Shown here: positions 1 through 64,000 of the stretch, piece by piece
How positions within the stretch are numbered: the stretch's first letter is position 1
Layout of the letters: every line of letters begins with the position of its first letter
NCBI RefSeq assembly: GCF_000306785.1
Contig: NC_017955.1
Coordinates: forward strand, 868,001 to 932,000
Source of the DNA: Modestobacter italicus
GTDB taxonomy: Bacteria; Actinomycetota; Actinomycetes; Mycobacteriales; Geodermatophilaceae
Direction of reading: 5' to 3'
Length of the DNA stretch: 64,000 bases
The notes under the pieces: model-generated
Databases searched by the model: none
The model's input: only the letters and a program-made list of their open reading frames with translations
What the model was told of the DNA's origin: nothing
Position numbers and translations under genes: made by a program

Positions 1-1368
1 GGGGTCGGTCTGGCCGCCGTGGTCGGCGCGGTCGCCCAGGAGCGGCGGATGCGCGGCGTTGTCTTCGGCAGCTACGTCGACGGCCGGCTGCAGGAGCGCC
101 CGTTCCCGCTCTGCCCGGTGCCGCGGGTGCTGTCCGCGGCCGACTGGGCGCACCTGTCCGCCGGGGTCGAGCAGCGCACCCGCGCGCTGAACGCCTTCCT
201 GGCCGACGTCTACCGCCCGACCGGCCGGCGGCGCACCGACGAGGAGAAGCAGCCGGAGGTGGTGCGGGCGGGCGTCGTCCCGGAGTGGCTGGTCTCGGCC
301 AGCCCCGGCCACCGGCCGGACGCCGTCGGCGCAGCCGTCCCCGGGCAGCAGCGGATCACCGTCGCCGGGATGGACCTGCTGCTGGGGCCGGACGGCTGGG
401 TGGTGCTCGAGGACAACCTGCGGGTGCCCTCGGGCATCGGCTACGCGCTCACCAACCGGGACAGCGGCTGCGCCGCGCTGCCGCAGCTCTACGCCGGGGC
501 CGAGGCGGCGGGCCTGGTCGACCCGGCCGAGTCGGTGGCGATGCTGCGCGCCGCGCTGGCCGACGCCGCCCCCGCCGGGTGCACCGGCGTGCCGCGGCTG
601 GGCCTGCTCACCGACGGCCCGCACAACTCCGCCTGGTTCGAGCACCGGCTGCTCGCCGAGGCGATGGGCATCCCGATCGTCACCCCCGACGTCCTCTGGC
701 CGACGACGTCCGGCGGGGTGGCGGTGCAGCGGGACGGCGAGCGCCAGCCGGTCGACGTCCTGTACCGGCGCTTCGACGAGGCCGACCTGTCCGCCCACCT
801 CACCCCCAGCGGCGCGTCGGTCGGTGCGCTGCTGGCCGGTGCGGTGCGCGCGGGGCAGCTGGCGGTGGCCAACGCGCCGGGCAACGGCGTCGCCGACGAC
901 AAGGCCACCTACCGGTACGTCGACGCGATGATCCGCTTCTACCTGGCCGAGGAGCCGGTGCTGGCCTGCGTGCCGACCTGGCTGCTGGCCGACGCCGCCG
1001 ACCTCGCCGAGGTGCGCGACCGGCTGCACGAGCTCGTGGTCAAGCCGGTCGACGGGTACGGCGGGCAGGGCGTCGTCTTCGGCCCGCTGTGCTCGGCCGC
1101 GGAGCTCGCCGAGCTGCAGGCGCAGGTGCTCGCCGCCCCGCACCGGTTCGTCGCCCAGCAGCCGGTCGACTTCTCCACGGTGCCGACCGTCGTCGACGGC
1201 CTGGTCGTGCCGCGGCACGCCGACCTGCGGGTGTTCGCCGTCGCCGGCAGCAGCACCCGGGCGCTGCCCGCCGCGCTGACCCGGGTCGCGCTCACCGAGG
1301 GCTCGCTGCTGGTCAACTCCAGCCAGGGCGGCGGCAGCAAGGACACCTGGGTCCTGCCCCCTGCTTAG
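1..1368 (+). CDS. Circularly permuted type 2 ATP-grasp protein (5' end outside window)
   Basis: The frame is open to the window edge, so the gene starts upstream; the visible part is 455 residues. It matches the circularly permuted ATP-grasp family (old DUF404/DUF407): ERPFPLCPVPRVL near the start, VLEDNLRVPSGIGYALTNR in the first third, KPVDGYGGQG in the ATP-grasp region, and the usual SKDTWVL end. Such proteins form carboxylate-amine or amide bonds using ATP, but the substrate is usually unknown. They often sit beside alpha-E and transglutaminase-like genes; here only the 3' side is visible, and it faces galE convergently across a hairpin. A 449-residue form from GTG at 19 is possible, but family members usually have more N-terminal sequence. 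Confidence 0.85.
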   Translation, partial: GVGLAAVVGAVAQERRMRGVVFGSYVDGRLQERPFPLCPVPRVLSAADWAHLSAGVEQRTRALNAFLADVYRPTGRRRTDEEKQPEVVRAGVVPEWLVSASPGHRPDAVGAAVPGQQRITVAGMDLLLGPDGWVVLEDNLRVPSGIGYALTNRDSGCAALPQLYAGAEAAGLVDPAESVAMLRAALADAAPAGCTGVPRLGLLTDGPHNSAWFEHRLLAEAMGIPIVTPDVLWPTTSGGVAVQRDGERQPVDVLYRRFDEADLSAHLTPSGASVGALLAGAVRAGQLAVANAPGNGVADDKATYRYVDAMIRFYLAEEPVLACVPTWLLADAADLAEVRDRLHELVVKPVDGYGGQGVVFGPLCSAAELAELQAQVLAAPHRFVAQQPVDFSTVPTVVDGLVVPRHADLRVFAVAGSSTRALPAALTRVALTEGSLLVNSSQGGGSKDTWVLPPA

Positions 1369-1369
1369 T

Positions 1370-1407
1370 GGAGTGCGAGGGGCGCGTTTTCCGCGCCGTG
1401 GCACTCC
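1370..1407. terminator. Bidirectional hairpin between convergent genes
   Basis: An outer stem GGAGTGC/GCACTCC and an inner stem GGCGCG/CGCGCC surround a TTTTC loop, just after the ATP-grasp stop and just before the galE stop. Its position between convergent genes and its symmetry fit a bidirectional terminator. A close relative lies at 27347-27390, so it is also one copy of a repeated hairpin type. Confidence 0.6.
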
Positions 1408-1409
1408 GT

Positions 1410-2381
1410 TCAGAGGGGTTGGAGGCGGCGCCAGGCGGTCCAGGCGCTGGTGACCATGTCGTGCAGGTCGTACCGCGCCCGGAAGCCGAGCTCGCGCTCG
1501 ATCCGGCCGACCGCGGCCACCACGCTCGCCGGGTCACCGGGCCGGCGGCCGACCACCTCGGGCGTGGTGTCCGCGCCGGTCACCTCGCCGACCACCCGGA
1601 GGACGTCGAGCACGCTGGCGCCCTGCCCGCGGCCCACGTTGTAGGTGCCCCCCGGCGAGCCGGCCGTCAGCGCGCGCACCGCGGCGAGGTGGGCCTCGGC
1701 GACGTCCGCGACGTGCACGTAGTCCCGGACACCCGTGCCGTCGGGGGTGCCGTGGTCGTCGCCGAACACGAGCGGTGCCGAGCCGGCGTCCAGCGCGGCG
1801 AAGACCAGCGGCACCAGGTTGGCCGCACCGGAGTCGCCCAGCCGGGGCGTCGCCGCGCCGGCGACGTTGAAGTAGCGCAGCGAGGTGGCGGCCAGCCCCC
1901 AGGCGGCGGCGCAGTCGCGGAGCAGCCACTCACCGACCAGCTTGGTCTGCCCGTAGGGCGACAGCGGCCGGCACGGCGCGTCCTCGGCCACCGGGTCGGC
2001 GTCCGGGGTGCCGTAGACGGCGGCGCTGCTGGAGAACACGAACCGGGCGACCCCCTTGGCCCGGCAGCTCTCCAGCAGCGCGACCAGCCCCTCGACGTTC
2101 TCCGCGTAGTAGGTCAGCGGGTCGGCGACCGACTCGGCCACCTGCTTCTTGCCGGCCACGTGCACCACGCCCTGCACCGCGTGCTCGCGCAGCACCCGGC
2201 GGACCAGCCCGCGGTCCCGGACCGAGCCGACCACCAGCGGCACGCCGGGCAGCTCCGCCAGCCGGCCGGCGTCGCCGGTGGAGAGGTCGTCGAGCACCAC
2301 CACCTGCTCACCGGCCGCGGTCATGGCGTGCACGACGTGGGCGCCGATGTAGCCGGCACCGCCGGTCACCAGCCAGCTCAT
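1410..2381 (-). CDS. galE: NAD-dependent sugar-nucleotide epimerase, GalE type
   Basis: This is an extended short-chain dehydrogenase of 323 residues. The Rossmann motif GGAGYIG is at 7-13, the catalytic serine region SSSAAVYG near 117-124, and YGQTK (Tyr143, Lys147) forms the YxxxK pair. Closest resemblance is to UDP-glucose 4-epimerase, which interconverts UDP-glucose and UDP-galactose or the GlcNAc forms. The ATG start overlaps the deacetylase stop as ATGA, and this is the last gene of the ten-gene block. By inference it may supply or adjust the UDP-sugar used by the GT4 enzyme two genes upstream. Substrate specificity cannot be read from the sequence, so it may not be the housekeeping galE. 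Confidence 0.88.
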   Translation of the reverse strand: MSWLVTGGAGYIGAHVVHAMTAAGEQVVVLDDLSTGDAGRLAELPGVPLVVGSVRDRGLVRRVLREHAVQGVVHVAGKKQVAESVADPLTYYAENVEGLVALLESCRAKGVARFVFSSSAAVYGTPDADPVAEDAPCRPLSPYGQTKLVGEWLLRDCAAAWGLAATSLRYFNVAGAATPRLGDSGAANLVPLVFAALDAGSAPLVFGDDHGTPDGTGVRDYVHVADVAEAHLAAVRALTAGSPGGTYNVGRGQGASVLDVLRVVGEVTGADTTPEVVGRRPGDPASVVAAVGRIERELGFRARYDLHDMVTSAWTAWRRLQPL

Positions 2382-3088
2382 GCCCGCACCGCCAGCACGT
2401 CCCGCGCCGCCGACCCGGCGAGCAGCACCTCGGGCAGGTCGGCCAGCGCCGCGCGCATGCCCGCCTCGCCGCCGAACTGGAAGCCGAGCTGGGTGGTGTA
2501 GCAGGCGCAGGCGTCGGCGCGCCGGTCCAGCAGCTGCGGGAGCTCGACGGTGGACAGCCCGCCGGGCAGGGCCTCGCCCGGGACGGCGTCGGGCCGGCGG
2601 AGCACGTAGGGGCTGTCCCGCCACCACAGCACCGGCAGGTCCAGCGACGCGACCGCCCGCAGCACCTGCAGGTGGTCGACGTGCGCGCCCAGCCCCTGCG
2701 GGGCCAGCCACAGGTCCGCGGTCTGCCCGGCGAGCAGGTCGGCCACCTCGCGCCAGACGTCGTCGCCCGGGTGCACGCCGGCGAACAGGTCGGGGGCGCT
2801 GGTGTAGCCCCGGTGCGGCGCCTCGGGCAGGTCGAGGTCGACCGGGGTGGCGCCGAGCACCGCCATCGCGGCCGCGTTCTCCGCGCGGCGCAGCGCCAGG
2901 TAGTCGACGTCGGCGGGCAGCCCCTTGTCCAGCTGGCAGGCCAGCGCGAAGCCGGTGGGGTCGGGCACGCTGCGGGTGAAGCAGGTGACCACGGTGACCT
3001 CGTGCCCGGCGTCGGCCAGCGCCGCCAGGGTCGCCCCGGCGGAGAAGGCCGCGTCGTCCAGGTGCGGGCTGACCGCGAGCACCCGCAT
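2378..3088 (-). CDS. PIG-L family deacetylase
   Basis: This is a 236-residue zinc-dependent amidohydrolase of the LmbE/PIG-L family. The metal-binding motif SPHLDD is at 7-12, the LRRAEN helix near 66-71, and the third metal ligand region HVDH at 136-139. Family members remove acetyl groups from GlcNAc-containing substrates such as GlcNAc-inositol (MshB in mycothiol synthesis) or GlcNAc-phosphatidylinositol. It starts inside the glycosyltransferase stop (TGATG), so the two are translationally coupled. A likely role is deacetylating the glycoside made by that glycosyltransferase. No signal peptide is seen, so it should act in the cytoplasm. The family is clear; the substrate is inferred. Confidence 0.88.
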   Translation of the reverse strand: MRVLAVSPHLDDAAFSAGATLAALADAGHEVTVVTCFTRSVPDPTGFALACQLDKGLPADVDYLALRRAENAAAMAVLGATPVDLDLPEAPHRGYTSAPDLFAGVHPGDDVWREVADLLAGQTADLWLAPQGLGAHVDHLQVLRAVASLDLPVLWWRDSPYVLRRPDAVPGEALPGGLSTVELPQLLDRRADACACYTTQLGFQFGGEAGMRAALADLPEVLLAGSAARDVLAVRA

Positions 3089-4296
3089 CAGAGCAGGTGC
3101 GCTGCGGCCCGGAACCGGCAGCTCGGGTCGACGGTCGTGGGCGGCGTCCAGCCCAGGTCCGGCAGGGTGCCGGCGAGCCGGGTGCAGACCCCGTCGATCG
3201 CGCCGGCCAGCACCGGCCAGGAGTAGAGCCGGCGGACCTCCTCCAGGGCGGTCGTGGCCAGCCGCTGCCGCAGCTCGGCGTCGGACAGCAGCCGGTCGAG
3301 CTCCTTGCGCAACCCCGCCACGTCGCCGGGTTCGTGCAGCAGCCCGTTCTCCTCGTGCCGCAGGCAGTCGACGACGCCGACGCTGACGGTGCTGACCGTG
3401 GGCAGGCCGCTGGCCATCGCCTCCAGCAGCGTGTTGCTGAACCCCTCGCTGTAGGTCGGGCTGACGAACACGTCGGCCGAGCGGTACACCGCGGGTGCCT
3501 CGTCCGGGGGCACGTAGCCGAGGAAGGTGGTCCGGTCGTCGGCCCGGGCGCGCGCCTCCTCCAGGTCCGGGCCGATGCCCGACACCACCAGCCGGACGCC
3601 GTCGGGCAGCGCCTCGAGCAGGTCGAGCACCCCCTTGCGGCGGTCGACCCGGCCGTGGAACAGCAGCACCGGCGGGTCGGCCAGGCTGCCCAGCGGCCGG
3701 TCGGCCGGCGTGAACCGGCGGGTGTCGGTGGCGCCGGGGACGATCGTGAAGCGCGCCGGGTCGGTGCCCAGGTTGCCGACCACCTCGTCGCGGAAGCTGG
3801 CGCTGCCGATCAGCACCGCGCCGGCGTGGTCCAGCACCGCCCGCATCGCCTCGGCGTGGGTGCGGCAGCAGGTGCCCACCCAGTGCCCGTCGCCGCCCTG
3901 GATGCTGACCAGGTTCGGCACGCCCGTGCGCCGCGAGGCCTCCAGCACCGCCAGCCCCGGCGGGTAGCCGTACTGGGCGTGCAGCACGTCGAAGGGCCGC
4001 TGGTCGTGCAGGGCGACGACGGTGCGGACGAGCTCCTCGATGTCGCCCTCCCAGTCGGCGGGGACGACGGTCTCGCCGCGGCTGGGCAGCGCGTGCACCT
4101 CGACCCCGGCGGGCACCCGGTCGGCCGGCGGCGGGCCGCCCCCGTAGACCCGGGTGCCGGCCTCGTCGTCCCGGTACTGGCTGACCAGCGTCACGTCGTG
4201 CCCGAGCGCGACCAGCTCGCGCAGCAGGTTCTCCGCGTAGACGCTCATGCCGCTCACCGCCGGCCAGTAGCGCCGGCTGACGAAGCAGATCCTCAT
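3088..4296 (-). CDS. GT4 family glycosyltransferase
   Basis: This 402-residue retaining glycosyltransferase has the GT-B fold. The N-terminal acceptor domain begins RICFVSRRYWPAVSGMSVY; the C-terminal donor domain carries HGRVDRRKG (phosphate-binding Arg and Lys) and an EX7E-type segment, SPTYSEGFSNTLLEAMASG. Relatives include MshA, which joins GlcNAc to inositol 3-phosphate. Placed between a TIM-barrel isomerase and a PIG-L deacetylase and downstream of an inositol-phosphate synthase gene, it probably glycosylates a cyclitol. It has no membrane segment. ATGA overlap links it to the preceding gene. Family assignment is firm; donor and acceptor are inferred. Confidence 0.9.
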   Translation of the reverse strand: MRICFVSRRYWPAVSGMSVYAENLLRELVALGHDVTLVSQYRDDEAGTRVYGGGPPPADRVPAGVEVHALPSRGETVVPADWEGDIEELVRTVVALHDQRPFDVLHAQYGYPPGLAVLEASRRTGVPNLVSIQGGDGHWVGTCCRTHAEAMRAVLDHAGAVLIGSASFRDEVVGNLGTDPARFTIVPGATDTRRFTPADRPLGSLADPPVLLFHGRVDRRKGVLDLLEALPDGVRLVVSGIGPDLEEARARADDRTTFLGYVPPDEAPAVYRSADVFVSPTYSEGFSNTLLEAMASGLPTVSTVSVGVVDCLRHEENGLLHEPGDVAGLRKELDRLLSDAELRQRLATTALEEVRRLYSWPVLAGAIDGVCTRLAGTLPDLGWTPPTTVDPSCRFRAAAHLL

Positions 4297-5123
4297 CCCT
4301 CGGCCTCCCTCAGCAGCTCGATCGAGCGGGGCACCAGCTGGTGCGCCCGGTGGCCGTCGCGGGAGAGCTCCAGGCTGACCAGCCGGTCGTAGCCCACCGC
4401 GCGCAGCGCGGCCAGCACCGCCGGCAGGTCGACGTCGCCCTCGTCGAGCGGCAGGTGGTCGTGCACGCCGCGGCGCATGCCCTCGACGGCGACCGCCCCC
4501 AGCTGCGGGCCGAAGGCGGTCACCGCCTGCTCGGGGGTGTACCGGCCGCTGACCACGCAGTGCCCGGTGTCCAGCGCGAGGGTCAGGCCGGGCACGTCCG
4601 CAGCGAGGGCGGCCCAGTCGTCGGCGTCCTCGACGAGCATCCCCGGCTCCGGTTCGACGGCCAGCGCGTAGCCGCGCCCGCCGTGGCTGTCGACGAGCGC
4701 CCGGACGCCGTCGACCAGCCAGCCGCGGGCGGCCGCCCGGTCGACGCCGGGCTGCGGCACGCCGGCCCAGAAGCTCACCGCCTCGGCCTGCAGCACCTCG
4801 GCGAGCTCGCAGGCCAGCCGCAGGTAGGCCAGCCGGCGGGCGCGGCCCTCGGGGGTCGGGTTGACCAGCGTGGGCTCGTGCTTGACCCGCGGGTCGAGCA
4901 GGAACCGGGCGCCGGTCTCGACCACCACGCCCAGCCCCAGGTCGTCGCAGCGGCGGCGGACCCGCTGGGCCTGCGCGCGGGCGTCGACGGCGAACGGGTC
5001 GAGGTGGTGCACGTCGAGGGTGAGGGCCACCCCGGCGTACCCGGTGTCGGCCAGGAACGACAGCGCGTCGTCGAGCCGGTGCGAGGTGAGCCCGTTGGTG
5101 TTGTAGGCGTACCGCAGGCTCAC
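4293..5123 (-). CDS. TIM-barrel sugar phosphate isomerase/epimerase-like protein
   Basis: This 276-residue protein resembles AP-endonuclease-2-like TIM barrels (IolE/IolI, xylose isomerase-like). The N-terminus RYAYNTNGLTSHRL gives the first strand; AVEPEPG, LALDTGHCV and SLELSRDGH carry the Glu, Asp/His and Glu residues expected to bind a divalent metal. The GTG start at 5123 overlaps the YcaO stop (GTGA), which supports this start. IolI and IolE relatives act on inosose, which fits the inositol theme of the operon, though some family members act on unrelated sugars. The frame is also open upstream through the YcaO gene, discussed under that gene. Confidence 0.8.
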   Translation of the reverse strand: MSLRYAYNTNGLTSHRLDDALSFLADTGYAGVALTLDVHHLDPFAVDARAQAQRVRRRCDDLGLGVVVETGARFLLDPRVKHEPTLVNPTPEGRARRLAYLRLACELAEVLQAEAVSFWAGVPQPGVDRAAARGWLVDGVRALVDSHGGRGYALAVEPEPGMLVEDADDWAALAADVPGLTLALDTGHCVVSGRYTPEQAVTAFGPQLGAVAVEGMRRGVHDHLPLDEGDVDLPAVLAALRAVGYDRLVSLELSRDGHRAHQLVPRSIELLREAEG

Positions 5124-6572
5124 GAGCTCACCGCCAGCGCGGCGACGTGCCGGCCGGGCTCCCGGTACAGCGCGTACAGCTCGCCGACCGCCCGCTCGGC
5201 GCCGGCCCGGTCGAACCAGGCCGGCCCACCCAGGCGCTCCTCCGCCTCGGCGGTCAGGTGCACCCGGGCCCAGCCGCCGGGGTCCGGCGCCGACGGCGGC
5301 GAGCCCGGCCCCGGGGCCGTCGCCGCGGTCGAGCAGCCGGCGCACGCCGCGCTCACCGATCCGGCCGTAGGACATCGTCTCGGCCTCCAGGCCGGGCACC
5401 AGCACCTTCGCCGCCACGGCCTCGCCCCGGGAGGGCTGCAGGTCGACCAGCACGTCGTACCCCTCGGCGGTGAGGGTGCCGACCACGTCGTCGTCCCCGC
5501 CGCTGGGCAGGTCGGACAGCGCCACGCTGCTCCGCCGGGACAGCACCGAGCCGCGCAGCAGGTCGGTCAGCCGGTCGGTGCCCAGCCGGGTCCACCCGAG
5601 CATCGCCTGCAGCGCCCGGTCCTCCTCGACCATCCGCTCCGGCGGGTGCCCGCGCAGCCACTGGTCCAGGTAGCCCGGCGGGGTGGCGGCGGCGACGGCG
5701 TCCAGCGGGCCGTGCATGAACGCCTTGCGGCTGCGCGCGGCGGCGAACTCGTGCAGCGCCTTGCGCACCGCGGCGTCCCGGTCGGGGTCGGCCGCCTCGC
5801 CGCAGGCGGTGACCATCATCGGGGCGGGCTCCGAGCCGTCCCGCGAGCAGCCGACGGCGTAGACGTCGACGATGCCGTGCTCGGTGCTCGCCAGCTTGAC
5901 CAGCACGTCGATGCCGGCGGCGTCGAGCCGGTCGAGCAGGGCCAGCGCATCGGGGTCGTGCAGACCGGCCAGGTCGACCACCACGCCCTGGTCCAGCGCG
6001 CGGAAAGTGGTGGCGTTCCCGTCGCGCTGCAGCAGCTCGAGCAGCGCGTGCCGGACCGCCCGGTCGGCGTCGAACGCCGCGCCCTGGCCGTTGGTGATCA
6101 CCGTGGTGAGCCAGCCGCCGGGCGGTGGGTCCCCGGGCAGCTCCTCGGGCGCGGAGACGACGAGCTCGGCCGGCACCAGCACGGTCTCGCCGTCCCGGGT
6201 GCGGGTCATCGGCAGCCACTGGAGCTCGCGGTCGTCGTCGTAGGTGCTGCCGGCCTCCAGGCACAGCGTGCGCGGGTCGGCCACCCGGTCCCGGCCCTCG
6301 GTGCGGGCCAGCTCCCGGTACGAGCCGTGCACCCGGTCGAGCCCGGCGTGCGCGCGGATGGACAGCGCCATCTCGGCCATCTCGCCGAGCGCGCCGGTGC
6401 GGGCCTCCTCCCGGGTCGCGCCGTAGCCCAGCCCGCTGCCGCCCGGGTGCTCCGGCGTCGAGGAGAGGAACGCGCTGTGCAGCGGCACGTCGAGGACGTC
6501 CAGGCCCTCGATGGCGAACTCCTCGACGCCGGCCGGGAAGGAGTCCAGGTACCGCTGGGAGGTGGTGGTCAC
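5120..6572 (-). CDS. YcaO-domain protein, frameshifted as sequenced
   Basis: YcaO enzymes use ATP to activate amides, making azolines, thioamides or amidines in peptides, or modifying proteins. The YcaO-like core runs from GTG at 6572 (GTGA overlap with the previous stop), with segments such as GSGLGYGATREEA, ITNGQGAAFD and ALLELLQRDGNATTF. Around 5275-5345 the credible protein changes frame: upstream of it one frame is YcaO-like, downstream another frame encodes the natural-looking tail (HLTAEAEERLGGPAWFDRAG) that stops at 5120 in a GTGA overlap with the next start. The span is 1453 nt, not a multiple of three. The run CCCCGGGG at 5309-5316 is a likely indel site. No C-terminal PxPxP, cyclodehydratase partner or precursor peptide is seen. 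Confidence 0.75.
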
Positions 6573-7453
6573 AGCTCGGTCAGCGCGATCGGTGCGGCGT
6601 CCGGACGCCCGGCCAGCAGCCGCTGCACCAGGTGGACGACGTGGTCGGTGGTCACGCCCGGCACCAGCTCGAACGGCGTGGCCACGGCGCCGAAGTCCAG
6701 CTCGGCGACCACCGCCAGGTACTCCCGCAGCTCGCCGTGCGAGAGCGGGATCTGCGCGTGGAACGCCTTGTGCGCGCTCAGCCCGACGGGGTTGCCCTCG
6801 CCGTCCAGGTCGACCTTGAGCGAGTCGCCGCAGAAGAGCACCCCGCGCCGGCTGTCGTGCAGCACCGAGTGCCCGGGGAAGTGCCCGCCGGTGCGGTGCA
6901 GCGTCAGGTCGGGGGCCAGCTCGAGCACGTCGTCGGCGGGCCAGGTGACCCGGAAGGCCTTGGTCCACTCCAGGTCGCGCACCCCGACGCACACCGTCGC
7001 GGGCTCCAGCTCCAGCTGCAGCTGCCACAGCGCGCCGTAGCCGTGCACGTGGCTGGAGGCGAGCACGTCGAACCCGCCCTTCTCGGCGGCCATCCGGCGC
7101 AGCTCGGCGAGCATCTCGGCGGTGTACCAGGGCGCGCACTCGAAGCCGACCAGCCCGGCGTCGGTCTCGATGACCCAGCCGCGGCTGTCCAGCCCGAAGC
7201 GGGGTCCGGTGCCGAACTCGGTGATGCCGGCCACGGCGGTGGGCCGCCAGAAGCCGGTGACCAGCTCGTCGGCCTGCTTGGGGGTGACGAACTCGAAGCC
7301 GTGCTCGGGCAGCGCGTTGCGCACGTCGGCGCAGACCGGGCAGACCTGCGGGCCGGGGGCCGGCCAGCGCTGCCAGTGCCCGCAGTTGGTGCAGGCGAAG
7401 GCGGGCAGGTCGGGCAGCAGGCCGCGGTAGGGGTTGGTGTCGGGGTTCGTCAC
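6569..7453 (-). CDS. MBL-fold metallohydrolase with N-terminal zinc ribbon
   Basis: This 294-residue protein starts with a zinc ribbon, CTNC near 21-24 and CPVC near 38-41, followed by a metallo-beta-lactamase fold. Later motifs TGGHFPGHSVL and FCGDSL match the conserved His and Asp ligands of the fold. The usual HxHxDH signature reads SSHVHGYG, so the Asp-His half is absent or changed, which could alter metal binding or activity. It lies in the ten-gene block between an oxidoreductase and the YcaO gene with ATGA/GTGA overlaps. A hydrolase or a metal-binding oxygen-transfer role are both possible; the substrate is unknown. Confidence 0.8.
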   Translation of the reverse strand: MTNPDTNPYRGLLPDLPAFACTNCGHWQRWPAPGPQVCPVCADVRNALPEHGFEFVTPKQADELVTGFWRPTAVAGITEFGTGPRFGLDSRGWVIETDAGLVGFECAPWYTAEMLAELRRMAAEKGGFDVLASSHVHGYGALWQLQLELEPATVCVGVRDLEWTKAFRVTWPADDVLELAPDLTLHRTGGHFPGHSVLHDSRRGVLFCGDSLKVDLDGEGNPVGLSAHKAFHAQIPLSHGELREYLAVVAELDFGAVATPFELVPGVTTDHVVHLVQRLLAGRPDAAPIALTEL

Positions 7454-8454
7454 GAGCGGGCTCCGGTGCGGTCGGTGGCGGCGTCGAGCGCCTGCACGAG
7501 CAGGCGGTGCAGGGCGAGGTCGCGGTCGGGCGGGTACGGCCAGGGCGCCGCGCCGGTGACCGCGGCGCCGAACCCGGCGAACTGGGCGGTGAACGGGTCG
7601 GTGCCGGCGAACGGGACGTCGACCGGCTCGGGGCGGAACAGCGTGAGCGACCCGCCGGCGGTCTGGCCCATCGTGTCCACGGCGACGGCCATGCCCCGGG
7701 TGCCGACCACCTCGAGCCGGCGGCGGGGGAGGGCGTCGGGGCAGTTGTAGGACACGTGCAGGTCGACCAGCACGCCCCCGGCGGTGCGGCCGGCCAGCAG
7801 CGCGCCGTCGTCCACCGGGTAGTCCTGCACCCGGTTCTGCAGCAGCGCGGAGAGCTCGACGACGTCCTCGCCGAGCAGCACACCGGCCAGGTCCAGGCCG
7901 TGCGGGGCCAGGTCGATCGCGGCGCCCCCGCCGGCCCGCGACCGGTCGACCCGCCAGTTGTCATGCGGGCCGCCGTCCGGTGACCAGTCGGCCGGCAGCC
8001 AGCAGCAGTAGGCGATCCGGACGGCGGTGACCGTGCCCAGCTCGGGCACCAGCTCGCGCAGCCGGACGTGCGCGGGGTGCCAGCGCTGGTCGAAGGCGGT
8101 GCCCAGCAGCACACCGGCGCGGGCGGCCGCGGCGACGGCGGCCTCGGCGTCGGCGACGTCGGCGGCCAGCGGCTTCTCGCACAGCACCGCGACCCCCGCC
8201 GCGGCGGCCGCCTCGACGACCTGCCGGTGGGCGGAGTTGGGCACCGCGACGTAGACCGCGTCCAGGCCTGGGGTGGCCAGGAACGCGGCCAGGTCGGTGC
8301 TGCGGGGCGCCTCGACCGGCATCCGGGCCATCGCGGCGGGGTCGCGGTCGTGCAGCGCCACCAGCCGGGCGCCGGGGACCTGCAGCAGGCCGGGCAGCGC
8401 GTGGTCGCGGGCCACCCAGCCGCAGCCGGCGACCCCCCACCCGACGCCGCTCAC
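7450..8454 (-). CDS. Gfo/Idh/MocA family NAD(P)-dependent oxidoreductase
   Basis: The N-terminal Rossmann fold (GWGVAGCGWVARDH), the CEKPLA motif near residue 95 and the C-terminal beta-sheet domain with GGGAAIDLAPHGLD mark a Gfo/Idh/MocA dehydrogenase of about 334 residues. The family includes inositol 2-dehydrogenases, which fits an operon that begins with inositol-3-phosphate synthase. The GTG at 8454 overlaps the methyltransferase stop (GTGA); a second GTG at 8457 is also possible. The HGLD motif keeps the catalytic-type His. It probably oxidises a cyclitol or sugar carbon, but the exact substrate is inferred only. Confidence 0.85.
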   Translation of the reverse strand: MSGVGWGVAGCGWVARDHALPGLLQVPGARLVALHDRDPAAMARMPVEAPRSTDLAAFLATPGLDAVYVAVPNSAHRQVVEAAAAAGVAVLCEKPLAADVADAEAAVAAAARAGVLLGTAFDQRWHPAHVRLRELVPELGTVTAVRIAYCCWLPADWSPDGGPHDNWRVDRSRAGGGAAIDLAPHGLDLAGVLLGEDVVELSALLQNRVQDYPVDDGALLAGRTAGGVLVDLHVSYNCPDALPRRRLEVVGTRGMAVAVDTMGQTAGGSLTLFRPEPVDVPFAGTDPFTAQFAGFGAAVTGAAPWPYPPDRDLALHRLLVQALDAATDRTGARS

Positions 8455-9485
8455 CACTGCTCCGGCAGGTCGACCAGCAGCCGCCGGCGGGCCGCGTCGG
8501 CCGGCAGCGGGTCTGGCCAGCGGGCCGGCAGGTGGCCCGACCGCGGGCCGTACTCGGCGGCGTACCGCTCGCTGGGCCAGCGGAGCGCGCCGTCGGCGTA
8601 GAGCGGGTTGGGGCGCAGCGGCCCGAGCGGCTCGCCCAGGTCGACCGGGGCCGGGCTGCGCAGGTCACCGGCCACCAGGGCGATCGCCTCGCTGCCGGCC
8701 AGCTCCGCGGCCGGCGCGGGGCGGGGCGCGCGGCGCTCCAGCAGCGAGCGGGTCAGCTCCTCGTCGTCGTAGAGCAGCGTGGCGCCCAGCAGCCGGGCGT
8801 ACTCGTCGGGGGGCAGCGGCGCGCCGTGCGGGTCGGCGACGTGCGCGTGCCCGACGACGACCGTGCCGCCGGGCCCGGCCAGCCGGGCCATCGCGGCAGC
8901 GGCCGCGGCCTTGTCCCGGAAGAAGTAGAAGGCGTCGGTGCAGGTGACGAACGCCGGCCGGCCCACCTGCAGGTCCGGTGCGGTCGTCACGTCGGCGCAC
9001 ACGTACCGGGCGGTCGGGCACACGAAGCGCCGGGCCAGCCAGAGCTTGGCCCAGACGACGTCCAGACCGACCAGGTCGGCGACGCCGCGGCGGGCGAGCT
9101 CGCGCAGCTGCGTGCCGATGCCGCAGGCGACGTCGACCACCGGCCGGTCCCCGGGCCAGTGCTGGCCGAGCAGCGCCAGCCCGGCCAGGTGGGTGGGGTC
9201 GGACCAGCGGTGGGCGAAGTAGTCACCGACCCGGCCCATGCCGAGCAGCTGCATGGCCTCGCGCAGGCTGCCCGCCGCGGGGACCCGCGCCAGCTGCTCG
9301 GCGGGGGGAGCGGGCTCGGTCCACCAGTCGTCGGCGTCGGCGAGCAGCGCCACCCGGGCCCGGTCGACCTGGCCATCGGCGAGCAGGGCGGCGACCCGGG
9401 CCTGCAGCTCCTCCCGCCCGGTGCGGGCGAAGGGGATCCCGTCGACGACCGGCACCCCGGTCGCGGTGACACCGGTGACGCTCAC
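8451..9485 (-). CDS. SAM-dependent methyltransferase-like protein
   Basis: This 344-residue protein has a class I methyltransferase core in its middle: VVDVACGIGTQLREL (motif I) near 120-134 and LVGLDVVWAKLWLARR (motif II), then CADVTTAPD and FVTCTDAFYFF. The roughly 110 residues before the core and 90 after it are not recognised and may form a substrate lid. The start is GTG at 9485 in a GTGA overlap with the HD-like gene. In this operon it could methylate a cyclitol or sugar hydroxyl or amine. A catalytic methyltransferase is likely from motif I, but the target is unknown. Confidence 0.78.
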   Translation of the reverse strand: MSVTGVTATGVPVVDGIPFARTGREELQARVAALLADGQVDRARVALLADADDWWTEPAPPAEQLARVPAAGSLREAMQLLGMGRVGDYFAHRWSDPTHLAGLALLGQHWPGDRPVVDVACGIGTQLRELARRGVADLVGLDVVWAKLWLARRFVCPTARYVCADVTTAPDLQVGRPAFVTCTDAFYFFRDKAAAAAAMARLAGPGGTVVVGHAHVADPHGAPLPPDEYARLLGATLLYDDEELTRSLLERRAPRPAPAAELAGSEAIALVAGDLRSPAPVDLGEPLGPLRPNPLYADGALRWPSERYAAEYGPRSGHLPARWPDPLPADAARRRLLVDLPEQW

Positions 9486-10387
9486 AGCCCCGCCGCCGCC
9501 AGCACGTCCAGGTGGAACGACTGCACCGGCCCGGCGTGCACCAGCTCCAGGTCGTCCAGCGCCTGCGCGGCGGTGAAGGCAGCGGCGCGCGCGTGGTGGT
9601 GCACCTGCAGCACCCGGTCGAGGACGTCGGCGGCGTGGAAGGCCTGCGACTCCGGTGCCACGGCGTCGGCCCGCAGCGCCAGCACCTGCCGCAGCCGGTC
9701 CGCCAGCTCGGCGGGCAGGCCGGCGAGCTCCCGCTCCTCGAGCGTGCCGAGCACCCGGTCCAGCGCGCCGCCCAGCAGCACCTCGCCGGCGAACCCGGCG
9801 TCGGGCAGCACGACGTTGTGCAGGTGGTGCGCCATCCCGACCAGGAACGGCGGCACCGGGTCGGCGCCCAGCGCGGGGGCGAGCAGGCAGCCGTAGACGG
9901 CCACGGTGAGGCAGTGGTCGCCGTGGCTCTCCGGCGGCTCGACGATGACCCGCGGCTTGCCCGGGCTGGTGGCCCCGGCCCGCGGCTGCGCGTTCAGCGC
10001 CACCGCCAGCGACGGCGGGGGACCGGCCGGCCGCACCGCGGGCAGCGCCGCCCGCAGCCGGTCGGCCAGCTCCGCGTCGAGGGGCCCGGCGACCTCGTCG
10101 AAGGCGCGCCGCAGCACCGCCTGCGCCTCGTCGTCGGACAGCCCGGCCGCCGTCAGCACCGGGGCGTCGATCCCGGCCAGCCGGGCCCGGGCCACCGCCG
10201 CCGCGGTCTCCGACAGCGCCACCGCCTCGGCGTCCTCGCCCTCGAGCAGCCGGGCCCAGGCGCGGCCGAACGCCTGCTCGGCCAGCGAGCCGGGTGCCGC
10301 GGCCGTGCGGACGCGCTTGGCGTCACCGATCTCGGCGAGCAGGGGTCGCAGCGCCCCGAGGGGGGAGAGGTCGGTCGTCGTCGTCAC
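9482..10387 (-). CDS. HD-domain-like protein of unknown function
   Basis: This is a 301-residue protein. The first half is Ala/Leu-rich helical sequence. The second half reads like an HD-type phosphohydrolase: PPESHGDHCLTVAVYG, VGMAHHLHN and AFHAADVLDR, which correspond in order to His, His-Asp and Asp of the HD superfamily. The usual HD pair is HH here (AHHLHN), so metal binding may differ. The chosen GTG at 10387 overlaps the stop of the synthase gene (GTGA); a longer open frame to 10609 lies inside the upstream gene and has a poor composition. By position it could be the phosphatase that follows inositol-3-phosphate synthase, but this is only inference. Confidence 0.6.
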   Translation of the reverse strand: MTTTTDLSPLGALRPLLAEIGDAKRVRTAAAPGSLAEQAFGRAWARLLEGEDAEAVALSETAAAVARARLAGIDAPVLTAAGLSDDEAQAVLRRAFDEVAGPLDAELADRLRAALPAVRPAGPPPSLAVALNAQPRAGATSPGKPRVIVEPPESHGDHCLTVAVYGCLLAPALGADPVPPFLVGMAHHLHNVVLPDAGFAGEVLLGGALDRVLGTLEERELAGLPAELADRLRQVLALRADAVAPESQAFHAADVLDRVLQVHHHARAAAFTAAQALDDLELVHAGPVQSFHLDVLAAAGL

Positions 10388-11619
10388 CGGGGGCCGGGGA
10401 CGACGACGCTCCCGCCGGCCAGCCAGTCCATCAGCTCGGACTCCTGGCGGTGCAGCGCGTGCTCGGGGGTGCTGCCGTCGGCGGTGATCGGGGCCTTGAA
10501 GAACCAGCCGAGGTGCCGCTGCACGCCACCCTCCCCGCGCTGCTGGGCGAGGTCGACCAGCCGGACGATCTCGACGGCCAGCGGGGCGGCCAGGATCGAG
10601 TCCCGGCACTGGAAGTCGACCTTGATCTGCATGCGCTGGCCGAGGAAGCCGACCAGGTCGATGGCGTCCCAGGCCTCCTTCTGGTCACCGCGGGGGCGGT
10701 AGTAGTCGATCCGGACGACGTGGTCCTCGACGGGGTAGCCGAGGATCGAGTCGAGCACCTTGGCCTTGGTCTGCAGCTTGCTCTCCAGCGACGCCGGGTC
10801 GTCGAGCGCGAGCCCGTCCCGGTTGCCGAGGATGTTGGTGGAGTACCAGCCCTCGACGGTGAGCGCGCGGCTGCGGAAGGCCGGGGCCAGCACCGTCTTC
10901 ATCATCGTCTGGCCGGTCTTGCCGTCCTTGCCCGCGATCGGTACGCCGCGCTGCTCGGCCAGCTGCACCAGCGCCGGGACGTCGGCCGAGAGGGAGGGGG
11001 TGAAGTTGGCGTAGCCGACGCCCTCGGTGATCGCGGCGTACGCGTAGACCATCGACGGGGTGATCGCCCGGTCGTCGGCGTCCAGGCCGGCCTCGAACGC
11101 CTCGGGCGTCTGCAGGCAGGCCGCCGCCGGGTCGGGCCAGCGCTCGGTCGAGGCCAGGTTGAGCAGCACCAGCCCGTCGAGCTGCTGCTCCTCGCGGAAG
11201 CGGCGCAGGTCGGCGCGGACGGCGTCGACCTGGGCGCGGCGGCCCTCGGCGAGCACCACGTTGCCGCCGGTGACGTTGCGGCAGAAGTCGGCGTCGCCGG
11301 CGGCGGGCCAGGGCGTGATGGTCGACAGCAGCGGCTCGGCCTGCTGCAGCTGGCGGAGGTCGAGCACGCCGTGCTGCTCGGCGGCCTTGTACAGGTCCGA
11401 ACCGTCCAGGTCCCAACCGCCGACGACCAGCTCGTCGTAGCCGACGAGGCCGGTGGCCTCCTCCAGGGACGCGCCGCCGACGGTCAGCCCGGCGAGGGGG
11501 AGACCGTCGGCGCCGACGGCGCCCAGCCGCAGCAGCTCCAGCCCGGCGACCGCGGTGGTCGCCACGGCACCCCCGAGCCCGACGATGGCCGTTCCGACCC
11601 GACGTGGTGAGTGCGACAC
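10384..11619 (-). CDS. Inositol-3-phosphate synthase family protein
   Basis: This 411-residue protein matches NAD-dependent myo-inositol-1-phosphate synthases: TAIVGLGGAVATTAVAGLEL (NAD site), NLASTE near the middle, GKDGKTGQTMMK with the catalytic lysines, and SILGYPVEDHVVRIDYYRP, QIKVDFQCRDSILAAPL near the end. The reaction converts glucose 6-phosphate to inositol 3-phosphate. GTG at 11619 is chosen because GAGGAG lies seven bases upstream. It is the promoter-proximal gene of the ten-gene block, which suggests inositol phosphate is the starting material. Actinobacteria normally have another housekeeping copy; whether this one is the main enzyme cannot be told here. Confidence 0.9.
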   Translation of the reverse strand: MSHSPRRVGTAIVGLGGAVATTAVAGLELLRLGAVGADGLPLAGLTVGGASLEEATGLVGYDELVVGGWDLDGSDLYKAAEQHGVLDLRQLQQAEPLLSTITPWPAAGDADFCRNVTGGNVVLAEGRRAQVDAVRADLRRFREEQQLDGLVLLNLASTERWPDPAAACLQTPEAFEAGLDADDRAITPSMVYAYAAITEGVGYANFTPSLSADVPALVQLAEQRGVPIAGKDGKTGQTMMKTVLAPAFRSRALTVEGWYSTNILGNRDGLALDDPASLESKLQTKAKVLDSILGYPVEDHVVRIDYYRPRGDQKEAWDAIDLVGFLGQRMQIKVDFQCRDSILAAPLAVEIVRLVDLAQQRGEGGVQRHLGWFFKAPITADGSTPEHALHRQESELMDWLAGGSVVVPGPR

Positions 11620-11740
11620 AGGTGCTCCTCGAACTCCGTGCCCGGGGCTTGCCACCCGGACCTGGGTCGAGCCTCACACGGACAAGCGGATTGCGCGACC
11701 AGAAGATGGCGTGCGATCTACTGATCCCGCGGGTTCCGCC
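11620..11740. other. Intergenic region upstream of the ten-gene operon
   Basis: These 121 bases separate the serC stop from the first gene of the operon; both genes are on the minus strand. The region should hold the operon promoter and the serC terminator, but I see no convincing -35/-10 pair and no strong hairpin. The only clear signal is the GAGGAG ribosome-binding site next to 11619. Confidence 0.4.
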
Positions 11741-12868
<1,128 letters not shown>

Positions 12869-12875
12869 TCAGGTC

Positions 12876-12941
12876 TTTGTGGCCCCCTGCAGGGTCCCGC
12901 CCCGAGCCTGCGAGGGGTGGGGGGCAGGGGGTCCTTGATCA
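12876..12941 (-). repeat. Stop-anchored hairpin repeat, copy C (citrate synthase 3' end)
   Basis: Read on the minus strand the element begins at the citrate synthase stop (TGA, then TCAAGGACCCC). The outer arms GGACCCCCTGC and GCAGGGGGCC pair, and an inner stem pairs CCCC with GGGG around the loop TCGCAGGCTC. It is one of four copies with the same layout (others at 14869-14943, 20511-20583 and 50066-50129). A transcription-termination or RNA-stability role is inferred from its place. Confidence 0.75.
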
Positions 12942-14069
12942 CGCGGGAGTGGCCTCGGTGATGGCCTTGGTGGTGATGGTGTCCCAGCCCTCGACGTCCT
13001 CGGGCCGACGCGGGTCGGGGCCGACGTACCGCGCGGAGGGGCGCACCAGCCGGCCGGTGTTCTTCTGCTCCAAGATGTGCGCGCACCACCCGGCGGTGCG
13101 GGCGCAGCTGAACATCGAGGTGAACAGGTGGCTGGGCACCTCGGCGAAGTCCAGCACGATCGCGGCCCAGAACTCGACGTTGGTCTCGATCGGGCGGTCC
13201 GGGCGGCGCTCGCGGAGCTCGGTCAGCGCGGCCTGCTCCAGCGCGCGGGCGGCCTCGAACCGGGGGGCGCCCAGCTCCTCGGCGGCGCGGCGGAGCACCC
13301 GTGCGCGGGGGTCCTCGGCGCGGTAGACGCGGTGGCCGAAGCCCATCAGCCGATCGCCCTTGTCGAGCAGGTCCTTGACGTACCGCGTCGCGTCGCCGGA
13401 GGCCTCGACGCCGTCGAGCATGTGCAGCACCCGGGACGGCGCACCGCCGTGCAGCGGGCCGGACATGGCGCCGATCGCGCCGGAGAGCGAGGCGGCGACG
13501 TCGGCACCGGTGGAGGCGATGACCCGGGCGGTGAACGTGGAGGCGTTCATGCCGTGCTCGGCGGCTGAGGTCCAGTAGGCGTCGACGGCGGCGACGTGCC
13601 GCGGGTCGGGCTCGCCGCGCCAGCGCACCATGAACCGCTCGACGATCGTGCCGGCCTCGTCGACCCGCGCCTGCGGGACGGCCGGGACGCCCGTGCCGCG
13701 CGCGGACTGCGCGACGAAGGACAGCGCCGTCACCGCGGACCGGGCCAGGTCGTCGCGGGCCTGCTCGGCGGAGATGTCCAGCAGCGGGCGCAGGCCCCAG
13801 ATCGGGGCGAGCATCGCCAGCGCCGCCTGCACGTCGACCCGTACGTCACCGGTGTGCACCGGGACGGGGAACGGCTCGGCCGGCGGCAGGCCGGGCCCGA
13901 ACGCGCCGTCGACCAGCAGCGCCCACACGTTGCCGAAGGTGACCGTGCCGACGAGGTCCTCGATGTCGACGCCGCGGTAGCGCAGCGCGCCGCCGTCCTT
14001 GTCCGGCTCCGCGATGGTGGTCTCGAAGGCGACGACGCCTTCCAGCCCGGGGACGAAGTCGTCAGCCAT
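12939..14069 (-). CDS. citA: Citrate synthase (second-type, CitA-like)
   Basis: This 376-residue protein condenses acetyl-CoA and oxaloacetate. Active-site landmarks are AAEHGMNAST (His), SGPLHGGAPSRV (His), GFGHRVYRAEDPRA and the Arg-rich SARYVGP near the end. ATG at 14069 is chosen because GAGGAG precedes it; a longer open frame upstream to 14243 has an unlikely composition. The length and sequence resemble the shorter actinobacterial citrate synthase 2 rather than the 430-residue hexameric type. The gene diverges from pdxH and precedes serC, a gene order known from other actinobacteria. The stop codon lies at the edge of a hairpin repeat. Confidence 0.92.
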   Translation of the reverse strand: MADDFVPGLEGVVAFETTIAEPDKDGGALRYRGVDIEDLVGTVTFGNVWALLVDGAFGPGLPPAEPFPVPVHTGDVRVDVQAALAMLAPIWGLRPLLDISAEQARDDLARSAVTALSFVAQSARGTGVPAVPQARVDEAGTIVERFMVRWRGEPDPRHVAAVDAYWTSAAEHGMNASTFTARVIASTGADVAASLSGAIGAMSGPLHGGAPSRVLHMLDGVEASGDATRYVKDLLDKGDRLMGFGHRVYRAEDPRARVLRRAAEELGAPRFEAARALEQAALTELRERRPDRPIETNVEFWAAIVLDFAEVPSHLFTSMFSCARTAGWCAHILEQKNTGRLVRPSARYVGPDPRRPEDVEGWDTITTKAITEATPA

Positions 14070-14128
14070 CTCGCATGCTCCTCTGCGCGCGGGTGGGGAC
14101 GGCGCTGGACCAGCGCTCGACGAGGCAC

Positions 14129-14158
14129 AACCTAGGCGGTCCGGGGCGGGCCGGTGAA
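14129..14158 (-). promoter_or_regulatory. Putative promoter of the citrate synthase gene
   Basis: On the minus strand, TTCACC (14158-14153) and TAGGTT (14134-14129) are separated by 18 bases, a fair match to a housekeeping actinobacterial promoter. It lies about 60 bases before the ATG. No experimental support is available from sequence alone. Confidence 0.35.
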
Positions 14159-14223
14159 CCCGGGCAGCGCCGGTGTCCACGGTCACACGGCGGCGCCCGG
14201 CGCCGCGGTGACAGCATGAGGAG

Positions 14224-14871
14224 GTGCCCGACCTGATCCGCATGCGCAGGGACTACGACGACGGCGCCTTCGGGGAGGACGGTCTCGCCCCCACCTGGCT
14301 CGAGCAGTTCGACCGGTGGTTCGCCGACGCCGTGGCCGCCGACCTCCCCGAGCCCAACGCGATGGTGGTGGCCACCGCCGACGCCGACGGCGCTCCCGAC
14401 GCCCGCGTCGTGCTGATGAAGGGCTACGACGTCAGCGGGTTCGTCTTCGGCACCAACTACGCCTCGGCCAAGGGCGCGCAGCTGGCGGTGAACCCGCGGG
14501 CGGCGCTGGTGTTCCCCTGGCACGCCCAGCAGCGCCAGGTGCGGGTCAACGGCACCGTGGAACGCATCGGCGACACCGCCTCCGACCTGCTCTGGGACCC
14601 CCGGCCCCGGGGCTCGCAGCTGGCCGCCGCCGCCTCGATCCAGTCGACGGTGGTCGAGTCGCGCGAGCTGCTGCGCACCCGGGTGACCGAGCTGGACGCG
14701 CAGACCCCGCCCGGGCAGCTGCCCCGGCCGGTGAACTGGGGCGGGTACCGGGTGCTCCCCGAGCGGGTGGAGTTCTGGCAGGGCGGTCACGACCGGCTGC
14801 ACGACCGGCTGGTGTTCGTCCGCGACGACGAGGAAGGCGGCGGCTGGGTCGTGCAGCGCCTCGCCCCATGA
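14224..14871 (+). CDS. pdxH: Pyridoxamine 5'-phosphate oxidase
   Basis: This FMN enzyme oxidises pyridoxine or pyridoxamine phosphate to pyridoxal phosphate. It is about 215 residues with RVVLMKGYDVSGFVFGTNY, FPWHAQQRQVRV, the RGSQLAAAASIQS motif, and the C-terminal GGYRVLPERVEFWQGG with RLHDR, all typical. The start is uncertain: GTG at 14224 directly abuts GAGGAG, so the in-frame ATG at 14242 is an alternative. It diverges from the citrate synthase gene. The stop overlaps the ATG of the exporter gene (ATGA), inside a hairpin repeat. Confidence 0.94.
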   Translation: MPDLIRMRRDYDDGAFGEDGLAPTWLEQFDRWFADAVAADLPEPNAMVVATADADGAPDARVVLMKGYDVSGFVFGTNYASAKGAQLAVNPRAALVFPWHAQQRQVRVNGTVERIGDTASDLLWDPRPRGSQLAAAASIQSTVVESRELLRTRVTELDAQTPPGQLPRPVNWGGYRVLPERVEFWQGGHDRLHDRLVFVRDDEEGGGWVVQRLAP

Positions 14872-16292
14872 ACGACCCCGTCGCCCCCCACGACTCGCAC
14901 GCTCGCCGTGGGCCCCTGCGACGGGGCCGTTCCAGCACGTCACCCCCGCTGACGCCCGTCGACCCGGTCGAGGGGGGCGGGCCGGTCGAGGAGCCGCAGC
15001 CGGCCCGGCGCCGCAGCTGGGCGATCGACACCTCGCCGCTGCGCAACCGCGCCTACCGGCGGGTGTTCGGCGGCGTCACGGTCACCATGCTCGGCCAGCA
15101 GATGACGCTCGTCGCCGTCCCGTACCAGGTCTACGAGCTGACCGGCTCCTCGCTGATGGTCGGCCTGACGTCGGTCGTCGCGCTGGTGCCGCTGGTCGTG
15201 TTCGGCCTGCTCGGCGGGGCGATCGCGGACGCGATGGACCGGCGCACGCTGATGCTGGTCACCTCCGTCGGCGCCGCGGTCACCAGCGCGCTGCTCGCGG
15301 TGCAGGCGCTGCTGCCCGGCGACGGCCACGTGGCCGTGCTGTGGGTGCTGGCGGCGGCGGTGTCGGCGTTCGCCGCGGTGAACCAGCCTGCCCGCAGCGC
15401 GGTGATCCCGGCGCTGGTCGGGCCCGAGGGCGTGGCGGCCGCGAACGCGCTGGCGATGACCGTCCGGCAGGCCGGGGTGATCGTCGGTCCGCTGCTGGCC
15501 GGGCTGCTGATCGGCGTCGGCGACCTGTCCGTCCTCTACACGATCGACGCGCTGGGCTTCCTCGCCGCGGTCCTGCTGCTGCGCGGCCTGCCGCCGCTGC
15601 CGCCCGGCGGCGTCACCACGGGCCCGCTCAGGCTGGGCGCGGCCGTGCGCGGGGTCGGCGAGGGCTTCGCGTTCCTGCGCACCCAGCCGGTGCTGCTGAT
15701 GACCTTCGTCGTCGACGTCATCGCGATGCTGTTCGCCTGGCCGCAGGCGGTGTTCCCGGAGCTGTCGGTGACCACCTACGGCGGGGACGCCAACAGCCTG
15801 GGCTGGCTGTTCGCCGGGGTGTCGATCGGGTCGCTGCTGATGGGGCTGAGCTCGGGCTGGGTCAGCCGGGTCGACCGGCAGGGCGCCGTCGTGCTGGCCG
15901 CCATCGCGGTGTGGGGCGTGGCGATCATCGGGTTCGGGCTGGCCTCGACGCTGTGGCTGGCGGTGCTGTGCCTGGCGGTCGCCGGTGCCGGGGACATGGT
16001 CAGCGCGGTGCTCCGCACGTCGATGCTGCAGAGCGCCGCGCCGGACGAGATGCGCGGCCGGATGCAGGGCGTGTTCATCGTCGTCGTGGCCGGCGGGCCG
16101 CGGCTGGGCGACCTGCGCGCCGGCGTGCTGGCCAGCTCGGTCGGCGTCAGCGCGGCGATGGTGTCCGGCGGTGTGGTGATCATCGTGGCGATGCTGCTGG
16201 TCGCCGTCCTGGTGCCGTCGTTCTGGCTGTTCCGCGCCTCGCGGGCCGAGGAGCTCGCCGAGTCCGCCCGCCGGAGGATGGCCGGGAGCTGA
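14868..16292 (+). CDS. MFS transporter, EntS-like exporter
   Basis: This 474-residue major facilitator has about twelve hydrophobic segments. Typical signals are SWAIDTSPLRNRAYRRVF before the first helix, GGAIADAMDRRTLM (the loop 2-3 motif A equivalent), and NQPARSAVIPALVG, found in EntS-type exporters of siderophores and drugs. ATG at 14868 overlaps the pdxH stop, but then the first 25 residues come from the hairpin repeat and look unlike protein. I see no better ATG or GTG before the conserved segment, so the true N-terminus is uncertain. The substrate is unknown. Confidence 0.85.
   Translation: MNDPVAPHDSHARRGPLRRGRSSTSPPLTPVDPVEGGGPVEEPQPARRRSWAIDTSPLRNRAYRRVFGGVTVTMLGQQMTLVAVPYQVYELTGSSLMVGLTSVVALVPLVVFGLLGGAIADAMDRRTLMLVTSVGAAVTSALLAVQALLPGDGHVAVLWVLAAAVSAFAAVNQPARSAVIPALVGPEGVAAANALAMTVRQAGVIVGPLLAGLLIGVGDLSVLYTIDALGFLAAVLLLRGLPPLPPGGVTTGPLRLGAAVRGVGEGFAFLRTQPVLLMTFVVDVIAMLFAWPQAVFPELSVTTYGGDANSLGWLFAGVSIGSLLMGLSSGWVSRVDRQGAVVLAAIAVWGVAIIGFGLASTLWLAVLCLAVAGAGDMVSAVLRTSMLQSAAPDEMRGRMQGVFIVVVAGGPRLGDLRAGVLASSVGVSAAMVSGGVVIIVAMLLVAVLVPSFWLFRASRAEELAESARRRMAGS
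14869..14943 (+). repeat. Stop-anchored hairpin repeat, copy B (pdxH 3' end)
   Basis: The element starts at the pdxH stop (TGA, ACGACCCCGTCGC) and runs to GCGACGGGGCCGTTCCA. The outer arms GACCCCGTCGC and GCGACGGGGCC pair, and an inner stem pairs CCCACG with CGTGGG. This copy also lies inside the reading frame of the exporter gene that starts one base before the stop, so it would encode that protein's first 25 or so residues. Confidence 0.75.
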
Positions 16293-16334
16293 TCGTTGGC
16301 GCTTGCACCCGGGGTCGGCGGGTAGCGGGAGGGC

Positions 16335-17516
16335 ATGGCTCTCCCGAAGGTCCTCGTGTTGGTGCTCGCCGGTGGCAAGGGCAGTCGTCTGGAGCTGCTG
16401 ACCGAGACCCGGGCCAAGCCCGCCGTCCCGTTCGCCGGGGTGTACCGGCTCATCGACTTCCCGCTGTCCAACTGCGAGCACTCCGGCATCGCCGACGTCT
16501 GGGTGTCGGTGCAGTACCAGCCGCAGTCGGTGAACGAGCACCTGGCCAACGGCCGCCCGTGGGACCTGGACCGGACCACCGGCGGGCTGATGATGCTCAC
16601 GCCGTTCCAGGGCAGCGAGCGCGGCGGCTGGACCGAGGGCACCGCCGACGGGCTGTGGCGGCAGTCGGAGCTCATCCGGCAGTTCGACCCGGACGCGCTG
16701 GTCGTGGTCAGCTCCGACGCGGTCTACAAGCTGGACTACCGCGAGGTCGTCGACGCGCACCTGGCCTCGGGGGCGGAGGTCACGATGGTGACCACCGAGG
16801 TCGACGCGGACGACGCGTCGCGCTACGGGATCGTCGTCGTCGGTGACGACGGGCAGGTGACCGACTACGCCTACAAGCCCGACGAGCCGGCGAGCACCAC
16901 GGCCACCAACGAGGTCTTCGTGTTCTCGCCGACGGCGACCCTCGACCGGCTGCAGGCGCTGAAGGACCAGGTCGGGGACGACGGACTGGAGGACCTCGGC
17001 AACCACCTGCTGCCCGCGCAGACCAAGGACGGCCTCGCCCGGGCGTACCGGCTGGAGGGCTACTGGCGGGACGTCGGCACGGTCGAGTCCTACTGGCAGG
17101 CGCACCGCGACTTCCTGTCCGCGGACCCGCCCATCGACCTCGACGAGCTCGACTGGCCGATCCACACCCGCGGCGGGCGGCACAGCGCGGCCCGGGTGCT
17201 CGACGACGGGCAGATCGAGAACAGCCTGCTCTCCGGCGGGACCCGGGTCTCGGGCAACGTCCGGGGCTCGGTGCTGTCGCCCGGGGTGGTCGTCGAGGCG
17301 GGCGCCACGGTCCAGGACTCGGTGCTGCTGCCCGGCGTCCACGTGCGCGCGGGCGCGACGGTGACCCGCGCCGTCCTGGACGACAACGTGGTGGTCGGCG
17401 CCGGCGCGACGGTCGGCGGGGACGGCGACATCACCCTGGTCGGCCGGGAGGCGACGGTGCCCGACGGCGGCCAGGTCCCCGCCGGCGGCCGCCTCCCCGA
17501 GCCCGAGCGCGACTGA
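16335..17516 (+). CDS. glgC: Glucose-1-phosphate adenylyltransferase-type nucleotidyltransferase
   Basis: This 393-residue protein makes ADP-glucose for glycogen or trehalose-type pathways. The signature VLAGGKGSRLELLTETRAKP opens the nucleotidyltransferase domain; AVPFAGVYRLIDFPLSNC, GTADGLWRQ, the SSDAVYKLDY metal/sugar region and EGYWRDVGTVESYW follow. The last 100 residues form a hexapeptide beta-helix. GGGAGG sits four bases before ATG 16335. The N-terminal motif is slightly unusual in having ELLTETRAKP rather than PLTDRRAKP. It is followed by a strong hairpin facing the convergent udgX gene. Confidence 0.93.
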   Translation: MALPKVLVLVLAGGKGSRLELLTETRAKPAVPFAGVYRLIDFPLSNCEHSGIADVWVSVQYQPQSVNEHLANGRPWDLDRTTGGLMMLTPFQGSERGGWTEGTADGLWRQSELIRQFDPDALVVVSSDAVYKLDYREVVDAHLASGAEVTMVTTEVDADDASRYGIVVVGDDGQVTDYAYKPDEPASTTATNEVFVFSPTATLDRLQALKDQVGDDGLEDLGNHLLPAQTKDGLARAYRLEGYWRDVGTVESYWQAHRDFLSADPPIDLDELDWPIHTRGGRHSAARVLDDGQIENSLLSGGTRVSGNVRGSVLSPGVVVEAGATVQDSVLLPGVHVRAGATVTRAVLDDNVVVGAGATVGGDGDITLVGREATVPDGGQVPAGGRLPEPERD

Positions 17517-17517
17517 C

Positions 17518-17557
17518 CGCCTGAGGGGCAGAAGTGGCCACTCCTGCCCCTCAGGCG
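17518..17557. terminator. Bidirectional terminator between glgC and udgX
   Basis: A perfect 14-bp stem, CGCCTGAGGGGCAG paired with CTGCCCCTCAGGCG, encloses a loop containing the palindrome AGTGGCCACT. It lies between convergent genes and contains the udgX stop codon. A bidirectional terminator is the natural reading. Confidence 0.7.
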
Positions 17558-18243
17558 AGGGCGCCGGCGACCACCTTCAGGTCGGCGACGAGGGCGTCGT
17601 AGGCGGCGGCCCGGGCGTCGTCCGGGGTGCGCAGGACGGCGGAGGGGTGCGCGGTCGCCAGCATCCAGGTCTGGGCCGGCACCTCCTCCTCGGGCTCGTC
17701 GCCGTCGGCGTCCGGCTCGGTCAGCGGCAGGGCCGGCCGGCCGGGGGGCGTCCAGGGCAGCAGCTGGCCGCGGTCCTTGGTGATCCGGAACGACGGCGAG
17801 ATCAGCGCCTTCGCCGCGACGGCGCCGAGGCAGACCACGACCTCGGGCTGCAGGACGGCGAACTCGGCCTCCAACCACGGCCGGCAGGCCATCAGGTGCT
17901 CCGCGCCCGGGGACTGGTGGATCCGCCGCTTCGGCGTGGGCGTGAACCGGAAGTGCTTGACGGCGTTGGTGATGTAGGCGTCCCGGCGGTCGATGCCGGA
18001 GTCGGCCAGCGCCTTGTCCAGCAGCCGGCCGGCCGGGCCGACGAACGGCTCGCCCTTGCGGTCCTCCTGGTCGCCGGGCTGCTCGCCGACGAAGACGATC
18101 CGGGCGGTCTCCGGACCCTCGCCGAACACGGTCTGGGTGGCCGGCTCCCACAGCTCGCAGGCGCGGCAGCCGGCCGCGGCCTCGCGCAACCCGCTCAGCC
18201 CGACTCCGGAGGGCGGCTGGGCCGGGTGGTTCTCGGTGCTCAT
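17551..18243 (-). CDS. udgX: UdgX-type uracil-DNA glycosylase
   Basis: This 230-residue protein belongs to the family 4/5-like uracil glycosylases. GEQPGDQEDRKGEPFVGPAG (near 55-75) gives the catalytic pocket and iron-sulfur context, with Cys in CRACELW at the start and CLGAVAAK later. The loop KRRIHQ is the diagnostic R-loop of UdgX, whose His becomes covalently attached to the abasic site after uracil removal (known from M. smegmatis). C-terminal TAHPSAVLR completes the domain. ATG 18243 has AAGG upstream. It works in DNA repair and gives a rare protein-DNA covalent adduct. Confidence 0.88.
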   Translation of the reverse strand: MSTENHPAQPPSGVGLSGLREAAAGCRACELWEPATQTVFGEGPETARIVFVGEQPGDQEDRKGEPFVGPAGRLLDKALADSGIDRRDAYITNAVKHFRFTPTPKRRIHQSPGAEHLMACRPWLEAEFAVLQPEVVVCLGAVAAKALISPSFRITKDRGQLLPWTPPGRPALPLTEPDADGDEPEEEVPAQTWMLATAHPSAVLRTPDDARAAAYDALVADLKVVAGALA

Positions 18244-18342
18244 GCCCTTGATGACACCCGACGGAGGGCTGGGCCGCAGCCTGGGACGCCGATACGGTCG
18301 GTCCCGGGCCGCAGCCGCACCGGAGAGTTCACTTGACGAGTC

Positions 18343-18380
18343 GGAAAGTGATGCGCCAGTCTTTCCGGTATGGAAAGTGA
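18343..18380. promoter_or_regulatory. Repeated GGAAAGTGA with inverted CTTTCC upstream of ABC exporter
   Basis: GGAAAGTGA occurs at 18343 and again at 18372, and the second copy forms CTTTCC-N5-GGAAAG with 18361-18366. It lies 35-70 bases before the chosen start of the ABC ATPase gene. A repressor or activator site is plausible; no regulator gene is adjacent. Confidence 0.35.
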
Positions 18381-18414
18381 CGGCGGCAGGCAGACGACGA
18401 CCCGCGGAGGAGCT

Positions 18415-19323
18415 GTGCTCGAGTTCGACGGCCTGTACAAGGCCTACGGCGACAACCAGGTGCTGGAAGGCGTGAGCTTCACCGTCGCGCCCGGGCAGAT
18501 GTTCGGCTTCTGCGGGTCCAACGGTGCGGGCAAGACCACGACCATGCGGATCGCCATGGGCCTGGCCCGGGCCGACGCCGGTGAGGTCCGCTGGCAGGGC
18601 AGTCCGGTCGACGAGGCGGTCCGCCGCCGGATCGGCTACATGCCCGAGGAGCGCGGGCTGTACCCGAAGATGAAGGTCGGCGAGCAGCTCACCTACTTCG
18701 CCCGGCTGCACGGCCTGGACGCCGCACCCGCCGCACGCGCCGCCGAGCACTGGGCCGAGCGCCTGGGCCTGGGGGAGCGCCGCGGCGACAAGGTCGAGAA
18801 GCTGTCGCTGGGCAACCAGCAGCGCGTGCAGCTCGCCGCCGCGCTGGTCAGCGAGCCCGACGTGCTCATCCTCGACGAGCCGTTCTCCGGCCTGGACCCG
18901 GTCGGCGTCGACTCGCTCGCCGAGGCGCTGCTCGAGCAGTGCCGGCGCGGCGTCCCGGTGGTCTTCTCCAGCCACCAGCTCGACCTCGTCGAGCGGCTGT
19001 GCGACGCGGTCGGCATCCTCGCCCGCGGCAAGATCGTCGCCAGCGGCACGGTCGACGAGCTGCGCTCGGGCGCGGCCGGCCGGCAGCTGCGGGTGGTCGC
19101 CCCGGACGCGCCGCACGGCTGGGCGGCCGCGGTGCCGGGGGTGCGGGTCGTCTCCGAGCAGCGCGCCGACGTCGTCCTCGAGCTGGGTCCCGGCACCGAC
19201 GACCAGCAGGTGCTGGCCGCCGCGCTGGCGACCGGGCGGGTCACCCACTTCGCCTGGCGCGAGCCCACCCTGGTCGAGCTGTTCCGCGGCGCGGTCACCG
19301 ACACCCGGGAGGTGGCGGCGTGA
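18415..19323 (+). CDS. ABC transporter ATP-binding protein (ABC-2 / NatA type)
   Basis: This 302-residue ATPase has Walker A GSNGAGKTT, Q-loop region ERGLYPKMKVGEQL, signature SLGNQQRVQLAAAL (a variant LSxGNQQ), Walker B VLILDEPFSGLDP and the switch His in SSHQLD. About 80 extra C-terminal residues are typical for exporters of this class. GTG 18415 is chosen because GGAGGAG ends two bases upstream, although an ATG at 18370 is in frame. It overlaps the permease start (GTGA), so the two subunits form one exporter. The substrate is unknown; the pair resembles sodium or drug exporters. Confidence 0.92.
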   Translation: MLEFDGLYKAYGDNQVLEGVSFTVAPGQMFGFCGSNGAGKTTTMRIAMGLARADAGEVRWQGSPVDEAVRRRIGYMPEERGLYPKMKVGEQLTYFARLHGLDAAPAARAAEHWAERLGLGERRGDKVEKLSLGNQQRVQLAAALVSEPDVLILDEPFSGLDPVGVDSLAEALLEQCRRGVPVVFSSHQLDLVERLCDAVGILARGKIVASGTVDELRSGAAGRQLRVVAPDAPHGWAAAVPGVRVVSEQRADVVLELGPGTDDQQVLAAALATGRVTHFAWREPTLVELFRGAVTDTREVAA

Positions 19324-20513
19324 GCACCTCCGGTACCCGGCCGCACACGCCGGCCCAGCTGGTCCGCCTGGTCGCCGGCCGGGAGGTCTCCACCCGGATC
19401 CGGGACAAGGGGTTCCTGCTCGGCTCCGGCGTCCTGATCGTGCTGATCCTGGGCATGCTCGTCTTCCAGGTGGCGATCAACAGCGGCGGCGAGTCGACCA
19501 GGCTGGCGGTCGTCGGGGGGAGCGCGGCCGTCACCGACGCGCTCGAGGCGCAGGGCGAGGCGCTGGACACCGACGTCTCGGTCGTCGACTACGACGACGA
19601 GGCCGCCGCCCGCCGCGCGGTCGAGGACGGCGACGTGGACGCCGCGCTGCTCAGCCCGTCCGCCGCCCAGCCCGAGCTGCTCGTGGAGAACGACGGCGGC
19701 ACCGCCGAGACGATCGTCCAGGGCGCGGTGCAGGGCATGGCGGTCAGCCAGCAGCTGGCCGACGCCGGCGTGCAGCTGCAGAGCCCGCCCGAGGTCGACG
19801 TCGTCGCGCTCGACCCGGACGCCGACGCCGACACCGAGGCGGCGGTCGTCGCGCTGGTCGGGGTGGTCGTGCTCTACAGCCTGCTCATCCTGTTCGGCCA
19901 GTTCGTCGCGCAGGGCGTGGTCGAGGAGAAGTCCAGCCGGGTGGTCGAGCTGCTGCTGGCCACCATGCGGCCCTGGCAGCTGCTCGCCGGCAAGATCCTC
20001 GGCCTCGGGCTGCTCGGGCTGGGGCAGATGCTGGTGATCGCGGTCATCGGCGTCGCCGGGGCGCTGGCCTTCGACGTCGTCGAGCTGCCCGGCCGGCTCA
20101 TCGGCACCGTCGTCACGGTGGTCGCCTGGTTCGTGCTCGGCTACGCCTTCTACGCCTCGGTGTTCGCCGCCGCGGCGTCGCTGGTCAGCCGGCAGGAGGA
20201 CCTGGGCAGCGTCATCACCCCGGCGTCCCTGCTGCTGGTGGTCGGTTTCGTGGTCTCCATCCAGGCCGCCCAGGAGCCGACCGGCACGCTGGCCACGGTC
20301 ACCTCGTTCGTCCCGGGGCTGTCGCCGCTGGTCATGCCGGTGCGGCAGGCCGCCGGGGGAGCGGCGTGGTGGGAGGTCGTGGTCGCCGTCGTCCTGATGC
20401 TGGTCTCGATCGCCGCCATCGTCCGGGTCGGCGGCCGGGTCTACTCCGGCGCGCTGCTGCGCACCGGCGGCAAGGTCAAGCTCCGTGAGGCCCTGAGCGC
20501 CGAGCGCGCCTGA
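19320..20513 (+). CDS. ABC-2 type transporter permease
   Basis: This 397-residue membrane protein has an N-terminal helix (GSGVLIVLILGMLVFQVAI), a large extracytoplasmic domain of about 150 residues (VVDYDDEAAARRAVEDGD and similar), then five hydrophobic segments from AAVVALVGVVVLYSLLILF onward. This is the topology of NatB-like permeases. The motif VVEEKSSRVVELLLATMRPWQLLAGK is conserved in ABC-2 permeases. GTG 19320 overlaps the ATPase stop. It ends at the start of a hairpin repeat that separates it from the convergent SMP-30 gene. Confidence 0.9.
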   Translation: MSTSGTRPHTPAQLVRLVAGREVSTRIRDKGFLLGSGVLIVLILGMLVFQVAINSGGESTRLAVVGGSAAVTDALEAQGEALDTDVSVVDYDDEAAARRAVEDGDVDAALLSPSAAQPELLVENDGGTAETIVQGAVQGMAVSQQLADAGVQLQSPPEVDVVALDPDADADTEAAVVALVGVVVLYSLLILFGQFVAQGVVEEKSSRVVELLLATMRPWQLLAGKILGLGLLGLGQMLVIAVIGVAGALAFDVVELPGRLIGTVVTVVAWFVLGYAFYASVFAAAASLVSRQEDLGSVITPASLLLVVGFVVSIQAAQEPTGTLATVTSFVPGLSPLVMPVRQAAGGAAWWEVVVAVVLMLVSIAAIVRVGGRVYSGALLRTGGKVKLREALSAERA

Positions 20514-20583
20514 TGAAGGACCCGGGTGCCCCCCACGACGCGCTCCGCACGCCGCGGGCCCCTGCACCCGGGCCGTTCCATCA
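20511..20583 (+). repeat. Stop-anchored hairpin repeat, copy A (permease 3' end)
   Basis: The element begins at the permease stop (TGA, TGAAGGACCCGGGTGC) and ends GCACCCGGGCCGTTCCATCA. The outer arms GGACCCGGGTGC and GCACCCGGGCC pair; the arm sequences differ from the other three copies but remain complementary. The last bases contain the convergent SMP-30 stop codon. It probably ends transcription from both sides. Confidence 0.75.
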
Positions 20584-21501
20584 CCTCGCTTGGGAGAGGG
20601 CGCCGAGGGAGCCGCGGTAGGGGTGTGCGGGCGGGCCGGTGACGCCGGTGCGGACGGTGAACAGCCGGCCGGCGTCGGGCTGGGCGGCGCGGGCGTCGTC
20701 GTCCAGCCCGTGCACCGAGGTGCTGATCACGAGCAGGTCCCCGACGAACGCGCAGCTGGTGGTGTTCTGCACGCCCGGGACGTCGACCACCGCGAGCAGC
20801 TCGCCGTCGGGGGAGTACCGCCGCACCTGGCCGCCGCCCCACAGCGCCGTCCAGAGGCAGCCCTCGTCGTCGACGGTCAGGCCGTCGGCCACGCCGTCCG
20901 GGTCGTCGTTGAAGTCGAGCAGCACCCGCCGCGGCCCGAAGCCCCCGCTGGCCAGGTCGTAGTCGAAGGCCCAGACCTGGGCTGCGCCGGAGTCGGACAG
21001 GTAGACCGTGGCGTCGTCCGGGGACCAGCCCAGGCCGTTGGACACCGTGAGCCCGTCGAGGACCGTGCGCACCGTCCCGTCCAGGTCCAGCCGGTACAGC
21101 GCACCGGCGCCGGGGCGCTCGTCGAAGGCCATCGTGCCGCCGAAGAACCGGCCCGCCCGGTCGCAGGCGCCGTCGTTCATCCGGCTGCCGCCGGCCTCCT
21201 CCTCCCCGCCCTCGCCGGTCAGCTCGATCAGCACCGAGGCCTCCCCGTCGGCGGTCAGCCGGCTGATCCCCGCCCCGGCGCCCATCAGCCAGCCGCCGGC
21301 CGCCGCCGGGACGACGAAGCCGACCGTGTCACCGCCCCGGTGCGCGGCCACGTCGACGACGTCGTCGCCCTGCACCCGGCCGCGCCGGACCTGCCCCGCG
21401 GTGATGTCCACCCACACCAGTTCCTGCGCCGCGTCGTCCCAGACCGGGCCCTCCCCGTGCTCGGCGGGTCGGGGTCCGGCGGGTGCAGCTTGCAGTCGCA
21501 T
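20581..21501 (-). CDS. SMP-30/gluconolactonase family hydrolase
   Basis: This 306-residue six-bladed beta-propeller is a calcium/zinc-dependent lactonase-type enzyme. Family marks are [12 protein letters not shown] (metal Glu) at the start, [18 protein letters not shown] (metal Asn/Asp) near 110, SNGLGWSPD (Asn), and [12 protein letters not shown] (Asp) near 210. Relatives open gluconolactone and other sugar lactones. GGGAGGAT precedes ATG 21501. It is transcribed divergently from ppc with only 58 bases between. No neighbouring sugar-acid gene fixes the substrate. Confidence 0.9.
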
Positions 21502-21547
21502 CACGGGCCCATCCTCCCCAGGACACCGGGCCGTCACACCGACCACC

Positions 21548-21553
21548 GATACT
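21548..21553 (+). promoter_or_regulatory. Putative -10 element of ppc (leaderless)
   Basis: GATACT lies six bases before the GTG at 21560, where the transcript start would coincide with the start codon. No Shine-Dalgarno sequence is present. No good -35 box is visible, so the call is tentative. Confidence 0.3.
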
Positions 21554-21559
21554 GCGCGC

Positions 21560-24331
21560 GTGTCCGAAGCAACCGTCGACGTCGCCGACCTCCACGCCCC
21601 CGACGACCGGGAGTCCGAGAACCCGCTCCGCGAGGACATCCGGCTGCTCGGCCGGGTGCTGGGGGAGGTGATCGGCGAGCAGGCCGGCGCGGACGTGCTG
21701 GACCTGGTCGAGGCCACCCGGGTGGAGGCCTTCCGGATCCGCCGCTCCGAGGTGGACCGCGGTGAGCTGGCCGAGCGGCTGGCCGGGCTGGAGCCGCGCG
21801 AGGCCAACCACGTCATCCGCGCGTTCAGCCACTTCTCGCTGCTGGCCAACATCGCCGAGGACGTGCACCACGAGCGCCGCCGCCGGCACCACCGGCGGGA
21901 GGGCTCCCCGGCGCAGCCGGGCAGCCTGGCGGCCTCGCTGCAGCTGCTCGACGCCGCCGACCTCGACCCCGCCGTCGTCGCCCGGGAGCTCACCGGCGCG
22001 CTGGTCGTGCCGGTCGTCACCGCGCACCCCACCGAGGTGCGGCGCAAGACCGTCTCCCAGGTCCAGCAGCAGATCAGCGACCTGCTGCAGCGGCGCGACA
22101 CCGACGACCCGGCCTGGTCGGCCCACCTGTGGCGCGAGGTGCTCACCCTCTGGCAGACGGCGCTGCTGCGGCTGAGCCGGCTGCGGCTGGCCGACGAGAT
22201 CGACGAGGCGCTGCGCTACTACGACCTGTCGCTGTTCCAGGTGGTCCCGGAGATCAACGCCGAGCTGCGGCAGGCGCTGCAGCAGCGCTGGCCGGACGCC
22301 GGGCTGCTGGCCACGCCGATGCTGCGGCCGGGCTCGTGGATCGGCGGCGACCGCGACGGCAACCCGTTCGTCACCGCCGACGCGGTGCGCCGGGCCACCA
22401 CCTCCCAGGCCGGGACGGCGCTGCGCCACCACCTGGCCGAGCTGGTCTGCCTGGCCGACGAGCTGTCCATGTCCGACCGGTTGGTCACCCCGACCGAGGA
22501 GCTGTACGCGCTGGCCCGGGCGGCGTCGGACGACTCGCCGTTCCGCGCCGACGAGCCCTACCGGCAGGCGCTGCGCGGCATCTACCGGCGGCTGGCGGCC
22601 ACCGCCCTGTGGGTGCTCGGCGAGGTCCCCGGCCCGGCGCCGGACGCCGTCCTTCCCGCCTACGAGGCGCCGGGCGAGCTGCTCGCGGACCTGGAGACGG
22701 TCGACCGGTCGCTGCGCGGGCACGGTGCCGGCGCGCTGGCCGACGACCGGCTGGCCCGGCTGCGGGAGGCCGTGGAGGTCTTCGGCTTCCACCTGTGCGG
22801 GCTGGACATGCGGCAGAACTCCTCGGTGCACGAGGAGGTGCTGGCCGAGCTGCTGGCCTGGGCGGGGGTCTGCGAGGACTACCTGGCCCTCGACGAGCCG
22901 GCCCGGGTCGCGCTGCTCACCGGCGAGCTGCAGCTGCGCCGCCCGCTGGTGCGCCCGGACGCCGAGCTCTCCGAGCTGGCCCGCGGCGAGCTGGACCTGC
23001 TGCGCGCCGCCGCCGAGCAGGTCGCGCTGCTCGGGCCCGACGCGATCCCGAACTACGTGATCAGCATGTGCGAGTCGGTCAGCGACGTGCTGGAGGTGGG
23101 CGTCCTGCTCAAGGAGGTCGGGCTGCTGCAGTTGGACGCCGCGGGGCGGCCGACCAGCCCGCTGGGCATCTCCCCGCTGTTCGAGACGATCGAGGACCTG
23201 CAGTCGGCCGGCGCGACCCTGGCCGCGATGCTCGACCACCCGTTCTACCGGGCGCTGGTGGCCGCCCGCGGCGACGCCCAGGAGGTCATGCTCGGCTACT
23301 CCGACAGCAACAAGGACGGCGGCTACCTGGCGGCCAACTGGGCGCTGTACCGGGCCGAGCTGGCGCTGGTCGAGGTCGCCCGGGCCGGGGGCGTGCGGCT
23401 GCGGCTGTTCCACGGCCGGGGCGGCACCGTCGGCCGCGGCGGCGGGCCGAGCTACGAGGCGATCCGCGCGCAGCCGCCGGGCTCGGTCGCCGGCGCGCTG
23501 CGGATCACCGAGCAGGGCGAGGTGATCGCCGCCAAGTACGCCTCGCCGCACCTGGCCCGGCGCAACCTGGAGGCGCTGGTCGCCGCCACGCTGGAGTCGA
23601 CGCTGCTGGACATCGAGGGGCTGGGGGAGGACGCCGAGGAGACCTACGCGCTCTTCGACGACCTGGCCGCCCGCGCCCGGGCCTCCTACGGCGCGCTGGT
23701 GCACGAGACGCCCGGCTTCGTCGAGTGGTTCCGCGCGGCCACCCCGATCCGGGAGCTGGCGGAGCTCAACATCGGCAGCCGGCCGCCGTCCCGCAAGGCC
23801 GGGGACAAGATCACCGACCTGCGGGCCATCCCGTGGGTGTTCAGCTGGTCGCAGGCCCGGATCATGCTGCCCGGCTGGTACGGCACCGGGACGGCGCTGG
23901 AGTCGTGGGTCGGCGACTCGCCCGACCGGCTCGCGCAGCTGCAGGACCTGCACGCCCGGTGGCCGTTCTTCCGCACGGTGCTGTCCAACATGGGCATGGT
24001 GCTGGCCAAGACCGACCTGGAGCTGGCCGCCCGCTACGCCTCGCTTGTGCCCGACGCCGAGCTGCGGGACCGGGTGTTCAGCCAGATCACCGCCGAGCAC
24101 GAGCGGTCGGTGCGGATGCTGCTGGCGATCACCGGCGACGACCACCTGCTGGCCGACAACCCGTCGCTGGCCCGGTCGATCCGCAACCGCTTCCCCTACC
24201 TGGAGCCGCTGCACCACCTGCAGGTGGAGATGCTGCGCCGCCGCCGCGGCGGGGACGACGACGAGCTGGTCCGCCGCTGCATCCAGCTGTCGGTCAACGG
24301 CGTCGCCACCGCCCTGCGCAACTCAGGCTGA
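21560..24331 (+). CDS. ppc: Phosphoenolpyruvate carboxylase
   Basis: This 923-residue enzyme carboxylates PEP to oxaloacetate, feeding the TCA cycle. Landmarks in order are [14 protein letters not shown] (active-site His near 158), [14 protein letters not shown] (bicarbonate/PEP site), [30 protein letters not shown] (glycine-rich loop with catalytic Arg/His), and the end [15 protein letters not shown], where most relatives have NTG. GTG at 21560 is the only start that gives a normal N-terminus; there is no ribosome-binding site, but GATACT fits a leaderless transcript. Longer open frames upstream overlap the divergent gene and are not credible. Confidence 0.96.
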
Positions 24332-24334
24332 CGA

Positions 24335-24375
24335 CGCTCGTGCTCTGCTGCCTGTCAGGCAGCAGAGCACGAGCG
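24335..24375. terminator. Bidirectional terminator after ppc
   Basis: A perfect 20-bp inverted repeat with a single base between the arms (CGCTCGTGCTCTGCTGCCTG and its complement) follows the ppc stop and precedes the stop of the convergent aminotransferase. The position and near-perfect symmetry indicate a bidirectional terminator. Confidence 0.75.
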
Positions 24376-24388
24376 CGGGCAGGAGCTC

Positions 24389-25519
24389 TTACGGGCGGGC
24401 GGCCTCGACGGCCTCGGCGAGGCGGCGCACGCCCTCGTCGACGTCACCGGGCTGCACCGCGGAGTAGGCGAGCCGGAAGGAGTTCTCGCCGCCCTCCAGC
24501 AGGAAGTCGGTGCCGGGCACGATCGCCACCCCGCGGGCGGCCGCCTCGGCGGTGATCCGGGCGACGTCGTGGCCCTCGCCCTCGGGCAGCGACACCCACA
24601 GGAAGTAGCCGCCCTCGGGACGGCGGAAGCTCGCCTGCGGCAGGTGCGCGCGCAGCGCGTCGTCCAGCAGACCGACCCGCTCGGCCAGCGCCTGCTTCAC
24701 CCGCTCCAGCGCGGCCGGGAAGCGGTCGCCCTGCAGGTAGGCGTAGACGGTGCCCTGGGCGACCATGTTCGGTGCGATGTAGGTGTTCGTGGCCCGCACC
24801 TGGATCTTCCTGATCAGCGCCGGCGGCCCGACCAGGTAGCCCACCCGGATGCCGGGGCAGACGGTCTTGGAGAACGACGAGGCGTAGACGACGTGCTCGC
24901 TGGCGGCGCCGCCGTCCAGCTCCAGCATCCGGGGCAGCGGCTCACCGCTGAACCGGATGTCGACGTACGGGTCGTCCTCGAAGAGCACCAGGTCGTGCCG
25001 GCGGGCGAGCTCCAGCAGCCGCTCCCGCTTGGCCAGCGAGAGCGTGTAGCCGGCCGGGTTCTGGAAGTTGGGGATGACGTGGGCCAGCGTGGGGCGCAGC
25101 CCGCCCTCGAGCAGGCCGGCCACCTCCTCGACGGCGATCCCGTCCTCCTCCAGCGTCACCAGGTGCACGTCGGCGCCGCGGTTGCGCAGCCCGAGGAGGG
25201 TGCGGTCGTAGGTGGGGCGCTCGGTGATGACCGCGGCCCCGGGCGTCGCCAGCTCGTCGAAGAGGAAGGCGTCGGCCTGCATCGAGCCGTTGGTGACCAG
25301 CACGTGCTCGACCGGGACGCCGTGCTTCTCGGCGATCCACCGGCGCAGCGGCACGTAGCCGACCGCCGTCCCGTAGCCGGTCATCCCCGCCGGGTCGCTG
25401 TCGAACGCCGCGACGGCGGCCTGCTTGAGGCCCTCGACGTCGACGATGTCGGTCGACGGGGCGCCGCGCGCGAAGGAGATCATGGTGCTGGCCGGTGAGG
25501 TCTGTACCGGGGTGCTCAC
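24389..25519 (-). CDS. PLP-dependent class I/II aminotransferase
   Basis: This 376-residue fold-type I enzyme has ISFARGAPSTDIVD near the start, TNGSMQADAF, IPNFQNPAGYTLS, the Asp motif LFEDDPYVDI, and the Schiff-base lysine in ASSFSKTVCPGIRVGY near 228. It resembles 2-aminoadipate or multi-substrate transaminases of the MocR-enzyme half type. GTG 25519 is the annotated start; no strong ribosome-binding site is seen. It is monocistronic between a terminator and the fprA gene. The preferred amino acid cannot be decided by sequence. Confidence 0.88.
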   Translation of the reverse strand: MSTPVQTSPASTMISFARGAPSTDIVDVEGLKQAAVAAFDSDPAGMTGYGTAVGYVPLRRWIAEKHGVPVEHVLVTNGSMQADAFLFDELATPGAAVITERPTYDRTLLGLRNRGADVHLVTLEEDGIAVEEVAGLLEGGLRPTLAHVIPNFQNPAGYTLSLAKRERLLELARRHDLVLFEDDPYVDIRFSGEPLPRMLELDGGAASEHVVYASSFSKTVCPGIRVGYLVGPPALIRKIQVRATNTYIAPNMVAQGTVYAYLQGDRFPAALERVKQALAERVGLLDDALRAHLPQASFRRPEGGYFLWVSLPEGEGHDVARITAEAAARGVAIVPGTDFLLEGGENSFRLAYSAVQPGDVDEGVRRLAEAVEAARP

Positions 25520-25562
25520 GGCCCTCAGTCTGCCCCACCCAGGCGCAGGCGGACGGCGGCCC

Positions 25563-26948
25563 TCAGCCCTCGACCGCCGCAGCGGCGGAGCGCACGGCGG
25601 CGAGCAGCTGCTCCCGGTCGTGCAGCGTCGTCCGGGCGCGGCCGTGCACGGCGCCGAGGGCGATCTCGGCGGCGTCGATGGCCCGCCAGTCGGCGAGCAG
25701 CACCGGCCGCCCGCCCCGGGCCACCAGGGTGTCCACCCAGTCGTCGTCCCCGCGGGGTGCCAGGACGCCGGACGCGGCGTCGGCCAGCAGCGAGGCGACG
25801 GTCTCCCGGGCGTCGTGCTTGTTGGTGCCCACCACGCCGGTCGGGCCGCGCTTGATCCAGCCGGCCACGTACTCCCCGGTGCTCGGCACGCCGTCGCGGA
25901 GCACCCGCCCGGCCTGGTGCGGCACCGTGCCGGCCTCCAACGGCAGCCCGGGGAGGGCGTGCCCCTGGTAGCCGACCGAGCGGACCACCAGGTCGGCGGG
26001 GAGCGTGGAGGTCTCCCCGGTGCCGACCGCGCGGCCGTCCTCGTCGACCGTCGTCCGCTCCACCTCCACCCCGGTGACCCGGTCGGTGCCCAGCAGCCGG
26101 ACCGGGCGAGCGTGGAACTGCAGGCGCACCGTGGTCCAGCCGGCCACCGGCTGGTTCTCGGAGAACCCCTGCAGCGCGGCGAGGTTGCGGGCCACGTGCC
26201 GGTCCTCGGCGGCCAGCGCGGCGTCGCCGGCGTCGGTCAGGTCGCCGGGGTGCACCAGCACGGTCGCCCGGGCCAGGTGCCCCAGCTCGCGGAGCTCCTG
26301 CGTGGTGAAGGTGGCCTGCGCCGGTCCGCGCCGGCCCAGCACCGTCACCCGCTCGACGGGCGCGGCCGCCAGGGTGTCCAGCACGTGCTGCGGCATCTCG
26401 GTGGGGTCCAGCTCGGCGGGGGAGCGGGCCAGCACCCGCGCGACGTCCAGCGCCACGTTGCCGACCCCGACCACGACGACGTCCCGGGCGCGCAGCACGG
26501 CGTCCTCGACCCGGGCCCGGTCGGCGTCGGGGTGCCCGCAGTACCAGGCGACGACGTCGGTGGCGGCCAGGCTGCCGGGCAGCTCCTCGCCGGGGACGCC
26601 CAGCCGCCGGTCACCGGCCGCGCCGTAGGTGTAGACGACGGCGTCGACGTGCCGGCGCAGCTCGTCCAGGGAGAGGTCGGTGCCGATCTCGACGTTGCCG
26701 ACGAACCGGACCCGCTCGTGGTCCAGCGTGTGGTGCAGCGTCTCGCGCAGCGCCCGCATCTTCACGTGGTCGGGGGCGATCCCGTGCCGGACCAGGCCGA
26801 AGGGCGTGGGCAGCCGGTCGACGAGGTCGACGGCCACCGGGACGTCGTCCTGACCGGCGAGCGCCTCGGCGGCGTAGATGCCCGCCGGCCCGGCGCCCAC
26901 GACGGCCACCCGCAGCGGACGCGGTCCGGTACCTGCGGGTTCGGCCAC
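25563..26948 (-). CDS. fprA: Ferredoxin/adrenodoxin-type NADP reductase (FprA-like)
   Basis: This 461-residue flavoprotein transfers electrons between NADPH and ferredoxins. It opens with the FAD dinucleotide motif VAVVGAGPAGIYAAE, then VDLVDRLPTPFGLVRHGIAPDHVKMR (conserved in adrenodoxin reductase-type FNR), an NADP site VVVVGVGNVALDVARVLAR, LRSVGYQG-like VRSVGYQG, and the late GWIKRGPTGVVGTNKHDARE, which is diagnostic. GTG 26948 begins just before the FAD motif; the frame is open much further upstream but overlaps the divergent gene. It is divergent from the small monooxygenase gene. Confidence 0.93.
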   Translation of the reverse strand: MAEPAGTGPRPLRVAVVGAGPAGIYAAEALAGQDDVPVAVDLVDRLPTPFGLVRHGIAPDHVKMRALRETLHHTLDHERVRFVGNVEIGTDLSLDELRRHVDAVVYTYGAAGDRRLGVPGEELPGSLAATDVVAWYCGHPDADRARVEDAVLRARDVVVVGVGNVALDVARVLARSPAELDPTEMPQHVLDTLAAAPVERVTVLGRRGPAQATFTTQELRELGHLARATVLVHPGDLTDAGDAALAAEDRHVARNLAALQGFSENQPVAGWTTVRLQFHARPVRLLGTDRVTGVEVERTTVDEDGRAVGTGETSTLPADLVVRSVGYQGHALPGLPLEAGTVPHQAGRVLRDGVPSTGEYVAGWIKRGPTGVVGTNKHDARETVASLLADAASGVLAPRGDDDWVDTLVARGGRPVLLADWRAIDAAEIALGAVHGRARTTLHDREQLLAAVRSAAAAVEG

Positions 26949-27030
26949 GCCCGCATCGTCGTCCCCTGGGCGGGTAGGCGCCAGGGTGAGCCGTGCCTGC
27001 TCGGCCGACCCGACCCCTGAGGAGACCCTG

Positions 27031-27339
27031 TTGTCCATCACGATCGTCGCCACCATCTCGCCCAAGCCCGGCCGCGCCGACGCCGTCCGGGAGGCGTTCA
27101 CCGCGGCCATCCCCAAGGTGCACGAGGAGTCCGGCTGCGAGCTCTACGCCCTGCACGAGGACGGCTACGGCTTCGTGATGATCGAGCGCTGGGCCACCCA
27201 GGACGACGTGAAGGCCCACGGCGCCGGCACGACGTTCAACCAGCTCTCCGAGAGCGTCAAGGACGACCTCACCGAGCCGATCGGCGTCCGGCTCCTCACC
27301 GCGGTCCCCGCCGGCGACGAGGCCAAGGGCGCGCTGTGA
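27031..27339 (+). CDS. Antibiotic biosynthesis monooxygenase (ABM) family protein
   Basis: This 102-residue ferredoxin-like alpha-beta barrel resembles putative quinol monooxygenases (YgiN type). TIVATISPKPGRADAVREAF gives the first strand and helix; ELYALHEDGYGFVMIERWATQDD is the typical core. The start is an unusual TTG at 27031, chosen because GAGGAG lies six bases upstream and no ATG or GTG is near. Dimers of this family bind aromatic substrates without a cofactor. It is divergent from fprA and convergent with the nei-like gene across a hairpin. Confidence 0.82.
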   Translation: MSITIVATISPKPGRADAVREAFTAAIPKVHEESGCELYALHEDGYGFVMIERWATQDDVKAHGAGTTFNQLSESVKDDLTEPIGVRLLTAVPAGDEAKGAL

Positions 27340-27346
27340 CCGCCTG

Positions 27347-27390
27347 AGCGGAGTGCCAGGGCGCGGATGACGCGCCCCTGGCACTCCGCT
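27347..27390. terminator. Bidirectional hairpin, second copy of the GGAGTGC family
   Basis: AGCGGAGTGCCAGGGCGCG pairs with CGCGCCCCTGGCACTCCGCT around GATGA, with one bulge. It overlaps the stop codon of the nei-like gene and follows the monooxygenase stop. It shares GGAGTGC, GGCGCG, CGCGCC and GGCACTCCG with the hairpin at 1370-1407. Confidence 0.65.
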
Positions 27391-28198
27391 AGACGGCCTG
27401 GCAGGTGGGGCACCAGAAGAGGTTGCGGCCGACCATCACCTCGGTGCGCACCTCGGTGCCACAGATCCGGCAGGGCAGGCCCTGGCGGCGGTAGACGTAG
27501 TGCGCGTCCTCCCGCAGCGCCGGGCCGCGCCGGCGCTCCCGGTCGACCCGCTCGGTGGTGACGATCCGGCCCGCCTTGACCCCGGCCTTCATCAGCACCA
27601 CCAGGTCGGCCCACATCCGGTCCCACGCCTCGGCGTCGACGTCCCGGCCCGCCCGGAAGGGGCTCATCCGCTGCCGGAACAGGATCTCGGCGCGGTAGAC
27701 GTTGCCCACCCCGGCGAGCACGGCCTGGTCCATCAGCAGCGCGCCGATGGCCACCCGGCTGCGGGAGATGCGGGCGAACGCCTTAGCCGGGTCCGACCGC
27801 CGGCGCAGCGGGTCCGGGCCCAGCCGGTCGAGGATGAACTGCACCTCGCCGTCGGTGATCAGGTCGCAGGCGGTGGCGCCGCGCAGGTCGGTCCAGACCC
27901 CCTCGCCGTCCTCGCCCGGGCCCTCCCAGCGCATCCGCAGCGCACCCCGGGGCGCGGGCGGCAGCCCGGTGCCGGAGGTGAACGACCCGTAGAGCCCCAG
28001 GTGCACGTGGACGACGTCCGGGCCGAAGCTGGCGAACAGGTGCTTGCCGTAGGAGGTGACGTCGTCGAGCACCCGGCCGTCCAGCAGCTCGGCCTGGCCG
28101 GCGAACCGGCCCTGCGGGCTGGTCACGTGCACCTCGCGGCCGGCGAACGCGGCCTGCTGCTCGCGGGCCAGCCGGAACAGGGTGTGGCCCTCAGGCAC
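27389..28198 (-). CDS. Fpg/Nei family DNA glycosylase-AP lyase
   Basis: This 269-residue bifunctional base-excision enzyme starts MPEGHTLFRLA, placing the catalytic Pro2 and Glu3; the conserved Lys is in SYGKHLF near 52. The helix-two-turn-helix holds LMDQAVLAGVGNVYRAE, and the end has a zinc finger, CRICG ... FWCPTCQ. The EGHTLFR start and length fit the endonuclease VIII (Nei) group rather than Fpg (MPELPEVE). It removes oxidised pyrimidines. The stop codon lies in the hairpin at 27347-27390; the start is 77 bases from the photolyase stop, so co-transcription is possible. Confidence 0.93.
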   Translation of the reverse strand: MPEGHTLFRLAREQQAAFAGREVHVTSPQGRFAGQAELLDGRVLDDVTSYGKHLFASFGPDVVHVHLGLYGSFTSGTGLPPAPRGALRMRWEGPGEDGEGVWTDLRGATACDLITDGEVQFILDRLGPDPLRRRSDPAKAFARISRSRVAIGALLMDQAVLAGVGNVYRAEILFRQRMSPFRAGRDVDAEAWDRMWADLVVLMKAGVKAGRIVTTERVDRERRRGPALREDAHYVYRRQGLPCRICGTEVRTEVMVGRNLFWCPTCQAV

Positions 28199-28275
28199 GG
28201 TCGATCACGCCGTCCAGCTTTCCTCCGGCCGCGGGGCGCTGCCACGAGCGGAGGGGTGAGAGAGCCGACACCGGC

Positions 28276-29646
28276 TCACCGGTCCCGGACGGCGTTGTAG
28301 CGGTCCAGCGAGACCAGCCGCTCGTGCGCGTGGTCGACGACCGGCTCGGGGTAGCCGGCCGGGATGCCGCCGGGCGCCGTCCACGGCTCGTGCACGTACT
28401 TCGCGTCCAGGTCGCGCAGCTCGGGCACCCACCGCTTGACGTAGGTCCCGTCCGGGTCGAACTTCTTGCCCTGGGTGACCGGGTTGAACACCCGGTAGTA
28501 CGGCGAGGCGTCGGTGCCGGTGCCGGCCACCCACTGCCAGCCGTGCTGGTTGCTGGCCAGGTCGCCGTCGACCAGGTGCTGCATGAAGACCCGGGCACCC
28601 ACCGTCCACTCCTGGTGCAGGTCCTTGACCAGGAAGGAGGCGACGATCATCCGGACCCGGTTGTGCACGTAGGCCTCGCCGAGCATCTGCCGCATGCCGG
28701 CGTCGACGATCGGGAACCCGGTGCGGCCGGTGCGCCAGGCCTCCAGCAGCTCGTCGGCGTGCGGGCCGGAGTCGTAGGCCATCGACTGCAGCTCGGGCTT
28801 GAGGTAGGCGCGGGCGGAGTCCGGGCGGTGCCAGAGGACGTCGGCGTAGAAGTCCCGCCAGGCCAGCTCGTCGGTGTACCGGCGCACGGACTCCCCGCCG
28901 TCGTCGTGCGCGGCCAGGTCGGCGACCAGCGTGCGCGGGTGCACGCAGCCGTACTTCAGGTAGGCCGACAGCCGGCTGGTGCCGTTCGTGCCCGGGGTGT
29001 TGCGGCCCTCGGCGTAGCCCAGCAGCCGCTCGTCGCGGAACGCCGCCCAGGCCGCGAGCCCGGCGGCCTCACCGGCCGGGGGCAGCCGGACGCCGTCCAG
29101 CTCGGGGCGCGGCGGCGGGTCGTCCGAGCGCACGCCGGTCGCCCACGGGACGTCGTCCGGGCGGGGCGCGGGAGCGTGCCAGCCGTGCTCGCGCCAGGCC
29201 CGGGAGAACGGCGTGAACACCTGGAACGGGGTGCCGTCGCGCTTGGTGACCCGGCCGGGGGCGACCAGGTAGGGGGAGCCGGTGCGGACCAGCGGGACGT
29301 CGCCCAGCGCGCGCTCGACGGCGGTGTCCCGCCGGCGGCCGTAGGGCCCGGCGTCGGCGGAGACGTGCACCGACCCCGCGCCCAGCTCGGCCACCAGCTG
29401 TGGGAGCACCTGCGCGGGGTCGCCGGTGCGCAGCACCAGCGCGCCGCCGGTCTGCTCGCGCAGGTCGGCCAGGCAGTCGAGCAGGAAGACCCGTCGGGGG
29501 TCACCGGAGGGGCCGTAGAGCCGGTCGTCGAAGACGAACACGGGCAGGACGGCGCCCTCGGGACCGGCCGCGTCGACCGCGGCCAGCAGGGCCGGGTGGT
29601 CGCCGAGGCGCAGGTCGCGGCGGAACCAGAGCAGCGCGGTGGGCAC
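28276..29646 (-). CDS. phr: Deoxyribodipyrimidine photolyase
   Basis: This 456-residue flavoprotein uses blue light to split cyclobutane pyrimidine dimers. The N-terminal antenna domain starts ALLWFRRDLRLGDHPAL; the FAD domain has SRLSAYLKYGCVHPRTL, ELAWRDFYADVLWHRPDSA, GFPIVDAGMRQM, MHNRVRM-like VHNRVRMIVASFLVKDL and DLASNQHGWQWVAGTGTDASPYYRVFNP, all typical. The start is GTG at 29646. It sits upstream of the nei-like gene on the same strand, a light and oxidative-damage repair pair. Confidence 0.95.
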   Translation of the reverse strand: MPTALLWFRRDLRLGDHPALLAAVDAAGPEGAVLPVFVFDDRLYGPSGDPRRVFLLDCLADLREQTGGALVLRTGDPAQVLPQLVAELGAGSVHVSADAGPYGRRRDTAVERALGDVPLVRTGSPYLVAPGRVTKRDGTPFQVFTPFSRAWREHGWHAPAPRPDDVPWATGVRSDDPPPRPELDGVRLPPAGEAAGLAAWAAFRDERLLGYAEGRNTPGTNGTSRLSAYLKYGCVHPRTLVADLAAHDDGGESVRRYTDELAWRDFYADVLWHRPDSARAYLKPELQSMAYDSGPHADELLEAWRTGRTGFPIVDAGMRQMLGEAYVHNRVRMIVASFLVKDLHQEWTVGARVFMQHLVDGDLASNQHGWQWVAGTGTDASPYYRVFNPVTQGKKFDPDGTYVKRWVPELRDLDAKYVHEPWTAPGGIPAGYPEPVVDHAHERLVSLDRYNAVRDR

Positions 29647-29687
29647 CGGTAGAGCGTAAGAAGATCGTGCCCGACCCGCTGGGTGGG

Positions 29688-30008
29688 TCAGCTGTTGGCG
29701 GTCGCCAGCCCGAACGTCGGGCGGTCGGCCTCGGCGACGAGGTCGAGCTCCTCCGGGTGGTCGAGGAGGTACTTGCGGATGAAGGAGCAGTAGGGGAGCA
29801 CGTGCAGGCCGCGCTCACGGGCCGCGGTGAGGACGCCGCGGACCAGCTGGGTACCGAGGCCGCGCCCGCTCCGGGAGGGGTCGACCTCGGTGTGCGGCAG
29901 GGTCATCACCCCGCCGTCGACGTGGTAGCTGGCCAGTCCGACGCAGTGCTCGCCGTCCCGGATCTCGAAGCGACCCCGTTCGGGGACGTCGACCACCCTG
30001 ATGTCCAT
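29688..30008 (-). CDS. GNAT-like N-acetyltransferase (YjdJ type)
   Basis: This 106-residue small acetyltransferase-fold protein has EHCVGLASYHVDGGVMTLPHTEVDPSRSGRG with the acetyl-CoA loop GRGLGTQLVRGVL, then a C-terminal YCSFIRKYLLDHPE that is typical of the YjdJ/NATD1 group. The ATG at 30008 has GGAG upstream; an extension to 30116 is not credible. The substrate is unknown; the family may bind acetyl-CoA without acetylating proteins. Confidence 0.85.
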   Translation of the reverse strand: MDIRVVDVPERGRFEIRDGEHCVGLASYHVDGGVMTLPHTEVDPSRSGRGLGTQLVRGVLTAARERGLHVLPYCSFIRKYLLDHPEELDLVAEADRPTFGLATANS

Positions 30009-30176
30009 CTGATCTCCACCTCCCGCGCCGCCGGCGCCGTTGCCGGGGCTCGTGCTCAGCCAAGGTAACCGTTGCGGCACGACAGCGCCCCTATCTGTCC
30101 TCACGAGTTCACCCACGGGGATGTTCCCGGGTCCCTCTGTAGTGGCCAGCTAGCCTCAACGCCGCAGACCCCACGA

Positions 30177-30249
30177 GCCCCCATAGCTCAGGGGATAGAG
30201 CATCGGTTTCCTAAACCGTGTGTCGCAGGTTCGAATCCTGCTGGGGGCA
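30177..30249 (+). tRNA. tRNA-Arg (anticodon CCU)
   Basis: A 73-nt cloverleaf: acceptor GCCCCCA/TGGGGGC (7 bp), D-arm GCTC/GAGC, anticodon arm around CGGT/ACCG with CCT at 34-36, T-arm GCAGG/CCTGC with TTCGAAT, and discriminator A. Anticodon CCU reads the rare AGG arginine codon. The 27-43 pair is a T-T mismatch. No CCA is encoded. The 3' end of the convergent yczE-like gene overlaps the anticodon-to-acceptor half on the other strand. Confidence 0.95.
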
Positions 30250-30864
30250 CTCCACGGGCGCCGTCCGCAGCCGCAGCGCGGGGACGGTGCGGTGCATGAT
30301 CGGGCCGATCGTCACGGCGTAGAGCGCGGTGCCGATGCCGACCGTGCCGCCGAGCAGCCAGCCGATCCCGAGCACGGCCACCTCGATCGCCGTGCGGACC
30401 AGCCGCACCGAGTGCCCGCGCGCGGCGATGCCGGTGGTGAGGCCGTCCCGCGGCCCGGCACCGAGCCCGGCACCGATGTAGGCGCCGGTGGCCACCCCGT
30501 TCAGCACGATGCCGGCCAGCAGCAGCGGCACCTGGACCGGGAGGGTCCTCGCCTCCGGCAGCACGGTCAGCGTGGCGTTGATGGTCAGCCCGACCAGCAC
30601 GACGTTGCCCAGCGTGCCGACCCCGGGCCGGCGGCGCAGCGGTGCCCACAGCAGCAGGACGACGCCGCCGGTGAGGATCGACCAGGTGCCCACCTCCAGG
30701 CCGAAGGTCTCCGACAGGCCCTGGTCCAGCACGCTCCACGGCATCAGCCCGAGCCCGGCGCGCAGCATCAGCCCGACGCTGACCCCGTAGGCGGCCAGCC
30801 CGGCGACCAGCAGCGCGAACCGGGCGGGACGGCGGTCACCGGGCACCGGCTCGATCAGACGCAT
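30211..30864 (-). CDS. YczE/YitT-like membrane protein
   Basis: This 217-residue protein has five to six hydrophobic segments and the family pattern GVSVGLMLRAGLGLMPWSVLDQGLS, TGAYIGAGLGAGPRDGLTTGIA and VGIGTALYAVTIGPI. YczE proteins are membrane proteins of unknown function found beside a MocR-type regulator (YczR). ATG 30864 has GGGGG upstream. The frame runs through the tRNA-Arg gene on the opposite strand and ends with PQQDSNLRHTV, encoded by antisense tRNA sequence. It is divergent from a MocR gene, with an inverted-repeat operator between. Confidence 0.82.
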   Translation of the reverse strand: MRLIEPVPGDRRPARFALLVAGLAAYGVSVGLMLRAGLGLMPWSVLDQGLSETFGLEVGTWSILTGGVVLLLWAPLRRRPGVGTLGNVVLVGLTINATLTVLPEARTLPVQVPLLLAGIVLNGVATGAYIGAGLGAGPRDGLTTGIAARGHSVRLVRTAIEVAVLGIGWLLGGTVGIGTALYAVTIGPIMHRTVPALRLRTAPVECPQQDSNLRHTV

Positions 30865-30895
30865 GCCCCCACGCTGTAGCAGCGGGAGCTCCGGG

Positions 30896-30942
30896 GACAG
30901 GGCCAAGTGCGACGTCTTGGCCCTGTCGGGACCAGGCCAAGT
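30896..30942. promoter_or_regulatory. Operator in the yczE/MocR divergent region
   Basis: GACAGGGCCAAG and CTTGGCCCTGTC form a perfect 12-bp inverted repeat with an 8-base spacer (30896-30927), and a third half-site GGCCAAGT recurs at 30935, 34 bases after the first. MocR regulators bind direct repeats upstream of the divergent genes they control. This arrangement is a strong candidate site for the adjacent regulator. Confidence 0.65.
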
Positions 30943-30958
30943 CGCGGAGGATGACGCC

Positions 30959-32341
30959 GTGCGCACCGACCGCCTCGCCGAGCTGCTCACCCCCTGGCTG
31001 GCCGAGGGGCCGGTCTACGCCTCGGTCGCGGCCGGACTGCGCGGGCTCGCGCTGGACGGCCGCCTCCCGGTGGGCACCCGGGTGCCCTCGGAGCGGCAGC
31101 TCGCCGGCACCCTCGGGCTCAGCCGCACCACCGTCAGCGCCGCCTACGACGTGCTCCGCGGCGAGGGGTACCTGCGCAGCGCGGCCGGTGCCGGCAGCAC
31201 CGTCGCGTTGCCGTCGGTCTCCCCGGTGCGCCCGGACGCCGACCCGGGGGAGCCGGCGGTCGTCCGGGACCTCACCGTCGCGGCGGCCCCGGCGCCCGCC
31301 CAGCTGCTGGACGCCGTCGCCGGGGCCACGGCCGACCTGCGGCCGCTGCTGGCCGGGTACGGGCTGCACCCCTACGGGCTGCCCGCGCTGCGCACCGCGA
31401 TCGCGGGGCACCTGACCCGGCGGGGGTTGGCCACCGCGGCCGAGCAGGTGATGGTGACCAGCGGCGCGCTGGCCGGCTGGGACCTGCTGCTGCGCACCGT
31501 CACCCGGCCCGGGCAGCGCGCCCTGGTCGAGCAGCCCACCTACGCCGCCGCCCTCGACTGCCTGGGCGCCAACCACCTGCGCCCGGTCGCGCTGCCGGTG
31601 GGCGCCGACGGCTGGGAGCTGCCGGTCGCCGCGGCCGAGATCGCGCTGGTCACCCCCGACGGGCAGAACCCCACCGGCCTGCTCGCCGACGACGCCCAGC
31701 GCCGGGCGCTGCTCGCCGCGCTCGACGCCCCGGTGGTCGTCGCCGACGAGACCTTCACCGAGCTGGTGCTCGACGGCGGGCCGCAGACCCGGCTGGCCGC
31801 GCTCGACCGCCGGGTGGTCACGGTCGGCTCGATGAGCAAGGCCTACTGGTCCGGGCTCCGGGTCGGCTGGGTGCGCGCCGAGCCGGCGCTGCTGGCCCGG
31901 CTGGCGCAGGTGCGCGGCACGATCGACCTGAGCAGCCCGGTGCTCGAGCAGCTGGTCGCCACCCGGCTGCTGGCGGTGGCCGACGAGGTGCTCGCCGACC
32001 GCGTCGCCTGGCTGCGCGCCAGCCGGGACGCGCTGCTGGCCGCGCTGGCGACCCGGCTCCCGGACTGGCGCGTGGTCCCGCCGCGGGCCGGCGCCGTGCT
32101 CTGGGCGCAGCTGCCCGGGTGCAGCTCCACCCGGCTGGCCGCGCACGCGCTCGACCTGGGCCTGCGGGTGACGCCGGGGCCGCGGTTCACCGTCGACGGC
32201 ACCGCCGACCGGTGGCTGCGGCTGCCGCTGTCGGTGCCGCCGGACCAGGCCGACGAGGTCGCCGGACTGCTGGCCGCGGCGCAGGAGCGTGCGGTGGCCG
32301 GCGCCGACACCCGCCGCATCCCGGCCCGCTGGACGGCCTGA
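30959..32341 (+). CDS. MocR-type GntR/aminotransferase fusion regulator
   Basis: This 460-residue protein joins an N-terminal GntR winged helix (LPVGTRVPSERQLAGTLGLSRTTVSAAY, about residues 35-65) to a fold-type I aminotransferase-like domain, with LAGYGLHPYGLPALRTAI, NPTGLL, ADETFTEL and the PLP lysine in VGSMSKAYWSGLRVG. MocR proteins sense PLP or an amino compound and control neighbouring genes. GTG 30959 has GGAGG eight bases upstream. It is divergent from a yczE-like gene, the pattern known for the YczR subgroup of MocR proteins. It probably represses or activates yczE through the operator between them. Confidence 0.9.
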   Translation: MRTDRLAELLTPWLAEGPVYASVAAGLRGLALDGRLPVGTRVPSERQLAGTLGLSRTTVSAAYDVLRGEGYLRSAAGAGSTVALPSVSPVRPDADPGEPAVVRDLTVAAAPAPAQLLDAVAGATADLRPLLAGYGLHPYGLPALRTAIAGHLTRRGLATAAEQVMVTSGALAGWDLLLRTVTRPGQRALVEQPTYAAALDCLGANHLRPVALPVGADGWELPVAAAEIALVTPDGQNPTGLLADDAQRRALLAALDAPVVVADETFTELVLDGGPQTRLAALDRRVVTVGSMSKAYWSGLRVGWVRAEPALLARLAQVRGTIDLSSPVLEQLVATRLLAVADEVLADRVAWLRASRDALLAALATRLPDWRVVPPRAGAVLWAQLPGCSSTRLAAHALDLGLRVTPGPRFTVDGTADRWLRLPLSVPPDQADEVAGLLAAAQERAVAGADTRRIPARWTA

Positions 32342-32389
32342 GCCAGGGGGTCGCCGGGCCGGGCCGGCACGCGGGCGACACTGGGTGCC

Positions 32390-32821
32390 ATGACCGTCGG
32401 GAAGACCCAGCCCACCCCCCGGCCGCTGGCCGAGGACGCCCGGGCGCTGCTGCACGCCCTGCTCGCCCACGACTTCCCGGGCGCGGCCGAGCTGCGCGCC
32501 CAGGTCGACCGGGCGACGGCCACCCCCGGCTGCAGCTGCGGCTGCGGCACCCTCGACCTGCAGGTGCCCGGTGACGTGCCGACCACCTCCTCGGGTGGCG
32601 CCGCGCCGGTCGAGGGCACCGTCGTCGGCCCGGACGGGCGGCCGGTCGGCAACGTGCTGCTGTTCGTCGAGGGCGGCGCGCTGAGCAGGCTGGACATCAC
32701 CTCGCACGGCGACCCGCTGCCGGTGCCCGCACCGGAGCAGGTGACCTGGGGGCGCACCGCCTGGGCGGGCCGGGACACGGTGCGGCGGCCGGCCAGCTTC
32801 CGCCGGGACCGGGCGCGCTGA
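32390..32821 (+). CDS. Conserved hypothetical protein
   Basis: This 143-residue soluble protein has no recognised domain. The N-terminal half is helical (LAEDARALLHALLAHDFPGAAELRAQV), followed by a cysteine motif CSCGCGTLDLQV, and a beta-rich C-terminal half (VEGTVVGPDGRPVGNVLLFVEGGALSRLDI). The start ATG lies seven bases after GACACT, which could be a -10 element of a leaderless transcript; no ribosome-binding site is seen. It is downstream of the MocR gene and upstream of an orphan response regulator. The CxCxC motif might bind a metal. Function unknown. Confidence 0.65.
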   Translation: MTVGKTQPTPRPLAEDARALLHALLAHDFPGAAELRAQVDRATATPGCSCGCGTLDLQVPGDVPTTSSGGAAPVEGTVVGPDGRPVGNVLLFVEGGALSRLDITSHGDPLPVPAPEQVTWGRTAWAGRDTVRRPASFRRDRAR

Positions 32822-32916
32822 CCCCGGCGCCGGCCACGCTGCTGAGGACGCCGGCGGGGCCGGCCCAGGTCGGTCACAGGAAAGTGTTCAAGGACCTCGT
32901 TCACCCGGTCGATCTA

Positions 32917-32936
32917 GGTGATGTCAGTCGATCACC
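32917..32936. promoter_or_regulatory. Inverted repeat upstream of LuxR-type regulator
   Basis: GGTGAT and ATCACC are separated by eight bases and lie 23 bases before the chosen start of the LuxR-type gene. It could be an operator for self-regulation. Support is by position and symmetry only. Confidence 0.35.
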
Positions 32937-32958
32937 CACTGTGAGCGGAGCAACGAAC

Positions 32959-33693
32959 GTGTCCACCCCGATGGCCGGCACCACCCGCGGCGTCACCCGC
33001 GTCCTCATCCTCGCCGACGCCCCGGTCCTGCGCCGTGGCCTGATCGGCATGGTCAACGAGACCGCCGGTCTGCAGGCGGTGGGCACCCCCGGCGAGCCGC
33101 GGCGGGCGCTGACCCTGGCCGAGACCGCCCGCCCCGACGCGGTCATCGTGGAGCTGGGCACCGGCCGGGCGGCGACGCTGAACGCCTGCCGGGACCTGCG
33201 CCGCCGCTACCCCCAGATCGCCATCGTCGCCGTCGCCACCTCCGAGGACCCGGCCGTGGTCAACGAGGCGCTGGCCGCCGGGGTGCGCGGCTACCTGCTG
33301 ATGAACACCTCCCCGACGCTGCTGGGCTGGGCGGTGCTGGCCGCCCGCGCCGGGCGCACCGTGGTCGACCCGCAGATCCGCCGCGGGGAGGCCGGGGAGG
33401 TGCCGGTGTCCCGGGAGCTGACCCCGGAGGTGCCGCTGACCCGCCGGGAGTCCGACGTGCTCGACGAGCTGATCCAGGGGCAGTCGAACCGGGCGATCGG
33501 CAAGGCGCTGTTCATCTCCGAGGACACCGTCAAGTCCCACGTCAAGGCCATCCTGCGCAAGCTCGGTGCCCGGGACCGCGCGCACGCGGTGTCCCTGGTC
33601 CTGTCCGCCCGCAACGGCGGCACCTGCACCTGCGGCGCCCACGCCCTCACCACCGCGACCCCGGTCGTCACCGACGAGGCCGCCGAGGTCTGA
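32959..33693 (+). CDS. LuxR-type orphan response regulator with altered receiver
   Basis: This 244-residue protein has an N-terminal receiver-like domain (RVLILADAPVLRRGLIG ... DAVIVELGTG) and a LuxR helix-turn-helix (TRRESDVLDELIQGQSNRAIG, ISEDTVKSHVKAILRKLGARDRAHAV). The phospho-acceptor Asp position is Glu in VELGTG and the acid pocket is reduced to one Asp, so phosphorylation is doubtful. The HTH resembles actinobacterial BldM/WhiI-type regulators. GTG 32959 has GGAG eight bases upstream. A CTCG cysteine motif lies near the end. No kinase gene is adjacent. It ends at a strong bidirectional terminator. Confidence 0.85.
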   Translation: MSTPMAGTTRGVTRVLILADAPVLRRGLIGMVNETAGLQAVGTPGEPRRALTLAETARPDAVIVELGTGRAATLNACRDLRRRYPQIAIVAVATSEDPAVVNEALAAGVRGYLLMNTSPTLLGWAVLAARAGRTVVDPQIRRGEAGEVPVSRELTPEVPLTRRESDVLDELIQGQSNRAIGKALFISEDTVKSHVKAILRKLGARDRAHAVSLVLSARNGGTCTCGAHALTTATPVVTDEAAEV

Positions 33694-33706
33694 TCCCCCC
33701 TCCGCA

Positions 33707-33752
33707 CGCGACAGGGCGCCGCCCCCCGAGTGGGGGACGGCGCCCTGTCGCG
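33707..33752. terminator. Bidirectional terminator after the LuxR-type gene
   Basis: A 15-bp stem, CGCGACAGGGCGCCG paired with CGGCGCCCTGTCGCG, is extended inside by CCCCC/GGGGG. It sits between the response regulator and the convergent dioxygenase gene. Confidence 0.75.
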
Positions 33753-33766
33753 TCAGGCGGGAGAGG

Positions 33767-34603
33767 TCACTCCTCGCCCATCACCAGGCCCTCGATGTCG
33801 TGCTTCTGCGAGATGGGGGTCAGCTCGTCGACGACCGGGCACTTCAGGTGGGCGCGCACCGACTCCGGCAGCGTCTCCCAGAAGCCCTTCGTCACGGCCA
33901 TGTCGTGCTTGTCGCCGTTGCCGGCGCCGGGGGCGTCGACACCGAGCACCAGCACCGGGCGGGGCTTGTCCGACTGGCTGGCCGTGCCGCGGTGGATGGT
34001 CAGCGCCGAGCGGATCGAGATGTCACCGCGCTGGGGGAACTTGCGCACCGCGCGCTCCTGGAAGCGGGGGTACCAGGTCTTCGGCGGGAACATGCCGTGG
34101 TTGAACGACGGGTCGTCGTCCCACTGGGTGCCGGGGGCGATCTCGAAGGGGCCCATGTCCTCCTCGGTGTCGACCGCGGTGGCGTTGATGGCCAGCGAGT
34201 TGAGCTTCCGCTCGTTCCGGGTGACGTCCGGGGACGGGAAGTCGCGGTGCCAGGGCTGGTTCTTCGCCCCGGGGAACGGGATGTCGAAGCCGATCTCGAC
34301 GATCTCGTAGTCCGGGCCGAGCACGGCCTCGCAGACGCCGGTCACCGTCGGGTGGGAGACCAGCTCGAGGAAGCCGCGGATCTGCTCCGGGTGCACCTCG
34401 ACGTACCAGCGGTTCGGGCCGCGGCCGATGGCGCCGCCCTCGCGGGTGCGGGCCTCGGCGAACGCCACCTCGATGTCCTCGCGGAGCCGGTCGGCCCACT
34501 CGGTCGGGAAGGCACCGGGGACGCCGACGATGCCGTCGGTGTAGATGGTGTCGCGCTTGGCCTGGACGTCGGTGTCCGTGGCGGCCGGGGACGTGGTCGT
34601 CAT
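33767..34603 (-). CDS. Phytanoyl-CoA dioxygenase (PhyH) family Fe(II)/2-oxoglutarate oxygenase
   Basis: This 278-residue jelly-roll oxygenase has the metal triad start WHRDF (HxD near 137) and a distal SALTIHRGTASQS (His and Arg), with the family context GFDIPFPGAKNQPWHRDF and GPFEIAPGTQWDDD. PhyH enzymes hydroxylate small molecules, lipids or halogenated substrates with iron and 2-oxoglutarate. ATG 34603 has GGGAG upstream. It is divergent from a lacI-type gene with a 28-bp palindrome between, so that regulator likely controls it. The real substrate is unknown. Confidence 0.87.
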   Translation of the reverse strand: MTTTSPAATDTDVQAKRDTIYTDGIVGVPGAFPTEWADRLREDIEVAFAEARTREGGAIGRGPNRWYVEVHPEQIRGFLELVSHPTVTGVCEAVLGPDYEIVEIGFDIPFPGAKNQPWHRDFPSPDVTRNERKLNSLAINATAVDTEEDMGPFEIAPGTQWDDDPSFNHGMFPPKTWYPRFQERAVRKFPQRGDISIRSALTIHRGTASQSDKPRPVLVLGVDAPGAGNGDKHDMAVTKGFWETLPESVRAHLKCPVVDELTPISQKHDIEGLVMGEE

Positions 34604-34633
34604 CGTGTTCTCCCTCTCCGTGGGTACGACCAT

Positions 34634-34661
34634 CTTGCAACGTGGCATGCCACGTTGCAAG
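34634..34661. promoter_or_regulatory. 28-bp perfect palindromic operator for the LacI regulator
   Basis: A perfect palindrome centred at 34647/34648 runs from CTTGCAACGTGGCA to its complement and lies between the divergent dioxygenase and lacI-type genes. LacI-family regulators bind such symmetric sites. It probably controls both genes and autoregulates. Confidence 0.8.
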
Positions 34662-34704
34662 AGATAGAGTGAGCGAGTTCGGCAGACCAGGGGAGGAGCC
34701 CGGC

Positions 34705-35691
34705 ATGGTGCGCCTGCGCGACGTCGCCGCCCACGCGGGCGTCTCGGTCCGGACCGTCTCCAACGTGGTCAACGACTTCCGCTACGTGGCCCCCGACACC
34801 CGGGCCCGGGTGCAGGCCAGCATCGCTGCGCTCGGCTACCGGCCCAACGTGGCCGCCCGCACGCTGCGCAGCGGCCGCACCGGGCTGCTCTCGCTGGTGG
34901 TCCCGGAGATCGACTCCCCGTACTTCTCCGAGCTGGCCGCCCGCACCGTCCGGATCGCCGAGGCCGAGGGCTGGACCGTGCTGATCGACCAGACCGACGG
35001 CGACGGCGAGCGGGAGCGCCGGTTGCTGCGCGGCGAGCGCAGCCAGCTGGTCGACGGGGTCATCTTCAGCCCGTGGTCGGTCACCGCCGAGGAGCTCGCC
35101 GAGCGCCCCGACGCCACCCCGATCGTGCTGCTCGGCGAGCACGCCGGCACGCCGCCGGTCGACCACGTCGTCATCGACAACGTCGCCGCGGCCGCCGCGG
35201 CCGTCACCCACCTGGCGGAGCGCGGCCGGCGCCGGATCGCCGCGGTGGGGGCGTCGTCGGAGCCCGCCAGCGAGACCGCCCGCCAGCGCGAGCTCGGCTG
35301 GCGGCAGGCGATCGCGGCGGCCGGGCTGCCGGCGATCGCGGCGCCGGTGACCTCGCTGCACCGAGCAGAGGGCCACCGGGCGATGACCGAGCTGCTGCGC
35401 GCCGACGCGGCTCCGGACGCGGCGTTCTGCTTCAGCGACGAGCTGGCCCTGGGTGCGCTGCGCGCCGTCGTCGACGCCGGCCTGCGGGTGCCCGAGGACG
35501 TCGCCCTGGTCGGCTTCGACGACGTCGAGGACGGCCGGTTCGCCGTCCCGCGGTTGACCACGATCAGCCCGGACAAGGACGGCATCGCCCGGCTGGCGCT
35601 GCGGTCGCTGCGCGAGCGGCTGGCCGGCGACGAGAGCCCGGCCCGGGTGATCACCGCCCCGCACCGGCTCGTGGTGCGCGAGAGCAGCTGA
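34705..35691 (+). CDS. LacI family transcriptional regulator
   Basis: This 328-residue regulator has the LacI HTH (VRLRDVAAHAGVSVRTVSNVVND), the hinge helix region YRPNVAARTLRSGRTG, and a periplasmic-binding-type effector domain (LLSLVVPEIDSPYFSELAART, VDGVIFSP, CFSDELALGALRA, VGFDDVEDG). ATG 34705 has GGGGAGGAG upstream. It likely senses a sugar or related molecule and binds the palindrome just before it. The stop codon coincides with the edge of the IS target duplication. The dioxygenase is the divergent target; the sugar transporter on the other side of the IS is a possible second one. Confidence 0.92.
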   Translation: MVRLRDVAAHAGVSVRTVSNVVNDFRYVAPDTRARVQASIAALGYRPNVAARTLRSGRTGLLSLVVPEIDSPYFSELAARTVRIAEAEGWTVLIDQTDGDGERERRLLRGERSQLVDGVIFSPWSVTAEELAERPDATPIVLLGEHAGTPPVDHVVIDNVAAAAAAVTHLAERGRRRIAAVGASSEPASETARQRELGWRQAIAAAGLPAIAAPVTSLHRAEGHRAMTELLRADAAPDAAFCFSDELALGALRAVVDAGLRVPEDVALVGFDDVEDGRFAVPRLTTISPDKDGIARLALRSLRERLAGDESPARVITAPHRLVVRESS

Positions 35692-35697
35692 CCGCTC
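35690..35697. repeat. IS target site duplication, left copy
   Basis: GACCGCTC immediately precedes the left terminal repeat and recurs as GACCGCTC at 37132-37139. Its first two bases are the last two bases of the lacI-type stop codon. Confidence 0.85.
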
Positions 35698-37131
35698 GGT
35701 AGCGTCAAGCAGCGTTGAAGTTCAGCGTCTTGATGTTGAAGGCGATGGCGTTGGGTGGGCGTAGGGACTGGGTCAGTGTGGTCCACGCCGGGTGGTCGGT
35801 CATCTGGGCCAGCTTCACGGTCAGCAGGTCGCGTAGGCCTTCGATGGACCAGCGGCTGCCGCCGATGTCGGTGCGGGCGTTGAGTTCGCGCATGACCCGC
35901 TCGAGGACACCGGAGCCGAGTTCGGGTCCGCCGAGGTGGGCCAGGCGGGCGCGGAGTTCGGGGCGCAGGCAGGTGAAGACCTGGTCGCGGGCGCCGGCGA
36001 GCAGCTCACCGGCGGCGTGGTGGCCCTCGGCGGTGACACTCGCGGTGAAGGCGTCGTAGGCGGCCAGCGCCTGGGCGTGGGTGAGGCGTTCACGGGCGAC
36101 CCGGTGCAGAAGGTCGGTCAGCTCGGTGCGCCTGGTGTTGGCCCAGGCTGCTGGTGCCTTGTCGGCGTAGAGGGCCCAGCGCAGTGCGCGGGGCAGGTGC
36201 CACCAGCAGCGCTGGATCGGCACGTCGGGCCACAGCGTCTGGGCCAGCGTGGTGATCGCCAGTTCACCGTCGACGACGACCATCGCCGGCGGGCGCAGGT
36301 CGCGGAGCTGGTCGGCCATCGCCGACCACGGTTGGCCCACGGTCAGCCCGAGCAGGGTCGTGGTGGCCCGCCGCCGCCGGCGCGGCCCGCCCCTCCCGGT
36401 CACGCCCAGGGCGATGTTGCCGTTGACGCCCAACCGGCGCCGCCCCGCACGCATCCCGGTGCCATCGAAGATGACCACCTGGGCACCGGCGGGCGCTCCG
36501 GGCACGTCCGGGCGCCCGACGCCATCGAGCAGCGGCGCCAGATCGGCCACCGCGGCATGCGCCCGCCCGGCCGAGCCCGGCAGCCCGAAGGAGGCGGCGA
36601 CCGCACCGGCCCGGGCGAAGGACATCTGCGTGGCCAGCTCGGCCAGTTCCACCATCAGCCGGTCGGTGCGCCTCTTGCCCGACAGATCCAGCAGCAGGAG
36701 CAGTGGGGCGAACACCCGCCGGCAGGACCGGCAGCCGACGTTGGCCAGCCGGATCTCCACCACCCCCGCGGCGGTGCTGAACTTCCGCAGCCGGGTGCGC
36801 TTGCCCTTGCGCTCGAAGTCGCTCATCACCCCACACCCCGGGCAGCCGAACGGCGCCGGCAGCTCCCGCACCGGCAGCCACTTCCGGCCACACACCCGAT
36901 CGATGAGCCTGTCCTGCAGCTCCTCCAACGCCGCAGCCAGGGCTGCCGCCGGCAGTTCCTCGCGCATCGCCACCGCCCATGCCTCCAGCTGCGACCAGCT
37001 CAGCGACCCACCGAGCTCAGGCAGCTCCGCGGTCAGGGCGAGAGTAGTGACCGGCATGTGATGACTCCTCGGAACCGAGAGCCATCACCTCAAGTCAAGA
37101 TCCGAGAACTTCAACGCTGCCCCGTGCTACC
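35698..37131 (-). mobile_element. Complete insertion sequence (ISKra4/IS256-like)
   Basis: The element is 1434 bp, bounded by 26-bp terminal inverted repeats: GGTAGC-N5-GCAGCGTTGAAGTTC at 35698-35723 and its complement at 37106-37131, differing only in the central five bases. An 8-bp direct repeat (GACCGCTC) flanks it. One transposase gene fills it. The intact repeats, duplication and transposase suggest a recent insertion. It sits in the four bases between two convergent stop codons and breaks no gene. Confidence 0.92.
35705..37057 (-). CDS. IS transposase (zinc-finger, DDE type)
   Basis: This 450-residue transposase has a treble CxxC pattern near the start (FGCPGCG, then CRSCRR), basic KGKRTRLRKF, and a DDE core: IFDGTGMRAG, VVVDGELAIT, and later CWWHLPRALR and LNARTDIGGSRWSIEG. 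ISKra4-type and UPF0236-like transposases share this layout; the exact IS family is uncertain. GAGGAG precedes ATG 37057. The stop lies within the left terminal repeat. No frameshift is seen, so it may be active. Confidence 0.85.
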   Translation of the reverse strand: MPVTTLALTAELPELGGSLSWSQLEAWAVAMREELPAAALAAALEELQDRLIDRVCGRKWLPVRELPAPFGCPGCGVMSDFERKGKRTRLRKFSTAAGVVEIRLANVGCRSCRRVFAPLLLLLDLSGKRRTDRLMVELAELATQMSFARAGAVAASFGLPGSAGRAHAAVADLAPLLDGVGRPDVPGAPAGAQVVIFDGTGMRAGRRRLGVNGNIALGVTGRGGPRRRRRATTTLLGLTVGQPWSAMADQLRDLRPPAMVVVDGELAITTLAQTLWPDVPIQRCWWHLPRALRWALYADKAPAAWANTRRTELTDLLHRVARERLTHAQALAAYDAFTASVTAEGHHAAGELLAGARDQVFTCLRPELRARLAHLGGPELGSGVLERVMRELNARTDIGGSRWSIEGLRDLLTVKLAQMTDHPAWTTLTQSLRPPNAIAFNIKTLNFNAA

Positions 37132-37139
37132 GACCGCTC
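37132..37139. repeat. IS target site duplication, right copy
   Basis: GACCGCTC follows the right terminal repeat and matches 35690-35697. Its last two bases form part of the aldose-epimerase stop codon on the minus strand. Confidence 0.85.
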
Positions 37140-38034
37140 AGGCCGGGCGGACCCCCCACTCCGCGCCCCACCGGTCGCCCGGCTCGAGGACGAGCAGGTC
37201 CCGGCCGGTGTTGAAGGCGTCGGGCCCGCAGGTCATCGCCTCCACGGCCAGCCCGCGGCGGTGCCGCGGGGAACCGGCCGGGAAGTAGTCCGAGGTGTAG
37301 ACCTGCCACCAGCCAAAGGCGTCGTCGGCCCAGACCTCGACCGCATGGCCACCGCCGGCGACCTGCACCGTGCTGCCCGAGACGTCGGTGAACGCGGTGT
37401 CCAGCCGGCGCCCGCGCAGGGCCGCGCCGGCCCGGAGGTCGTGCCCGCCCTCGGTCACCGGCCGCAGCGCGACCGGCCGCAACCGCTCGTCGGTCTCCAG
37501 CCAGGAGGCCGCGGGCAGCGTCAGCTCCAGGTCGTCGACCGTGCAGCCGGGCAGGACGACGTAGGGGTGCACGGCGACCCCGAACGGCGCCGCCGTCCAG
37601 CCGGTGTTCTGCACACCGATCCGGCAGTGCAGCCCGTCGGCGGCCACCGACCAGCGGACGGTCAGGTCCAGGGCGAAGGGGTACCCCGGCTGGGGCTCGA
37701 TCGCGACCCCCAGCTCGACGGCGTCCGCGGTGACCTCGCGCGGGCTCCACGCCGTCCAGGCCACCAGCCCGTGCAGCGCGCAGCCGGTGGGGACCTCGTT
37801 GACCGGCAGCTGCAGCTCCTGCCCCGCCCAGCTCCACCGGCCGTCGGGGACGCGGTTGGGCCAGGGTGCGAGCACCAGCCCCTGGTAGGCCTCGGGGACC
37901 TCCTGCTCACCGAGCGGGTCGGTGACGTCCACGCCGTCCACGGTGTAGCCGCAGAGGCCGGCGCCCCGGCGGCCGATGACCGCCTCGTGGGCGCCGGAGC
38001 GGATGGTCCAGCGGGTCGGGCCGGCCGCCGTCAC
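37138..38034 (-). CDS. Aldose 1-epimerase family protein
   Basis: This 298-residue mutarotase-like protein has LAPWPNRVPDGRWSW (the Arg of the sugar site), the NEVPTGCALHGLVAW His motif near 90, VAVHPYVVLPG (second His) and FPAGSPRHRRGLAVEAMTCGPDAFN near the end (the Glu base). It converts alpha- and beta-anomers of a hexose such as galactose. GTG 38034 overlaps the permease stop, so it is the last gene of the sugar ABC operon. Before the IS inserted, its stop codon was four bases from that of lacI. Confidence 0.9.
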   Translation of the reverse strand: MTAAGPTRWTIRSGAHEAVIGRRGAGLCGYTVDGVDVTDPLGEQEVPEAYQGLVLAPWPNRVPDGRWSWAGQELQLPVNEVPTGCALHGLVAWTAWSPREVTADAVELGVAIEPQPGYPFALDLTVRWSVAADGLHCRIGVQNTGWTAAPFGVAVHPYVVLPGCTVDDLELTLPAASWLETDERLRPVALRPVTEGGHDLRAGAALRGRRLDTAFTDVSGSTVQVAGGGHAVEVWADDAFGWWQVYTSDYFPAGSPRHRRGLAVEAMTCGPDAFNTGRDLLVLEPGDRWGAEWGVRPA

Positions 38035-39032
38035 CGTCTGGCCCGGCCGGCGAGGTAGCGCTGCAGCACGACGACGGCCAGCAGGATCGCGCCGCTGACC
38101 AGGTCCTGCCAGTTCGAGTTGAGCGACCCGACCTGGTTGATCACGTTGGCGATGACCTGCAGCAGCAGGACGCCGATCAGGGTGCCCAGCACCGTGCCGG
38201 CGCCACCGGCGAGCAGGGTGCCGCCGAGCACCACCGCGGAGATCGCCTGCAGCTCGGTGCCCACGCCGATGATCGGGACGCCGGAGGAGGTGTACGAGGC
38301 GATCAGCACGCCGGCGAACCCGGCCAGCAGCCCGCTCGCGGTGTAGGTGACCACCTTGGTGCGGGCCACCGGCAGGCCCATCAGCTCGGCCGCGTCCTCC
38401 TGGCCACCGATGGCCAGCACCGTGGGCCCGTAGGACGTGCGGTACAGGACCAGCGCGCCCACGGCGTAGAAGATCGCGACCAGCCAGATCGGGAACCCGA
38501 TGCCCAGGAAGCTGCCCTGGGCGAGCTCGCGGAAGCCGCTGTCGGCGGGGACCTTGTAGACCGTCGCGCCCTCGTCGCTGATGAACAGCAGCAGCCCGCG
38601 GGCGAAGAGCAGGCCGGCCAGCGTGACGATGAACGGCGCGAGCTTGGCGTGCGCGATGATCAGCCCCTGGACCAGGCCGATCGCCCCGCAGACGGCCAGC
38701 GGCACCAGGACGGCGGCGAGCGTGCCGTACTGCGAGGCCCATGCGGCCAGCACGCCGCCGAGGGCGAACACCGAGCCGACCGAGAGGTCGATCCCGCCGG
38801 TGAAGATGACGAAGGTCATCCCCAGCGCGATGACCGCCAGGAACGAGGCCTGCAGCGCGATCGACCGGACGTTGGGCCCGGTGGCGAACGAGTCGAACTG
38901 GAAGCTGGCGATCGCGCAGAGCAGCACCAGGACGACCAGCGCGCCCTGCTGCTGGATCCGCTGCACGACCTGGAGCCGGCGGGTGGAGGCCGACGTCCCA
39001 GCGGCCTGGGGCGTCGTGTCGACGGTGCTCAT
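38031..39032 (-). CDS. Sugar ABC transporter permease (RbsC/YtfT family)
   Basis: This 333-residue membrane protein has eight or more helices (VVLVLLCAIASFQF, FLAVIALGMTFVIFTGGIDLSVGS, the BPD_transp_2 signature, and others). GGIDLSVGSVFAL is the common sequence of ribose-type permeases. It overlaps the second permease gene as ATGA and precedes the aldose-epimerase gene. Two different permease genes next to an RbsA-type ATPase are typical of the galactofuranose importer (YtfT, YjfF). Confidence 0.92.
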   Translation of the reverse strand: MSTVDTTPQAAGTSASTRRLQVVQRIQQQGALVVLVLLCAIASFQFDSFATGPNVRSIALQASFLAVIALGMTFVIFTGGIDLSVGSVFALGGVLAAWASQYGTLAAVLVPLAVCGAIGLVQGLIIAHAKLAPFIVTLAGLLFARGLLLFISDEGATVYKVPADSGFRELAQGSFLGIGFPIWLVAIFYAVGALVLYRTSYGPTVLAIGGQEDAAELMGLPVARTKVVTYTASGLLAGFAGVLIASYTSSGVPIIGVGTELQAISAVVLGGTLLAGGAGTVLGTLIGVLLLQVIANVINQVGSLNSNWQDLVSGAILLAVVVLQRYLAGRARR

Positions 39033-40042
39033 GCTCGCGACCTCCGCCGCATCCGGGTGCCGACGGTGGCGTAGACGGCCAGGACGACGATGACCGCCTG
39101 GACCATCTGGGCCACCGAGTCGGTGATGTTGTGGGCGACCAGGGTGAAGGTGATCAGCTGCATCAGCAGGGCGCCGGCCACCGTGCCCAGCACGCGCACC
39201 TGGCCACCGGTCAGCGGCGTGCCGCCGACGACGACCGCGGTGATCGCGGTCAGCTCGACCAGCTGGCCCAGCCGCGTCGGGTCGCTGGCCTGGTTGCGGG
39301 CCACCAGCAGCACGCCGGCGAGCGCGGCCAGCAGCGCGGAGAGCACGTAGACCGTGGTGAGCACCCGGGTGACCGGGAGGCCGGCGAGCGCCGCGGCCCG
39401 CGCGTTGCCACCGATCGCGACGAGCTGACGGCCGAAGGTGGTGCGGGTCATCAGCAGCGCCACCGCGATGACCACGACGATCGCGATGAGCACGACCCAC
39501 GGGATGCCGAGCAGCTTGCCGCTGCCCAGCTCGCGGAACCCGGGGTCGCGGATGCTCTTGATCTGGCCGCCCATGATGTTCGCCAGGCCGCGGCCGCCGA
39601 CCATGACCGCCAGCGTGGCGATGATCGGCTGGACGCCGATCCGGCTGATCACCGAACCGGACAGCGCACCGGCCAGCATGCCCGCGATCAGGCCCGCCGC
39701 GATGGCGCCCAGGGTGCCGTAGCCGATGTAGAGCGGGATGACCGCGGCGGTCAGCGCCATCACCGCGCCCACCGACAGGTCGATGCCGCCGGTGCCGATG
39801 ACCATCGCCATACCCAGGCTCACCACGATGATCGGGGCGACCTGCACGAGCTGCAGCCGGAGCGACCCGGTGCTGGCGAAGTGCGGGGTGATGACCAGGT
39901 TGACCAGGACGAGGACGACGAGGCCCACGTAGACGCCGTTGCGCCGGAACCAGGCGCCGTCCAGGCGGCTCCGGCGGTCCGGGGCCTCCTCCGCCGGCGG
40001 CGGGGTCGCCGGCTCGATCGCGGTCGCCGTGTGCTCAGCCAC
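39029..40042 (-). CDS. Sugar ABC transporter permease (RbsC/YjfF family)
   Basis: This 337-residue membrane protein has the ribose-permease motif IGTGGIDLSVGAVMAL near 85-100, a cytoplasmic EAA-like loop GGNARAAALAGLPVTRV, and about eight helices. The GTG start overlaps the ATPase stop by eight bases. Together with the other permease it would form the membrane heterodimer of one importer. Confidence 0.92.
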   Translation of the reverse strand: MAEHTATAIEPATPPPAEEAPDRRSRLDGAWFRRNGVYVGLVVLVLVNLVITPHFASTGSLRLQLVQVAPIIVVSLGMAMVIGTGGIDLSVGAVMALTAAVIPLYIGYGTLGAIAAGLIAGMLAGALSGSVISRIGVQPIIATLAVMVGGRGLANIMGGQIKSIRDPGFRELGSGKLLGIPWVVLIAIVVVIAVALLMTRTTFGRQLVAIGGNARAAALAGLPVTRVLTTVYVLSALLAALAGVLLVARNQASDPTRLGQLVELTAITAVVVGGTPLTGGQVRVLGTVAGALLMQLITFTLVAHNITDSVAQMVQAVIVVLAVYATVGTRMRRRSRA

Positions 40043-41645
40043 GGTCGCTCCTTCCTGCGCCGGCAGCGGTGCCGGTGTCCGAGGGGGTGCCGCCGGCGAG
40101 GGCGGTGAGGAGGTGCGCGGAGGTCAGCTGGTCGCCGGAGAGCTGCCCGGAGACCGCGCCGTCGTGCAGGACCACGATGCGGTCGCTGCCCTCGACCAGC
40201 TCGTCCATCTCGCTGGACACCAGCACGACGGCCAGGCCCTGCTCGGCGAGCTCGTCGATGAGGCCCTGGACCTCGCGCTTGGCGCCCACGTCGATGCCGC
40301 GGGTGGGCTCGTCGAGCAGGAAGACCTTGGGCTCGGTGGCCAGCCAGCGGGCGATGAGCACCTTCTGCTGGTTGCCGCCGGACAGCTCGCGGACCTTCTG
40401 CCGCGGGCTGGAGGCCTTGATCTTCAGGCGGCGCATGAAGACCTCGACCAGCGCGTCGACCTTCGAGTCGGAGATGATCCCGGCCCGGGACAGCCGCGGC
40501 ATGACCGCCAGCGCGATGTTGTCCCGCACCGACAGGTCCGGGATGATCCCCTCCGCCTTGCGGTCCTCCGACAGCAGCGCGATGCCGGCCTCCAGCGAGC
40601 GGCTGACCGACCCCGCCTTCACCCGCTGCCCGCCGATCTCGATGTCGGCCGCGGTCGTGTGCAGGTCGCCGTAGATCGCCTTCAGCGTCTCGCTGCGGCC
40701 GGAGCCCAGCAGGCCACCGAGGCCGACCACCTCACCCGGCCGCGCGGTGAGGGCGACGTCGCGCAGCCGGTTGGGCACCCGGACCCCGGACACCGACAGC
40801 AGCGGCGTCGTGCCGTGCACGTGCGAGTCGCCGAAGTCGGTGGTGCCACCGGCGCGGACGTCGCTGGCCTCCCGCCCGAGCATGAGCGAGACCAGGCCGA
40901 CCCGGTCCAGCGCCGCCATCGGGCCGGTGTGCACCACGCGGCCGTCGCGCAGCACGGTGACCGTGTCGCACAGCGCCCACAGCTCCTCCATGCGGTGCGA
41001 GACGAAGAGCAGACCGACGCCCGAGGCGGCCAGCGTGCGGGCGACGCCGAACAGCGTCTCGACCTCGCGCACCTCCAGCGAGGACGTCGGCTCGTCCATG
41101 ATCACCACGCGCGCGTCGATGGAGACGGCGCGGGCGAGGGCCACCATCTGCTGGACGCCCAGGCCCAGCGAGCCGAGCTTCGCCCGGACGTCGACCTCGA
41201 TGCCCAGGCGCTGCACCAGCTCGGCGGCCTGCTGGTTCAGCCCGCGGGTGTCGACCAGGCCGCGGCGGCGCGGCTCCCGGCCCAGGTAGATGTTCTGCGC
41301 CACGGTCAGCAGCGGGACCAGGTTGATCTCCTGGTAGACCGTGGAGATCCCGGCGTCCTGCGCGTCGGCGGGCCGGGTGAAGGCCACCGGCCGGCCGCGG
41401 AAGCGGACCTCGCCGGCGTCGGCGGGGTGCACGCCGGTGAGGACCTTGATCAGGGTCGACTTCCCGGCCCCGTTCTCGCCCACCAGGGCGTGGATGGACC
41501 CACGCTCGAGGGTGAGGTCGACCCCGCGCAGCGCGTGCACGCCGCTGAAGGACTTCTCCACGCCCCGGACGGTGAGCAGGGGCCCGGCGTCGTCCTCGGT
41601 CAGGCCGGGGGCACGGCTGTGGGCAGCGGTCGGCTCGGCCACCAC
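40035..41645 (-). CDS. Sugar ABC transporter ATP-binding protein, two NBDs (YtfR/RbsA type)
   Basis: This 536-residue protein carries two fused ATPase halves. Half one: Walker A GENGAGKST, Q-loop VYQEINLVPLLTVAQNI, a changed signature LGLGVQQMVALARAV, Walker B VVIMDEPTSSLE. Half two: a reduced Walker A LGSGRSETL, the signature LSGGNQQKVLIARWL, Walker B VFLLDEPTRGIDVG. The VYQEINLVP and QQMVALARA changes match E. coli YtfR more than RbsA. It drives monosaccharide import with the two permeases. It is separated from the binding-protein gene by a GC hairpin, which would lower its expression relative to that gene. Confidence 0.9.
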   Translation of the reverse strand: MVAEPTAAHSRAPGLTEDDAGPLLTVRGVEKSFSGVHALRGVDLTLERGSIHALVGENGAGKSTLIKVLTGVHPADAGEVRFRGRPVAFTRPADAQDAGISTVYQEINLVPLLTVAQNIYLGREPRRRGLVDTRGLNQQAAELVQRLGIEVDVRAKLGSLGLGVQQMVALARAVSIDARVVIMDEPTSSLEVREVETLFGVARTLAASGVGLLFVSHRMEELWALCDTVTVLRDGRVVHTGPMAALDRVGLVSLMLGREASDVRAGGTTDFGDSHVHGTTPLLSVSGVRVPNRLRDVALTARPGEVVGLGGLLGSGRSETLKAIYGDLHTTAADIEIGGQRVKAGSVSRSLEAGIALLSEDRKAEGIIPDLSVRDNIALAVMPRLSRAGIISDSKVDALVEVFMRRLKIKASSPRQKVRELSGGNQQKVLIARWLATEPKVFLLDEPTRGIDVGAKREVQGLIDELAEQGLAVVLVSSEMDELVEGSDRIVVLHDGAVSGQLSGDQLTSAHLLTALAGGTPSDTGTAAGAGRSDRG

Positions 41646-41668
41646 GACTCCTCGTCGAGTTGTGCGGA

Positions 41669-41702
41669 GGCGCCCCCGGCCCGGGTCGGGGCCGGGGGCG
41701 CC
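41669..41702 (-). terminator. Attenuator hairpin between binding protein and ATPase genes
   Basis: GGCGCCCCCGGCCC pairs with GGGCCGGGGGCGCC around a six-base loop. On the minus strand it follows the solute-binding protein stop at 41728 and precedes the ATPase start at 41645. It probably limits read-through so that the binding protein is made in excess, as is common in ABC importers. Confidence 0.65.
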
Positions 41703-41727
41703 GGTTGAGATGAGCGTCAGCGACGGC

Positions 41728-42834
41728 TCAGAACGCGTTGGCCAGCTCGGACTCGGCGTTCTCGGGGGTGTACTCGTCGTCGGCGATGATGATGTCCTCG
41801 GGGATGGCCTCCCCGTTCATGAAGTCGCTGAGCGTGGAGAACGCCAGCGGCCCGAACCGCGGGTTGGACTCGATGACGGCGTTGTACTGGCCGTCGACGA
41901 TGGCCTGCACCGCGTTGCGGGTGCCGTCGATCGAGACGATCTTGACGTCGGTGCCCGGCTGCTTGCCGGCGCTCAGCACGGCCTGCATCGCGCCGAGCCC
42001 CATCTCGTCGTTCTCGGCGTAGATGGCGTCGATCTCGGGGTTGGACTGGAGCAGCTGCTCGGCCACCGACTGGCCCTTGGACCGGTCGAAGTCACCGGTC
42101 TGCGAGGCGACGATCTTGATGTCCGGGTACTCCGCCTTGACCTGGTCCTCGAAGCCGGAGGTGCGCAGGTCGGTGACGTTGTTGCCCGAGGAGCCCAGCA
42201 GGACGGCGACGTTCGCCTTGCCGCCGGTGGCCTCGTTCATCGCGTCGGCCGCCCGCTTGCCCTGGTCCTCGAAGTCCGAGCCGATGAAGGCCAGGTAGTC
42301 CGAACAGGAGGCGTTGGTGACCTTGCGGTCGATGGTCAGCACCGGCACGCCCTTGGCCTTGGCCGCGGCCAGCGCCGGGTCGAGCCCGTCGGAGTTCACC
42401 GGCGCGACGATGAGCACCTGGGCGCCCTGGTTGAGCATGTCCTGGATGTCGGAGATCTGCTTGGTCAGCTGGGCGTTGGCGTTGGTGACCAGCAGCTGGC
42501 CGACGCCGACCTTCGCCGCCTCGTCCTTGATCGACTGGGTCTCGGCGGCGCGGAAGGCCGCGGTGTCCGGCTCGGACTGGGAGAACCCGACGATGGCGCC
42601 CTTGAGGTCGACCTTCTTCATGCCGTAGCTGTCGAGGGTGCAGCCCTCGCCGGCCGCCGCGGTGTTCTCGACGGTCTGCTGCGCGGCCCCGGAGCCGGCG
42701 GCCGCCGACCCGGCCGAGCTCTCGCTCTCGCCGCTGTTGGCGCAACCGCTGAGCACGAGGGCTGCTGTGGCGCCGGCGACGAGGATGCTGGACGGCCGCA
42801 GCGCGGACCGCCGGTGGATGGTGGTGCTGGTCAT
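41728..42834 (-). CDS. Sugar-binding lipoprotein of the ABC importer (YtfQ-like)
   Basis: This 368-residue periplasmic-binding-type lipoprotein has a signal peptide (RSALRPSSILVAGATAALV) and lipobox VLSGC at about 29-33. The mature part has VGFSQSEPDTAAFRAAET, VLIVAPVNSDGLDPAL, FDRSKGQSVAEQLL and YAENDEMGLGAMQAVLSAG, close to the YtfQ pattern (VGFSQ, RAAET, GDFTRSKG, NDDMVIGA). It binds a hexose outside the membrane and delivers it to the permeases. ATG 42834 lies near GGGAG. The ligand may be galactofuranose, galactose or another pentose/hexose; only the family is clear. Confidence 0.9.
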   Translation of the reverse strand: MTSTTIHRRSALRPSSILVAGATAALVLSGCANSGESESSAGSAAAGSGAAQQTVENTAAAGEGCTLDSYGMKKVDLKGAIVGFSQSEPDTAAFRAAETQSIKDEAAKVGVGQLLVTNANAQLTKQISDIQDMLNQGAQVLIVAPVNSDGLDPALAAAKAKGVPVLTIDRKVTNASCSDYLAFIGSDFEDQGKRAADAMNEATGGKANVAVLLGSSGNNVTDLRTSGFEDQVKAEYPDIKIVASQTGDFDRSKGQSVAEQLLQSNPEIDAIYAENDEMGLGAMQAVLSAGKQPGTDVKIVSIDGTRNAVQAIVDGQYNAVIESNPRFGPLAFSTLSDFMNGEAIPEDIIIADDEYTPENAESELANAF

Positions 42835-42991
42835 GTGTGTGCGCTCCCTGTGAGGCCTCGTTGCCTGGTGCGGGCCGGACCTCCCGCCGGACCAGATCGA
42901 ACATGAACGGACACAGTCGCGCAACGTAGGTCACATCACGGTCTGGTGACGACGCGTCGAGACCCCCTCGCCAGGACGCCGGTCGTGCTGC
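42835..42991. other. Promoter region of the sugar importer operon
   Basis: These 157 bases lie between the binding protein start and the DeoR-type stop. A long 5' untranslated leader and operators for DeoR or LacI regulation are expected here. I saw no clear palindrome or -35/-10 pair; CATCACGGTCTGGTGACGA near 42933 holds imperfect inverted sequences that could be part of an operator. Confidence 0.3.
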
Positions 42992-43780
42992 TCAGGCCGG
43001 TGGGGCGGGTACCTCGGCGATGGCCAGCCGGCCGACCCGGGAGGCCAGTTCCCGGCGGGCGGTCTCGGGCAGACCCGAGTCGGTGACCAGCACGTCTACC
43101 TCGCTGAGGGTGGCGATGCTGCTCAACCCGACGATCCGCCACTTGGACGAGTCGGCGACGACCACCACCTGGCGGGCGGCGGCCACCAGCGCCCGGTCGG
43201 TGTCGCTCTCCACGAGGTTCGGGGTGGTCAGCCCGGCGTGCTCGTCCATGCCGTGCACCCCGAGGAACAGCCAGTCGACGTGCAGCCCGCGTAGGGCGCC
43301 GACGGCGACCGGGCCGACGAGGGCGTCCGACGGGGTGGGCACACCGCCGGTGAGCACCACGGTCAGGTCGCGCCGGGCGCTCTCGTGCAGCAGCCGGGCC
43401 ACCGGCAGCGAGTTCGTGACCACGGTCAGGTCGGCCACCCCGAGCAGCGCCTCGGCGACGGCGTAGGTGGTGGTGCCGGCGGACAGCGCCACCGAGTCGC
43501 CGGGCTCGACCAGGCCGGCGGCGACCTGGGCGATGGCCGCCTTCTCGCGCAGCGCCATGGCCGACTTGGCCAGGAAGCCGGGCTCGTCGGCGCTCCTGCC
43601 GTCCACGGCCGTGGCACCCCCGTGCACCCGGGCGACCAGCCCCCGGCCGGCGAGGGTGGCGATGTCCCGCCGCACCGTCATCTCCGAGACGTTGAGCAGG
43701 GTCACGAGGTCGGAGACCCGGGCACCGCCGTGCACCCGGACCGCCTCGAGGATCCGCTCCTGTCGTTGTCGCGCGAGCAC
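42992..43780 (-). CDS. DeoR family transcriptional regulator
   Basis: This 262-residue regulator has the DeoR HTH (RVSDLVTLLNVSEMTVRRDIATLAGRGLV, about 20-48) and the sugar-phosphate-binding domain (GDSVALSAGTTTYAVAEALL, TNSLPVARLL, VLTGGVPTPSDALVGP, ADSSKW). GTG 43780 has GGAGG eight bases upstream; the longer frame is not credible. DeoR proteins are released by a phosphorylated sugar. It is encoded directly upstream of and in the same direction as the importer operon, so it is the likely regulator. A hairpin precedes the gene on its divergent side. Confidence 0.9.
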   Translation of the reverse strand: MLARQRQERILEAVRVHGGARVSDLVTLLNVSEMTVRRDIATLAGRGLVARVHGGATAVDGRSADEPGFLAKSAMALREKAAIAQVAAGLVEPGDSVALSAGTTTYAVAEALLGVADLTVVTNSLPVARLLHESARRDLTVVLTGGVPTPSDALVGPVAVGALRGLHVDWLFLGVHGMDEHAGLTTPNLVESDTDRALVAAARQVVVVADSSKWRIVGLSSIATLSEVDVLVTDSGLPETARRELASRVGRLAIAEVPAPPA

Positions 43781-43922
43781 CCCGGCCGCCTCCGTCGTTG
43801 GATGTGGCGCCTCGCCGGGTGGAGTCCGGGCGCCGCGCTCGCGGCAGGCACCCGGCGTCCTGCCGGCGGCTCCGGCGGCGAGAGTAGTGGCTGATCGGCT
43901 CCTGGTGGACGTGATCACCCGG

Positions 43923-43962
43923 CCGGGGTGGGTGCGGCTGCCTGCGGGCGCACCCACCCCGG
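43923..43962. other. Hairpin in the leader of the SRPBCC gene
   Basis: CCGGGGTGGGTGCG pairs perfectly with CGCACCCACCCCGG around a 12-base loop, ending 17 bases before the ATG at 43980 and next to its GGGGGGCAGG site. It is in a divergent intergenic region, so a simple terminator is not expected. It could be a leader regulator or a terminator for an unseen small transcript. Confidence 0.5.
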
Positions 43963-43979
43963 GGGGCAGGATGGCGGTC

Positions 43980-44426
43980 ATGGGCCAGGTCGTCGCCACC
44001 GCTGAACGCGTCGTACGAGCACCCGCGGACGTCGTCCGCGACGCGCTCGCCGACTACGTCACCACCCGTCCCGCCGTGCTGCCCGAGCAGTACAGCGAGT
44101 ACCGGGTCGACGACGGTGGCCGGGGCGCGGGCACCCGCGTGCACTGGCGGCTGCAGGCCACGTCGAAGCGGGTCCGCGAGCAGGACGTCGTCGTCACCGC
44201 CGGCCCCGACGGCGCGCTGGTGGAGAGCGACGCGAACTCCAGCATGGTCACCACCTGGACCGTCACCCCGGCCGACGCCGGGGCCAGCACGGTCCGGGCG
44301 CGGACGACCTGGAACGGGGCCGGCGGCATCGGCGGGTTCTTCGAGCGCGCCTTCGCGCCCAAGGGCCTGGCCCGCATCCACCAGGCGCTGCTGGAGCGGC
44401 TGGAGCACACCGTCACCACCGGCTGA
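43980..44426 (+). CDS. SRPBCC family protein
   Basis: This 148-residue START/Bet v1-like fold protein opens QVVATAERVVRAPADVVRDALADY and contains LPEQYSEYRVDDGGRGAGTRVHWR, MVTTWTVTPADAG and GFFERAFAPKGLARIHQALLERL, typical for polyketide-cyclase-like SRPBCC proteins. GGGGGGCAGG nine bases before ATG 43980 supports this start; ATG 43971 is a weaker alternative. It has a hydrophobic pocket for lipids or aromatic compounds; function is not known. No clear partner gene is adjacent. Confidence 0.8.
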   Translation: MGQVVATAERVVRAPADVVRDALADYVTTRPAVLPEQYSEYRVDDGGRGAGTRVHWRLQATSKRVREQDVVVTAGPDGALVESDANSSMVTTWTVTPADAGASTVRARTTWNGAGGIGGFFERAFAPKGLARIHQALLERLEHTVTTG

Positions 44427-44551
44427 GCCCGGCGGTCCGGCCCTCGTCGGACGGTGGCCCTCGGAGGCGCGCGAGGAGACCGCAGCGACGCGCGAGGGGA
44501 AGCGTGCGTGCGAGCTCCCCCCTCACGCATCCCCGATGCCACGCTGCGCCC

Positions 44552-44722
44552 ATGCCGGACGACAGGTACCGCCTCCCGGAGGACGAGTTCTACGCCAGCG
44601 CCCAGGTGCCGCTGGACGAGCAGGTCGAGGTGCAGTCCGAGCCGGTTCCCCCGCCCGCCGACTGGCGAACCGACCCGATGCCCTGGCTCGACAGCGGCTC
44701 CGGCGACGTGGACGGCGACTGA
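44552..44722 (+). CDS. Small acidic hypothetical protein
   Basis: This 56-residue protein (PDDRYRLPEDEFYASAQVPL...) is acidic, Pro-rich and has no membrane segment. The frame is open from 44504, but ATG 44552 gives the compositionally better start. It carries WRTDPMPWLDSGSGDVDGD at its end. It lies between the SRPBCC and DUF2695 genes. I do not recognise it; it may not be translated. Confidence 0.4.
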   Translation: MPDDRYRLPEDEFYASAQVPLDEQVEVQSEPVPPPADWRTDPMPWLDSGSGDVDGD

Positions 44723-44974
44723 CCGAGCCACGGCGAGGAGCGGCGTGAGCAGGGCGGACGCGGTCGTCTCTGGCCTCCGGTCACCGTCATCACGGCAGCA
44801 GACCGCTGTGGACAGCGCCCAGGTCCCGCCGGGCAGCATCTGCGGAGGGGGAATCTCCACTCGCAGCGAGACGAGGCCCGGCCTGTGGACGACGCCGTCC
44901 GGTGTGGACGACGGTCGGCAGGACCCCGTCTCCGCGCGCTGGACTCCTCGTCCACTCACCGGAGGAGGAGCCCC
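44723..44974. other. Intergenic region with repeated TGTGGAC
   Basis: These 252 bases have no gene that I can support. TGTGGACAG at 44807, TGTGGACGA at 44884 and TGTGGACGA at 44903 resemble actinobacterial DnaA-box cores (TGTGGACAA). Three near-matches in 105 bases are notable but there is no other sign of an origin. Confidence 0.35.
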
Positions 44975-45364
44975 ATGGAGACCGACCCCGCGCGCACCGC
45001 CGAGACCGACCTGGTCGCGCTGTCCGACGCACTCACCCGCCCGCGGCCCGCCGAGTGCCTGTTCTGCTTCGCCGATCGCATGCTCGACGAGTTCGGCTGC
45101 GACGGCACGCTGCGCTGGGTCCGCCGCTGGCGTGACCTGCGGCTGCCCCGGGCGACCGGGCTGGAGCGCCGGCTCGGCCGCAGCGGTGGGTTCTGCGACT
45201 GCGAGGTCTTCCTGAACGGGTGGACCGTCCGGGACGACCTCCTGGTGCGCGACGAGGACGGTGAGACCGACTGGCCGCCGCAGCGGCCGGCGTGCCCCGG
45301 CGTCGGGTCCCGGTCCTCCCAGCCCTGCGCGACCTGGGAGCCGCGCCGGCGGGGCCGGTGGTGA
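44975..45364 (+). CDS. DUF2695 domain protein
   Basis: This 129-residue protein has the DUF2695 pattern: CLFCFADRMLDEFGCDGTLR, VRRWRDLRL and GGFCDCEVFLNGW, with five conserved Cys that may bind a metal. The domain ends near residue 90; the tail is unrecognised and Arg-rich. GGAGGAGGAG precedes ATG 44975. Function unknown. Confidence 0.75.
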   Translation: METDPARTAETDLVALSDALTRPRPAECLFCFADRMLDEFGCDGTLRWVRRWRDLRLPRATGLERRLGRSGGFCDCEVFLNGWTVRDDLLVRDEDGETDWPPQRPACPGVGSRSSQPCATWEPRRRGRW

Positions 45365-45421
45365 CGGGGCCGGTGGTGACGGGCACGGGCGCAACGGTCG
45401 CCGGGCAGGGACGATGGGCCG

Positions 45422-46267
45422 GTGACCGCAGCACCCGCGACCGTGGAGGGCGTCCCCGCGCTCGCCGACCTGCTCGCCGACGGCGGTGCGCTGGTCCTCT
45501 CCGGCGCCGGCCTGTCCACCGACTCCGGCATCCCCGACTACCGGGGCGCGACCGGCTCGCTGCGCCGGCACACCCCGATGACCTGGCAGACCTTCACCCG
45601 CGACCCGCGCGGCCGGCACCGGTACTGGGCGCGCAGCTTCGTCGGCTGGCGGCAGATCGGCGAGGCCCGCCCGAACGCCGGCCACCGGGCGGTCGCGGCG
45701 CTGCAGGCCGCCGGGGCGGTAGGCGCGGTGATCACCCAGAACGTCGACGGGCTGCACCAGGCCGCCGGTGCGCGGGAGGTCGTCGAGCTGCACGGCGGGC
45801 TGGACCGCACCGTCTGCCTGGGTTGCGGCGACGTCGCCGACCGGGCGGCGCTCGACGTCCGGCTGCGGGCGGCCAACCCCGGCTTCCGGCCGGAGCCCAC
45901 CGACGAGGTCAACCCGGACGGCGACGTGGAGCTCCCCGAGGAGGCTCTCGACGGGTTCGTGATGGTCGACTGCCTGGCCTGTGGCGGCGGGCCGCTCAAG
46001 CCCGACGTCGTCTTCTTCGGCGAGACCGTCCCGCGGGACCGCGTCGACCACTGCTTCGGCCTGGTCGACCGGGCCCGGTCGCTGCTGGTGCTGGGCTCGT
46101 CGTTGACGGTGATGAGCGGCTACCGGTTCGTCATCCACGCCGCCAAGCGGGGCATCCCGGTGGCGATCGTCAACTCCGGGCCCACCCGCGGTGACGCCAA
46201 GGCCGACCTGAAGGTCGACGCACCGCTGGGCGCGGTGCTGCCGGAGCTGGCCCGCCGGGTGGGCTGA
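45422..46267 (+). CDS. Sir2 family NAD-dependent deacetylase
   Basis: This 281-residue sirtuin has the NAD signature LSGAGLSTDSGIPDYRG at about 27-44, TQNVDGLH, the catalytic His in ELHGGL and two zinc-binding pairs, CLGCGD and DCLACGG. VVFFGETVP and LGSSLTVMSG are also typical. It removes acyl groups from protein lysines using NAD. GTG 45422 has GACGAT six bases before, a possible leaderless promoter. It is the first gene of a same-strand run with the next two genes. The zinc module is larger than in E. coli CobB because of the insertion between the cysteine pairs. Confidence 0.93.
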   Translation: MTAAPATVEGVPALADLLADGGALVLSGAGLSTDSGIPDYRGATGSLRRHTPMTWQTFTRDPRGRHRYWARSFVGWRQIGEARPNAGHRAVAALQAAGAVGAVITQNVDGLHQAAGAREVVELHGGLDRTVCLGCGDVADRAALDVRLRAANPGFRPEPTDEVNPDGDVELPEEALDGFVMVDCLACGGGPLKPDVVFFGETVPRDRVDHCFGLVDRARSLLVLGSSLTVMSGYRFVIHAAKRGIPVAIVNSGPTRGDAKADLKVDAPLGAVLPELARRVG

Positions 46268-46270
46268 CCG

Positions 46271-46570
46271 GTGGCCCGGGAGGTCGAGCACACCGACGAC
46301 GGCCGCTGGATCGTCGTCGACGGGCGGCGCTGGCGGACCGCCGACCCCGCGCTGCCCGCCGAGGTCCGCAGCCGGCTGCTGCACCACCTCGGCGTGGCCC
46401 GCTCCGCCGTGCGCACCTCCCGTGGCGACGACGCCGCGGTCGCCGCCGCGCGCGCCCGGGTGCAGCTGGCCAAGACCGGTCTCGGCGAGCGCGGCCCGGC
46501 CTGGTGGGACCAGGACGACGACGAGCGCCGGGCCCGCTGGGAGGCGGCCCTGCGGGAACTAGACCCCTGA
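46271..46570 (+). CDS. Conserved hypothetical protein (annotated elsewhere as Tol-like)
   Basis: This 99-residue protein, EHTDDGRWIVVDGRRWRTADPALP, then a helical part (VAAARARVQLAKTGLGERGPAWW), belongs to a family conserved in actinobacteria and often misnamed biopolymer transporter Tol. It has no membrane segment. GTG 46271 starts three bases after the sirtuin stop, so it is probably co-transcribed. The tandem DGRRWRTADP and GERGPAWWD motifs are its best marks. Function unknown. Confidence 0.7.
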   Translation: MAREVEHTDDGRWIVVDGRRWRTADPALPAEVRSRLLHHLGVARSAVRTSRGDDAAVAAARARVQLAKTGLGERGPAWWDQDDDERRARWEAALRELDP

Positions 46571-46586
46571 CCCAGACTGGGTCGCG

Positions 46587-47501
46587 ATGCAGACGTTCCT
46601 CCCGGTCGCCGACTTCACCGAGTCCGCCCGGCTCCTGGACAACCCCCGGCTCGGCAAGCAGCGCGTGGAGTGCCTGCAGGTGCTCCGCGCCCTCGAGCTC
46701 CCCGACTACGGCTGGGCCAACCACCCGGTGGTGACGATGTGGCGCGGCCACACCGCCGGCCTCGTCGTCTACTCCCTGGCCATGGTGCGGGTCTGGCGGG
46801 AGCGCGGCTTCGCCGACACCACCGAGACCCTCATCGCCGAGTTCGCCCCGGACGCGGCGGGGATGACCCAGGCCGAGGCGGCCGCCGCGGGGCTGCTGCC
46901 CAGCTGGGTCGGCGACGAGGAGCTGCACCTCTCGCACCGCTCCAACCTGCTGGCCAAGGACGCGGACTTCTACCGGTCGCAGTTCCCCGCCGACCCCGAC
47001 GACCTGCCCTACAAGTGGCCGGGTGCCGACGACGTCCCCCCGGCCGCCCCGCCGGAGGGCGTGCCGGTGTGGGTGGTGCGGCCGCGGGCGCACACCGAGC
47101 TGGGCGCCGCCCTGGCCACCGGGATCGTCGGGCTGGGCACCCAGGCCGGCGTCGACGTCGACGCCACCGGGCTGACGGAGGTCGAGCTGCGGGCGCTGTC
47201 CAAGGAGCTCACCGGGAAGCGCCCGGCCAAGGACCTGCGGCAGCTGTCGGCGTTCCTGGACGAGGTGGCGCCCGGCGACCTGGTCGGCCTGCCGGTCGAG
47301 CGCGGCGCGGGCCTGCTGCTCGGCGAGGTGGTGGGGGACTACTCCTTCGCCGGCCGCGAGCTGCTGCCGCACCGCCGCCCGGCCCGGTTCGCCTCGGTGG
47401 TGCCCCGCTCGGCGGCCCGGCCGCCGGCCACGCTGCAGGACCCGCGGGCGCTGTTCCGGGTCACCCTCGACCCGGACGCGGTGCCCGCAGCCCTGCGCTG
47501 A
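46587..47501 (+). CDS. Pyrimidine dimer DNA glycosylase-like protein (MSMEG_6728 family)
   Basis: This 304-residue protein starts MQTFLPVADFTESARLLDNPRLGKQRVECLQ, which matches T4 endonuclease V-like proteins (DenV) named MSMEG_6728 family; HPVVTMWRGH and LLPSWVGDEELHLSHRSNLL follow. The C-terminal 140 residues (VWVVRPRAHTELGAALATGIVGLG) are unlike DenV and resemble PUA- or restriction-linked N-terminal modules; I am not sure. It may excise UV-damaged bases, or may not be catalytic. CAGACT eight bases before ATG 46587 suggests a leaderless start. Its 3' end overlaps the convergent phosphotransferase by 41 bases. Confidence 0.78.
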   Translation: MQTFLPVADFTESARLLDNPRLGKQRVECLQVLRALELPDYGWANHPVVTMWRGHTAGLVVYSLAMVRVWRERGFADTTETLIAEFAPDAAGMTQAEAAAAGLLPSWVGDEELHLSHRSNLLAKDADFYRSQFPADPDDLPYKWPGADDVPPAAPPEGVPVWVVRPRAHTELGAALATGIVGLGTQAGVDVDATGLTEVELRALSKELTGKRPAKDLRQLSAFLDEVAPGDLVGLPVERGAGLLLGEVVGDYSFAGRELLPHRRPARFASVVPRSAARPPATLQDPRALFRVTLDPDAVPAALR

Positions 47502-48354
47502 CCTCCTCGACCGCCGACCGCAGCTGGGAACCGGCGGCCGGGAGGTCACCGGGCACCCGCACGGCGTGCACGAACCACCACGAGGCCGCGTGCAGCGCCC
47601 GCAACCAGCTGAACGGAGCCAGCTCCTCGTCGCTCGGCCGGCCCGGCACCGCGTCCAGAGCCGCCCGCCCGTCCAGCCGGCTCGTCCTGCGCAGGCAGGC
47701 CAGGTCCCAGCCGAGCGGCCCGCGACAGGAGTCCTCCAGGTCGGTCCACACCCAGCCCTGCCGGGTGCCCAGCAGGTTGCCCGGGTGGGTGTCGCCGTGC
47801 AGGTGGCCGGCGAGGCCGGTCAGCCGGGGCCGCAGCTCCTCGACCAGCTCGCCCACCCGGGCCACCAGGTCCGGCGCCGCGCCGAGGCGCACGCCGCGGT
47901 CGCCGAAGACGGCGAGGTCGTCCAGCGGGGTGTCCAGCGGTGCGCCGTCCCAGCCCGGCCGGACGTCGGCGAGCGCGGCCTGCAGCTCGACCAGCGCGGC
48001 GGCGGCGGCCACCGGGCCGGGACGGTCGGGCAGCACCTCGACGTACCGCCAGAACGACAGGGTCAGACCGGCGTGCCGGTGCGGGCCGGGAGGCAGCAGG
48101 TCCGACGGCGGGACGACCGGTGCACCGGCCGCGGCCAGCGCCCCCGCCAGGGCGACCTCCCGGGCGAACGGCCGGTCGATCACCGGCCGCAGCAGCGGGG
48201 TCAGCGTCGCGACCCGCGCCACGACCGGCGCCGGCCGCAGGTGCACGACCACGTTGACCCCGTCGTGCAGGACGACCGGGTCGGCGCAGCGGAGCCCGGA
48301 GGCGCGGGCGACGGCCACCGCGGCGGCCACCGCCCGGCCGACGCGGTCGGTCAC
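47461..48354 (-). CDS. Aminoglycoside phosphotransferase family protein (APH-like kinase)
   Basis: This 297-residue protein-kinase-like small-molecule kinase has the Brenner motif GHLHGDTHPGN (catalytic Asp) near 190 and the DFG equivalent WTDLED. GTG 48354 overlaps the thioesterase stop (GTGA). Relatives phosphorylate choline, aminoglycosides or macrolides, or phosphorylate unknown metabolites. Nothing else suggests a resistance role. The 3' end overlaps the convergent DenV-like gene. Confidence 0.85.
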   Translation of the reverse strand: MTDRVGRAVAAAVAVARASGLRCADPVVLHDGVNVVVHLRPAPVVARVATLTPLLRPVIDRPFAREVALAGALAAAGAPVVPPSDLLPPGPHRHAGLTLSFWRYVEVLPDRPGPVAAAAALVELQAALADVRPGWDGAPLDTPLDDLAVFGDRGVRLGAAPDLVARVGELVEELRPRLTGLAGHLHGDTHPGNLLGTRQGWVWTDLEDSCRGPLGWDLACLRRTSRLDGRAALDAVPGRPSDEELAPFSWLRALHAASWWFVHAVRVPGDLPAAGSQLRSAVEEVSAGLRAPRPGRG

Positions 48355-48752
48355 GCCCCGGGCAGCGGCACGTTCTGCAGGCGCACCTGGCCGCGCGCGA
48401 CGAGCTTGCCGTCCTCCCGGGCCAGGGTGACCAGCCAGAGCTGCAGCGTCTTCCCCTGCTGGACCGGTTCGGCGACGACGTCCAGCCGGCCGGCGGTCAT
48501 CGGCCGGAGGAAGTCGGTCTGGTTGGACACCCCGACCGAGAACTGGCCGCGCTCGGCCACCGCGGTGCTGGCACCGATGCTGGCCGCGGACTCCACGACC
48601 GTGCAGTACACGCCGCCGTGCACCACGCCCCAGGGGGTGTGGTGGTCCGGTCCGACGTCGATCGAGCCGGCGACCCGGGTACCGGTGACCTCGGTGAGCT
48701 GCAGGCCGGTCGCCGCGACGAACGCGCTGGCGGCCGTCAGGTCCGGGCTCAC
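48351..48752 (-). CDS. PaaI-like hotdog thioesterase
   Basis: This 133-residue hotdog protein has HHTPWGVVHGGVYCTVVESAASIGAST with the catalytic Gly/Glu region and NQTDFLRPMTAGRLDVVAEPVQQGKTLQLW. It probably hydrolyses acyl-CoA thioesters. GTG 48752 overlaps the VOC protein stop (GTGA) and the gene overlaps the kinase start as GTGA, so the three genes form an operon. Substrate unknown. Confidence 0.88.
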   Translation of the reverse strand: MSPDLTAASAFVAATGLQLTEVTGTRVAGSIDVGPDHHTPWGVVHGGVYCTVVESAASIGASTAVAERGQFSVGVSNQTDFLRPMTAGRLDVVAEPVQQGKTLQLWLVTLAREDGKLVARGQVRLQNVPLPGA

Positions 48753-49108
48753 GCCGCGTCCCACACGAGGCAGAAGGGGTGCCCGACCGGGTCGGCGTAG
48801 ACCCGGAAGTCCCCGCCTCCGCCGGGCAGCCGGCGGGCGCCCAGCTCGAGCACCTGGGGCTCGGCGACGTCGACGTCGGCGACCCGGATGTCGAGGTGGA
48901 ACTGCTGCGGCCGGCTGGGGTCCGGCCAGTCCGGGGGCTGCAGGTCCGGGGCCTCCTGGAAGGCGAGCCGGTAGCCGGCGCCGGTGGCCACGACCCAGTC
49001 GTCGCCCGGCGCGCCCTTGACCTCCATGCCCAGCAGCCCGGCGTAGAACGTCGCCAGGGCGTGCGGGTCGGGGGCGTCGATGACCACGGAGTGCAGCTGA
49101 CCGATCAT
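48749..49108 (-). CDS. VOC family (glyoxalase/bleomycin-resistance-like) protein
   Basis: This 119-residue protein has QLHSVVIDAPDPHALATFYAGLLGM at the N-terminus and FRVYADPVGHPFCLVW at the end, typical of the vicinal oxygen chelate fold. Metal ligands His, Glu and others of an enzyme are partly present. ATG 49108 has GGGAGAGG nine bases before; ATG 49117 is too close to it. It is the first gene of the three-gene operon. Confidence 0.85.
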   Translation of the reverse strand: MIGQLHSVVIDAPDPHALATFYAGLLGMEVKGAPGDDWVVATGAGYRLAFQEAPDLQPPDWPDPSRPQQFHLDIRVADVDVAEPQVLELGARRLPGGGGDFRVYADPVGHPFCLVWDAA

Positions 49109-49215
49109 GGCCGCCATCCTCTCCCGGCCCCGGCGCCGCCGACCAGCGGGAACCCGGCCGCCGCGCGCAGGGGTCCGGCCAGCGAGCCGGTCGGCCGGTG
49201 CCGCAGGATCAGGTC

Positions 49216-49761
49216 ATGACCGCTGTACAGCTCGGCTCGCTGACCTGGCTGCCCGCCGCCGACCACCCGGAGCTGCTCGGGGAGCCGGTCGCCGCAGCGC
49301 TGCCCGGGCTGCCCGGCCCGGCCTGGGTCGCCGCCATCGACGAGGAGGCCGCTGACACCGCGGCGTTCACCGACACCTACGGCGTGCCGCTGACCGCCTC
49401 GGCGAACTGCGTCGTGGTCGCCGCCCGGCGGGCGGGGGAGACCACCCTCGCCGCCTGCCTGGTGCTGGCCACCACCCGCGCGGACGTCAACGGGCTGGTG
49501 CGGCGGCACCTGGGCGCCCGCAAGGCGTCCTTCGCACCCCAGGACGTCGCGGTCGCCGGGTCCGGGATGGCCTACGGCGGGATCACCCCGATCGGCCTGC
49601 CGGCGTCGTGGCCGGTGCTCGTGGACGCCGCGGTCGCGGCCGCCGAGCTGCTGGTCGTCGGCTCGGGCACCCGCGGCAGCAAGCTCGCGGTGCCCGGGTC
49701 GGTGCTGGCCGCGCTGCCCGGCGCGGAGGTCCTCGAGGGGCTGGGTCAGCCGGTCGGCTGA
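49216..49761 (+). CDS. YbaK/EbsC-type aminoacyl-tRNA deacylase-like protein
   Basis: This 181-residue protein resembles the YbaK/ProX editing domain: SANCVVVAARRAGETTLAACLVLATTRADVNGLVRRHLGARKASFA, AYGGITPIGLP and VGSGTRGSKLAVPGS. Family members hydrolyse mischarged Cys- or Ala-tRNA-Pro. It lacks a recognisable synthetase part. ATG 49216 has only CAGG-type support for a ribosome site. No adjacent tRNA or synthetase gene helps narrow the substrate. Confidence 0.8.
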   Translation: MTAVQLGSLTWLPAADHPELLGEPVAAALPGLPGPAWVAAIDEEAADTAAFTDTYGVPLTASANCVVVAARRAGETTLAACLVLATTRADVNGLVRRHLGARKASFAPQDVAVAGSGMAYGGITPIGLPASWPVLVDAAVAAAELLVVGSGTRGSKLAVPGSVLAALPGAEVLEGLGQPVG

Positions 49762-49860
49762 AGAGCCCGGTCAGGCCTCGCGCGGGGCGTGGCAGAGATG
49801 CCGCGAGGACGATCGCGTCCGGCGGCGGCCGTCAGCTCCGCTCCGGTTCGTGGACGCGCT

Positions 49861-49866
49861 TAGGCT
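49861..49866 (+). promoter_or_regulatory. Putative -10 element of leaderless small gene
   Basis: TAGGCT fits TANNNT and lies seven bases before the GTG at 49874. No Shine-Dalgarno sequence is present. The geometry suggests a transcript starting at or next to the start codon. Confidence 0.4.
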
Positions 49867-49873
49867 CGTGAGC

Positions 49874-50035
49874 GTGTCTGCACCCGAGCAGCCCGCGGCC
49901 GAACCGCGGGGAACCGTGCCGAGCCCGGCACCCGAGCGCGCGCCCGACGACAGCGACGTCGGCTGGGGCGAGCGGCCGGCCGACCCGGACGACGACGACC
50001 GCCGCTACTTGGAGGACCGCCCCCCGCACTGGTGA
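49874..50035 (+). CDS. Small conserved actinobacterial protein (GWGE...RPPHW)
   Basis: This 53-residue acidic protein ends DSDVGWGERPADPDDDDRR and then YLEDRPPHW, a pattern I recall in many small actinobacterial proteins of unknown function. The reading frame extends upstream to 49850, but GTG 49874 gives the conserved start. TAGGCT seven bases before suggests a leaderless mRNA. It ends before a hairpin repeat. Function unknown. Confidence 0.65.
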   Translation: MSAPEQPAAEPRGTVPSPAPERAPDDSDVGWGERPADPDDDDRRYLEDRPPHW

Positions 50036-50065
50036 CGGACCGGCCCGCCGGCCCGAACAGCCGCT

Positions 50066-50129
50066 GTGGCCCCTGCGCAGGGGCCCGCGCCGAGCCTGCG
50101 AGGCGTCGGGGCGGAGGGGTCCTTTCTCA
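50066..50129 (-). repeat. Stop-anchored hairpin repeat, copy D (mscL 3' end)
   Basis: On the minus strand it begins at the mscL stop (TGA, GAAAGGACCCC) and includes an inner stem CGCC/GGCG around the loop TCGCAGGCTC and an outer stem CCCCT/AGGGG. The loop is identical to that of copy C. This is the most degenerate outer stem of the four copies. Confidence 0.7.
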
Positions 50130-50585
50130 GACCGGGCGGGGGAACTCGCCGGTGTGGGCGTGCCGGCCAGCTTCCTCGTCGGTCGTCGGCGGCAGGCCCT
50201 GCTGGGCCCGCAGCAGGTCGCGGATCTCGGCCAGCAGCTCCAGCTGGGTGGGCGCGGCAGGACCGGCCTCCTCGCCGCGCCGGCGCCGCTCGGCGACGAT
50301 CTTCAGCGGCAGCACGACCACGAAGTAGATGACCGCCGCGGTCAGCACGAACGTGATGAGCTGGTTGACGAAGTCGCCCCAGGCGAACACCTGGCCGTCG
50401 ACGACGGTGCTGCCGCCGGTCACGCCGCCACCGCCCACCAGGCCGATCAGCGGCTGCAGGAACGACTCGGTGAACGAGCTGACGACCGCGGTGAACGCGG
50501 CCCCGATGACCACGGCGACGGCCAGCTCGACGACGTTCCCGCGGAGCAGGAAGTCCTTGAACCCGCGGATGACGTTCGTCAGCAC
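50127..50585 (-). CDS. mscL: Large-conductance mechanosensitive channel
   Basis: This 152-residue channel opens under membrane tension to release solutes. The N-terminal amphipathic helix TNVIRGFKDFLLRGNVVELAVAVVIGAAFT (TM1) is characteristic; TM2 is FVNQLITFVLTAAVIYFVVVLPL, and LEIRDLL-type LLAEIRDLLR is the cytoplasmic bundle. GTG 50585 begins the gene. It is encoded downstream of the SAF-domain gene on the same strand. Its stop is the first codon of a hairpin repeat. Confidence 0.94.
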   Translation of the reverse strand: MLTNVIRGFKDFLLRGNVVELAVAVVIGAAFTAVVSSFTESFLQPLIGLVGGGGVTGGSTVVDGQVFAWGDFVNQLITFVLTAAVIYFVVVLPLKIVAERRRRGEEAGPAAPTQLELLAEIRDLLRAQQGLPPTTDEEAGRHAHTGEFPRPV

Positions 50586-50627
50586 CTGCGCACCCCTCGG
50601 TCGGAGGGGCGACGGCTGGCCCCATGA

Positions 50628-51278
50628 TCACGGCCGGCCGAGCGTAACGGTGAGCGTGCCGCCCGCCCCGGCGGCCGCCAGCAGGCGGGCCGTGTCCGGC
50701 GGGACGGCGAGCACGAGCAGGCCGCTGTCGGTGCCCGACCCCACCCCCGCACCGGGCTCGGCGGCCGCCGGCGCGCTGAGCACCAGGGCGCCCTGCGCGA
50801 CGAGCTCGACGGCCGGGGCGGCACCGAGCTCACCGTCGCCGGTGGTGCCGAGCACGTCGACCCGGTCGCCGGCGCGCAGCAGGGTGGCCACCGCCAGGTC
50901 GGCCAGCCGGACGGGGGCGGCCACCTCGCCGGCCGGCACCTGCGACCACAGCCCCGGACCGACGAGCCGGACGTCGGTCACGGCCTCACCGGCCCGCACC
51001 GGGGAGGCGAGCACCCGGCCGGTGAGCTCGGCGGGGTCGGCCACCGACCCGGCCGGCGCCCGCTCGACCGGCACGGCCACCGCGGTCAGGTCGCCGGCGG
51101 CGAGCACCGTGCCGGGCGCCAGGTCGGCCGCGGCGGTGACGACCGGCGTCGTCGCGGGTGCGGCTGCGGGTGCCGGGGGCGGACGCAGCGCCAGCGCCAG
51201 CGCCAGGCAGGCGAGGCACCCGGCGGTCACCTGCCGGAGCAGGCGCACGGGGGAGCGGGGACGGCGGAGGCGGGGCAC
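50628..51278 (-). CDS. SAF domain protein (CpaB/RcpC-like), exported
   Basis: This 216-residue protein has an N-terminal signal/anchor (VTAGCLACLALALAL) then an SAF domain (VVTAAADLAPGTVLAAGDLTAVAVP ... VRAGEAVTDVRLV), and AVATLLRAGDRVDVLGTT, as in CpaB-like Flp pilus assembly proteins and SAF oxidases. The gene order FmdB, SAF, MscL is common in actinobacteria. GTG 51278 is the start. Role unknown; without a pilus cluster nearby, pilus assembly is doubtful. Confidence 0.78.
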   Translation of the reverse strand: MPRLRRPRSPVRLLRQVTAGCLACLALALALRPPPAPAAAPATTPVVTAAADLAPGTVLAAGDLTAVAVPVERAPAGSVADPAELTGRVLASPVRAGEAVTDVRLVGPGLWSQVPAGEVAAPVRLADLAVATLLRAGDRVDVLGTTGDGELGAAPAVELVAQGALVLSAPAAAEPGAGVGSGTDSGLLVLAVPPDTARLLAAAGAGGTLTVTLGRP

Positions 51279-51387
51279 CCCTCGATGCTGGGCGCCGGCG
51301 CGGTCGGCCGGGCGGGTCAGCGCCCGGCTGTGGACCGGGTGCCCGGTTGTGGACGGCCGGCAGCGGGCCGGCGTCCGTCGTGCTGGG

Positions 51388-51729
51388 TCAGTCAGCGGCC
51401 TTGCTGGCGCTGCCCTTCGAGGCCGCGGGAGCGGCGGAGGAGGTCGAGGAGGAGCTGCTGGAGGAGTCCTTGCTCCCGCCGGAGGACTCCTTGCTGCTGC
51501 TCCCGTTGGACTCCTTGGCCGCCGCCGGGGTGCTGGCGCTCTCGGCCTTGCGGCTGTCGGTGCGGTAGAAGCCCGAGCCCTTGAAGACGACGCCGACCGA
51601 GCCGTAGACCTTGCGCACCGGGGAACCGCACTCCGGGCAGGTGGTCACCGCGGCGTCGGTGAACGACTGCACGACCTCGAACTCGTGCTTGCCCTCGGGG
51701 TTGGTGCAGACGTACTGGTAGGTGGGCAC
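51388..51729 (-). CDS. FmdB family zinc-ribbon protein, first Cys pair incomplete
   Basis: This 113-residue protein begins PTYQYVCTNPEGKHEFEVVQSFTDAAVTTCPECG and GVVFKGSGFYRTDSR, the FmdB core. Relatives have a full CxxC in the first knuckle (CTDCGH), but here one Cys is replaced (CTNPEGKHE), leaving one Cys and a following His. The last 50 residues are Ser/Ala-rich low complexity. GTG 51729 matches the family start. FmdB was named as a possible formamidase regulator but its role is unproven. Confidence 0.8.
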   Translation of the reverse strand: MPTYQYVCTNPEGKHEFEVVQSFTDAAVTTCPECGSPVRKVYGSVGVVFKGSGFYRTDSRKAESASTPAAAKESNGSSSKESSGGSKDSSSSSSSTSSAAPAASKGSASKAAD

Positions 51730-51895
51730 AGTGCTGCGAACTCCTCGTCGGTGACCGGGCCGGGCTGGCACTCACCCCCGGCGACTGCCAATGATGCGCC
51801 GTCCGGCGGCCCGACGTCCACGGGGCAGCGGGTGTCGCTGCCGCACGCGTGACCAGGGTCTCGCGGACGGGGGTTCCCGACGGGGGCCGACCGGC
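51730..51895. other. Intergenic region between VOC/AraC unit and fmdB
   Basis: These 166 bases separate the stop of the VOC gene from the FmdB start, both on the minus strand. They contain no gene that I support. Weak inverted repeats only. Confidence 0.3.
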
Positions 51896-52324
51896 TCAGC
51901 GGACCTGGTTGATCCGCACCAGGTTGCCGGCCGGGTCGCGGAAGGCGCAGTCCCGGATGCCGTAGGGCTGCTCGATCGGCTCCTGGACGACCTCCGCACC
52001 GCGTGACTGCAGCGCCTCGAAGGCGCCGTCGAGGTCCCGGGTGGCCAGCACGATGATCCCGTAGGTGCCCTTGGCCATCATCTCGGTGATCGTCCGGCGC
52101 TCGTCGTCGGTGATGCCGGGGTCGGCGCCCGGCGGGAACAGCACGATGGCCGGGCCGTCGCCGGCGGGGGCGACGGTGATCCAGCGCATCCGGCCGGACC
52201 CGACGTCGTTGCGGACCTCGAAGCCGAGCACGTCCCGGTAGAAGGCCAGTGAGGCCTCCGCGTCCTCGTGCGGGAGGAAGGTCGAGTGGAGGGCGATGCC
52301 CGGGCTGGTGTCCATGGCCGTCAC
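51896..52324 (-). CDS. VOC family protein coupled to AraC regulator
   Basis: This 142-residue protein has HSTFLPHEDAEASLAFYRDVLGFEVRNDVG, ATRDLDGAFEALQSRGAEVVQEPIEQPYGIRDCAFRDPAGNLVRI, a complete glyoxalase/extradiol-type half. GTG 52324 overlaps the AraC stop (GTGA); ATG 52315 is an alternative. Such VOC genes are often paired with short AraC regulators in actinobacteria. It may act on a small reactive carbonyl or toxin; unproven. Confidence 0.87.
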   Translation of the reverse strand: MTAMDTSPGIALHSTFLPHEDAEASLAFYRDVLGFEVRNDVGSGRMRWITVAPAGDGPAIVLFPPGADPGITDDERRTITEMMAKGTYGIIVLATRDLDGAFEALQSRGAEVVQEPIEQPYGIRDCAFRDPAGNLVRINQVR

Positions 52325-52785
52325 GCTAGGGGTGGGCCGGTGACCTGCGCTTCTCTGTTCCTGACCGGTCGGGTGACCTGTTTGGCCACGCAGGAGGGCA
52401 TCCCCGCCGTCGCGTGCGCCGCTCGTCGGTAGCTGCTGGGCGGCACGCCGACGAGCTCGGTGAACCGGGTGCTGAAGGTGCCCAGCGACGAGCAGCCGAC
52501 CGCGAGGCAGATCTCGGTCACGCTCAGGTCGCCCATCCGCAGCAGCGCCATCGCCCGCTCGATGCGGCGGGTCATCAGGTAGGCGTAGGGCGACTCGCCG
52601 TAGGCCCGCCGGAACTCGCGGCTGAAGTGCCCGGCCGACATGTGCGCGCCGCGGGCGAGCGCCTCGACGTCCAGCGGCTGCGCGTACTCCCGGTCGATCC
52701 GGTCGCGGACCCGGCGCAGCAGGGCCAGGTCGCGCAGGCGCTGGGGGTCCACGACGGGGTCCGGCGTCGGGGGAGGGGTCGGCAC
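52321..52785 (-). CDS. Short AraC family transcriptional regulator
   Basis: This 154-residue protein is mainly the AraC DNA-binding domain: LLRRVRDRIDREYAQPLDVEALARGAHMSAGHFSREFRRAYGESPYAYL, then ALLRMGDLSVTEICLAVGCSSLGTFSTRFTELVGVPPSSYRR. No sensor domain is present. GTG 52785 has GGGAGG nine bases before; the longer GTG 52821 is less likely. It overlaps the VOC gene stop/start as GTGA, so it probably controls its partner and perhaps its own operon. Confidence 0.88.
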   Translation of the reverse strand: MPTPPPTPDPVVDPQRLRDLALLRRVRDRIDREYAQPLDVEALARGAHMSAGHFSREFRRAYGESPYAYLMTRRIERAMALLRMGDLSVTEICLAVGCSSLGTFSTRFTELVGVPPSSYRRAAHATAGMPSCVAKQVTRPVRNREAQVTGPPLA

Positions 52786-52846
52786 GTCCGCATCCTCCCG
52801 AGCCGGACCCGGCTCGTCCACGCCCTCCGGCGTGCGGACGACGCGC

Positions 52847-55240
52847 TCACGCCCCCACGTAGCCGGCCAGGTGCTCGCCGGTGAGGGTGGAGCGGGCGGC
52901 GACCAGGTCGGCGGGCGTGCCCTCGAAGACCACCCGGCCGCCGTCCCGGCCGGCGCCGGGCCCCAGGTCGATGATCCAGTCGGCGTGCGCCATGACCGCC
53001 TGGTGGTGCTCGATGACGACCACCGACTTGCCGGAGTCGACGAGCCGGTCGAGCAGGCCCAGCAGGTTCTCCACGTCGGCGAGGTGCAGGCCGGTCGTCG
53101 GCTCGTCGAGCACGTAGACGCCGCCCTTCTCGGCCATCCGGGTGGCCAGCTTGAGCCGCTGCCGCTCGCCGCCGGACAGCGTGGTGAGCGGCTGGCCCAG
53201 CGTGAGGTAGCCGAGCCCGACGTCGGCCAGCCGGTCCAGCACGGCGGAGGCGGCCGGCGTGCGCGCGTCCCCGGCGCCGAAGAACCCGGCGGCCTCGGTG
53301 ACCGGCATGGCCAGCACCTCGGCGATGTCCCGGCCGCCGAGCCGGTACTCCAGCACCGCGGCCTGGAAACGGCGTCCCTCGCACTCCTCGCAGGGGGACT
53401 CCACCGTGGCCATCACCCCGAGCTCGGTGTAGATGACGCCGGCGCCGTTGCAGGTCGGGCAGGCGCCCTCGGAGTTGGAGCTGAACAGCGCCGGCTTGAC
53501 GCCGTTCGCCTTGGCGAAGGCCTTGCGGATCGGGTCGAGCAGCCCGGTGTAGGTGGCCGGGTTGCTCCGCCGCGAGCCGCGGATCGCGCCCTGGTCGACC
53601 ACCACCACGCCGTCCCGGGAGGCGATGGAGCCGTGCACCAGGGAGCTCTTCCCCGACCCGGCCACGCCGGTGAGCACCACCAGCACACCGAGCGGGACGT
53701 CGACGTCGACGTCCCGGAGGTTGTGGGTGTCCGCCCCGCGCACCTCGAGGACGCCGGTGGAGCTGCGCACCTCGGGCTTCAGCGACACCCGCTGGTCGAG
53801 GTGCCGGCCGGTCAGCGTGCCGCTGGCCCGCAGCCCGTCGACGGTGCCCTCGTACACGATCTCGCCACCGCCGGCGCCCGCGCCGGGGCCGAGGTCGACG
53901 ACGTGGTCGGCGATCGCGATCGTCTCGGGCTTGTGCTCGACGACGAGCACGGTGTTGCCCTTGTCCCGCAGCAGCAGGAGCAGGTCGTTCATCCGCTCGA
54001 TGTCGTGCGGGTGCAGGCCGATGGTCGGCTCGTCGAAGACGTAGGTCACGTCGGTCAGCGAGGACCCCAGGTGGCGGATCATCTTGGTCCGCTGCGCCTC
54101 GCCGCCCGACAGCGTCCCGGCCGGCCGGTCGAGGGACAGGTAGCCCAGCCCGATCTCGGTGAACGAGTCGAGCAGGTGCCGCAGCCCCTTGAGCAGCGGC
54201 GCGACAGACGGCTCGTCCAGGCCGCGGACCCAGCCGGCGAGGTCGCTGATCTGCATCGCGCAGACGTCGGCGATGCTCTCGCCCTGGATCGTCGAGGAGC
54301 GGGCCTCCGGGGTGAGCCGGGTGCCGTCGCACTCCGGGCAGGTCTGGAAGGTGATCGCGCGCTCGACGAAGGCGCGGATGTGCGGCTGCATCGCGTCGAC
54401 GTCCTTGGAGAGCATCGACTTCTGGATCTTCGGGATGACGCCCTCGAAGGTGAGGTTGATGCCCTCGACCTTGATCTTCGTCGGCTCCTTGTAGAGCAGG
54501 TCGTGCAGCTCCTTCTTCGTGTACCGGCCGATCGGCTTGTCCATGTCGAACCCGGCGCCGGCGAAGATCCGGCCGTACCAGCCGTCCATGCTGTAGCCGG
54601 GGACCGTCAGCGCACCCTCGGCCAGCGACTTCTGGTCGTCGTACAGCGCGGTGAGGTCGAAGTCGGAGACCGAGCCCATGCCCTCGCAGCGCGGGCACAT
54701 GCCGCCCAGGTAGACGACGTCCTTGACCACCGCCTTCTCGACCCGGCCGCCGGCCTTCTCGGTGCTCATCACCCCGCTCGCCTTCCGCGTCGGGACGTTG
54801 AACGAGAACGCCGTGGGCGGGCCGATGTGCGGCGTGCCGAGCCGGCTGAACAGGATGCGCAGCATCGCGTGGGCGTCGGTGGCGGTGCCGACGGTCGAGC
54901 GCGGGTTCGCGCCCATCCGCTCCTGGTCGACGATGATCGCCGTGGTCAGGCCCGCGAGCAGGTCGACCTCGGGCCGGGCCAGCGTCGGCATGAAGCCCTG
55001 GACGAACGCGCTGTAGGTCTCGTTGATCAGCCGCTGGGACTCCGCGGCGATCGTGTCGAACACCAGCGAGCTCTTGCCCGAGCCGGAGACGCCGGTGAAC
55101 ACCGTCAGCCGGCGCTTGGGGATCTCGACGCTGACGTCCTTGAGGTTGTTCACCCGCGCGCCGAGCACCCGGATCAGGTCGTGGCTGTCGGCCCCGTGCA
55201 CCCCGGCGGCCTGCTGGTCGGTCCTGGTGGCCGTGCTCAT
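52847..55240 (-). CDS. UvrA-like ABC ATPase (class II, DrrC type)
   Basis: This 797-residue protein is a shortened UvrA paralogue. Two ABC halves have Walker A TGVSGSGKSS and TGVAGSGKSS, signatures TLSGGEAQRTKM and TLSGGERQRLKL, and Walker B VFDEPTIGLHPHD and VLDEPTTGLHLAD; UvrA-type Cys pairs (CPRCEGMG, CPECDGTR, CPTCNGAG, CEECEG) bind zinc. It lacks the full UvrB-binding insertion expected of a 950-residue UvrA. Relatives such as DrrC and UvrA2 act in drug self-resistance or damage tolerance. GGAGGAG precedes ATG 55240. The adjacent divergent MarR gene suggests regulation by a toxic ligand. Confidence 0.92.
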   Translation of the reverse strand: MSTATRTDQQAAGVHGADSHDLIRVLGARVNNLKDVSVEIPKRRLTVFTGVSGSGKSSLVFDTIAAESQRLINETYSAFVQGFMPTLARPEVDLLAGLTTAIIVDQERMGANPRSTVGTATDAHAMLRILFSRLGTPHIGPPTAFSFNVPTRKASGVMSTEKAGGRVEKAVVKDVVYLGGMCPRCEGMGSVSDFDLTALYDDQKSLAEGALTVPGYSMDGWYGRIFAGAGFDMDKPIGRYTKKELHDLLYKEPTKIKVEGINLTFEGVIPKIQKSMLSKDVDAMQPHIRAFVERAITFQTCPECDGTRLTPEARSSTIQGESIADVCAMQISDLAGWVRGLDEPSVAPLLKGLRHLLDSFTEIGLGYLSLDRPAGTLSGGEAQRTKMIRHLGSSLTDVTYVFDEPTIGLHPHDIERMNDLLLLLRDKGNTVLVVEHKPETIAIADHVVDLGPGAGAGGGEIVYEGTVDGLRASGTLTGRHLDQRVSLKPEVRSSTGVLEVRGADTHNLRDVDVDVPLGVLVVLTGVAGSGKSSLVHGSIASRDGVVVVDQGAIRGSRRSNPATYTGLLDPIRKAFAKANGVKPALFSSNSEGACPTCNGAGVIYTELGVMATVESPCEECEGRRFQAAVLEYRLGGRDIAEVLAMPVTEAAGFFGAGDARTPAASAVLDRLADVGLGYLTLGQPLTTLSGGERQRLKLATRMAEKGGVYVLDEPTTGLHLADVENLLGLLDRLVDSGKSVVVIEHHQAVMAHADWIIDLGPGAGRDGGRVVFEGTPADLVAARSTLTGEHLAGYVGA

Positions 55241-55356
55241 CGGGCTCTCCTCCTGGTGGGCGTCCGGTTGTCGAGGTGTCCCTCGACCGGTGGACGTACG
55301 GCGACGATGGCTGTCTACCGGATGGGGGTGACGAAGCGGGCGGATAACGTCGGCCC

Positions 55357-55839
55357 GTGGACACGCCGTGGCTCGACGACCAGCAGCAGCGCACCTGGCG
55401 TGCGTGGCTGGCGGTGACCGAGCTGCTGCCCCGGACCCTGGACGCGCAGCTGCAGCGGGACGCCGGGCTCACCCACGCGGCCTACGTGGTGCTCGCCATG
55501 CTGTCCGAGGCACCGGACCGCAGCCGCCGGATGAGCGACCTGGCCCGGACGGCGAACCAGTCGCAGAGCCGGCTCTCGCACACCGTGGCCCGGCTGGAGG
55601 AGCGCGGCTGGGTGCGCCGGGAGCGGGCGACCGAGGACCGGCGGGGGAACGTCGCCGTCCTGACCGACGAGGGCTGGGACGTCGTGCAGCGGGTCGCCCC
55701 CGGGCACGTGGCCGCGGTGCGCGACGGCCTGTTCGCCGCGCTCACCCCGGAGCAGACCGACGCGCTGGAGCAGGCGCTCGGCGCGGTCCTGGAGCGGCTG
55801 GACCCCGACCACACCCTTCGGGTGCCCGGCGTCGGCTGA
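55357..55839 (+). CDS. MarR family transcriptional regulator
   Basis: This 160-residue winged-helix regulator has THAAYVVLAMLSEAPDRSRRMSDLARTANQSQSRLSHTVARLEERGWVRRERATEDRRGNVAVLTDEGW, the complete MarR HTH with the wing DRRG. It is divergent from the UvrA-like gene, with an imperfect inverted repeat CCGGTTGTCGAGG/CCTCGACCGG near 55264-55290 between. It probably represses that gene and itself until a ligand binds. The start is GTG 55357. Confidence 0.9.
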   Translation: MDTPWLDDQQQRTWRAWLAVTELLPRTLDAQLQRDAGLTHAAYVVLAMLSEAPDRSRRMSDLARTANQSQSRLSHTVARLEERGWVRRERATEDRRGNVAVLTDEGWDVVQRVAPGHVAAVRDGLFAALTPEQTDALEQALGAVLERLDPDHTLRVPGVG

Positions 55840-55881
55840 CCTCCGGGAAGCCCGCCCGCCGGGACGGCGTTGGCGTCGGTG

Positions 55882-56904
55882 ATGTCCGAGACCCCGCTGC
55901 CCCTGTCCGTCCTCGAGCTGTCCACGGTCGGGACCGGTCAGTCGACCGCCGACGCGCTGGCCGCCACGGTGCGCGTCGCGCAGACCGCCGACCGGCTGGG
56001 CTACCGGCGGATCTGGGTCGCCGAACACCACAACATGCCGGCCGTGGCGAGCACCAACCCGCCGGTGCTCATCGCGCACCTCGCGGCGGTGACCGAGCGG
56101 ATCGCGGTCGGCTCGGGCGGGGTCATGCTGCCCAACCACGCCCCCCTGGTGGTCGCCGAGCAGTTCGCGCTGCTCGAGGCGCTGCACCCGGGGCGGATCG
56201 ACCTCGGCATCGGCCGGGCGCCGGGCACCGACCAGCACACCGCGCTCGCGCTGCGCCGGGACCCGCGGGCGCTGTCCGCCGAGGACTTCCCGACCAACCT
56301 GCTGGACCTGCTCGGGCTGTTCGGCGACGAGCGGGTGGAGGGCGGCTTGGCCGAGCGGTTCCGCGCCACCCCGGCCGCGGTCACCGCACCGCGGGTGGTG
56401 CTGCTGGGCTCCAGCGGGTTCTCCGCGCAGCTGGCCGGTCAGCTCGGCCTGCCGTTCACCTTCGCCCACCACTTCGGCAGCCCGAACACCGTCGCGGCGC
56501 TCGACCTGTACCGCGAGACGTTCACGCCCTCCGCCGTCCTCGACCGGCCGTACGCGGTCGTCACCGCCAACACGCTGGTGGCCGACTCCGACGAGGAGGC
56601 CCGCCGGCTCGCGCTGCCCGGCCAGCTGATGCGGTTGTCCATCCGCACCAACCGGCTGCGGCCGGTGCCCAGCCTCGAGGAGGCCGTCGCCGACCCCGAG
56701 CGCGCGGCCGCCGAGGCGATGCCGAGCAACGCGGTGGTCGGCGGCCCGGCGACCGCGGTCGCCGCTCTGCGGCAGCTGGCCGCGGACACCGGCGCCGACG
56801 AGCTGATGGTCACCGCCTCGACGCACGGGGTCGCCGAGCGGCTGCACAGCCTCGAGCTGCTGGCCCGGGCCTGGGGCCTCCCGCCCGAGCGCGCTGCCGC
56901 GTGA
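55882..56904 (+). CDS. LLM class flavin-dependent oxidoreductase
   Basis: This 340-residue luciferase-like monooxygenase has PLSVLELSTVGTGQS at the start, RIWVAEHHNMPAVASTNPPVLIAHLAAVTERIAVGSGGVMLPNHAPL, and GRIDLGIGRAPGTD, typical for LLM class flavin oxidoreductases that use reduced FMN. ATG 55882 is chosen over 55870 because it gives the family start. It is followed after one base by the stop of a convergent gene. The substrate is not known. Confidence 0.88.
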   Translation: MSETPLPLSVLELSTVGTGQSTADALAATVRVAQTADRLGYRRIWVAEHHNMPAVASTNPPVLIAHLAAVTERIAVGSGGVMLPNHAPLVVAEQFALLEALHPGRIDLGIGRAPGTDQHTALALRRDPRALSAEDFPTNLLDLLGLFGDERVEGGLAERFRATPAAVTAPRVVLLGSSGFSAQLAGQLGLPFTFAHHFGSPNTVAALDLYRETFTPSAVLDRPYAVVTANTLVADSDEEARRLALPGQLMRLSIRTNRLRPVPSLEEAVADPERAAAEAMPSNAVVGGPATAVAALRQLAADTGADELMVTASTHGVAERLHSLELLARAWGLPPERAAA

Positions 56905-56905
56905 G

Positions 56906-57490
56906 CTAGGACGCCCGCAGGACGGCGGCCTTGAGGCTGGTGAGGCCGGCACCCAGGGCGCCGCGCAGCGTGGAGCTGGTCCGCTGCTGCTCGCCCTGCT
57001 GGGCCGCCAGCACGATGAGCGCCCCGGTCAGCGCCGGGTTCACCCACTGCAGCGGCTTCTGGCCGCGCTGCGCCGCCGCGACGTCCGGCGGGGTGGCCGC
57101 GCCCGGCTCGGTCGCGGTCGCGCTGGGCACCGGCGCCTGGGCGCCGATCCTGGCCCCGAGCACCCCGCTGGCCACCGAGGTGCCGATGGCAGCGACGGTC
57201 AGCGCGCTCTTGAGCGCGGTGTTCGCCGTCGCGCCGGGGTCGGTGGCCACCCGGCCGCGGTCGGCGCGCAGCATGCCGACCGAGCCGACCAGGTGCGCGG
57301 CCATGGCCGCGCCCTGCACCGGCCACCACGCCGCCCAGCCGATCGAGGACAGTCGGGTGCGCTCGGTGCTGTCGTGGGCGGCGGCCGCGGCCTTGTTCAG
57401 CCCGACGGCGCCCATCAGGTTGCCGCCGAACCAGGTGGCCAGGCCGAGGTCGTGCATCGAGCGGAGGACGGTGTGCGTGTCGTGGGACAT
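56906..57490 (-). CDS. Conserved hypothetical membrane protein
   Basis: This 194-residue protein starts SHDTHTVLRSMHDLGLATWFGGNLMGAVGLN and has three or four hydrophobic segments with Ala/Gly-rich turns (AAMAAHLVGSVGML, ALKSALTVAAIGTSVASGVLGARIG, NPALTGALIVLAAQQG). I recognise it as a conserved actinobacterial hypothetical but no function. AGGAG precedes ATG 57490. It may be co-transcribed with the carboxyltransferase gene upstream or separated from it by the GC palindrome at 57508-57525. Confidence 0.7.
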   Translation of the reverse strand: MSHDTHTVLRSMHDLGLATWFGGNLMGAVGLNKAAAAAHDSTERTRLSSIGWAAWWPVQGAAMAAHLVGSVGMLRADRGRVATDPGATANTALKSALTVAAIGTSVASGVLGARIGAQAPVPSATATEPGAATPPDVAAAQRGQKPLQWVNPALTGALIVLAAQQGEQQRTSSTLRGALGAGLTSLKAAVLRAS

Positions 57491-57507
57491 CGGGTCTCCT
57501 CGCGGTG

Positions 57508-57525
57508 CCCGGCCCGCGGGCCGGG
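57508..57525. terminator. 18-bp GC palindrome between carboxyltransferase and membrane protein
   Basis: CCCGGCCCGCGGGCCGGG is a perfect palindrome downstream of the carboxyltransferase stop and upstream of the membrane protein start. It could end transcription of the CoA-transferase operon or attenuate read-through. Confidence 0.45.
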
Positions 57526-57619
57526 ACGGTGACCGGACGGGCTCACCGGTCGCCCGACGACCGTGCCCGCTCCCTGGGCGCAGCAACCCCGTCGTGCGCC
57601 ACCGGCTCGCCGTCCCGGG

Positions 57620-59146
57620 TCAGCGGCCGGCGTGGCCCAGGTGCCGCCAGCGGCGGGCCCGGCTGCGCCGGCGCTCGACGTCGTCACGGCCGAGCAGCCC
57701 GGCCAGCTCCTCGGCGAGCACCCGGCCCAGCCGCATGCAGAACTCGACCGGCTCGTCGGCCGCGTCCGGCCGCTCGGGCACGACCCGGTCGACGATGCCG
57801 GCGCGCCACAGGTCGGTGGCCCGCACGCCCTGCGAGGCCGCCATCTCCCCGGCCCGGTCGACGGTGCGGTGCACGATCGCCGAGGCGCCCTCCGGCGGCA
57901 GTGGGCCCAGCCACCCGTTGGCCGTCGCCAGCACCCGGTCGGCGGGCACCAGTGCCAGCGCGCCGCCGCCGGTGCCCTGGCCCAGCAGCACGGCCAGCGT
58001 CGGCGCCTCGAGCATGACCAGGTCCTGCAGGCAGCGGGCGATCTCGCCGGCCAGCCCGCCCTCCTCGGCCGCCACCGACAGCGCGGCGCCGGGGGTGTCG
58101 ATCAGGGTGAGCAGCGGCAGCCGCAGCTCGGCGGCCAGCCGCATGCCCCGGCGGGCCTCGCGCAGCGCGCCGGGGCCCAGCGGCGCCGACAGCGACTGCC
58201 CGCGCCGGTCCTGGCCGAGCAGCACGCACGGCGCCCCGCCGAACCGGGCCAGGGCGAGCAGCAGACCCGGGTCGGACTCGCCGGCGCCGGTGCCGTTGAG
58301 GGTGACGACGTCGGTCGCCGCGGTGCGCAGCAGCTGCCGCACCCCGGGCCGGTCCGGACGCCGGGAGGCGGTGACGACCTCCCACGCGGTGCGGCCGTCC
58401 TCCGGGTCGTCGGCGTCGGTGCCGTCGCCCGCGACCGGGCCCTCCACGGCCGCCTCGCGGTGCCAGGTCTCCCGGGCGGCCAGCACCCGCAGCGCCTTGT
58501 CGGCGACGTCGGCGATCTCGTCCGGGGGAACGACGCCGTCGATGAGCCCGCGCGAGGCGAGGTTCTCCGAGGTCTGCACGCCGGGCGGGAACGGCGCTCC
58601 GTACAGCGCCTCGTAGACCCGCGGGCCGAGGAACCCGATGGCGGCGCCGGGCTCGGCGATCGTCACGTGACCCAGCGACCCCCACGACGCCAGCACCCCG
58701 CCGAACGTCGGGCCGCGCAGGTAGACGAGGTAGGGCAGCCCCGCCTCCTTGTGCCGGGCGATCGCGGCGGTGATGCCGACCATCTGCAGGAACGCCACGG
58801 TGCCCTCCTGCATCCGGGTGCCCCCGGACACCGGCGAGGCCAGCAGCGGCAGGCCCTCGGCGGTGGCCCGCTCGACCGCCGCCATCAGCCGCTCGGCGGT
58901 GGCGACCCCGATCGAGCCGGCGAGGAAGCCGAACTCCCCGGCGACGACGGCGACCGGCCGGCCGCGCAACGTGCCCGCGCCGGTGACCACCGCCTCGTCC
59001 TGCTGCGTCCTCTCCGCGGCCCGGGCCAGGTCGCGGGCGTAGTCGTCGTCCACCTCGCGCGGGGGCACGGGGGTGTCCCACGACCGCCAGGACCCCGGGT
59101 CGAGCACCAGGTCCCGCAGGCCGCGGGCGTCCAGCCGGTCGGTCAC
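57620..59146 (-). CDS. Acyl-CoA carboxyltransferase, beta-alpha fusion (AccD3-like)
   Basis: This 508-residue protein fuses both carboxyltransferase halves. The N-terminal half has VAGEFGFLAGSIGVATAERL, SPVSGGTRMQEGTVAFLQM and GPTFGGVLASWGSLGH; the C-terminal half has TAWEVVTASRRPDRPG, LIDTPGAALSVAAEEGGLAGEI and GQGTGGGALALVPADRVL. The length and layout match mycobacterial AccD3. It transfers CO2 from biotin to an acyl-CoA. No biotin carboxylase or BCCP gene is visible. GTG 59146 overlaps the CoA-transferase stop (GTGA), so the two may act in one pathway. Whether it is catalytic without a dedicated partner cannot be told. Confidence 0.9.
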   Translation of the reverse strand: MTDRLDARGLRDLVLDPGSWRSWDTPVPPREVDDDYARDLARAAERTQQDEAVVTGAGTLRGRPVAVVAGEFGFLAGSIGVATAERLMAAVERATAEGLPLLASPVSGGTRMQEGTVAFLQMVGITAAIARHKEAGLPYLVYLRGPTFGGVLASWGSLGHVTIAEPGAAIGFLGPRVYEALYGAPFPPGVQTSENLASRGLIDGVVPPDEIADVADKALRVLAARETWHREAAVEGPVAGDGTDADDPEDGRTAWEVVTASRRPDRPGVRQLLRTAATDVVTLNGTGAGESDPGLLLALARFGGAPCVLLGQDRRGQSLSAPLGPGALREARRGMRLAAELRLPLLTLIDTPGAALSVAAEEGGLAGEIARCLQDLVMLEAPTLAVLLGQGTGGGALALVPADRVLATANGWLGPLPPEGASAIVHRTVDRAGEMAASQGVRATDLWRAGIVDRVVPERPDAADEPVEFCMRLGRVLAEELAGLLGRDDVERRRSRARRWRHLGHAGR

Positions 59147-60381
59147 GTGGCGTGCCCGTCCTCGACGTCGTCGCCCTCGGGCTGCGGCACGCCGTCCGGC
59201 TCAGCGCCCGACAGCCAGGCCCGGATCGCCTCGCCGTCGGCGCCGAGCACCGGCGGCGGGGTGTGGTCCCGGCGGGTGGTCTCCTGCTCGCCGTCCGCAC
59301 CCGCGGCGAAGAACCGCAGCGGCGGGCCGGGGAGGGTCAGCGGCCCGGCGGTGGGGTGCTCGACGCTGATCTTCAGGCCCTGCGACTCGACCTGGTCCCA
59401 GGTGTAGACCTCGTCGAGGGTGCGCACCTTGCCGGCCGGGACGCCGGCGGCCGCCAGCCGGGCCAGCAGCTCGGGGGCCTCGATGTCGGCGAACACGCCC
59501 TCGAGCAGCGCGATGACCTCCTCGCGCCGGGCGACCCGCTCGCCGTTGGTGGCGAAGCCGGGTGCGTCGGCATCCAGCCCGAACTCGGTGCACAGCCGGC
59601 GCCACAGGCCCTCGCTGCCGCAGGACAGCTGCACGCTGCCGCCGGCGCAGTGGAACAGGCCGTAGGGCGAGATCGACGGGTGGTGGTTGCCCTGCCCGCG
59701 GGGGACCTTGCCGCCCACCGTGTGGGCCGTCCCCTGGTAGGCGTGCACGCCGACGACGGCGGCCAGCAGCGAGGTGCGCACCACCTGGCCGCGACCGGTC
59801 CGCTCCCGCTCGAGCAGCGCGGCCAGCACGCCGTAGGCGCCGTACATGCCGGCGAGCAGGTCGCTGATCGGGACGCCGACCTTCTGCGGGTCCTCGGGCC
59901 CGGACCCGGTCATCGACATCAGCCCGGCCTCGCCCTGGGCGATCTGGTCGTAGCCGGCGCGGCCACCCTCGGGGCCGTCGTGGCCGAAGCCGCTGATCGC
60001 CAGGGTGACCAGCCGCGGGTTGAGCTCGGCGAGGACGTCGGTGCCGAAGCCGAGCTTGGCCAGCGTGCCGGGGCGGAAGTTCTCCAGCAGCACGTCGGCG
60101 CGGCGCACCAGCTCGGTGAGCACGGCCTTGTCCGCGGCGTCCTTGAGGTCGAGGGCGATCGACTCCTTGTTGCGGTTGGCGGAGAAGAAGTAGGTGGACT
60201 CCCGCCCGCCGTCCGGGGTGTCGACGAACGGCGGGCCCCAGCCGCGGCTGTCGTCCCCGCCGCCGGGGGTCTCCACCTTGACCACCCGGGCACCGAGGTC
60301 GCCGAGCATCATGCCGGCGTGCGGGCCGGCCAGGGCGCGGGTGAGGTCGACGACGAGGACGCCGTCCAGGGGGCCACTCAC
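59143..60381 (-). CDS. CaiB/BaiF class III CoA-transferase
   Basis: This 412-residue class III CoA-transferase has VLVVDLTRALAGPHAGMMLGDLGARVVKVE, NRNKESIALDLK, LLENFRPGTLAKLG, and the catalytic Asp in GRAGYDQIAQGEAGLMS near 165. It moves CoA between carboxylates. GTG 60381 is the start. It is the first gene of the operon with the carboxyltransferase, a pairing that suggests carboxylate activation then carboxylation of an acyl-CoA. The substrate is unknown. Confidence 0.92.
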   Translation of the reverse strand: MSGPLDGVLVVDLTRALAGPHAGMMLGDLGARVVKVETPGGGDDSRGWGPPFVDTPDGGRESTYFFSANRNKESIALDLKDAADKAVLTELVRRADVLLENFRPGTLAKLGFGTDVLAELNPRLVTLAISGFGHDGPEGGRAGYDQIAQGEAGLMSMTGSGPEDPQKVGVPISDLLAGMYGAYGVLAALLERERTGRGQVVRTSLLAAVVGVHAYQGTAHTVGGKVPRGQGNHHPSISPYGLFHCAGGSVQLSCGSEGLWRRLCTEFGLDADAPGFATNGERVARREEVIALLEGVFADIEAPELLARLAAAGVPAGKVRTLDEVYTWDQVESQGLKISVEHPTAGPLTLPGPPLRFFAAGADGEQETTRRDHTPPPVLGADGEAIRAWLSGAEPDGVPQPEGDDVEDGHAT

Positions 60382-60562
60382 GGTTGCAGGGTCCTTCCAG
60401 CAAGACGACGGAGACGTCTGTCAGCCTCTCAGAGGCCCGCGCCGCCCGTCCCGTCAGCTGCCACCAGCCGGCAGACGGGGCGGCGGGTGTGTGCAGCGTC
60501 GCCGTCCCGCTCACCAGGTCGGGGGAGTCGCCGGTGGCGGCGGGCTGGTTACGCTGCCCGCC
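60382..60562. other. Divergent intergenic region between CoA-transferase and galU
   Basis: These 181 bases separate two divergent starts. TACGCT at 60550-60555 is a likely -10 element for galU. AGACGTCT at 60414-60421 is a short palindrome that may be a regulator site for the CoA-transferase. No gene seen. Confidence 0.4.
60550..60555 (+). promoter_or_regulatory. Putative -10 element of leaderless galU
   Basis: TACGCT fits TANNNT and ends seven bases before the ATG of galU at 60563, with no Shine-Dalgarno sequence between. This is the expected geometry of a leaderless mRNA. No good -35 box. Confidence 0.4.
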
Positions 60563-61507
60563 ATGTCGAGCCCGTCCACCCCGAGCCAGCGCACGGCCAC
60601 CAAGGCCGTCATCCCCGTTGCCGGGATGGGGACCCGCTTCCTCCCCGCCACCAAGGCGGTGCCCAAGGAGCTGCTGCCGGTCGTCGACCGGCCGGCGCTG
60701 CAGTACATCGTGGAGGAGGCGGCGCGCGCCGGCCTGCCCGAGGTGCTCATGGTCACCGGCCGCAACAAGGGCAGCATCGAGGACTTCTTCGACCGCACCC
60801 CGGAGCTCGAGACGGCGCTGGAGGCCAAGGGCGACCAGTCGCGGCTGGACGCGGTGCACGCCTCCACCGACGTCGCCCAGGTGCACTTCGTCCGCCAGGG
60901 CGAGGCCAAGGGGCTGGGCCACGCGGTGCTGCAGGCCGCCGCGTTCGTGGGCGACGAGCCGTTCGCGGTGCTCCTCGGCGACGACATCATCGACGCCCGC
61001 GACCTGCTGCTGGAGCAGATGCTCGCCGTCCAGGCCGAGCACGGCGGTGCGGTCGTGGCGCTGCTCGACGTGGGTGCGGAGAACATCTCCAAGTACGGCG
61101 CGGTCGCCGTCGAGGAGGCCAAGGTCTCCGGCGACGCCGCCGGTGACGAGGTCTTCCGGATCACCGGCATGGTCGAGAAGCCCCCGGCCGACGAAGCCCC
61201 CAGCTCGCTGGCGATCATCGGCCGCTACGTGCTCCCCCCGGAGGTCTTCGCCGCGATCCGGGAGACCCCGCCCGGCCGCGGCGGGGAGATCCAGCTGACC
61301 GACGCCATGCTCAAGCTGGTCGACGACGGCGTGCCCGTGCACGGCGTCGTCTTCTCCGGTCGCCGCTACGACACCGGCGACAAGCTCGACTACCTCAAGG
61401 CCGTCGTCCAGCTCGCCGTCGAGCGGGAGGACCTGGGCCCCGCGTTCGCCCCCTGGTTGCGTGACTTCGTCGCGGACCTGCCCGTCGAGGGCGCGTCGCC
61501 GGCCTGA
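60563..61507 (+). CDS. galU: UTP-glucose-1-phosphate uridylyltransferase
   Basis: This 314-residue nucleotidyltransferase makes UDP-glucose. The signature AVIPVAGMGTRFLPATKAVPKELLPV is complete; VDRPALQYIVEEAARAG, FVRQGEAKGLGHAVLQA, VLLGDDIIDA (metal Asp), GMVEKP and GEIQLTDAM follow. It supplies UDP-glucose for cell-wall and other glycans, including perhaps GalE substrates. ATG 60563 lies seven bases after TACGCT, with no ribosome site, so the mRNA is probably leaderless. galU-moeA-rimJ is a conserved actinobacterial cluster. Confidence 0.95.
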   Translation: MSSPSTPSQRTATKAVIPVAGMGTRFLPATKAVPKELLPVVDRPALQYIVEEAARAGLPEVLMVTGRNKGSIEDFFDRTPELETALEAKGDQSRLDAVHASTDVAQVHFVRQGEAKGLGHAVLQAAAFVGDEPFAVLLGDDIIDARDLLLEQMLAVQAEHGGAVVALLDVGAENISKYGAVAVEEAKVSGDAAGDEVFRITGMVEKPPADEAPSSLAIIGRYVLPPEVFAAIRETPPGRGGEIQLTDAMLKLVDDGVPVHGVVFSGRRYDTGDKLDYLKAVVQLAVEREDLGPAFAPWLRDFVADLPVEGASPA

Positions 61508-61558
61508 CCGGCGCCCGCAGAGGGCACCATCGTCCCGCGCAGGTCCGTCGATCGGCGG

Positions 61559-61581
61559 CCGTGGTCGCGACGCGACCACGG
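61559..61581. promoter_or_regulatory. 23-bp perfect palindrome before moeA
   Basis: CCGTGGTCGCG, a central A and CGCGACCACGG form a perfect palindrome between galU and the moeA start. It could be a terminator for galU or an operator. It is too GC-dense to be chance, but has no poly-T tail. Confidence 0.55.
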
Positions 61582-61611
61582 GGGACAGGCCCGACGGCGC
61601 GGAGGACGACG

Positions 61612-63111
61612 GTGGTGGGGATGAACGACGACAGCACACGCGGGTGGTTCTCCGGCGGTGGCCGGGACACCAGCCAGCTCGACCTCGGGCAGGGGCAGCT
61701 GGTCACGCCGCGGCGGGAGGCCCAGCTGGCCACCGCCGAGCGCCCGGTGCCCGTCGGCCACGACACCGTGCAGGTCGACCGGGAGATGTTCGCCTCCGAC
61801 CGGGTCCCCTCCCCGGCCGTCGCCACCGGCGACCGCACCCCCGACCCGCTGGCCGACACCGGCTCGGTGGACGTCTCCGGGGTGCGGCTGCGCTCGGTCG
61901 AGCAGCACCTGGACGAGATCCTGGGCGCCGTGCCGCAGCCGGCCCCGATCGAGCTCGCCGTGCTGGACGCCCAGGGCCTGCTCTGCGCCGAGCTGGTCAC
62001 CAGCTCCCGGGCGTTGCCTGCCTTCGACCAGGCCGGCCTGGACGGGTACGCCGTCCGCTCGGCCGACACCACCACCGCCACGGTCGAGGTGCCCACCGTG
62101 CTGGCCGTGGTGGGGGAGACCACCGCGGGTTCGGCCGAGACCACCGCGATCGGCCCCGGGCTGGCGCAGAAGGTGGCCGTCGGGGCGATGCTGCCGGCCG
62201 GCGCCGACGTCGTCGTCCCCGCCGCCTGGACCGACCAGGGCCTCGCCCGGGTGCAGGTCTACGCCGCGCTGGCACCCGGCAGCTACGTCCGCCGGATCGG
62301 CGACGACGTGAGCCCGGGTGACACCGCCGTGCAGATCGGCACCCCCATCGGCCCAGCGCAGATCAGCCTGCTGGCCGCCGTCGGCCGCGAGCGGGTGGCG
62401 GTGCGCCCGCGGCCGCGGATCGCCGTGCTGTGCGCCGGCGACGAGCTGGTCGACGTCGGCGCCACCGTCGGCCCCGGGCAGCAGGTCGACGTCAACAGCT
62501 ACGCGCTGGCCGCCGCGGCCCGCGACGCCGGCGCCGAGGCCTACCGCGGCGGCATCCTGCCCAACGACCGGCGCCGGATGGTCGAGCTGATCGAGGGGCA
62601 GTCGCTGCGCAGCGACGTCGTCCTGATCGCCGGCACCTTCGCCACCGGCGCACCCGACGTGCTGCAGGAGGCCCTCGACGAGCTCGGCGGGCTGTCGTTC
62701 ACCCAGGTCGCCATGCACCCGGGCCCGGTGCACGCCTTCGGCACGCTCGGCCCGACCGGCGTGCCGGTCATCTGCGTGCCCGGCGAGCCGGTCGCCGCGC
62801 TGGTCGCCTTCGAGGTGTTCGTCCGCCCGGCGATCCGGCTGATGCTGGGCAAGCGGCAGCTGTTCCGCCGTACCGTGCAGGCCGTGTCGGCCCAGCAGCT
62901 GCTCTCCCCGCTCGGGTACCGGCAGTACCTGCACGGCCAGGTCATGCGGCACCCCGACGGCGGCTACGTCGTGGAGCCGATCGGGGACGGCGACCAGGCG
63001 ATGCTGGCCCGGATGGCCCGCGCCAACTGCCTGATCGTGGTGGACGAGGACGTCACCGAGGTGTCCGCCGGCGGGCTGGTGACGGTCATGCCGATGCTCC
63101 TCGGGGGCTGA
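61612..63111 (+). CDS. moeA: Molybdopterin molybdenumtransferase (MoeA/Glp), long N-terminus
   Basis: This roughly 499-residue protein has the MoeA core from about residue 92: VRLRSVEQHLDEILGAV, LPAFDQAGLDGYAVRSADT, GAMLPAGADVVVPA, RIGDDVSPGD, AVLCAGDELVDVG, NSYALAAAARDAGAEAY, MHPGPVHAFG and PGEPVAALVAFEVFVRP. It inserts molybdate into molybdopterin. The first 90 residues (GWFSGGGRDTSQLDLG...) are an extension not found in MoeA1 of M. tuberculosis. GTG 61612 has GGAGG six bases upstream; ATG 61621 is also possible. The usual substrate-loop SGGVSxGD reads AGTFATGAPD, closer to the MoeA1 subtype. Confidence 0.9.
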   Translation: MVGMNDDSTRGWFSGGGRDTSQLDLGQGQLVTPRREAQLATAERPVPVGHDTVQVDREMFASDRVPSPAVATGDRTPDPLADTGSVDVSGVRLRSVEQHLDEILGAVPQPAPIELAVLDAQGLLCAELVTSSRALPAFDQAGLDGYAVRSADTTTATVEVPTVLAVVGETTAGSAETTAIGPGLAQKVAVGAMLPAGADVVVPAAWTDQGLARVQVYAALAPGSYVRRIGDDVSPGDTAVQIGTPIGPAQISLLAAVGRERVAVRPRPRIAVLCAGDELVDVGATVGPGQQVDVNSYALAAAARDAGAEAYRGGILPNDRRRMVELIEGQSLRSDVVLIAGTFATGAPDVLQEALDELGGLSFTQVAMHPGPVHAFGTLGPTGVPVICVPGEPVAALVAFEVFVRPAIRLMLGKRQLFRRTVQAVSAQQLLSPLGYRQYLHGQVMRHPDGGYVVEPIGDGDQAMLARMARANCLIVVDEDVTEVSAGGLVTVMPMLLGG

Positions 63112-63124
63112 GCTGGACCCGGCG

Positions 63125-63730
63125 GTGCACCCCGGCTGGCCGGCCCAGCTGGGCTGGGGGCCGGTCCGGCTCGAGCCGCTGCGCCGCGCCGACGCCGGCG
63201 AGTGGGCCCGGGTGCGGACGGCGAACGAGGCGTGGCTGACGCCCTGGGAGCCGTCCTCGCCGGTGCCCTGGCGCGACCGGCACACCCCGGCCGCGTACCG
63301 GGCGATGCGGCGGGCCGCCGGGCGGCGGGCCCGGGTCGGGATGTCGCTGCCCTTCGCGCTGCTCGTCGAGGGCCGGCTGGCCGGGCAGGTCACGGTCGAC
63401 AACGTCGTCCGGGGGGCGCTGCGGTCGGGGCACCTCGGCTACTGGGTGGACTCCGCGGTCGCCGGCCGGGGGATCGCCTCGCTGGCGGTGGCGCTGGTCT
63501 GCGACCACGCGTTCGGCCCGGTCGGGCTGCACCGGCTGCAGGCCGACATCCGGCCGGAGAACGGGCCGAGCCGCCGGCTGGTCGAGCGGCTGGGCTTCCG
63601 GCAGGAGGGCCTGTTCCGCAGCTACCTGGACATCGACGGCGCCTGGCGGGACCACCTCGCCTACGCCCTGCTGGCCGAGGACGCCCCCGGGGGCCTGCTC
63701 ACCCGGTGGCGGTCGCAGGCGCCGCGCTGA
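63125..63730 (+). CDS. rimJ: RimJ/RimL-type GNAT acetyltransferase
   Basis: This 201-residue acetyltransferase has GPVRLEPLRRADAGEWARVR, WEPSSPVPWRDRHT, GHLGYWVDSAVAGRGIASLAVAL (acetyl-CoA loop), LHRLQADIRPENGPSRRLVERLGFRQEG, the RimJ signature. It is in the actinobacterial galU-moeA-rimJ cluster. GTG 63125 is the start given by the frame; it is not preceded by a strong ribosome site and a nearby start is possible. The target protein is not known. Confidence 0.9.
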   Translation: MHPGWPAQLGWGPVRLEPLRRADAGEWARVRTANEAWLTPWEPSSPVPWRDRHTPAAYRAMRRAAGRRARVGMSLPFALLVEGRLAGQVTVDNVVRGALRSGHLGYWVDSAVAGRGIASLAVALVCDHAFGPVGLHRLQADIRPENGPSRRLVERLGFRQEGLFRSYLDIDGAWRDHLAYALLAEDAPGGLLTRWRSQAPR

Positions 63731-63959
63731 GCCGACCGGGACCGCACACGCCCAGCCACTGACTGTCCGTTACCGCTTCGAGACGCACAGCGGACCTCGA
63801 CACGCCGACACGTCGGGCACGCCACGCCGACACACCGCAGGACGTCCCGCGTATCGGCAGCCCAGGCACTTACCTTGACTGCCGAGTGACGGATGTGACT
63901 CGAGTGGTCCCAGGGATGGGGCCGTCACGGTGTGCCACGGATGGATCGGGGTGGAAGTG
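63731..63959. other. Intergenic region before the terminal membrane-protein gene
   Basis: These 229 bases have lower GC than the rest and no gene. TTGACT at 63875-63880 is a possible -35 element; the expected -10 position is weak. It probably holds the promoter of the membrane-protein gene. Several CACGCCGACAC-like repeats occur near 63800-63835. Confidence 0.4.
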
Positions 63960-64000
63960 ATGGGATCGGGCGTTCTGCTGGCCGCTCTCGTCGTGCTGTG
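63960..64000 (+). CDS. Start of a membrane protein gene (cut by the window edge)
   Basis: Only the first 13 codons are visible: MGSGVLLAALVVL, a hydrophobic helix typical of a signal anchor. GGGGTGGAAG precedes it. In M. tuberculosis the gene after galU, moeA1 and rimJ is a conserved transmembrane protein (Rv0996), so the same is likely here. Too little is visible for a firm name. Confidence 0.5.
   Translation, partial: MGSGVLLAALVVL

Follow-up and report, generated by a model that had tools for sequence, protein, structure and literature searches.

The window, the whole 64,000-nucleotide stretch of Modestobacter italicus DNA analyzed here, carries a conserved nine-gene cassette that may well produce an intracellular glucosaminyl-cyclitol finished by a YcaO enzyme, perhaps a light or desiccation protectant; we hold the chances for and against this reading to be about equal. 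In our best explanation the cassette would be self-contained and horizontally spread, and its product would be one small, polar, intracellular glycoside. The conserved cassette comprises the first nine of the following ten genes, and the tenth is a local addition.

10384..11619, minus strand: inositol-3-phosphate-synthase-type cyclase (IPS), first gene, 411 aa; Pfam NAD_binding_5 4.5e-64, Inos-1-P_synth 4.8e-35
9482..10387, minus strand: HD-fold protein by predicted fold, candidate phosphatase (or diiron-type enzyme), 301 aa
8451..9485, minus strand: SAM methyltransferase (MT), 344 aa; Pfam Methyltransf_25 5.8e-10; 14 aligned rows
7450..8457, minus strand: Gfo/Idh/MocA oxidoreductase, 335 aa; Pfam GFO_IDH_MocA 3.3e-23
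6569..7453, minus strand: metallo-beta-lactamase (MBL) fold behind an N-terminal Cys4 zinc ribbon, 294 aa; Pfam Lactamase_B 2.4e-6
5120..6572, minus strand: YcaO enzyme; main frame from 6572 to ~5280, then a conserved C-terminus at 5266-5120 in the +1 frame
4293..5123, minus strand: TIM barrel, xylose-isomerase-like, 276 aa; Pfam AP_endonuc_2 2.4e-33; alignment of 16 rows
3088..4296, minus strand: GT4 glycosyltransferase, 402 aa; Pfam Glycos_transf_1 1.1e-30
2378..3088, minus strand: PIG-L type deacetylase, 236 aa; Pfam PIG-L 7.3e-15
1410..2381, minus strand: GalE, UDP-glucose 4-epimerase, overlapping the operon; TIGR01179 343.9 bits, cut-off 262.3

Gene content and coupling

An earlier note on this DNA had described ten tightly coupled minus-strand genes, and the operon at 1410..11619 bears this out, with neighbors overlapping by 1 to 7 bases at all nine junctions: by 4 bases at seven of them, by 7 between the methyltransferase and Gfo/Idh genes, and by 1 between GT4 and PIG-L. 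The YcaO/TIM overlap in the window was measured from the stop at 5120, which is situated in the shifted YcaO frame. Conservation of the overlap was counted at four junctions, and an exact 4-base overlap was found in relatives at YcaO/TIM (59/67), MBL/YcaO (46/50), IPS/HD (45/66), and HD/MT (37/60); the translational-coupling arrangement is itself conserved among relatives. The gene families as first assigned agree with Pfam and NCBIfam profiles, no precursor peptide lies between the genes and they include no MshC or transporter, just as had been claimed, and the idea of a dedicated cyclitol/glycoside gene set with a YcaO enzyme is supported.

The first enzyme has inositol-3-phosphate synthase (7nwr, 1.9e-121) as its top PDB profile match, and a second IPS homologue, 28% identical, lies elsewhere in the genome. 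For the HD-fold protein no family was matched in Pfam and NCBIfam profile searches, and the earlier "HD-like" label is favored by its predicted fold: the AlphaFold model (pLDDT 89.8) finds the HD-domain proteins 4l1j and 1xx7 in Foldseek at probability 1.00 but with weak E values (0.15-0.17), and there are weak profile matches to 2cqz (0.017) and 1xx7 (0.27). Residues H155, H158, H187, H188, D254, and D257 are invariant in 18 aligned rows. As an alternative candidate activity, the protein may be a myo-inositol-oxygenase-like HD diiron enzyme; PhnZ appears in Foldseek at probability 0.25 only. A search for the HD gene in phage records gave no match.

The zinc ribbon ascribed to the MBL-fold protein is supported by four invariant cysteines in 15/15 aligned rows, and in the same 15/15 rows the HxH of the HxHxDH motif is retained while the DH pair is missing; the model (pLDDT 91.7) has a B1 MBL as its top Foldseek match (E 5.1e-9). 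IPS, TIM, Gfo/Idh, GT4, and PIG-L all carry conserved motifs, which we take to be catalytic, such as CEKP and DLAPHG in Gfo/Idh (70 rows), EGFSNT.LEAMA in GT4 (71 rows), and SPHLDD and HVDH in PIG-L (68 rows), each conserved at 95% or more. PDB profile matches of the TIM barrel include UlaE (9.2e-10) and IolE (1.5e-9).

The YcaO protein matches Pfam PF02624 over profile positions 2-325 of 325 (172.8 bits against a cut-off of 25.7, 1.5e-50), with MJ1094 as the nearest solved structure (8.9e-23). In this sequence its gene is split by a one-base break, not mentioned in the earlier note, that leaves the last ~50 codons (49 codons, 5266-5120) in the +1 frame, and the main frame enters the TIM gene with no stop met. 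All seven congeners (7/7) have a YcaO in a single frame of 480-483 aa. A YcaO tree was built from the window and 63 of 88 rows, after 25 close loci of Geodermatophilaceae and Methylobacterium had been set aside.

Conservation and spread of the cassette

At least six of the nine cassette genes are found at 71/84 related loci, distributed over six phyla, and all nine occur in order at 39/84. The order is the same in 69 of the 71 larger loci and rearranged in two, and the synteny that the earlier note had sought in other actinobacteria thus extends far outside them. What did not stand is the unit of ten: nine genes are conserved, and GalE, which lies on the same strand and directly downstream in just 6/80 loci (the best 80 of 248 relatives), was rejected as a core gene. 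Because the genome scan took only these best 80 of 248 relatives, locus counts are weighted toward near relatives, Geodermatophilaceae, and Methylobacterium; a locus that did not span the full cassette was scored as lacking the genes. The methyltransferase is missing in 8/71 larger loci and the MBL protein in 19/71, including all 19 Methylobacterium-type cassettes, and both are dispensable in some lineages; TIM is likewise missing from some loci. Pairwise divergence of eight genes is concordant (r 0.88-0.97 over all locus pairs, 0.22-0.86 over distant pairs). In 26 loci no neighboring gene family recurs beyond two lineages, so the cassette is not consistently accompanied there by an exporter, a resistance gene, or a regulator.

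Among the hosts are Geodermatophilaceae, Methylobacterium, Rubrobacter, Streptomyces, Micromonospora, Corallococcus, a Hymenobacter from air, and a lichen MAG. In Methylobacterium aquaticum 22A the cassette sits on plasmid pMaq22A_1p, and Rubrobacter marinus and Roseomonas are carriers of the nine genes. Many carriers come from sunlit or dry habitats.

Proposed pathway and known systems

We infer the chemical steps, their order, and the identity and role of the product as follows. IPS would cyclize a sugar phosphate, and the HD-fold protein would remove the phosphate from the cyclitol phosphate so formed; Gfo/Idh would then oxidize the ring by IolG-like chemistry, and the metal-dependent TIM barrel would isomerize or dehydrate it by IolE-like chemistry, with ring methylation by the methyltransferase as an optional step. 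GT4 would attach an N-acetylhexosamine and PIG-L would take off the acetyl group to leave a free amine, or the two could work on some other N-acyl sugar. YcaO would spend ATP to phosphorylate an oxygen in an amide, enol, or acid group, which an amine or another nucleophile would displace, a step falling where mycothiol synthesis has MshC. The fold families of the Gfo/Idh and TIM proteins match those of inositol catabolism (IolG, IolE, and IolI), although the Gfo/Idh protein scores 89.2 against the cut-off of 355 for the IolG model and the IolE model is not listed for the TIM protein.

The mycothiol pathway (INO1, MshA, MshB, MshC, and MshD) has an inositol-phosphate synthase, a GT4, and a PIG-L enzyme in common with the cassette, and in our reading MshC and YcaO would both perform an ATP-using condensation after deacetylation. 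In the cassette, however, YcaO replaces MshC, and the Gfo/Idh, TIM, methyltransferase, HD, and MBL genes are extra. The three mycothiol-type enzymes score far under mycothiol cut-offs, and we rejected both GT4 as MshA (TIGR03449, 63.3 bits versus 462.5) and PIG-L as MshB (TIGR03445, 19.3 bits versus 224.35). The genome's true MshA lies at C1:5012872 (633.8 bits), and another INO1 homologue is also found elsewhere. Since the cut-offs are missed, no MshC ligase was found among the ten genes with Pfam and NCBIfam, and the genome has a separate MshA and INO1 homologue, mycothiol biosynthesis was discarded.

A sugar-phosphate cyclase together with a TIM barrel is also a feature of the ebo cluster, and in actinobacterial ebo clusters with an IPS the two proteins are related to those of the cassette (IPS 38% and TIM 44% identical in Nocardioides locus L141; 35% and 44% in Arthrobacter cheniae). 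The window set is without EboA, TatD, the UbiA-like EboC, EboE, and the phosphodiesterase; EboA, EboB, EboC, EboE, and EboF had no NCBIfam match among the rows listed for the ten operon proteins and were found in L141, and YcaO, GT4, and PIG-L had no match in the two ebo loci. With the characteristic Ebo genes absent, though IPS and TIM are related, membership in the ebo family was rejected.

YcaO genes without the cassette

A solo YcaO gene, with the cassette absent, was found at 11 loci, where sugar ABC permeases are present in 9 of the 10 with both flanks visible and a polysaccharide-deacetylase-like gene in 8/11. Among the 84 loci, 7/8 solo loci have a gene related to one particular sugar ABC permease, versus 0/76 others, and solo locus L105 is without such a permease. 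The solo operon of Nocardioides (L074) includes a binding protein. The HD gene is absent in the six solo genomes searched from these eight loci; three more solo genomes were taken from a phylum sample as YcaO carriers without the HD gene. At L143 and L144 a solute-binding protein, two permeases, YcaO, and the polysaccharide-deacetylase-like gene are consecutive on one strand, while L145 has YcaO and the deacetylase-like gene in a sequence that ends just ahead of YcaO; these three genomes uphold the solo arrangement. As solo YcaO genes sit with sugar permeases and a deacetylase-like gene, YcaO is probably a late enzyme that acts on a deacetylated glycoside. The solo operons fit import of a glycoside, then deacetylation, with YcaO last, and they suggest that YcaO comes into play once the glycoside has been formed and deacetylated; the sugar taken up by the importers could be an unrelated one, and the deacetylase-like gene could have another substrate.

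Possible protectant role and alternative explanations

The metabolite is perhaps a protectant against light or desiccation, and one specific form of this idea, an inositol-derived mycosporine-like sunscreen in which a UV-absorbing enaminone bears glucosamine, seems unlikely to us. Gfo/Idh and TIM would convert inositol to a ring of 1,2-dione/enediol type, much as IolG and IolE do, the methyltransferase would cap the enol, and YcaO would exchange a vinylogous acid oxygen for the amine, with UVA absorbers of Methylobacterium, reportedly the subject of papers by Yoshida (2017) and Kamo (2018), as candidates. This chemistry matches 4-deoxygadusol logic; the mycosporine pathway (mysA-C) builds a cyclitol ring, O-methylates it, and attaches an amine at the cost of ATP. 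The pathway to mycosporine-like amino acids uses a DHQ-synthase-type cyclase and an ATP-grasp ligase, neither of which has a Pfam match over the cut-off in the ten genes. Carriers such as Methylobacterium, Geodermatophilaceae, Rubrobacter, the lichen MAG, and the airborne Hymenobacter speak for a sunscreen, and UVA absorbers have been reported from Methylobacterium (PMC12573535 and PMC9664959). On the other side, the chromophore is hypothetical here, the methyltransferase is not universal in the larger cassettes, methylobamine may be unrelated, and several hosts (Corallococcus and Streptomyces) are ordinary soil bacteria.

A gene for the UV-repair enzyme spore photoproduct lyase (SPL) is found no more than 10 kb away in 5/84 loci from four lineages, which would favor a protectant role and also a sunscreen; this linkage was noticed post hoc, and its chance estimate assumed a mean of 0.2. 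SPL is present in 25/28 YcaO carriers, a set of hand-picked genomes or records that mixes cassette and solo carriers, and within the window's genus in 8/8 genomes with YcaO versus 13/15 without, which amounts to no difference there. In the phylum sample SPL occurs in 5/10 YcaO carriers versus 24/386 others (p 2.9e-4, confounded by kinship), and in only 3/7 carriers having both YcaO and the HD gene. A broader proposal, which we regard as quite unlikely, is that mycosporine-like UV screens are made outside cyanobacteria by a second route based on inositol, in which IPS, Gfo/Idh, a TIM dehydratase, and the methyltransferase would yield a methoxy-cyclohexenone, GT4 and PIG-L would add glucosamine, and YcaO would form the enaminone, while solo-operon bacteria would import an acetylated precursor made elsewhere and complete it by deacetylation and the YcaO step.

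It also seems unlikely that the product is a mycothiol-like antioxidant for which YcaO uses sulfide to install a thioamide or another thio group, the reaction known from methanogen McrA. The nearest solved YcaO, MJ1094 (6pe3), is an McrA-thioamidation enzyme of a type that activates an amide with ATP on a protein glycine, whereas the cassette has no protein or peptide partner; the McrA-glycine thioamidation model is the second NCBIfam match of the cassette enzyme. However, the score for this model is 67.5 and its cut-off 365, and sulfur-carrier and TfuA families are absent from the ten genes in Pfam and NCBIfam. A secreted antibiotic or signaling compound of aminoglycoside type is distinctly unlikely: the cyclitol and aminosugar genes resemble those for aminoglycosides and carriers include Streptomyces, Micromonospora, and Corallococcus, but the locus has no widely shared neighbor family and its gene order is kept across phyla. 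A thiazole/oxazole ribosomal peptide cluster with an unseen precursor is very improbable and was rejected, for although the YcaO domain reaches 81 bits with the SagD family, under the 219.25 cut-off, the overlapping genes leave no space for a precursor between them, the E1-like partner is absent from the ten genes, and the C-terminal PxPxP that marks a YcaO of such clusters is missing from the last 60 residues of 12/12 YcaO relatives whose frame reaches the C-terminus.

Significance

In the available parts of the matches listed, a literature search on the cassette and its product found no describing paper, nor was a paper found linking YcaO with inositol-3-phosphate synthase or with mycosporine. 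The retention of the cassette in very different bacteria, many of them from sunlit or dry habitats, points to a metabolite that is undescribed and perhaps protective. A pathway whose gene order is nearly always conserved over six phyla probably yields a small molecule in wide use. YcaO enzymes are familiar from peptides and proteins, and a glucosaminyl-cyclitol product would add one acting on a sugar-cyclitol and not on a peptide; the compound may help to explain how Geodermatophilaceae, Rubrobacter, and leaf Methylobacterium withstand light and drought. The existence of solo import operons suggests that bacteria also share the compound, or a precursor of it, with one another. In three myxobacterial cassettes the YcaO gene itself is present in tandem, in two or three copies.

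Operon structure

The genome containing the window is a single contig of 5.58 Mb, and the ten coupled minus-strand genes claimed for it in the earlier note are borne out, with overlaps at every junction. Pfam and NCBIfam assign them as follows, with no family in either collection matching the product of the second gene (the HD gene):

11619-1410, minus strand: inositol-3-phosphate synthase type (IPS), HD gene, SAM methyltransferase (MT), Gfo/Idh, MBL fold, YcaO, xylose-isomerase-like TIM barrel, GT4, PIG-L and GalE

The YcaO body occupies one frame to about 5280 and its conserved end lies in the +1 frame, where it terminates at 5120; the body frame itself reads stop-free into the TIM barrel gene, giving a fused frame of 759 codons. 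All seven congeners have a single YcaO frame of 480 to 483 amino acids, with a one-base difference at 5266-5330 of the window (inspected base by base in six of the seven). Either about 50 residues of the usual C-terminal end are missing from this strain's enzyme, or the sequence record is wrong by one base.

Conservation and spread of the cassette

A scan of species genomes, from which the best 80 of 248 relatives were taken, yielded together with four plasmid loci a set of 84 (L numbers denote related loci in other genomes or plasmids). Co-occurrence and order in other genomes, a check that the earlier note proposed for other actinobacteria, held up: all nine genes from IPS to PIG-L lie in the same order in 39 of the 84 loci and six or more are present in 71, only two of which are rearranged (L071 and L075), and the gene overlaps are kept across relatives. 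The proposed ten-gene unit thus stands for these nine, but not for GalE, which lies directly downstream in only 6 of 80 loci (L043-L046, L056, and L060). Of the 71 larger loci, 8 lack MT and 19 lack MBL; among the latter, 18 carry the name Methylobacterium and one is from a Methylobacteriaceae MAG. YcaO is the sole cassette gene in eight of the 84 loci, and the remaining five, with three to five cassette genes each, were read as contig-end cuts (L043, L072, and L085), split (L070), or reduced (L092). The last, from Corallococcus llansteffanensis, looks half deleted, with only short IPS and HD remnants followed by Gfo and YcaO (8613-11404).

Loci with six or more genes occur in Actinomycetota, Pseudomonadota, Myxococcota, Chloroflexota, Planctomycetota, and Bacteroidota, the last on a plasmid of Hymenobacter volaticus, where the annotation splits Gfo/Idh into two overlapping pieces (L125, 7072-8120). 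Within the window's genus, 8 of 23 genomes carry a close YcaO (E below 1e-200); in the phylum sample, YcaO of this kind (E up to 1e-20) turns up in 10 of 396 genomes, 7 of which also carry the HD gene (E below 1e-70). The nearest YcaO relatives of the window's genome, in a tree built from 64 YcaO rows, are from Modestobacter. Myxococcota, Pseudomonadota, and Chloroflexota each form one group there, and Actinomycetota account for two changes; this grouping by phylum suggests that the cassette moved between phyla in old transfers rather than by constant shuffling. YcaO also accompanies the HD gene on all four plasmids that have the latter, and plasmid location reveals one way in which the cassette can spread. 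The cassette is real and mobile, and no description of it was found in the literature searched.

Among 26 loci whose neighbours were clustered by protein similarity, no neighbour family was common to more than two lineages, and therefore the cassette has no exporter, regulator, or resistance gene as a regular companion in these loci; two families were common to two lineages (Streptomyces L073 with three Corallococcus loci, and L053 with L103). Three myxobacterial cassettes hold tandem YcaO genes, with three copies in L085 (275-4833) and two each in L095 (5193-8193) and L106, possibly for different substrates.

Enzymes of the cassette

By PDB profile, IPS is nearest to 7nwr and 1u1i, which we take to be the Bacteroides and Archaeoglobus enzymes, and it is distinct from a second homologue in the same genome (28% identity). 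The HD gene model (mean pLDDT, 89.8) matched HD-domain proteins at a probability of 1.00 but with an E value of about 0.15, and since the set has no other phosphatase, phosphate removal would be its likeliest job. MBL carries a Cys4 ribbon, and the DH pair of its motif is missing from 15 of 15 rows. In the alignment, the TIM barrel keeps E157, D185, H188, and E252, the residues with which this family usually binds metal. The closest solved relative of YcaO is MJ1094.

Solo YcaO loci

Relatives of one sugar ABC permease occur in seven of the eight solo loci (L074, L081, L091, L093, L097, L100, and L119, but not L105) versus none of the 76 others. Five of the eight also have a polysaccharide-deacetylase-like neighbor, recognized above the Pfam cutoff (L091 and L105), below it (L074), or by similarity (L081 and L093). 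The HD gene was not found in the six solo genomes searched. As a held-out test, we opened the three phylum-sample genomes with YcaO but without the HD gene (L143-L145), and no other cassette genes lay near YcaO in them. The first two belong to a family in which other members hold the full cassette, and each has, consecutively and on the same strand, a binding-protein-like gene, two permeases (one by similarity), YcaO, and a polysaccharide-deacetylase-like gene:

L143, 5636-11318
L144, 7472-13083

The contig of L145 starts at YcaO and includes the deacetylase-like gene. Pooled, the permease is present in 9 of the 10 solo loci with both sides visible and the deacetylase-like gene in 8 of 11. We read solo carriers as users of an imported glycoside, in which the deacetylase replaces PIG-L and YcaO performs the last step. 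In two Aurantimonadaceae, a manganese catalase lies directly upstream of the solo YcaO (L119, 8833-9759; L100, 1761-2687).

Relation to known pathways

In its logic, the cassette resembles mycothiol synthesis up to a deacetylated glycoside, with YcaO standing where mycothiol has its ligase. Its first and seventh genes, IPS and TIM, are kin to genes of ebo clusters. Two actinobacterial ebo clusters comprise an inositol-phosphate-synthase homologue, a prenyltransferase (SCO3242 family), an EboA domain, TatD, EboE, and a phosphodiesterase:

L141, 4819-11975
L142, 7193-14252

Two solo YcaO genomes, the Nocardioides of L074 and Arthrobacter cheniae, also carry an ebo cluster that includes relatives of IPS and TIM. 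We take this as coincidence, but it shows the two genes travelling together in two different pathways. The cassette product could equally well prove to be, or not to be, a glucosaminyl-cyclitol finished by YcaO; a mycosporine-type sunscreen seems unlikely.

Spore photoproduct lyase

Spore photoproduct lyase (SPL) genes lie less than 10 kb from YcaO in Microvirga (L091 and L093), Roseomonas (L126), Rubrobacter marinus (L086), and an Isosphaeraceae MAG (L077, in pieces), hosts that are not known to form endospores. They are of two types:

L126, 14810-16931
L091, 3149-4195 and 8678-9784
L086, 974-2074
L077, 10176-10695

Of 28 chosen carriers, 25 have SPL (22 of the 24 genomes and 3 of the 4 plasmids); 3 of 14 control genomes had a match, one above the cutoff. 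In the phylum sample, SPL exceeded the cutoff in 5 of 10 YcaO carriers (3 of the 7 that also have the HD gene and 2 of the 3 solo carriers) versus 24 of 386 others (p 2.9e-4), with nine of the ten carriers from one family, which also holds SPL without YcaO. SPL is near-universal in the window's genus (8 of 8 genomes with YcaO and 13 of 15 without). Because the carriers are kin and SPL is also found without YcaO, SPL argues for a lifestyle exposed to UV; its physical linkage to YcaO points weakly to a task shared with the cassette.

The window's genome holds two SPL homologues, both away from the cassette (C1:5466898 and C1:1169067; 271 and 127 bits).
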